A stretch of DNA of 11,406 nt, from assembly GCA_027028665.1 (NCBI GenBank), contig JALVIU010000212.1, positions 1 to 11,406 of the forward strand, in the 5' to 3' direction. Origin of the DNA: Candidatus Atribacteria bacterium (GTDB lineage Bacteria > Atribacterota > JALVIU01). The notes below the pieces were generated by a model. It did not search any database. It worked only from the letters and a program-made list of their open reading frames with translations, and was not told the DNA's origin. This document shows positions 1-11,406 of this stretch, piece after piece; the stretch's first letter is position 1; each line of letters starts with the position of its first letter. Both the position numbers and the translations under genes were made by a program.

Positions 1-2
1 TA

Positions 3-608
3 TTAGCACTCATAGCCACAGCCACAGTTGCTGTTCTTACAAAAGAGGCTTATGCGCAAACTTTAGGTAGTGGCGGTCCTGTAGCCCTCTTTGCAAAGGG
101 ACTTGGACAATTTTTGGGCTATCTTGGTATACCTCAGAAGGTAGGTATTACTTTTGGATCCCTTACAGTTTCTGCATTCTTGCTTACATCTTTAGATACA
201 GCAACAAGACTTGGAAGATATGCATTTGAAGAGCTCTTCTCTGGCGTGCCATCTCTTTCCAACAGATATACAGCTACGCTTATAACAGTAATCGCAGGTG
301 GCGCACTTGCACTCTCTGGAAAATGGACTACTATTTGGCCAGTATTCGGTGCATCTAACCAGCTCCTAGCAGGACTTGCGCTCTTATCCGCTACAGTATG
401 GCTTGCGCATACCGGTAGAAAGAATTGGGCTACATTTTGGCCGATGGTATTTATGTTCATAGTAACTATTTCTGCTCTTATACTCCTTGCTGTAAATAAC
501 TATAAAGCAGGAAATTCATTGCTTGGCACTGTAGCACTTATCTTATTAGTACTTGCTCTATTTATGATTATCGAGGCGCTCTTTAAGAAGAAACCTCAAG
601 AGGCATAA
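3..608 (+). CDS. cstA: CstA-family carbon starvation / peptide-pyruvate transporter, C-terminal part
   Basis: The frame is open from base 3 at the window edge to the TAA at 606-608, so about 201 codons of the 3' end are present and the start lies outside. The stretch LTKEAYAQTLGSGGP, then FLLTSLDTATRLGRYAFEEL, then FGASNQLLAGLALL are hallmarks of the C-terminal half of CstA, an inner-membrane transporter linked to uptake of peptides or pyruvate under carbon limitation. At least four strongly hydrophobic segments follow one another, and the protein ends in a short basic/charged tail (FKKKPQEA). An in-frame TTG at 114 is not the real start, because the CstA signature continues unbroken upstream of it. 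A terminator hairpin follows directly, so this is the last gene of its transcript. Family assignment is firm; the substrate is not decided by sequence. Confidence 0.9.
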   Translation, partial: LALIATATVAVLTKEAYAQTLGSGGPVALFAKGLGQFLGYLGIPQKVGITFGSLTVSAFLLTSLDTATRLGRYAFEELFSGVPSLSNRYTATLITVIAGGALALSGKWTTIWPVFGASNQLLAGLALLSATVWLAHTGRKNWATFWPMVFMFIVTISALILLAVNNYKAGNSLLGTVALILLVLALFMIIEALFKKKPQEA

Positions 609-635
609 AAAAAGGGGGCATGTGCCCCCCTTTTT
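607..635. terminator. Bidirectional intrinsic terminator between cstA and the ArsA-like gene
   Basis: Seven A (607-613), GGGGGC (614-619), a four-base loop ATGT, GCCCCC (624-629), one extra C, then five T (631-635). Read on + it gives a GC stem followed by T5; read on - the same stem is followed by T7. It sits exactly between two convergent genes: the cstA stop codon is in the A-run and the stop codon of the minus-strand ATPase gene begins in the T-run. It therefore probably terminates both transcripts. Confidence 0.85.
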
Positions 636-1599
636 AGAAATATTTGGTAATTTCTTCTAATATCTCTATCCCATAAACATCTCTTTCTAATAAGGGAATA
701 TATGTAAGGATGAGATTGTTAAAATTTGTTTTTATAAGATTCAGGTATTCTTTTTCTACTTCTTTTCTCTTTCTAAGAAATTCTCCTGTCTTTTCGGGAA
801 GTATCCTATTTACTATTATACCTCCTATAGGTATCTTATATTTAGAGAGAATCTCTATGGCCTTTTTTGTCTCTATTATAGGAAGCCTCTCTGGATTTAG
901 TACAAATATATAAGAGGTAAATTCTTTATTTAAGAGTAGTTTTCTTGCATCCTGAAACTTTTGTTTTCTTACCTTTAAGATCCTGAGAATAGGATCATCA
1001 TCCATCCTTATATCTACACCTTCTTTTATCTTTTTTACGCTTTTCTTTAGAGAAAGCGCCACCCTTCTTTTCTTAAAAAGATTATCTATCCATTTTTCCA
1101 GGATCTCGGGCAGTGAGAGTAGTCTTAGTGTATGTCCTGTAGGCGCTGTGTCAAATACAATTATATCGTATGTTCCTTCATCAATTCTATTCATAAGTTC
1201 TATGAATTTATCAAATGTTGCCCCCTCTTCTGCTCCAGGAGAAAGATATGCAACATCTATTTGCCTTTTTATCTCATCCATGAGTATGGGACTTATAGTT
1301 TTTGAGAGACTATTTTTTATTCTATTTATGTAGTTTTTTGCCTCAAGCTCAGGGTCAATTTCTATACCCCATAGATTTTCCTTTATTAATTTTTCCCGGG
1401 GCCCAATATCTATCTTAAATATATCTCCTATAGAATGTGCAGGATCAGTAGAGACAAGTAAAACCCTTTTCCCACAGGATGAGGCGAAAATAGAAAAGGC
1501 AGAGGCAGATGTGGTCTTTCCTACCCCTCCTTTTCCCCCAAAAAATAAAAATTTTTTATTTAAAAACTGCTTCATTTTATTTTTATGGACTAAAGTCAT
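634..1599 (-). CDS. ArsA/GET3-family P-loop ATPase
   Basis: Cytosolic single-domain ATPase of about 321 aa. From the ATG at 1599: a deviant Walker A motif GGKGGVGKTT at residues 21-30, switch I STDPAHS at about 50-56, SPGAEEGATF at about 120-129, switch II FDTAPTGHTLRLLSLP at about 149-164, and the NPERLPIIET segment typical of the ArsA C-terminal half. The ATG at 1599 is chosen because AAAGGT lies 9 bases upstream; a TTG at 1608 and an ATG at 1575 are possible but less supported. The gene overlaps the upstream 99-aa gene by 17 bases, implying translational coupling. No ArsB, ArsR or ArsD neighbour is present and no CxxC pair of the GET3 type is visible (the single Cys is residue 42). Arsenite efflux and tail-anchored protein insertion are therefore both unproven; family membership is secure, function is not. 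Confidence 0.88.
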   Translation of the reverse strand: MTLVHKNKMKQFLNKKFLFFGGKGGVGKTTSASAFSIFASSCGKRVLLVSTDPAHSIGDIFKIDIGPREKLIKENLWGIEIDPELEAKNYINRIKNSLSKTISPILMDEIKRQIDVAYLSPGAEEGATFDKFIELMNRIDEGTYDIIVFDTAPTGHTLRLLSLPEILEKWIDNLFKKRRVALSLKKSVKKIKEGVDIRMDDDPILRILKVRKQKFQDARKLLLNKEFTSYIFVLNPERLPIIETKKAIEILSKYKIPIGGIIVNRILPEKTGEFLRKRKEVEKEYLNLIKTNFNNLILTYIPLLERDVYGIEILEEITKYF

Positions 1600-1882
1600 G
1601 CTTACCAAACCTTTCTGAGAGTACCTCTCTCTTTCTTAGCATTCTTGTCTCCCAATTTTCCATATCTTCTGCTATGTAAGGTAGAAGTTCCATGGTATAA
1701 TAAGACACAGGATTAGGAATCCCTAACAAATCAGAAAACAAAAGAAGCATATATAAATCTTCCTGCTCATATGCTTCTTTTTCCAGAAGATCAACAGCAG
1801 ATTCTATAAAAAATCCGTACATAAAATCTTTGATATCTATAATAACTCTCTTTATTTTATCTACAATCTCTGTTTTTTGCAT
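1583..1882 (-). CDS. Small helical protein coupled to the ArsA-like ATPase, function unknown
   Basis: A 99-aa protein with no cysteines. It is predicted mostly helical: an amphipathic N-terminal helix, a Glu-rich stretch (LLEKEAYEQEDLYMLLLF), a hydrophobic LLGIPNPVSYYTMELLPY core at about residues 52-69, and a charged C-terminus. I do not recognise a named domain. From memory, short proteins with a similar GIPNP-x-SYYT-x-ELLPY core occur next to ArsA-family ATPases in other bacteria; this is unverified. The start at 1882 is supported by a consensus promoter whose -10 box ends six bases before the ATG, so the mRNA is probably leaderless; there is no room for a Shine-Dalgarno site. Its 3' end overlaps the ATPase gene, which argues for a joint role, for example as an ATPase partner or client. 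Confidence 0.8.
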   Translation of the reverse strand: MQKTEIVDKIKRVIIDIKDFMYGFFIESAVDLLEKEAYEQEDLYMLLLFSDLLGIPNPVSYYTMELLPYIAEDMENWETRMLRKREVLSERFGKHDFSP

Positions 1883-1888
1883 GGTAAA

Positions 1889-1917
1889 ATTATAACATGT
1901 AATTTATTATTTTTCAA
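1889..1917 (-). promoter_or_regulatory. Sigma-70-type promoter giving a predicted leaderless mRNA
   Basis: On the minus strand TTGAAA (1917-1912), a 17-base spacer, then a perfect TATAAT (1894-1889), then TTTACC and the ATG at 1882. A start point about seven bases past the -10 box falls on or next to the A of the ATG. This is the promoter of the 99-aa gene and ArsA-like ATPase unit. The box match is direct; the leaderless state is inferred. Confidence 0.85.
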
Positions 1918-1945
1918 CGATAAGTTCTTTAAAGGAGGAACTACT

Positions 1946-2590
1946 ATGGGATCACCGAGAAGTAAAGTGGAGGTAAAAGGTTTTGAGGCAAAATATTACG
2001 ATTTTCTTATGGATATATTAACTTTTGGGGCCTATAAAAAGACAATGGAGAAAGCTATTGAGCTTATGGGTATAAGTGAGAATGATAAGATTTTAGACCT
2101 CGGATCAGGTACTGGTAGAAATGCCTGTATTATGAGGAAATATATAAAGGACCAGGGAGAAATTGTGGGGCTTGATATATCTGATATTATGATAGAAAAA
2201 TCGAAAAAGAGATGTAGAAACTATGATAATGTTCGATTTGAAAAAGCAAGAATAGAAGAAGAACTTCCATATAGAGAGTATTTCGACAAGGCCTTTATCT
2301 CTTTTGTACTTCATGGATTTGAGCAAGAGGATAGAGAAAAAATTTTGAAAAATATACATTTTGCACTAAAACCTAAAGGAGAGCTTTTCATTTTGGATTA
2401 TACTCATGCACATCCAAGAGAGGTGCAGGGTATATATAAAATATTTTTAACCAAATTAGAATGCCCTTTGGCATATGAATTTGTAATATTGGATCAAGAG
2501 GCCTTTCTTAAGGAGTTTGGTTTCTCTAATTTCTCCTATAACTATTTCTTCTATAAAAGGGTAAATCTTTTAAAGGCTATCAAAAATTAA
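1946..2590 (+). CDS. Class I SAM-dependent methyltransferase (UbiE-like)
   Basis: A 214-aa protein with the Rossmann-type methyltransferase order. Motif I ILDLGSGTGRN is at residues 49-59, the acidic ribose-binding end of strand 2 is GLDIS at 75-79, the motif IV region holds FDKAFISFVLHGF, and post-motif LKPKGELFILDYTH follows. The frame stays open upstream to an ATG at 1877, but the ATG at 1946 is chosen because AAAGGAGG (1931-1938) lies seven bases before it and the upstream stretch has no family-like sequence. The substrate cannot be told; UbiE/COQ5-type enzymes methylate quinone rings, but many relatives act on other small molecules. It is divergent from the ArsA-like unit across a 63-base gap with no convincing plus-strand promoter hexamers. 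No terminator separates it from the sigma factor gene 40 bases downstream, so they may be cotranscribed. Confidence 0.85.
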   Translation: MGSPRSKVEVKGFEAKYYDFLMDILTFGAYKKTMEKAIELMGISENDKILDLGSGTGRNACIMRKYIKDQGEIVGLDISDIMIEKSKKRCRNYDNVRFEKARIEEELPYREYFDKAFISFVLHGFEQEDREKILKNIHFALKPKGELFILDYTHAHPREVQGIYKIFLTKLECPLAYEFVILDQEAFLKEFGFSNFSYNYFFYKRVNLLKAIKN

Positions 2591-2630
2591 TTTTACCTTT
2601 TTTGAAATTGGGAATCTAATAAAGTAGAAA

Positions 2631-3176
2631 ATGAAAACCGATGAAGAGCTTATTGAAAAAATTAAAGATGGTAATATAGCTGCTTTTGAAGAGATAATAA
2701 CAAGATATAAAGCGAAGATTTATAAAATTATTTTTAGTATTATTAGAGATCCTCAAGATGCAGAAGATCTGGTACAGGAGGTCTTTATTAAGGTATATAA
2801 TTCTATTAGAAAATTTCGGGGAAGATCGCGCTTTTATACATGGTTATATCGAATAACAGTAAATGTAGCTCTCAATTATCTTAGAAAGAATAAAAAGAAC
2901 CTGGAGTTTATAGATGATATCGGATTTTCTTTAAAGGAGAGAGAAATAGAAGAACATATATATACGCAAGAGATTGTGAAAGAGATATTTGATTTGGCAA
3001 ATGCCCTGCCAAAGAAGGAAAAATTGATCTTTATTTTGAAATTTCAAAATGGTCTATCTAATAAAGAGATAAGTGAGGTGCTGGGTCTTTCACGGGATAG
3101 TGTTAAGGCTAATCTGTATCATGCATTAAAAAAGATGAGAAAATCTCTTAGAGAGAAGGGATTTTTGGGGGATTAG
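2631..3176 (+). CDS. ECF-type (group 4) RNA polymerase sigma factor
   Basis: A 181-aa protein with only sigma regions 2 and 4, as in extracytoplasmic-function sigma factors. Region 2 covers about residues 15-88, with the core-binding motif DPQDAEDLVQEVFIKVY and the promoter-melting segment FYTWLYRITVNVALNYLRK. A variable linker follows (about 90-120). Region 4 covers about 122-173, with LPKKEKLIFILKF and the helix-turn-helix LSNKEISEVLGLSRDSVKANL. The start fits the usual ECF N-terminus (DEELIEKIKDGN-x-x-AFEE), yet no good Shine-Dalgarno sequence precedes the ATG. A TTGAAA at 2602-2607 is present but its paired -10 region (TAGAAA) abuts the start codon, so a dedicated promoter is not established. 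The next gene starts two bases after the stop and encodes the likely anti-sigma factor. Confidence 0.93.
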   Translation: MKTDEELIEKIKDGNIAAFEEIITRYKAKIYKIIFSIIRDPQDAEDLVQEVFIKVYNSIRKFRGRSRFYTWLYRITVNVALNYLRKNKKNLEFIDDIGFSLKEREIEEHIYTQEIVKEIFDLANALPKKEKLIFILKFQNGLSNKEISEVLGLSRDSVKANLYHALKKMRKSLREKGFLGD

Positions 3177-3178
3177 TT

Positions 3179-3571
3179 ATGGATAAAAAGGAGTTTAGGG
3201 ATCTAAGATTTATAATGTCGGTCCTTGATAAGTCGAGAAAGAAAGATATAGAGGTACCAGAACTTGAAAATTTAGAATCTGAGGTATTAAGACAGGTAGA
3301 GGTAAGAGAATTAAAAAAAGAGATAAATATTTTAAGAAGACTAGAGTACGGCTTGGTTATAGGTATTTTTCTTTTATTTGTTTTATTATTTCCTCGAGGA
3401 ATGTATGACAGGATAAAGAGCTCTTATCCTGGAACTACTATAGCATCATCAAGTATTGAAGATGTTATATATGAGGTACAAAGAGAGATAAGTTCATATC
3501 TGGATGAGGAATATGAATTGAATTCTCTGGGTTTAGAGAACATGCTTTTGGATTATGAAGATACTTACTAA
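3179..3571 (+). CDS. Putative single-pass membrane anti-sigma factor
   Basis: A 130-aa protein with a charged cytosolic N-terminus (about residues 1-56, helical and rich in Lys and Glu). One transmembrane segment follows at about 57-72 (YGLVIGIFLLFVLLFP), then a Ser/Glu/Tyr-rich extracytoplasmic tail of about 55 residues. There is no zinc-binding HxxxCxxC motif, so it is not of the ZAS type and its sequence alone does not prove the role. The call rests on topology, size and position immediately after an ECF sigma gene with a two-base gap. By analogy the N-terminus would hold the sigma factor at the membrane until an envelope signal releases it. An alternative is an unrelated small membrane protein. 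Confidence 0.65.
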   Translation: MDKKEFRDLRFIMSVLDKSRKKDIEVPELENLESEVLRQVEVRELKKEINILRRLEYGLVIGIFLLFVLLFPRGMYDRIKSSYPGTTIASSSIEDVIYEVQREISSYLDEEYELNSLGLENMLLDYEDTY

Positions 3572-3583
3572 GGAGGTGTTAAT

Positions 3584-4102
3584 ATGAAGAGAAATATAGT
3601 TTTGTTTCTTGTGGTAAGCTTTATAGTATTAAGTTTGGGGACTCTTGCTATGGCACAGCCTAAAAATGTACCTGAAAGACCTCAAAAACCTTTAATTGGT
3701 AAAGATGGAGAGTTTGTAGAGGTATTATGGCTATGGGAGTTGACCAAGGCCTTAAATTTAAATGAAGAAAAGCTTGCACTACTCATTCCTAAGCTCAAGA
3801 AATTTAATGATTTAAGAAAAGAGACTGCACAGGCGAGGAAAAAGACCTTATTTGAGTTAAGAGATGCTCTAAAGAATAATAAAGACGATGCCACTATAGA
3901 GGCTATTTTGGGCAAATTGGATAAATTAGAAAAGGATTTTCTAAAACAGAGAGAGGCTATAGAACAGGAGATAAAATCTGTACTTACTGTAAAGGAATGG
4001 GCACAGTATATTCTCTTAAGAGAAAACTTTGAGAGAAAACTCAAGGCCTTTTTATTAAATAATGCAAAATTAAGGGAAAAGAAGATCCCCAAAAAAAGAT
4101 AA
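3584..4102 (+). CDS. Secreted Spy/CpxP/ZraP-like helical protein
   Basis: A 172-aa protein with a clear signal peptide: KR at the N-terminus, a hydrophobic core at about residues 5-21, and a likely signal peptidase I site AMA/QP after residue 24. The mature part is almost wholly helical and highly charged. LNLNEEKLALLIPKLKKF at about 57-74 and SVLTVKEWAQYILLRENF at about 132-149 are placed like the two LTxxQ-type helices of the Spy/CpxP/ZraP superfamily. These are extracytoplasmic chaperones or metal sensors. There are no cysteines and almost no histidines, so metal sensing is less likely than a chaperone or misfolding sensor. A strong SD (AAGGAGG) overlaps the stop of the anti-sigma gene. 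As third gene after a sigma/anti-sigma pair it may be the signal input or the main output. Similarity is by motif and shape only. Confidence 0.65.
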   Translation: MKRNIVLFLVVSFIVLSLGTLAMAQPKNVPERPQKPLIGKDGEFVEVLWLWELTKALNLNEEKLALLIPKLKKFNDLRKETAQARKKTLFELRDALKNNKDDATIEAILGKLDKLEKDFLKQREAIEQEIKSVLTVKEWAQYILLRENFERKLKAFLLNNAKLREKKIPKKR

Positions 4103-4112
4103 TAGACCTCAT

Positions 4113-4144
4113 AAAAAAAGAGAGGGTTATCCCTCTCTTTTTTT
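4113..4144 (+). terminator. Strong intrinsic terminator after the sigma module
   Basis: A7 (4113-4119), GAGAGGG (4120-4126), loop TTAT, CCCTCTC (4131-4137), T7 (4138-4144). The seven GC-containing pairs can be extended by seven A-T pairs, giving a perfect 14-bp hairpin with a U-run. It separates the methyltransferase/sigma unit from the metal operon and is symmetric enough to work in both directions. Confidence 0.92.
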
Positions 4145-4172
4145 ATTTCCCCAGAAATTCTACTTTATGGTA

Positions 4173-4201
4173 TTGACTAAATTGTAAAACAGAAGTATAA
4201 T
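4173..4201 (+). promoter_or_regulatory. Sigma-70-type promoter of the ten-gene metal operon
   Basis: TTGACT (4173-4178), a 17-base spacer (4179-4195), TATAAT (4196-4201). A second overlapping TATAAT starts at 4201 but would give a 22-base spacer. The predicted start is near 4208, leaving a leader of about 20 bases. It is the only clear promoter before the gene chain that runs to 10859. Confidence 0.88.
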
Positions 4202-4211
4202 ATAATCAGAA

Positions 4212-4225
4212 TTAGGAGAGCCTAA
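4212..4225. promoter_or_regulatory. DtxR/IdeR-like operator overlapping the ribosome binding site
   Basis: A palindrome TTAGG-AGAG-CCTAA just downstream of the predicted transcription start. Read as 19 bases (4212-4230), it matches the DtxR/IdeR consensus TTAGGTTAGCCTAACCTAA (from memory) at 15 positions. The centre AGGAGAG (4214-4220) is also the Shine-Dalgarno site, eight bases before the ATG at 4229 of a DtxR-family gene. This suggests negative autoregulation by blocking initiation or promoter escape. Confidence 0.75.
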
Positions 4226-4228
4226 CTT

Positions 4229-4648
4229 ATGATTACAAGGAATATAGAAGACTATTTAGAATCTATCTTAATATTGGAAAGAGAATTGGGATATGCGCGG
4301 GTAAGTGATATTGCCAAAAGGCTTGGTATTACTTACCCAAGTGTATCTGAGATGATGAAAAAATTGGGGGAGTTTGGATATATTAACTATAGAAGATATG
4401 GAAAGATACTGCTTACAGATCTTGGAAGAGAGATTGCAAAAGATGTAGAAAAAAGACACAATCTCTGGGTTTCTTTTCTTACATCTTTAGGAATAGATAT
4501 AGAAAAAGCAAAAAAAGATGCCTGTAGATTAGAGCATGATATATCTAAATCCTCTGTAGAGAAGTTAAGTAAATTTTTAGATTATGTACTAAACACAGAA
4601 GAGGGAAGAGAATTCCTTCAAAAATTTTCTCAAGAAAAGAGGAGGTAA
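4229..4648 (+). CDS. DtxR/MntR-family metal-dependent transcriptional repressor
   Basis: A 139-aa protein, the length of MntR, with no C-terminal SH3-like domain. The N-terminal winged helix-turn-helix (about residues 22-63; ARVSDIAKRLGITYPSVSEM) is followed by the helical dimerisation/metal domain. Aligned by eye to Bacillus MntR, the ligand positions read D8, E11, H77, C99, E102 and H103. Thus D8 is MntR-like, while C99 replaces the MntR Glu and corresponds to the DtxR/IdeR ligand Cys102. The metal could be Fe(II) or Mn(II); the presence of feoAB in the same operon favours Fe(II). A consensus promoter and a DtxR-type palindrome precede the gene, consistent with autoregulation. Family assignment is secure, metal identity is inferred. 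Confidence 0.92.
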   Translation: MITRNIEDYLESILILERELGYARVSDIAKRLGITYPSVSEMMKKLGEFGYINYRRYGKILLTDLGREIAKDVEKRHNLWVSFLTSLGIDIEKAKKDACRLEHDISKSSVEKLSKFLDYVLNTEEGREFLQKFSQEKRR

Positions 4649-4654
4649 ATAGAT

Positions 4655-5443
4655 TTGGGTGCAAAGATTAATATGGGATTTTCCTTGGGAAGTTTAAAGA
4701 ATGAGCTTATAAAAAATACAATAGCTGTTGCAAGTGGAAAAGGAGGGGTAGGTAAGTCTTCTGTCTCTGCGCTTCTCTCAGTATTTTTAAGAAAAAAGGG
4801 CTATAGAGTAGGACTTATGGATGCAGATATCACAGGTCCAAGTATCCCAAGGATGTTTGGTTCATCTGGAAAGCCTTATGTTGTTGACAACAAGATCCAG
4901 CCAGTAATTACAAAAACTGGGATAAAGATGATCTCTCTGAACCTTTTTTTAGATAATGAGGATGACCCTGTTATATGGAGAGGACCATTAATTACAAAGA
5001 CGATCAAACAGTTTTGGGAAGATGTAGATTGGGATGAATTGGATTTTATGATTATAGACCTTCCACCTGGGACATCTGATGCTACACTTACTGTAGCCCA
5101 GAGCATCCCCCTTACAGGCATGGTACTTGTAACATCTCCACAGGAACTTGCCCTTATGATAGTAAAAAAGGCATTAGGCATGGCAGAGAGAATGAATATA
5201 AAACTTTTAGGGGTTGTCGAAAATATGAGCTATGTTGTCTGTCCTAAGTGTGGAGAGAAGATCTCCATTTTTGGAGAAGGAAAGGCAGAAGAAGCTGCTT
5301 TGGAAAGAGGTATTCCGTTTTTCGGCAAGCTTCCTATTGATCCTGTTTTTTCTAAGTTATGTGATGAAGGAAAGGTTGAGGAATTTGATTTAGAGTCCTT
5401 TAATGAAGTAGGAGAGAAATTTTTGAAAAATTTTGATAAATAA
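4655..5443 (+). CDS. mrp: Mrp/ApbC/NBP35-family Fe-S cluster carrier ATPase
   Basis: A 262-aa cytosolic P-loop ATPase expected to bind a bridging [4Fe-4S] cluster at its dimer interface and pass it to apoproteins. Visible motifs: deviant Walker A SGKGGVGKSS (residues 27-36), DADITGPSIPRMFG (57-70), switch II DLPPGTSDATLT (136-147), ENMSY, and the cluster-ligand pair CPKC at 197-200. The start is a TTG at 4655: AGGAGGT, which overlaps the regulator's stop codon, is eight bases upstream, whereas the next ATG (4673) is too far from any SD. It lacks the N-terminal MIP18-like domain seen in longer Mrp proteins. Six bases separate it from the regulator gene. Loading of Fe-S proteins encoded downstream is a reasonable inference. 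Confidence 0.93.
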   Translation: MGAKINMGFSLGSLKNELIKNTIAVASGKGGVGKSSVSALLSVFLRKKGYRVGLMDADITGPSIPRMFGSSGKPYVVDNKIQPVITKTGIKMISLNLFLDNEDDPVIWRGPLITKTIKQFWEDVDWDELDFMIIDLPPGTSDATLTVAQSIPLTGMVLVTSPQELALMIVKKALGMAERMNIKLLGVVENMSYVVCPKCGEKISIFGEGKAEEAALERGIPFFGKLPIDPVFSKLCDEGKVEEFDLESFNEVGEKFLKNFDK

Positions 5444-5460
5444 AAGAGGAGGTGGATCTT

Positions 5461-5769
5461 ATGTGGTTTGGATGGAATGGATACGGATGGGGCCCGTGGG
5501 GACCTAATTTTGGTCCGATGTATGGACCTTATGGATATGGTTATGGGCCAGGTCCCTATTATGGTCCTGGGTATGGGGCACAGTACAATCCTGGATATAA
5601 TACTCAATATAATACTGGGTATAATGGTGGGTATAATCCTGGATGGGAAGAGCCATATGACTATAGAAAGATGGAGCTTATGGCCTTAAAAGAGGAATTG
5701 AATTTTATGTCTTATAGAGTAAATGAAATACTGAATAGAATAGATGAATTAGAAAGGGAGATGAGGTAA
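5461..5769 (+). CDS. Gly/Tyr/Asn/Pro-rich protein with C-terminal coiled coil (DUF5320-like)
   Basis: A 102-aa protein in two parts. Residues 1 to about 62 are low complexity, rich in Gly, Tyr, Pro, Asn and Trp (WGPWGPNFGPMYGPYGYGYG), and include a tetrapeptide repeat of the form xYNx. Residues about 68-102 form a charged amphipathic helix likely to be a coiled coil (LKEELNFMSYRVNEIL, then RIDELEREMR). This shape recalls the small DUF5320-type proteins found beside NifX/Mrp genes in anaerobes; that match is by general appearance. The ATG at 5461 is chosen because AGGAGGT is seven bases upstream; an in-frame GTG at 5452 lies inside that SD. There are no cysteines, so it is more likely a scaffold or oligomerising partner than a metal binder. 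Confidence 0.72.
   Translation: MWFGWNGYGWGPWGPNFGPMYGPYGYGYGPGPYYGPGYGAQYNPGYNTQYNTGYNGGYNPGWEEPYDYRKMELMALKEELNFMSYRVNEILNRIDELEREMR
5581..5640 (+). repeat. Five tandem 12-bp units encoding a tetrapeptide repeat
   Basis: Five in-frame 12-bp units encode QYNP, GYNT, QYNT, GYNG and GYNP. The Tyr-Asn codons place the hexamer TATAAT at 5596, 5608, 5620 and 5632, exactly 12 bases apart; the first unit has TACAAT instead. The repeat lies within the Gly/Tyr/Asn-rich gene and could change length by slippage or recombination in steps of four residues without frameshift. Confidence 0.85.
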
Positions 5770-5771
5770 TT

Positions 5772-6254
5772 ATGAGAATATGTGTGGTTTCTGAAGGTCC
5801 TACTCTTGATAGTAAAGTAGATACAAGATTTGGAAGGGGAAGGTATTTTGTATTTGTAGATCCAGATACCTTAGAGTTTGAGGCAGTGGAAAATCCTAGT
5901 ATAAATGCCATGGGTGGAGCAGGTATTCAGGCTGCTCAATTAGTTGCTCAAAAGGCAAAGGTCGTAATTACAGGTGGAAATTTTGGTCCAAATGCTGCAC
6001 AAGCCTTATCCTCTTTTGGTGTAGAGATGATAGGGGATTTTTCTGGAACAGTAAAAGAGGCTATAGAGGCTTATAAAAAAGGGGCATTAGGAGGAGGTAG
6101 TGCAGGTGGTACTTCTTCTCCAAATGTATCCAGTATGGGAGAAAACCTTGCAACAGATATAGAAGTTGAGGAAGTAAAAAGAGACGCTATGAAGATTTCT
6201 AATGATATAGAAAATGCAAAGAAAAGAATAGATAATTTAATGAAAGGAGAGTGA
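5772..6254 (+). CDS. Dinitrogenase iron-molybdenum cofactor family protein (NifX/NifB-C/ORP-like) with C-terminal extension
   Basis: A 160-aa protein. Residues 1 to about 108 form the small NifX-type domain: an N-terminal strand, [14 protein letters not shown] at about 17-30, [21 protein letters not shown], then [17 protein letters not shown]. Family members (NifX, NifY, the C-terminal domain of NifB, and the orange protein ORP) bind iron, molybdenum or copper-molybdenum clusters. A Gly/Ser-rich linker (GGGSAGG) leads to a charged helix at about 128-160 ([20 protein letters not shown]) that could be a coiled coil, making the protein longer than a plain domain of 110-120 aa. No nitrogenase structural genes are visible, so nitrogen fixation is not implied. 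It starts two bases after the preceding gene. A role in handling a metal cluster with the flanking ATPases is inferred. Confidence 0.88.
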
Positions 6255-6259
6255 TATCT

Positions 6260-6484
6260 ATGCCATTTGGTAGGGGACAGGGTAGAGGTCAAGGCAGAGG
6301 TATGGGCATGGGTAACCCAGATCCGAATAGAGGTAGAGGAGGGGGTAGACATCAAGGGGGCTCCAGTGTATGTAAATGTCCGAAGTGTGGATATACAATG
6401 CCTCACCAGAGAGGTGTTCCATGTACAGAATTTAAGTGTCCAAGATGTGGAACCCCTATGTTGGGTGAGTTTCATAATATATAA
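6260..6484 (+). CDS. Small Gly/Arg-rich six-cysteine zinc-ribbon or Fe-S protein
   Basis: A 74-aa protein. The first 35 residues are a Gly/Arg/Gln-rich tail ([15 protein letters not shown]). The rest holds Cys 38, 40, 43, 55, 60 and 63 plus His 49 in the order Cx[22 protein letters not shown]. Two CPxCG knuckles are typical of zinc ribbons; the extra cysteines could also ligate an Fe-S cluster, and similar proteins are sometimes labelled ferredoxin. ATG 6260 is chosen because AAGGAGAG lies about nine bases upstream; an in-frame GTG at 6251 overlaps the previous stop. Wedged between a NifX-like protein and ferredoxin-ATPases, it is plausibly a metal-trafficking accessory. The metal is not determined by sequence. 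Confidence 0.78.
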
Positions 6485-6503
6485 ATTTGGATAAGGAGTA
6501 AAA

Positions 6504-7355
6504 ATGATCGTATCTGTAGCGAGTGGAAAAGGAGGTACAGGAAAAACTACTATATCTATAAACATTGCGTTGTCTATAGGAAATTTGAAATTTATAGATA
6601 CAGATGTGGAAGAACCAAATGCACATATATTTTTAAAACCTGATTTCCAAGAAACTCATAAAGTAGAAACACTTTATCCTGAAATAGATTATAATAAGTG
6701 TACATTTTGTGGTGAATGTGCCAAGGCATGTGCATTTAACGCCTTAGCTGTTGCTAATAAAAAGGTATTGGTATTTAAAGAGCTGTGCCATGGCTGTGGA
6801 TTGTGTAGTTATGTCTGTCCGGAAAAGGCCATTGCTGAAATAGGTAGACATGTAGGTATTGTACGACATGGAAAGGCATTAAGAGGTATTGATTTTTGGG
6901 ATGGCCTTTTGAATTTAGGTGAGGCCACCCCTGTGCCTACCATAAAGGAACTAAAAAGGTATGCGTTAAAGGATTATAATAAGGAGAGGGATCTGGTACT
7001 TATAGATTCTCCCCCTGGGACATCTTGTCCTGTAATTGAGTCAATAAGGGATAGCGATTATGCAATATTGGTTACAGAGCCTACTCCATATGGATTAGCA
7101 GATCTTAAATTAATGGTAGAGGTGATCCGGGACTTTAAGATTCCATTTGGAGTAGTTATAAACAAGGCAAACCTTGGAGATAGGGGTATATATACATACC
7201 TTCAGGATGAGAATATTGAACTTATAGGAGAAATACCTTTTGATAAAAAAGGGGCAGAGCTTTATTCTAAGGGTATCCCTCTTTATGATGTGGATGGTTT
7301 CAAAGAGGGATTTGAAAATATAATAAGAAAAGTAGAGGATCTTGGTAGAAAATGA
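6504..7355 (+). CDS. MinD/Mrp-type ATPase with inserted 2[4Fe-4S] ferredoxin domain (first paralogue)
   Basis: A 283-aa protein. Walker A ASGKGGTGKTT is at residues 6-16, IDTDVEEPN at 31-39. A bacterial-type ferredoxin domain is inserted at about 58-112, with ligand sets C66/C69/C72/C76 and C95/C98/C101/C105; the first set ends CA, not the usual CP. Switch II is DSPPGTSCPV at 168-177, including C175, a position also cysteine in the next protein. The C-terminal half completes the MinD fold (VINKANLG, IPFDKKGAELYSKG). ATPases of this architecture form part of the ORP complex of Desulfovibrio and occur widely in anaerobes. Start at ATG 6504 behind AAGGAG. The stop overlaps the next start (ATGA), so the two paralogues are translationally coupled and may act as a heterodimer. 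Confidence 0.92.
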   Translation: MIVSVASGKGGTGKTTISINIALSIGNLKFIDTDVEEPNAHIFLKPDFQETHKVETLYPEIDYNKCTFCGECAKACAFNALAVANKKVLVFKELCHGCGLCSYVCPEKAIAEIGRHVGIVRHGKALRGIDFWDGLLNLGEATPVPTIKELKRYALKDYNKERDLVLIDSPPGTSCPVIESIRDSDYAILVTEPTPYGLADLKLMVEVIRDFKIPFGVVINKANLGDRGIYTYLQDENIELIGEIPFDKKGAELYSKGIPLYDVDGFKEGFENIIRKVEDLGRK

Positions 7356-8218
7356 TAAAGAGTATAGCTATAATAAGTGGAAAAGGCGGTTCTGGAAAGA
7401 CAACTTTGGTTTCTAACTTAGCTCCCATATTTGAAGATAAGGTATTGGTAGATTGTGATGTAGATGCACCAGACCTATATATAGTAATGTCCCCAAAGAT
7501 TAGTAAACAAGGGGAGTTTAGGGGGTCAGATATAGCTTATATCGATAAAGCAAGTTGTATTGAGTGCGGAATGTGTATAGATGTATGTAGATTTGATGCA
7601 ATATCTCCTTCTTATGTAGTTGATTTTTCAGCCTGTGAGGGATGTACATTTTGTGAAAGGGTATGTCCGGTAGGGGCAATTGAGATGAAGGAGAGGATTG
7701 CAGGAGATTGGTTTATTGGAAATACACGATTTGGACCCATGGTATATGCAAAGTTAAATCCTGGGGAAGAGAATTCAGGTAAATTGGTACTTCTAGTAAG
7801 AAAGCAGGCAGAGTTTTTAGCACAATCCCAGAAAAAGAGATTTGTACTTATAGATGGACCTCCAGGGATTGGATGTCCTGTAACATCTTCTATTACAGGA
7901 ACAAACCTGGTAGTCATCGTTACTGAACCTACGAAATCTGGCATACATGATCTCGAAAGGATAGTAAAACTTGTAGACAGTTTTAATATTAAACAGTTAA
8001 TTGTCATAAATAAATTTGATTTAAATAGAGAAATGTCTGATGAAATAGAAAAGTTTGCAACATCCTTAAAGATTCCAGTAATAGGAAAAATACCTTTTGA
8101 TAAAGTTATGGTAGATGCATTAACTCAAGAGATAACATTAAGAGAGTTTGTACCCAATCATTATCTAAATACCATTTTTTTAGATATATATAAAAAGATA
8201 ATGGAGGCTGTTGTATGA
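7352..8218 (+). CDS. MinD/Mrp-type ATPase with inserted 2[4Fe-4S] ferredoxin domain (second paralogue)
   Basis: A 288-aa paralogue of the preceding gene with the same domain order. Walker A SGKGGSGKTT is at residues 9-18, VDCDVDAPD at 33-41. The ferredoxin insert carries C69/C72/C75/C79 and C95/C98/C101/C105; the first set ends CR. Switch II is IDGPPGIGCPV with the conserved extra cysteine. The end of the fold shows VINKFDLN and KIPFDKVMVDALTQ. It overlaps the upstream gene by four bases (ATGA) and the downstream transporter gene by four bases. The conserved cysteine after PPG in both paralogues is absent from the Mrp earlier in the operon (PPGTSD), so these two form a distinct subfamily. Nucleotide-dependent electron or cluster transfer is a reasonable but untested role. 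Confidence 0.92.
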   Translation: MIKSIAIISGKGGSGKTTLVSNLAPIFEDKVLVDCDVDAPDLYIVMSPKISKQGEFRGSDIAYIDKASCIECGMCIDVCRFDAISPSYVVDFSACEGCTFCERVCPVGAIEMKERIAGDWFIGNTRFGPMVYAKLNPGEENSGKLVLLVRKQAEFLAQSQKKRFVLIDGPPGIGCPVTSSITGTNLVVIVTEPTKSGIHDLERIVKLVDSFNIKQLIVINKFDLNREMSDEIEKFATSLKIPVIGKIPFDKVMVDALTQEITLREFVPNHYLNTIFLDIYKKIMEAVV

Positions 8219-8712
8219 AAACTTCTGATATTGCTAAGATTGGTGTTATAGGGGCATTGGTTACGATCGCTACAATGCTTTTTCAGATTCCTACCCCAGC
8301 AACTAAAGGGTATATAAATTTAGGTGATACATTTATCTTTGTAGGAGCTATATTATTGGGTAAAAGGTCTGGTTTTTTGTTAGGAGGCTTAGGCTCTGCT
8401 CTTGCAGATATCCTAACAGGCTATGTTCATTGGGCGCCTTTTACATTAGTCATAAAAGGTCTTGAGGGATATATCGCTGGCTTTGCCCAACCTCTTTATA
8501 ATAAAGAGACCTTAAATTATACCCTTGCTATCTTGATATTTGTGGTTGCTGCCCTGGTGATGGTAGCAGGATATTTTATTGTAGAGGTCTTTATGTATGG
8601 TATAGCTGCAGCTTTTACTGAACTTGGTGGGAATTTATTCCAGGGAGGTGTAAGTGTTGTTATCTCTTTATTTATAATATTAGGAATAAAAAAGGTAGGT
8701 ATAAAATTATGA
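8215..8712 (+). CDS. ECF-type transporter substrate-binding (S) component
   Basis: A 165-aa membrane protein with five to six hydrophobic segments. YINLGDTFIFVGAILLGKR, GGLGSALADILTGYVHWAPF and IKGLEGYIAGF are features of the ECF S-component group that includes HmpT and riboflavin-type S proteins (PF07155-like). Such proteins bind a small molecule, usually a vitamin or its precursor, and need a shared EcfA/EcfA'/EcfT energising module that is not in this window. It is translationally coupled on both sides (ATGA overlaps with the second ATPase and with feoA). It is therefore firmly part of the iron operon, which makes a metal-related or cofactor-related substrate possible. GGAGG lies eight bases before the start. 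The substrate cannot be assigned from sequence. Confidence 0.85.
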   Translation: MKTSDIAKIGVIGALVTIATMLFQIPTPATKGYINLGDTFIFVGAILLGKRSGFLLGGLGSALADILTGYVHWAPFTLVIKGLEGYIAGFAQPLYNKETLNYTLAILIFVVAALVMVAGYFIVEVFMYGIAAAFTELGGNLFQGGVSVVISLFIILGIKKVGIKL

Positions 8713-8945
8713 GTGGAAAAATTACATTAGCTGATGCACCTGAAGGAAGGATGGTAAAGGTAATAAACATACGAGGAGGATGGGGAGTAAGACAGAGACT
8801 TTCTCAGCTTGGTATATATCCGGGAGATATAATAAGAGTGGTAAGAAGTGGTGCATTTAGAGGGCCAGTTTATATAGATGTAAATGGTAATGGAATTGCA
8901 ATAGGAAGAGGCGTAGCATCTCATATAGAGGTAGAGGAGGTTTAG
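8709..8945 (+). CDS. feoA: FeoA, SH3-like ferrous iron transport accessory protein
   Basis: A 78-aa protein with the FeoA SH3-like fold pattern. It opens with LADAPEGRMVKVINIRG, continues with the family signature RQRLSQLGIYPGDIIRVVR at about residues 28-46, then GPVYIDVNGNGIAIGRGVASHI. FeoA is a small cytosolic partner of the FeoB channel and is needed for efficient Fe(II) uptake. The start overlaps the end of the S-component gene (ATGA) and the stop directly abuts the feoB start codon, with GAGGAGG near its 3' end serving as the feoB SD. Only one FeoA domain is present and no feoC follows. Confidence 0.95.
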   Translation: MSGKITLADAPEGRMVKVINIRGGWGVRQRLSQLGIYPGDIIRVVRSGAFRGPVYIDVNGNGIAIGRGVASHIEVEEV

Positions 8946-10859
8946 ATGAGAATAGCTCTTTTGGGTCAACCGAATTCAGGTAAGAGTACTATTTTTAATA
9001 GCGTTGCAGGATATAAATCTGTTACTTCTAATTTTCCTGGGAAGACTGTTGAATATACTAAAACCAGAGTAAATTTTGAAGGTAACTATTTTGAATTAGT
9101 AGATCTTCCAGGTACATACTCCCTTACATCATTTGACCTGGCTGAACTCGAGGCGAGAAACTATATTTTATCTGGAGAAGTTGATGTAGTAATAAATGTA
9201 GTTGATGCATCACTTCTTTCAAGGGGTTTAGAGCTTACTATACAACTTTTAGAGCTGGAAATACCTTCCTTACTTGTTTTAAATATGATAGATGATGCAA
9301 AGAAAAAAGGGATATATATTGACCGTGAAAAATTAGAGAAAGTACTGGGCATACCAGTGGTAGAGACTATCGCTGTAAAAGGAGTGGGGCTTAAGGATGT
9401 TTTTAGGATTGCTATAGAAGTAGGAAAGAAGTCTCAAAAACCCAAACCTCTTCTTTATAGAAAGGATATTGAAAAGGTAATAGATAAACTATTAAGCATT
9501 TTACCTTCAGAGCTTGATTCCTTAGGACTTCCAAAGAGATTTTTGACTGTAAAATTATTAGAAAAAGATACTTATATAATTGAGAAGGTTTTGACTAAAG
9601 TTCCCTCTTTTAAGGAAGAGATAGAGAAACACCAGAGAATTTTAGAAAAGACCCATGGTAAGCCCTCTGATCTTGTTATCTCTGGAGAAAGGCATGCCTT
9701 ATCCATGGATATATTTGAGCGTGTAGCAAAAGTCAAAAAACCAAAGATAAATTTTGTAGAGAGAATAGATGATTTTGTGCTCAATAAATATTTGGGGTAC
9801 CTTATACTTGTATTTGTTTTGTATGCATATTTTAATTTTATATTTAAAATAGGGGTTCTTATTGAGACACCTATTACGTCCTTATTTGATCAATTTAATA
9901 CATTTGTTTCTGCGCACCTGGGGCAGACCCTTATAGCATCTATTCTTGAAGGTATAGTTCAAGGCCTATCAGGAGGAATAGGTATAGTAATTCCATATCT
10001 GGTTCCTTTTCTTATAGGCCTTTCACTTTTAGAAGATATTGGCTATCTGCCAAGAATAGCCTATCTTATGGATGTATTTATGCATAGAATAGGTCTTCAC
10101 GGAAAGGCCATTATTCCCTTTATATTGGGCTATGGATGTAATGTCCCAGCTATTATGGCTACAAGGATATTAGAAGAGCCACGGGATAGATTTATCACAG
10201 CATTTTTGGCCACCTTTATTCCATGCTCTGCTCGTATTACTATTATATATGGACTTGCTGCATATTTTATAAGCCCTAATGCAGCACTTTTTATATTTTT
10301 CTTCAATATATTAGTAATAGCGATTATCGGGAAAATTTTAAATAAAATTCTTCCCTTTTCTTCTCCTGGAATGATATTAGAGATACCAAGATATCACATA
10401 CCTTCTATTAAGGTAGTTTTGGCAAAAACGTGGCTTAGAATGAAGGATTTTATATATATTGCATGGCCTCTTTTAATAGTGGGAAGCATTATACTCAGTC
10501 TCCTTCAGTATTATAAGATTGATATTTTATTAAACAAAATTTTGACCCCTATAACTGTATGGATCTTAGGTCTCCCCCAGTTTGTGGGAACTACATTGAT
10601 ATTTGGGGTACTTAGAAAAGAGTTGTCCATGATAATGCTTATGCAGGCAGCAGGAACCAATGATATCATAAAGGTTATGACCCCTGAACAGATCTTTGTA
10701 TTTACTATTTTTGTGGTATTCTATATACCTTGTGTTGCTACTATTGCAGTCTTGGCAGGAGAGTTTGGCTGGAAAAAATCTACTGTTATTACTATCTTTT
10801 CTATAGGTTTGGCAAGCTTTTTAGGCTTTATATTTAGGTTATGGTTTCTCTTCTTTTAA
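8946..10859 (+). CDS. feoB: FeoB ferrous iron transporter (GTPase-coupled membrane protein)
   Basis: A 637-aa protein. The N-terminal G domain shows G1 GQPNSGKST (residues 7-15), G2 region SNFPGKT, G3 DLPG (53-56) and G4 NMID (113-116). A helical GDI-type linker follows to about 275. The membrane part has about eight hydrophobic segments: the first Gate region GGIGIVIPYLVPFLIG and LEDIGYLPRIAYLMD, the motif GYGCNVPA with C398, IPCSAR with C427, and a second Gate with YIPCVAT at C596. FeoB imports Fe(II) across the inner membrane. It is shorter than the roughly 770 aa of E. coli FeoB and ends just after the last transmembrane helix, lacking a cytosolic tail. The start follows FeoA with no gap and its SD is five bases upstream. 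Its 3' end overlaps the converging DUF1015 gene by 21 bases. Confidence 0.97.
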   Translation: MRIALLGQPNSGKSTIFNSVAGYKSVTSNFPGKTVEYTKTRVNFEGNYFELVDLPGTYSLTSFDLAELEARNYILSGEVDVVINVVDASLLSRGLELTIQLLELEIPSLLVLNMIDDAKKKGIYIDREKLEKVLGIPVVETIAVKGVGLKDVFRIAIEVGKKSQKPKPLLYRKDIEKVIDKLLSILPSELDSLGLPKRFLTVKLLEKDTYIIEKVLTKVPSFKEEIEKHQRILEKTHGKPSDLVISGERHALSMDIFERVAKVKKPKINFVERIDDFVLNKYLGYLILVFVLYAYFNFIFKIGVLIETPITSLFDQFNTFVSAHLGQTLIASILEGIVQGLSGGIGIVIPYLVPFLIGLSLLEDIGYLPRIAYLMDVFMHRIGLHGKAIIPFILGYGCNVPAIMATRILEEPRDRFITAFLATFIPCSARITIIYGLAAYFISPNAALFIFFFNILVIAIIGKILNKILPFSSPGMILEIPRYHIPSIKVVLAKTWLRMKDFIYIAWPLLIVGSIILSLLQYYKIDILLNKILTPITVWILGLPQFVGTTLIFGVLRKELSMIMLMQAAGTNDIIKVMTPEQIFVFTIFVVFYIPCVATIAVLAGEFGWKKSTVITIFSIGLASFLGFIFRLWFLFF

Positions 10860-11406
10860 TCTCATTTTATTAATGATTAATCCACTTGGGAGTTTAGGAT
10901 AAAAGTCTGTAGATTTTTGGGGCATTTTCTCTAATTTTTCGGCTATATCTAATACATCAAATTTATTTGTGGGATTAAGAAAGAAACATATATACCCACT
11001 ATTTTTACATTCATCCCATTCTCTGAAAAAGTTTAGATCCAGTATTTTCATATTATCTATAATCACCCTATGAAGTATATTTACATCAAGTAGATTCCAT
11101 TTTATACTTCTTTTGGGGTCGAAGAATTTTTTAATTTTTTCCATCATTGGTATTAATAATATATATTTATCTTTTATATGTACTCCTATGGGGTGCTCTT
11201 TTGCTTTTTCTAAGAGGATTTTTTTTAAAACCTCTCTGCTATTTACTTGATGGATGGTAAAATAATTCTTCCATACCTTTAAAAGGTCTATATCTTTCAT
11301 CTCTGTCTTTATTTTTCTGTGTGTAGGTAATATAGTGATACTTTCTTGAAAAACATTGACAAGTGTAGCCATGACAAATTCAGGGTTTTCAGGATATGTA
11401 AACTCT
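10839..11406 (-). CDS. DUF1015-family protein, C-terminal part
   Basis: The frame is open from the right window edge, with 188 full codons visible down to the TAA at 10839-10841; the true start lies beyond 11406. An ATG at 11372 is internal, since eleven family-like codons precede it. Signatures: ATLVNVFQESITILPTHRK near the visible start, LLDVNILHRVII in the middle, and KMPQKSTDFYPKLPSGLII near the C-terminus. These match the C-terminal half of DUF1015 (PF06245-like), which lies near serine/hydroxy-acid metabolism genes in some genomes, although its function is unsettled. One variation from the usual motif is MPQKST where MPPKST is commoner. The last 21 bases overlap the end of feoB on the other strand. 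Confidence 0.88.
   Translation of the reverse strand, partial: EFTYPENPEFVMATLVNVFQESITILPTHRKIKTEMKDIDLLKVWKNYFTIHQVNSREVLKKILLEKAKEHPIGVHIKDKYILLIPMMEKIKKFFDPKRSIKWNLLDVNILHRVIIDNMKILDLNFFREWDECKNSGYICFFLNPTNKFDVLDIAEKLEKMPQKSTDFYPKLPSGLIINKMRLKEEKP

Follow-up and report, generated by a model that had tools for sequence, protein, structure and literature searches.

An operon that joins ferrous iron import genes to an ORP-like metallocluster gene set behind a putative DtxR-type operator in a Candidatus Atribacteria genome

Background

What does a set of ORP-like metallocluster genes do in one operon with a ferrous iron importer? The function of ORP-type sets has long been open. In Desulfovibrio two divergent orp operons under a sigma-54 regulator were assigned to cell division (PMC4641369), as the original prediction for this locus had stated. 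That prediction was made on an 11,406-nucleotide stretch of Candidatus Atribacteria DNA, referred to here as the window, and proposed that the ORP-like set works in iron supply or sensing, for instance with FeoB feeding cluster assembly directly and the NifX-like protein carrying the cluster. No description of an operon combining Feo with NifX/ORP genes was found in the open-access literature.

Results

Ten same-strand genes were identified on the + strand between positions 4229 and 10859 by open reading frame calls and profile searches, bearing out the tight packing originally described, with every gene found where it had been placed (Table 1). They are separated by gaps of 0–19 bases or joined by 4-base overlaps; in operon order the nine junctions measure 6, 17, 2, 5, 19, -4, -4, -4 and 0 bases. 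An intrinsic terminator separates them from a sigma-factor operon upstream. The source genome is a draft of 413 contigs (1.79 Mb, ~90% complete).

Table 1. Predicted features of the ten-gene operon and its upstream region
Feature	Position	Strand	Evidence
Intrinsic terminator of upstream sigma-factor operon	4112..4145	+	Fold -20.5 kcal/mol, z -5.68, U run at end
Sigma-70-type promoter, TTGACT-17-TATAAT	4173..4201	+	11/12 consensus matches, top of scanned region
Putative DtxR-type operator, TTAGGAGAGCCTAA	4212..4225	.	Perfect 5-4-5 palindrome TTAGG-N4-CCTAA between -10 box and start codon
DtxR/MntR-family metalloregulator	4229..4648	+	PF02742 and PF01325
Mrp/NBP35-type Fe-S carrier ATPase, single domain	4655..5443	+	PF10609, E 7e-94; CPKC motif
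Gly/Tyr/Pro-rich protein, C-terminal coiled coil, degenerate DUF5320-like	5461..5769	+	24 bits to custom profile (50 DUF5320-type neighbours)
NifX/ORP-family protein, acidic Gly/Ser and coiled-coil tail	5772..6254	+	PF02579, E 9e-17
Protein with Gly/Arg-rich N-terminus and six-Cys domain, CxCPxCG..H..G.PC....CP.CG	6260..6484	+	Six Cys conserved
Ferredoxin-ATPase 1, MinD/ApbC/NifH-type P-loop with inserted 2[4Fe-4S] ferredoxin	6504..7355	+	CbiA, ParA, Fer4
Ferredoxin-ATPase 2	7352..8218	+	CbiA, Fer4 x2, NifH C-terminal match
ECF transporter S component, riboflavin-type family	8215..8712	+	PF07155, E 4e-40; TIGR04002 under cut-off
FeoA	8709..8945	+	PF04023, E 6e-19
FeoB	8946..10859	+	TIGR00437, 491.6 bits (cut-off 315.65)

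The putative operator also precedes dtxR-feoAB in 8/8 relatives from one other family (f5) and at one Altiarchaeota locus, and dinucleotide shuffles reproduced the palindrome upstream of dtxR-feoAB in 0–0.3% of cases. The palindrome by itself is not rare (3 sites in the 1.79 Mb genome, ~2 expected by hand calculation), so the weight of the case lies in its position and conservation. The other two copies lie inside an open reading frame (1713–1726) and on contig C372. Sets without a leading DtxR gene usually carry a Fur gene at the head, with a Fur box: a Fur-box-like site was located 23–51 bp upstream of the Fur start in 23 of the 25 Fur-led sets, and 17 of these sites have at most 4 mismatches in 19 positions (shuffle means 7.2–8.1). 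Iron control of the operon is well supported at the level of sequence.

The regulator consists of an N-terminal winged helix-turn-helix and a metal-binding and dimerisation domain, both Pfam models scoring over cut-off, and its closest solved homologue is Bacillus subtilis MntR (E 1.6e-22). The MntR ligands D8, E11, H77, E102 and H103 are retained, and position 99 is Cys, as in DtxR; the ligand set is thus mixed, with D8/E11 resembling MntR and Cys99 resembling DtxR. Because MntR is nearest and D8 is kept, the regulator may sense Mn(II). The Feo system comprises FeoA and a FeoB that has the G domain, the cytosolic helical domain and the Gate domains.

Mrp is 262 aa long and was matched by the MrpORP model over positions 3–240 of 365 only, at 324 bits against 450 required; by this profile the fused Di-Nase domain of MrpORP is absent from the protein. 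It resembles the Mrp/NBP35/ApbC Fe-S carriers in its full-length PF10609 match, CXXC motif and deviant Walker A motif, and differs from them in operon context. The NifX-family protein (pI 4.9; tail pI 4.8) is of the single-domain ORP/NifX type, as judged by its closest solved relative, Desulfovibrio gigas ORP (2WFB, E 2e-17 over residues 2–106); MTH1175 followed at E 7e-15. A role as a nitrogenase cofactor carrier (NifX/NafY) was rejected because PF00148 had no match in the ~90% complete genome.

The AlphaFold model of ferredoxin-ATPase 1 (pLDDT 91) gave Z scores of 23.4 to ApbC, 22.9 to BchL and 22.7 to MinD; ApbC, BchL, MinD and NifH are tied within Z 1.5, and the fold is therefore equally compatible with a carrier, a reductase and a positioning ATPase. 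The eight ferredoxin cysteines are invariant within each ferredoxin-ATPase family. In two genomes (G003 and G031) the two ATPases form one continuous frame, which points to their acting as a pair. Nearly all members of both ATPase families carry the Cys of a D-x-P-P-G-x-x-C motif, and Mrp lacks this motif; in alignment with NifH, this residue coincided with Cys132 for ferredoxin-ATPase 2, not for ferredoxin-ATPase 1. That a cluster might be shared between the ATPases through this Cys is a lead only.

Both of the small low-complexity proteins originally described are present, and that description was incomplete for the second, which also carries a conserved six-cysteine domain. The first had no Pfam match, PF17253 (DUF5320) included, and occupies the neighbourhood held by DUF5320 in relatives. 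An alignment of 24 bacterial and archaeal members shows the six cysteines of the second to be invariant; all family profiles fell under cut-off and Foldseek returned no significant match (best E 0.38). The weak matches include desulfoferrodoxin, rubredoxin and zinc-ribbon chains, so that the domain might bind either Fe or Zn.

Rarity of feoAB and ORP-like genes together in related genomes had been named beforehand as the outcome that would count against the link. The survey did not give that outcome. Of the 15 phylum genomes with both a FeoB orthologue and a NifX-family gene, the window genome included, 12 have the two on a single contig (11/14 without the window genome), and 11 have them within ~10 kb; binomial estimates for this linkage treat the genomes as independent despite their shared ancestry. 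At least three gene orders occur, differing among families f1, f2 and f5, and a genome of family f3 (G002) provides a further linked case with a different FeoB. In two genomes (G015 and G025) Mrp and DUF5320 stand alone with FeoAB, and NifX and the ferredoxin-ATPases lie on a separate contig. Beyond the phylum, an unrelated Bacillota class was represented by 17 genomes: in 4 of them FeoAB was located 4–9 kb from the ORP-like set, and in 7 others a Fur-family gene lay inside it. FeoAB also adjoins or is near the set in Bathyarchaeota and Altiarchaeota. Many ORP-like sets, including most Asgard loci examined, have no iron gene close by; the set is therefore not obligatorily bound to iron uptake. 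A gene resembling aldehyde:ferredoxin oxidoreductase, assigned by eye from the sequence, frequently adjoins the cluster in relatives.

Discussion

At the level of sequence, the genes, the single-operon anatomy, the putative operator with its conservation and the recurring association with genes for iron import and iron regulation can be regarded as established. The operon matches the canonical form of neither an ORP cluster nor an IssA system. With the Desulfovibrio ORP complex it shares a NifX/ORP-family protein, two ferredoxin-containing MinD-type ATPases and Mrp, the likeness to Orp3/Orp4 being one of domains and of the eight ferredoxin cysteines. It differs in an Mrp without the fused Di-Nase domain and in having DtxR and FeoAB; no sigma-54 enhancer-binding regulator was found anywhere in the window, a DtxR-family gene standing in its place. 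DtxR/Fur-controlled FeoAB operons share FeoA, FeoB, a DtxR-family regulator and an operator overlapping the promoter, whereas here the six genes of the ORP-like set, followed by the ECF S component, lie between regulator and feoAB. IssA of Pyrococcus furiosus and the methanogen IssA clade shares the NifX-type domain (IPR003731), an anaerobic host, an Fe/S context and, in Methanococcus voltae, co-expression with FeoB and DtxR; the operon differs from it in the acidic coiled-coil tail and in having its Gly-rich stretches on proteins of their own.

An IssA-like role, in which the NifX protein and the Gly-rich small proteins form a thioferrate-type iron-sulfur store filled through FeoB, would account for the NifX-family domain and for the Gly, aromatic and Arg composition known from the IssA tail (PMC5524996), which is found here on separate small proteins of the operon. 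FeoAB, DtxR and two IssA-clade NifX proteins also increase jointly in M. voltae growing on FeS2 (PMC8516115). Here, however, the NifX tail is acidic with a coiled coil rather than cationic. If the genes are transcribed with feoAB from behind one DtxR-type operator, their products should be made when iron is scarce, which is the opposite of what a store calls for, and two ferritin-family genes are encoded elsewhere in the genome. We consider such storage quite unlikely. The argument that a store is needed for want of ferritin falls with the same two genes.

Iron might instead be a signal only, with the set making or moving another metal cofactor or sparing iron, so that the regulon is shared and FeoB iron is not handled. 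The closest solved relative is an ORP whose cluster is Mo-Cu-sulfide (PMC6345978), and the aldehyde:ferredoxin oxidoreductase-like neighbour would fit; against this, the genes linked to the set in the loci read are those of iron uptake and iron regulation, with no molybdate or copper genes among them, which leaves this reading unlikely. That the regulator is MntR-like and the operon answers manganese shortage has in its favour the MntR homology and the conserved D8 and E11, but Cys99, the FeoB transporter, the TTAGG...CCTAA operator and the placement of the same genes under Fur with Fur boxes in relatives make it improbable. A chance neighbourhood or assembly artefact could be suspected in a draft of 413 contigs, yet the 4-base overlaps fall within one open contig and the linkage recurs elsewhere in the phylum, in 11 of 14 further genomes that have both genes, and in other phyla, so that this hardly deserves credence.

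We think it probable that this operon is turned on by iron shortage, with FeoAB bringing in Fe(II) for the ORP-like set, made up of Mrp, NifX, the two ferredoxin-ATPases and the two small proteins, to handle as Fe-S. Of the original proposal, the supply half is upheld by co-occurrence with feoAB and DtxR/Fur across families and phyla and by the DtxR- and Fur-type operators; the sensing half is not, the sensor being the DtxR-family protein. We infer repression by Fe(II), the cargo, electron or cluster transfer and the flavin, as follows. With sufficient Fe(II) the DtxR-family regulator would repress its own operon through TTAGG-N4-CCTAA, and shortage would lift the repression; FeoAB would then import Fe(II), which the ORP-like set would process as Fe-S. 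The NifX-family protein may hold an iron-sulfur unit, aided by the DUF5320-like and six-Cys proteins, and the ferredoxin-ATPases would act as a pair in which ATP drives low-potential electron or cluster transfer. Mrp would deliver [4Fe-4S] clusters to the ferredoxin-ATPases and apoproteins, a transfer reported for the Desulfovibrio complex only, where MrpORP passes clusters to Orp3/Orp4 (PMC6345978). The ECF S component plausibly imports flavin for replacement of ferredoxin by flavodoxin at low iron; flavodoxin and riboflavin synthesis rise in Clostridioides difficile in low iron (PMC6311696).

The joint presence of these gene sets in many related and unrelated anaerobes suggests that the ORP-like set helps cells to withstand iron shortage. 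More tentatively, and with doubt prevailing, ORP-like sets in many anaerobic bacteria and archaea may constitute a Fur/DtxR iron-starvation module, separate from the ISC and SUF systems, in which ATP-driven reduction releases iron held in Fe-S or FeS stores. The occurrence of the set in iron regulons, with DtxR/Fur operators and feoAB linkage in several phyla, makes the hypothesis testable in cultured anaerobes. The joint rise of IssA-like proteins and FeoB in M. voltae could alternatively be read as a response to iron shortage and not as storage of excess.

Gene starts and sequence scans

Starts at 5461 and 6260 were adopted over the called starts at 5452 and 6251 because both carry a ribosome-binding site; 6260 also agrees with the starts in relatives. 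An Rfam search of the window returned no RNA element. Counting both strands, the terminator scan gave 9 terminator-like sites where 4.7 were expected, and the hairpin-type matches within the operon (e.g. 8546–8569) all lie in coding sequence.

Operon structure

The window is contig C212 of its source genome, a draft (1.79 Mb, ~90% complete) and the sole member of its own family among the 50 phylum genomes compared. The original observation of ten tightly packed genes was confirmed: all lie on the forward strand, separated by 0–19 bases or overlapping by 4 (successive junctions 6, 17, 2, 5, 19, -4, -4, -4 and 0 bases, with the two small proteins counted from starts that have a ribosome-binding site). 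The upstream hairpin closes the preceding sigma-factor operon, and the gene 3' of feoB lies on the opposite strand, convergent with it. From its sequence, this anatomy is that of a single operon headed by its own repressor, presumably read as one transcript. The secreted helical protein of the preceding operon was Spy/CpxP-like by eye and had no Pfam match.

Features of the contig
Feature	Position	Strand	Details
ArsA/Get3-type ATPase and overlapping 99-aa gene	634-1882	-	ATPase: PF02374, E 6e-85; the 99-aa gene matched no family
Upstream operon	2631-4102		ECF sigma factor, probable membrane-anchored anti-sigma protein, secreted helical protein
Hairpin and U run	4112-4145	+	-20.5 kcal/mol, z -5.7
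Promoter	4173-4201	+	11/12 matches
Perfect palindrome	4212-4225		TTAGGAGAGCCTAA; between -10 box and start codon
Ten-gene run	4229-10859	+	
Six-Cys protein (ZnR)	6260-6484	+	Gly/Arg-rich N-terminus, CxCPxCG..H..G.PC....CP.CG
Cys175 codon, ferredoxin-ATPase 1 (FA1)	7026-7028	+	
Cys175 codon, ferredoxin-ATPase 2 (FA2)	7874-7876	+	
Riboflavin-type ECF S component	8215-8712	+	Translationally coupled between ferredoxin-ATPases and feoA

Linkage of feoAB to the ORP-like set

The 50 phylum genomes were searched uniformly (FeoB orthologue threshold E < 1e-220). Fifteen contained both a FeoB orthologue and a NifX-family gene, and in 12 of these both were on one contig (11/14 without the window), within ~10 kb in 11 and at ~18 kb in one. 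Of the three exceptions, one had contigs <5 kb and two carried FeoAB-Fur-DUF89-Mrp-DUF5320 together with the remainder elsewhere. A more distant FeoB adjoining the set in genome G002 (locus L126) was found by reading the neighbourhood, outside the uniform search. Random placement in 2 Mb genomes would give ~2% co-location, against 13/16 including G002 (binomial P ~4e-20, ignoring shared ancestry). Better evidence for linkage is the family-specific gene order: DtxR-FeoA-FeoB-Fur-DUF5320-NifX-NifX-ZnR-FA1-FA2 in family f5, DUF5320-NifX-NifX-Mrp-DUF89-Fur-FeoA-FeoB in f2, Fur-FeoA-FeoB-small proteins-NifX-ZnR-FA1-FA2-NifX-Mrp in f3 and DtxR-Mrp-small protein-NifX-ZnR-FA1-FA2-ECF S-FeoA-FeoB in the window.

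One Bacillota class (26 genomes) was chosen as an independent test. FA1 was present in 17 genomes, with FeoAB 4–9 kb from the set in four of these (binomial P 3e-4 vs 2%, 4e-3 vs 4%); the two are neighbours, most on opposite strands, not one operon. Seven other genomes of the class had a Fur-family gene within the set. Among archaea, DtxR-FeoA-FeoB adjoined or lay near FA1-FA2 in Bathyarchaeota (L045, L054; L067 in opposite orientation) and Altiarchaeota (L074), and DtxR was inside the set in Thermococci (L048, L056); in most other archaeal loci, the flanking sequence examined contained no iron gene. The tie of the set to iron genes is thus frequent, not universal.

In f2, a ferritin-family gene ~4–10 kb from FeoB (G001 C37, G015 C4, G029 C7, G031 C1) places iron storage in the region too. 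In relatives, an aldehyde:ferredoxin oxidoreductase, identified by eye, often adjoined the DtxR/Fur-feoAB-DUF5320 region (L117, L136, L141, L142, L144, L147, L150, L152).

Regulation

The regulator carries both DtxR-family domains, and its closest solved relative is Bacillus subtilis MntR, alignment to which showed D8, E11, H77, E102 and H103 retained and a Cys at position 99, as in DtxR. TTAGG-N4-CCTAA precedes dtxR in the window, in 8/8 f5 relatives and in L074; when these stretches were dinucleotide-shuffled, 0–0.3% of the shuffles contained it. Where the set is led by Fur, a Fur-box-like site was found 23–51 bp upstream of the Fur start in 23/25 copies, 17 of the 23 with <=4/19 mismatches (shuffle means 7.2–8.1). 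One lineage thus appears to govern these genes with DtxR and other lineages with Fur, an unrelated repressor, so that iron is the likely shared signal. A single Fur-family gene was detected in the window's genome (G000, contig C382, L161), and it looks PerR-like and part of an oxidative-stress cluster, its neighbours read by eye being rubrerythrin, superoxide reductase and rubredoxin; this leaves DtxR as the likely iron regulator of this genome.

Proteins of the set

Mrp consists of one PF10609 domain, carries the motif CPKC and matched the MrpORP model below cut-off over the ATPase part only, so the NifX domain, which Desulfovibrio has fused to Mrp, is encoded by its own gene in this operon. 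The nearest solved structures to the NifX-family protein are D. gigas ORP (2WFB, E 2e-17) and MTH1175. Its DPRFGRC motif has Gly for the Cys of most relatives, and its tail is acidic (pI 4.8), with Gly/Ser and a coiled coil. The usual companion, a second, HFGRC-type NifX protein, is missing from the window's operon; a C-terminal fragment of one lies at the edge of contig C269 of the same genome.

The eight ferredoxin cysteines of each ATPase are kept in every aligned member (91 and 98 sequences). The predicted FA1 fold (pLDDT 91) matched ApbC, BchL, MinD and NifH about equally. Both ATPases probably act together, since they are naturally fused in one continuous frame of 620–651 aa in two genomes (G003 C5:41890-43617, G031 C121:1196-2962; L022, L023). 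The Cys of D-x-P-P-G-x-x-C after switch II is 99–100% conserved in both, and Mrp lacks the motif; this Cys is possibly equivalent to NifH Cys132, which makes a bridging cluster in the pair conceivable.

The six-Cys protein, which scored above cut-off with no Pfam or NCBIfam family, belongs to an undescribed family: its motif is invariant in 24 aligned bacterial and archaeal members (alignment A1), and its gene lies between NifX and FA1 in both domains, always close to NifX and the ferredoxin-ATPases. The 105-residue protein resembles a degenerate DUF5320 protein; FeoA and FeoB are canonical.

Proposed function

An iron-shortage operon combining Fe(II) import with Fe-S handling fits best. Under shortage FeoAB would import Fe(II), and the ORP-like set would convert it into Fe-S or recover Fe(II) from Fe-S. 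Support for these roles comes from other systems. In Desulfovibrio, a [4Fe-4S] cluster bound by MrpORP is handed to the ferredoxin-ATPases Orp3/Orp4 (PMC6345978). In M. voltae on FeS2, FeoAB, DtxR and two IssA-clade NifX proteins rose jointly, which that study took to reflect both a perceived lack of iron and the storing of an excess (PMC8516115); the position of NifX behind the feo repressor speaks for a lack of iron.

The set works like the ORP set but differs from the Desulfovibrio cluster in having neither a fused MrpORP nor a sigma-54 regulator, and the NifX-family protein lacks the tail of IssA. Identity as a nitrogenase cofactor gene set was rejected, as the ~90% complete genome gave no PF00148 match. 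All components belong to known types; for the joint operon and its regulatory placement, no description was found in the open-access literature searched, an incomplete test. The ORP-like set thereby gains a testable physiological role.

The ECF S component, not found at the corresponding place in relatives, may tie flavin uptake to iron shortage. As a putative flavin importer it fits low-iron physiology, because C. difficile then raises flavodoxin and riboflavin synthesis (PMC6311696).
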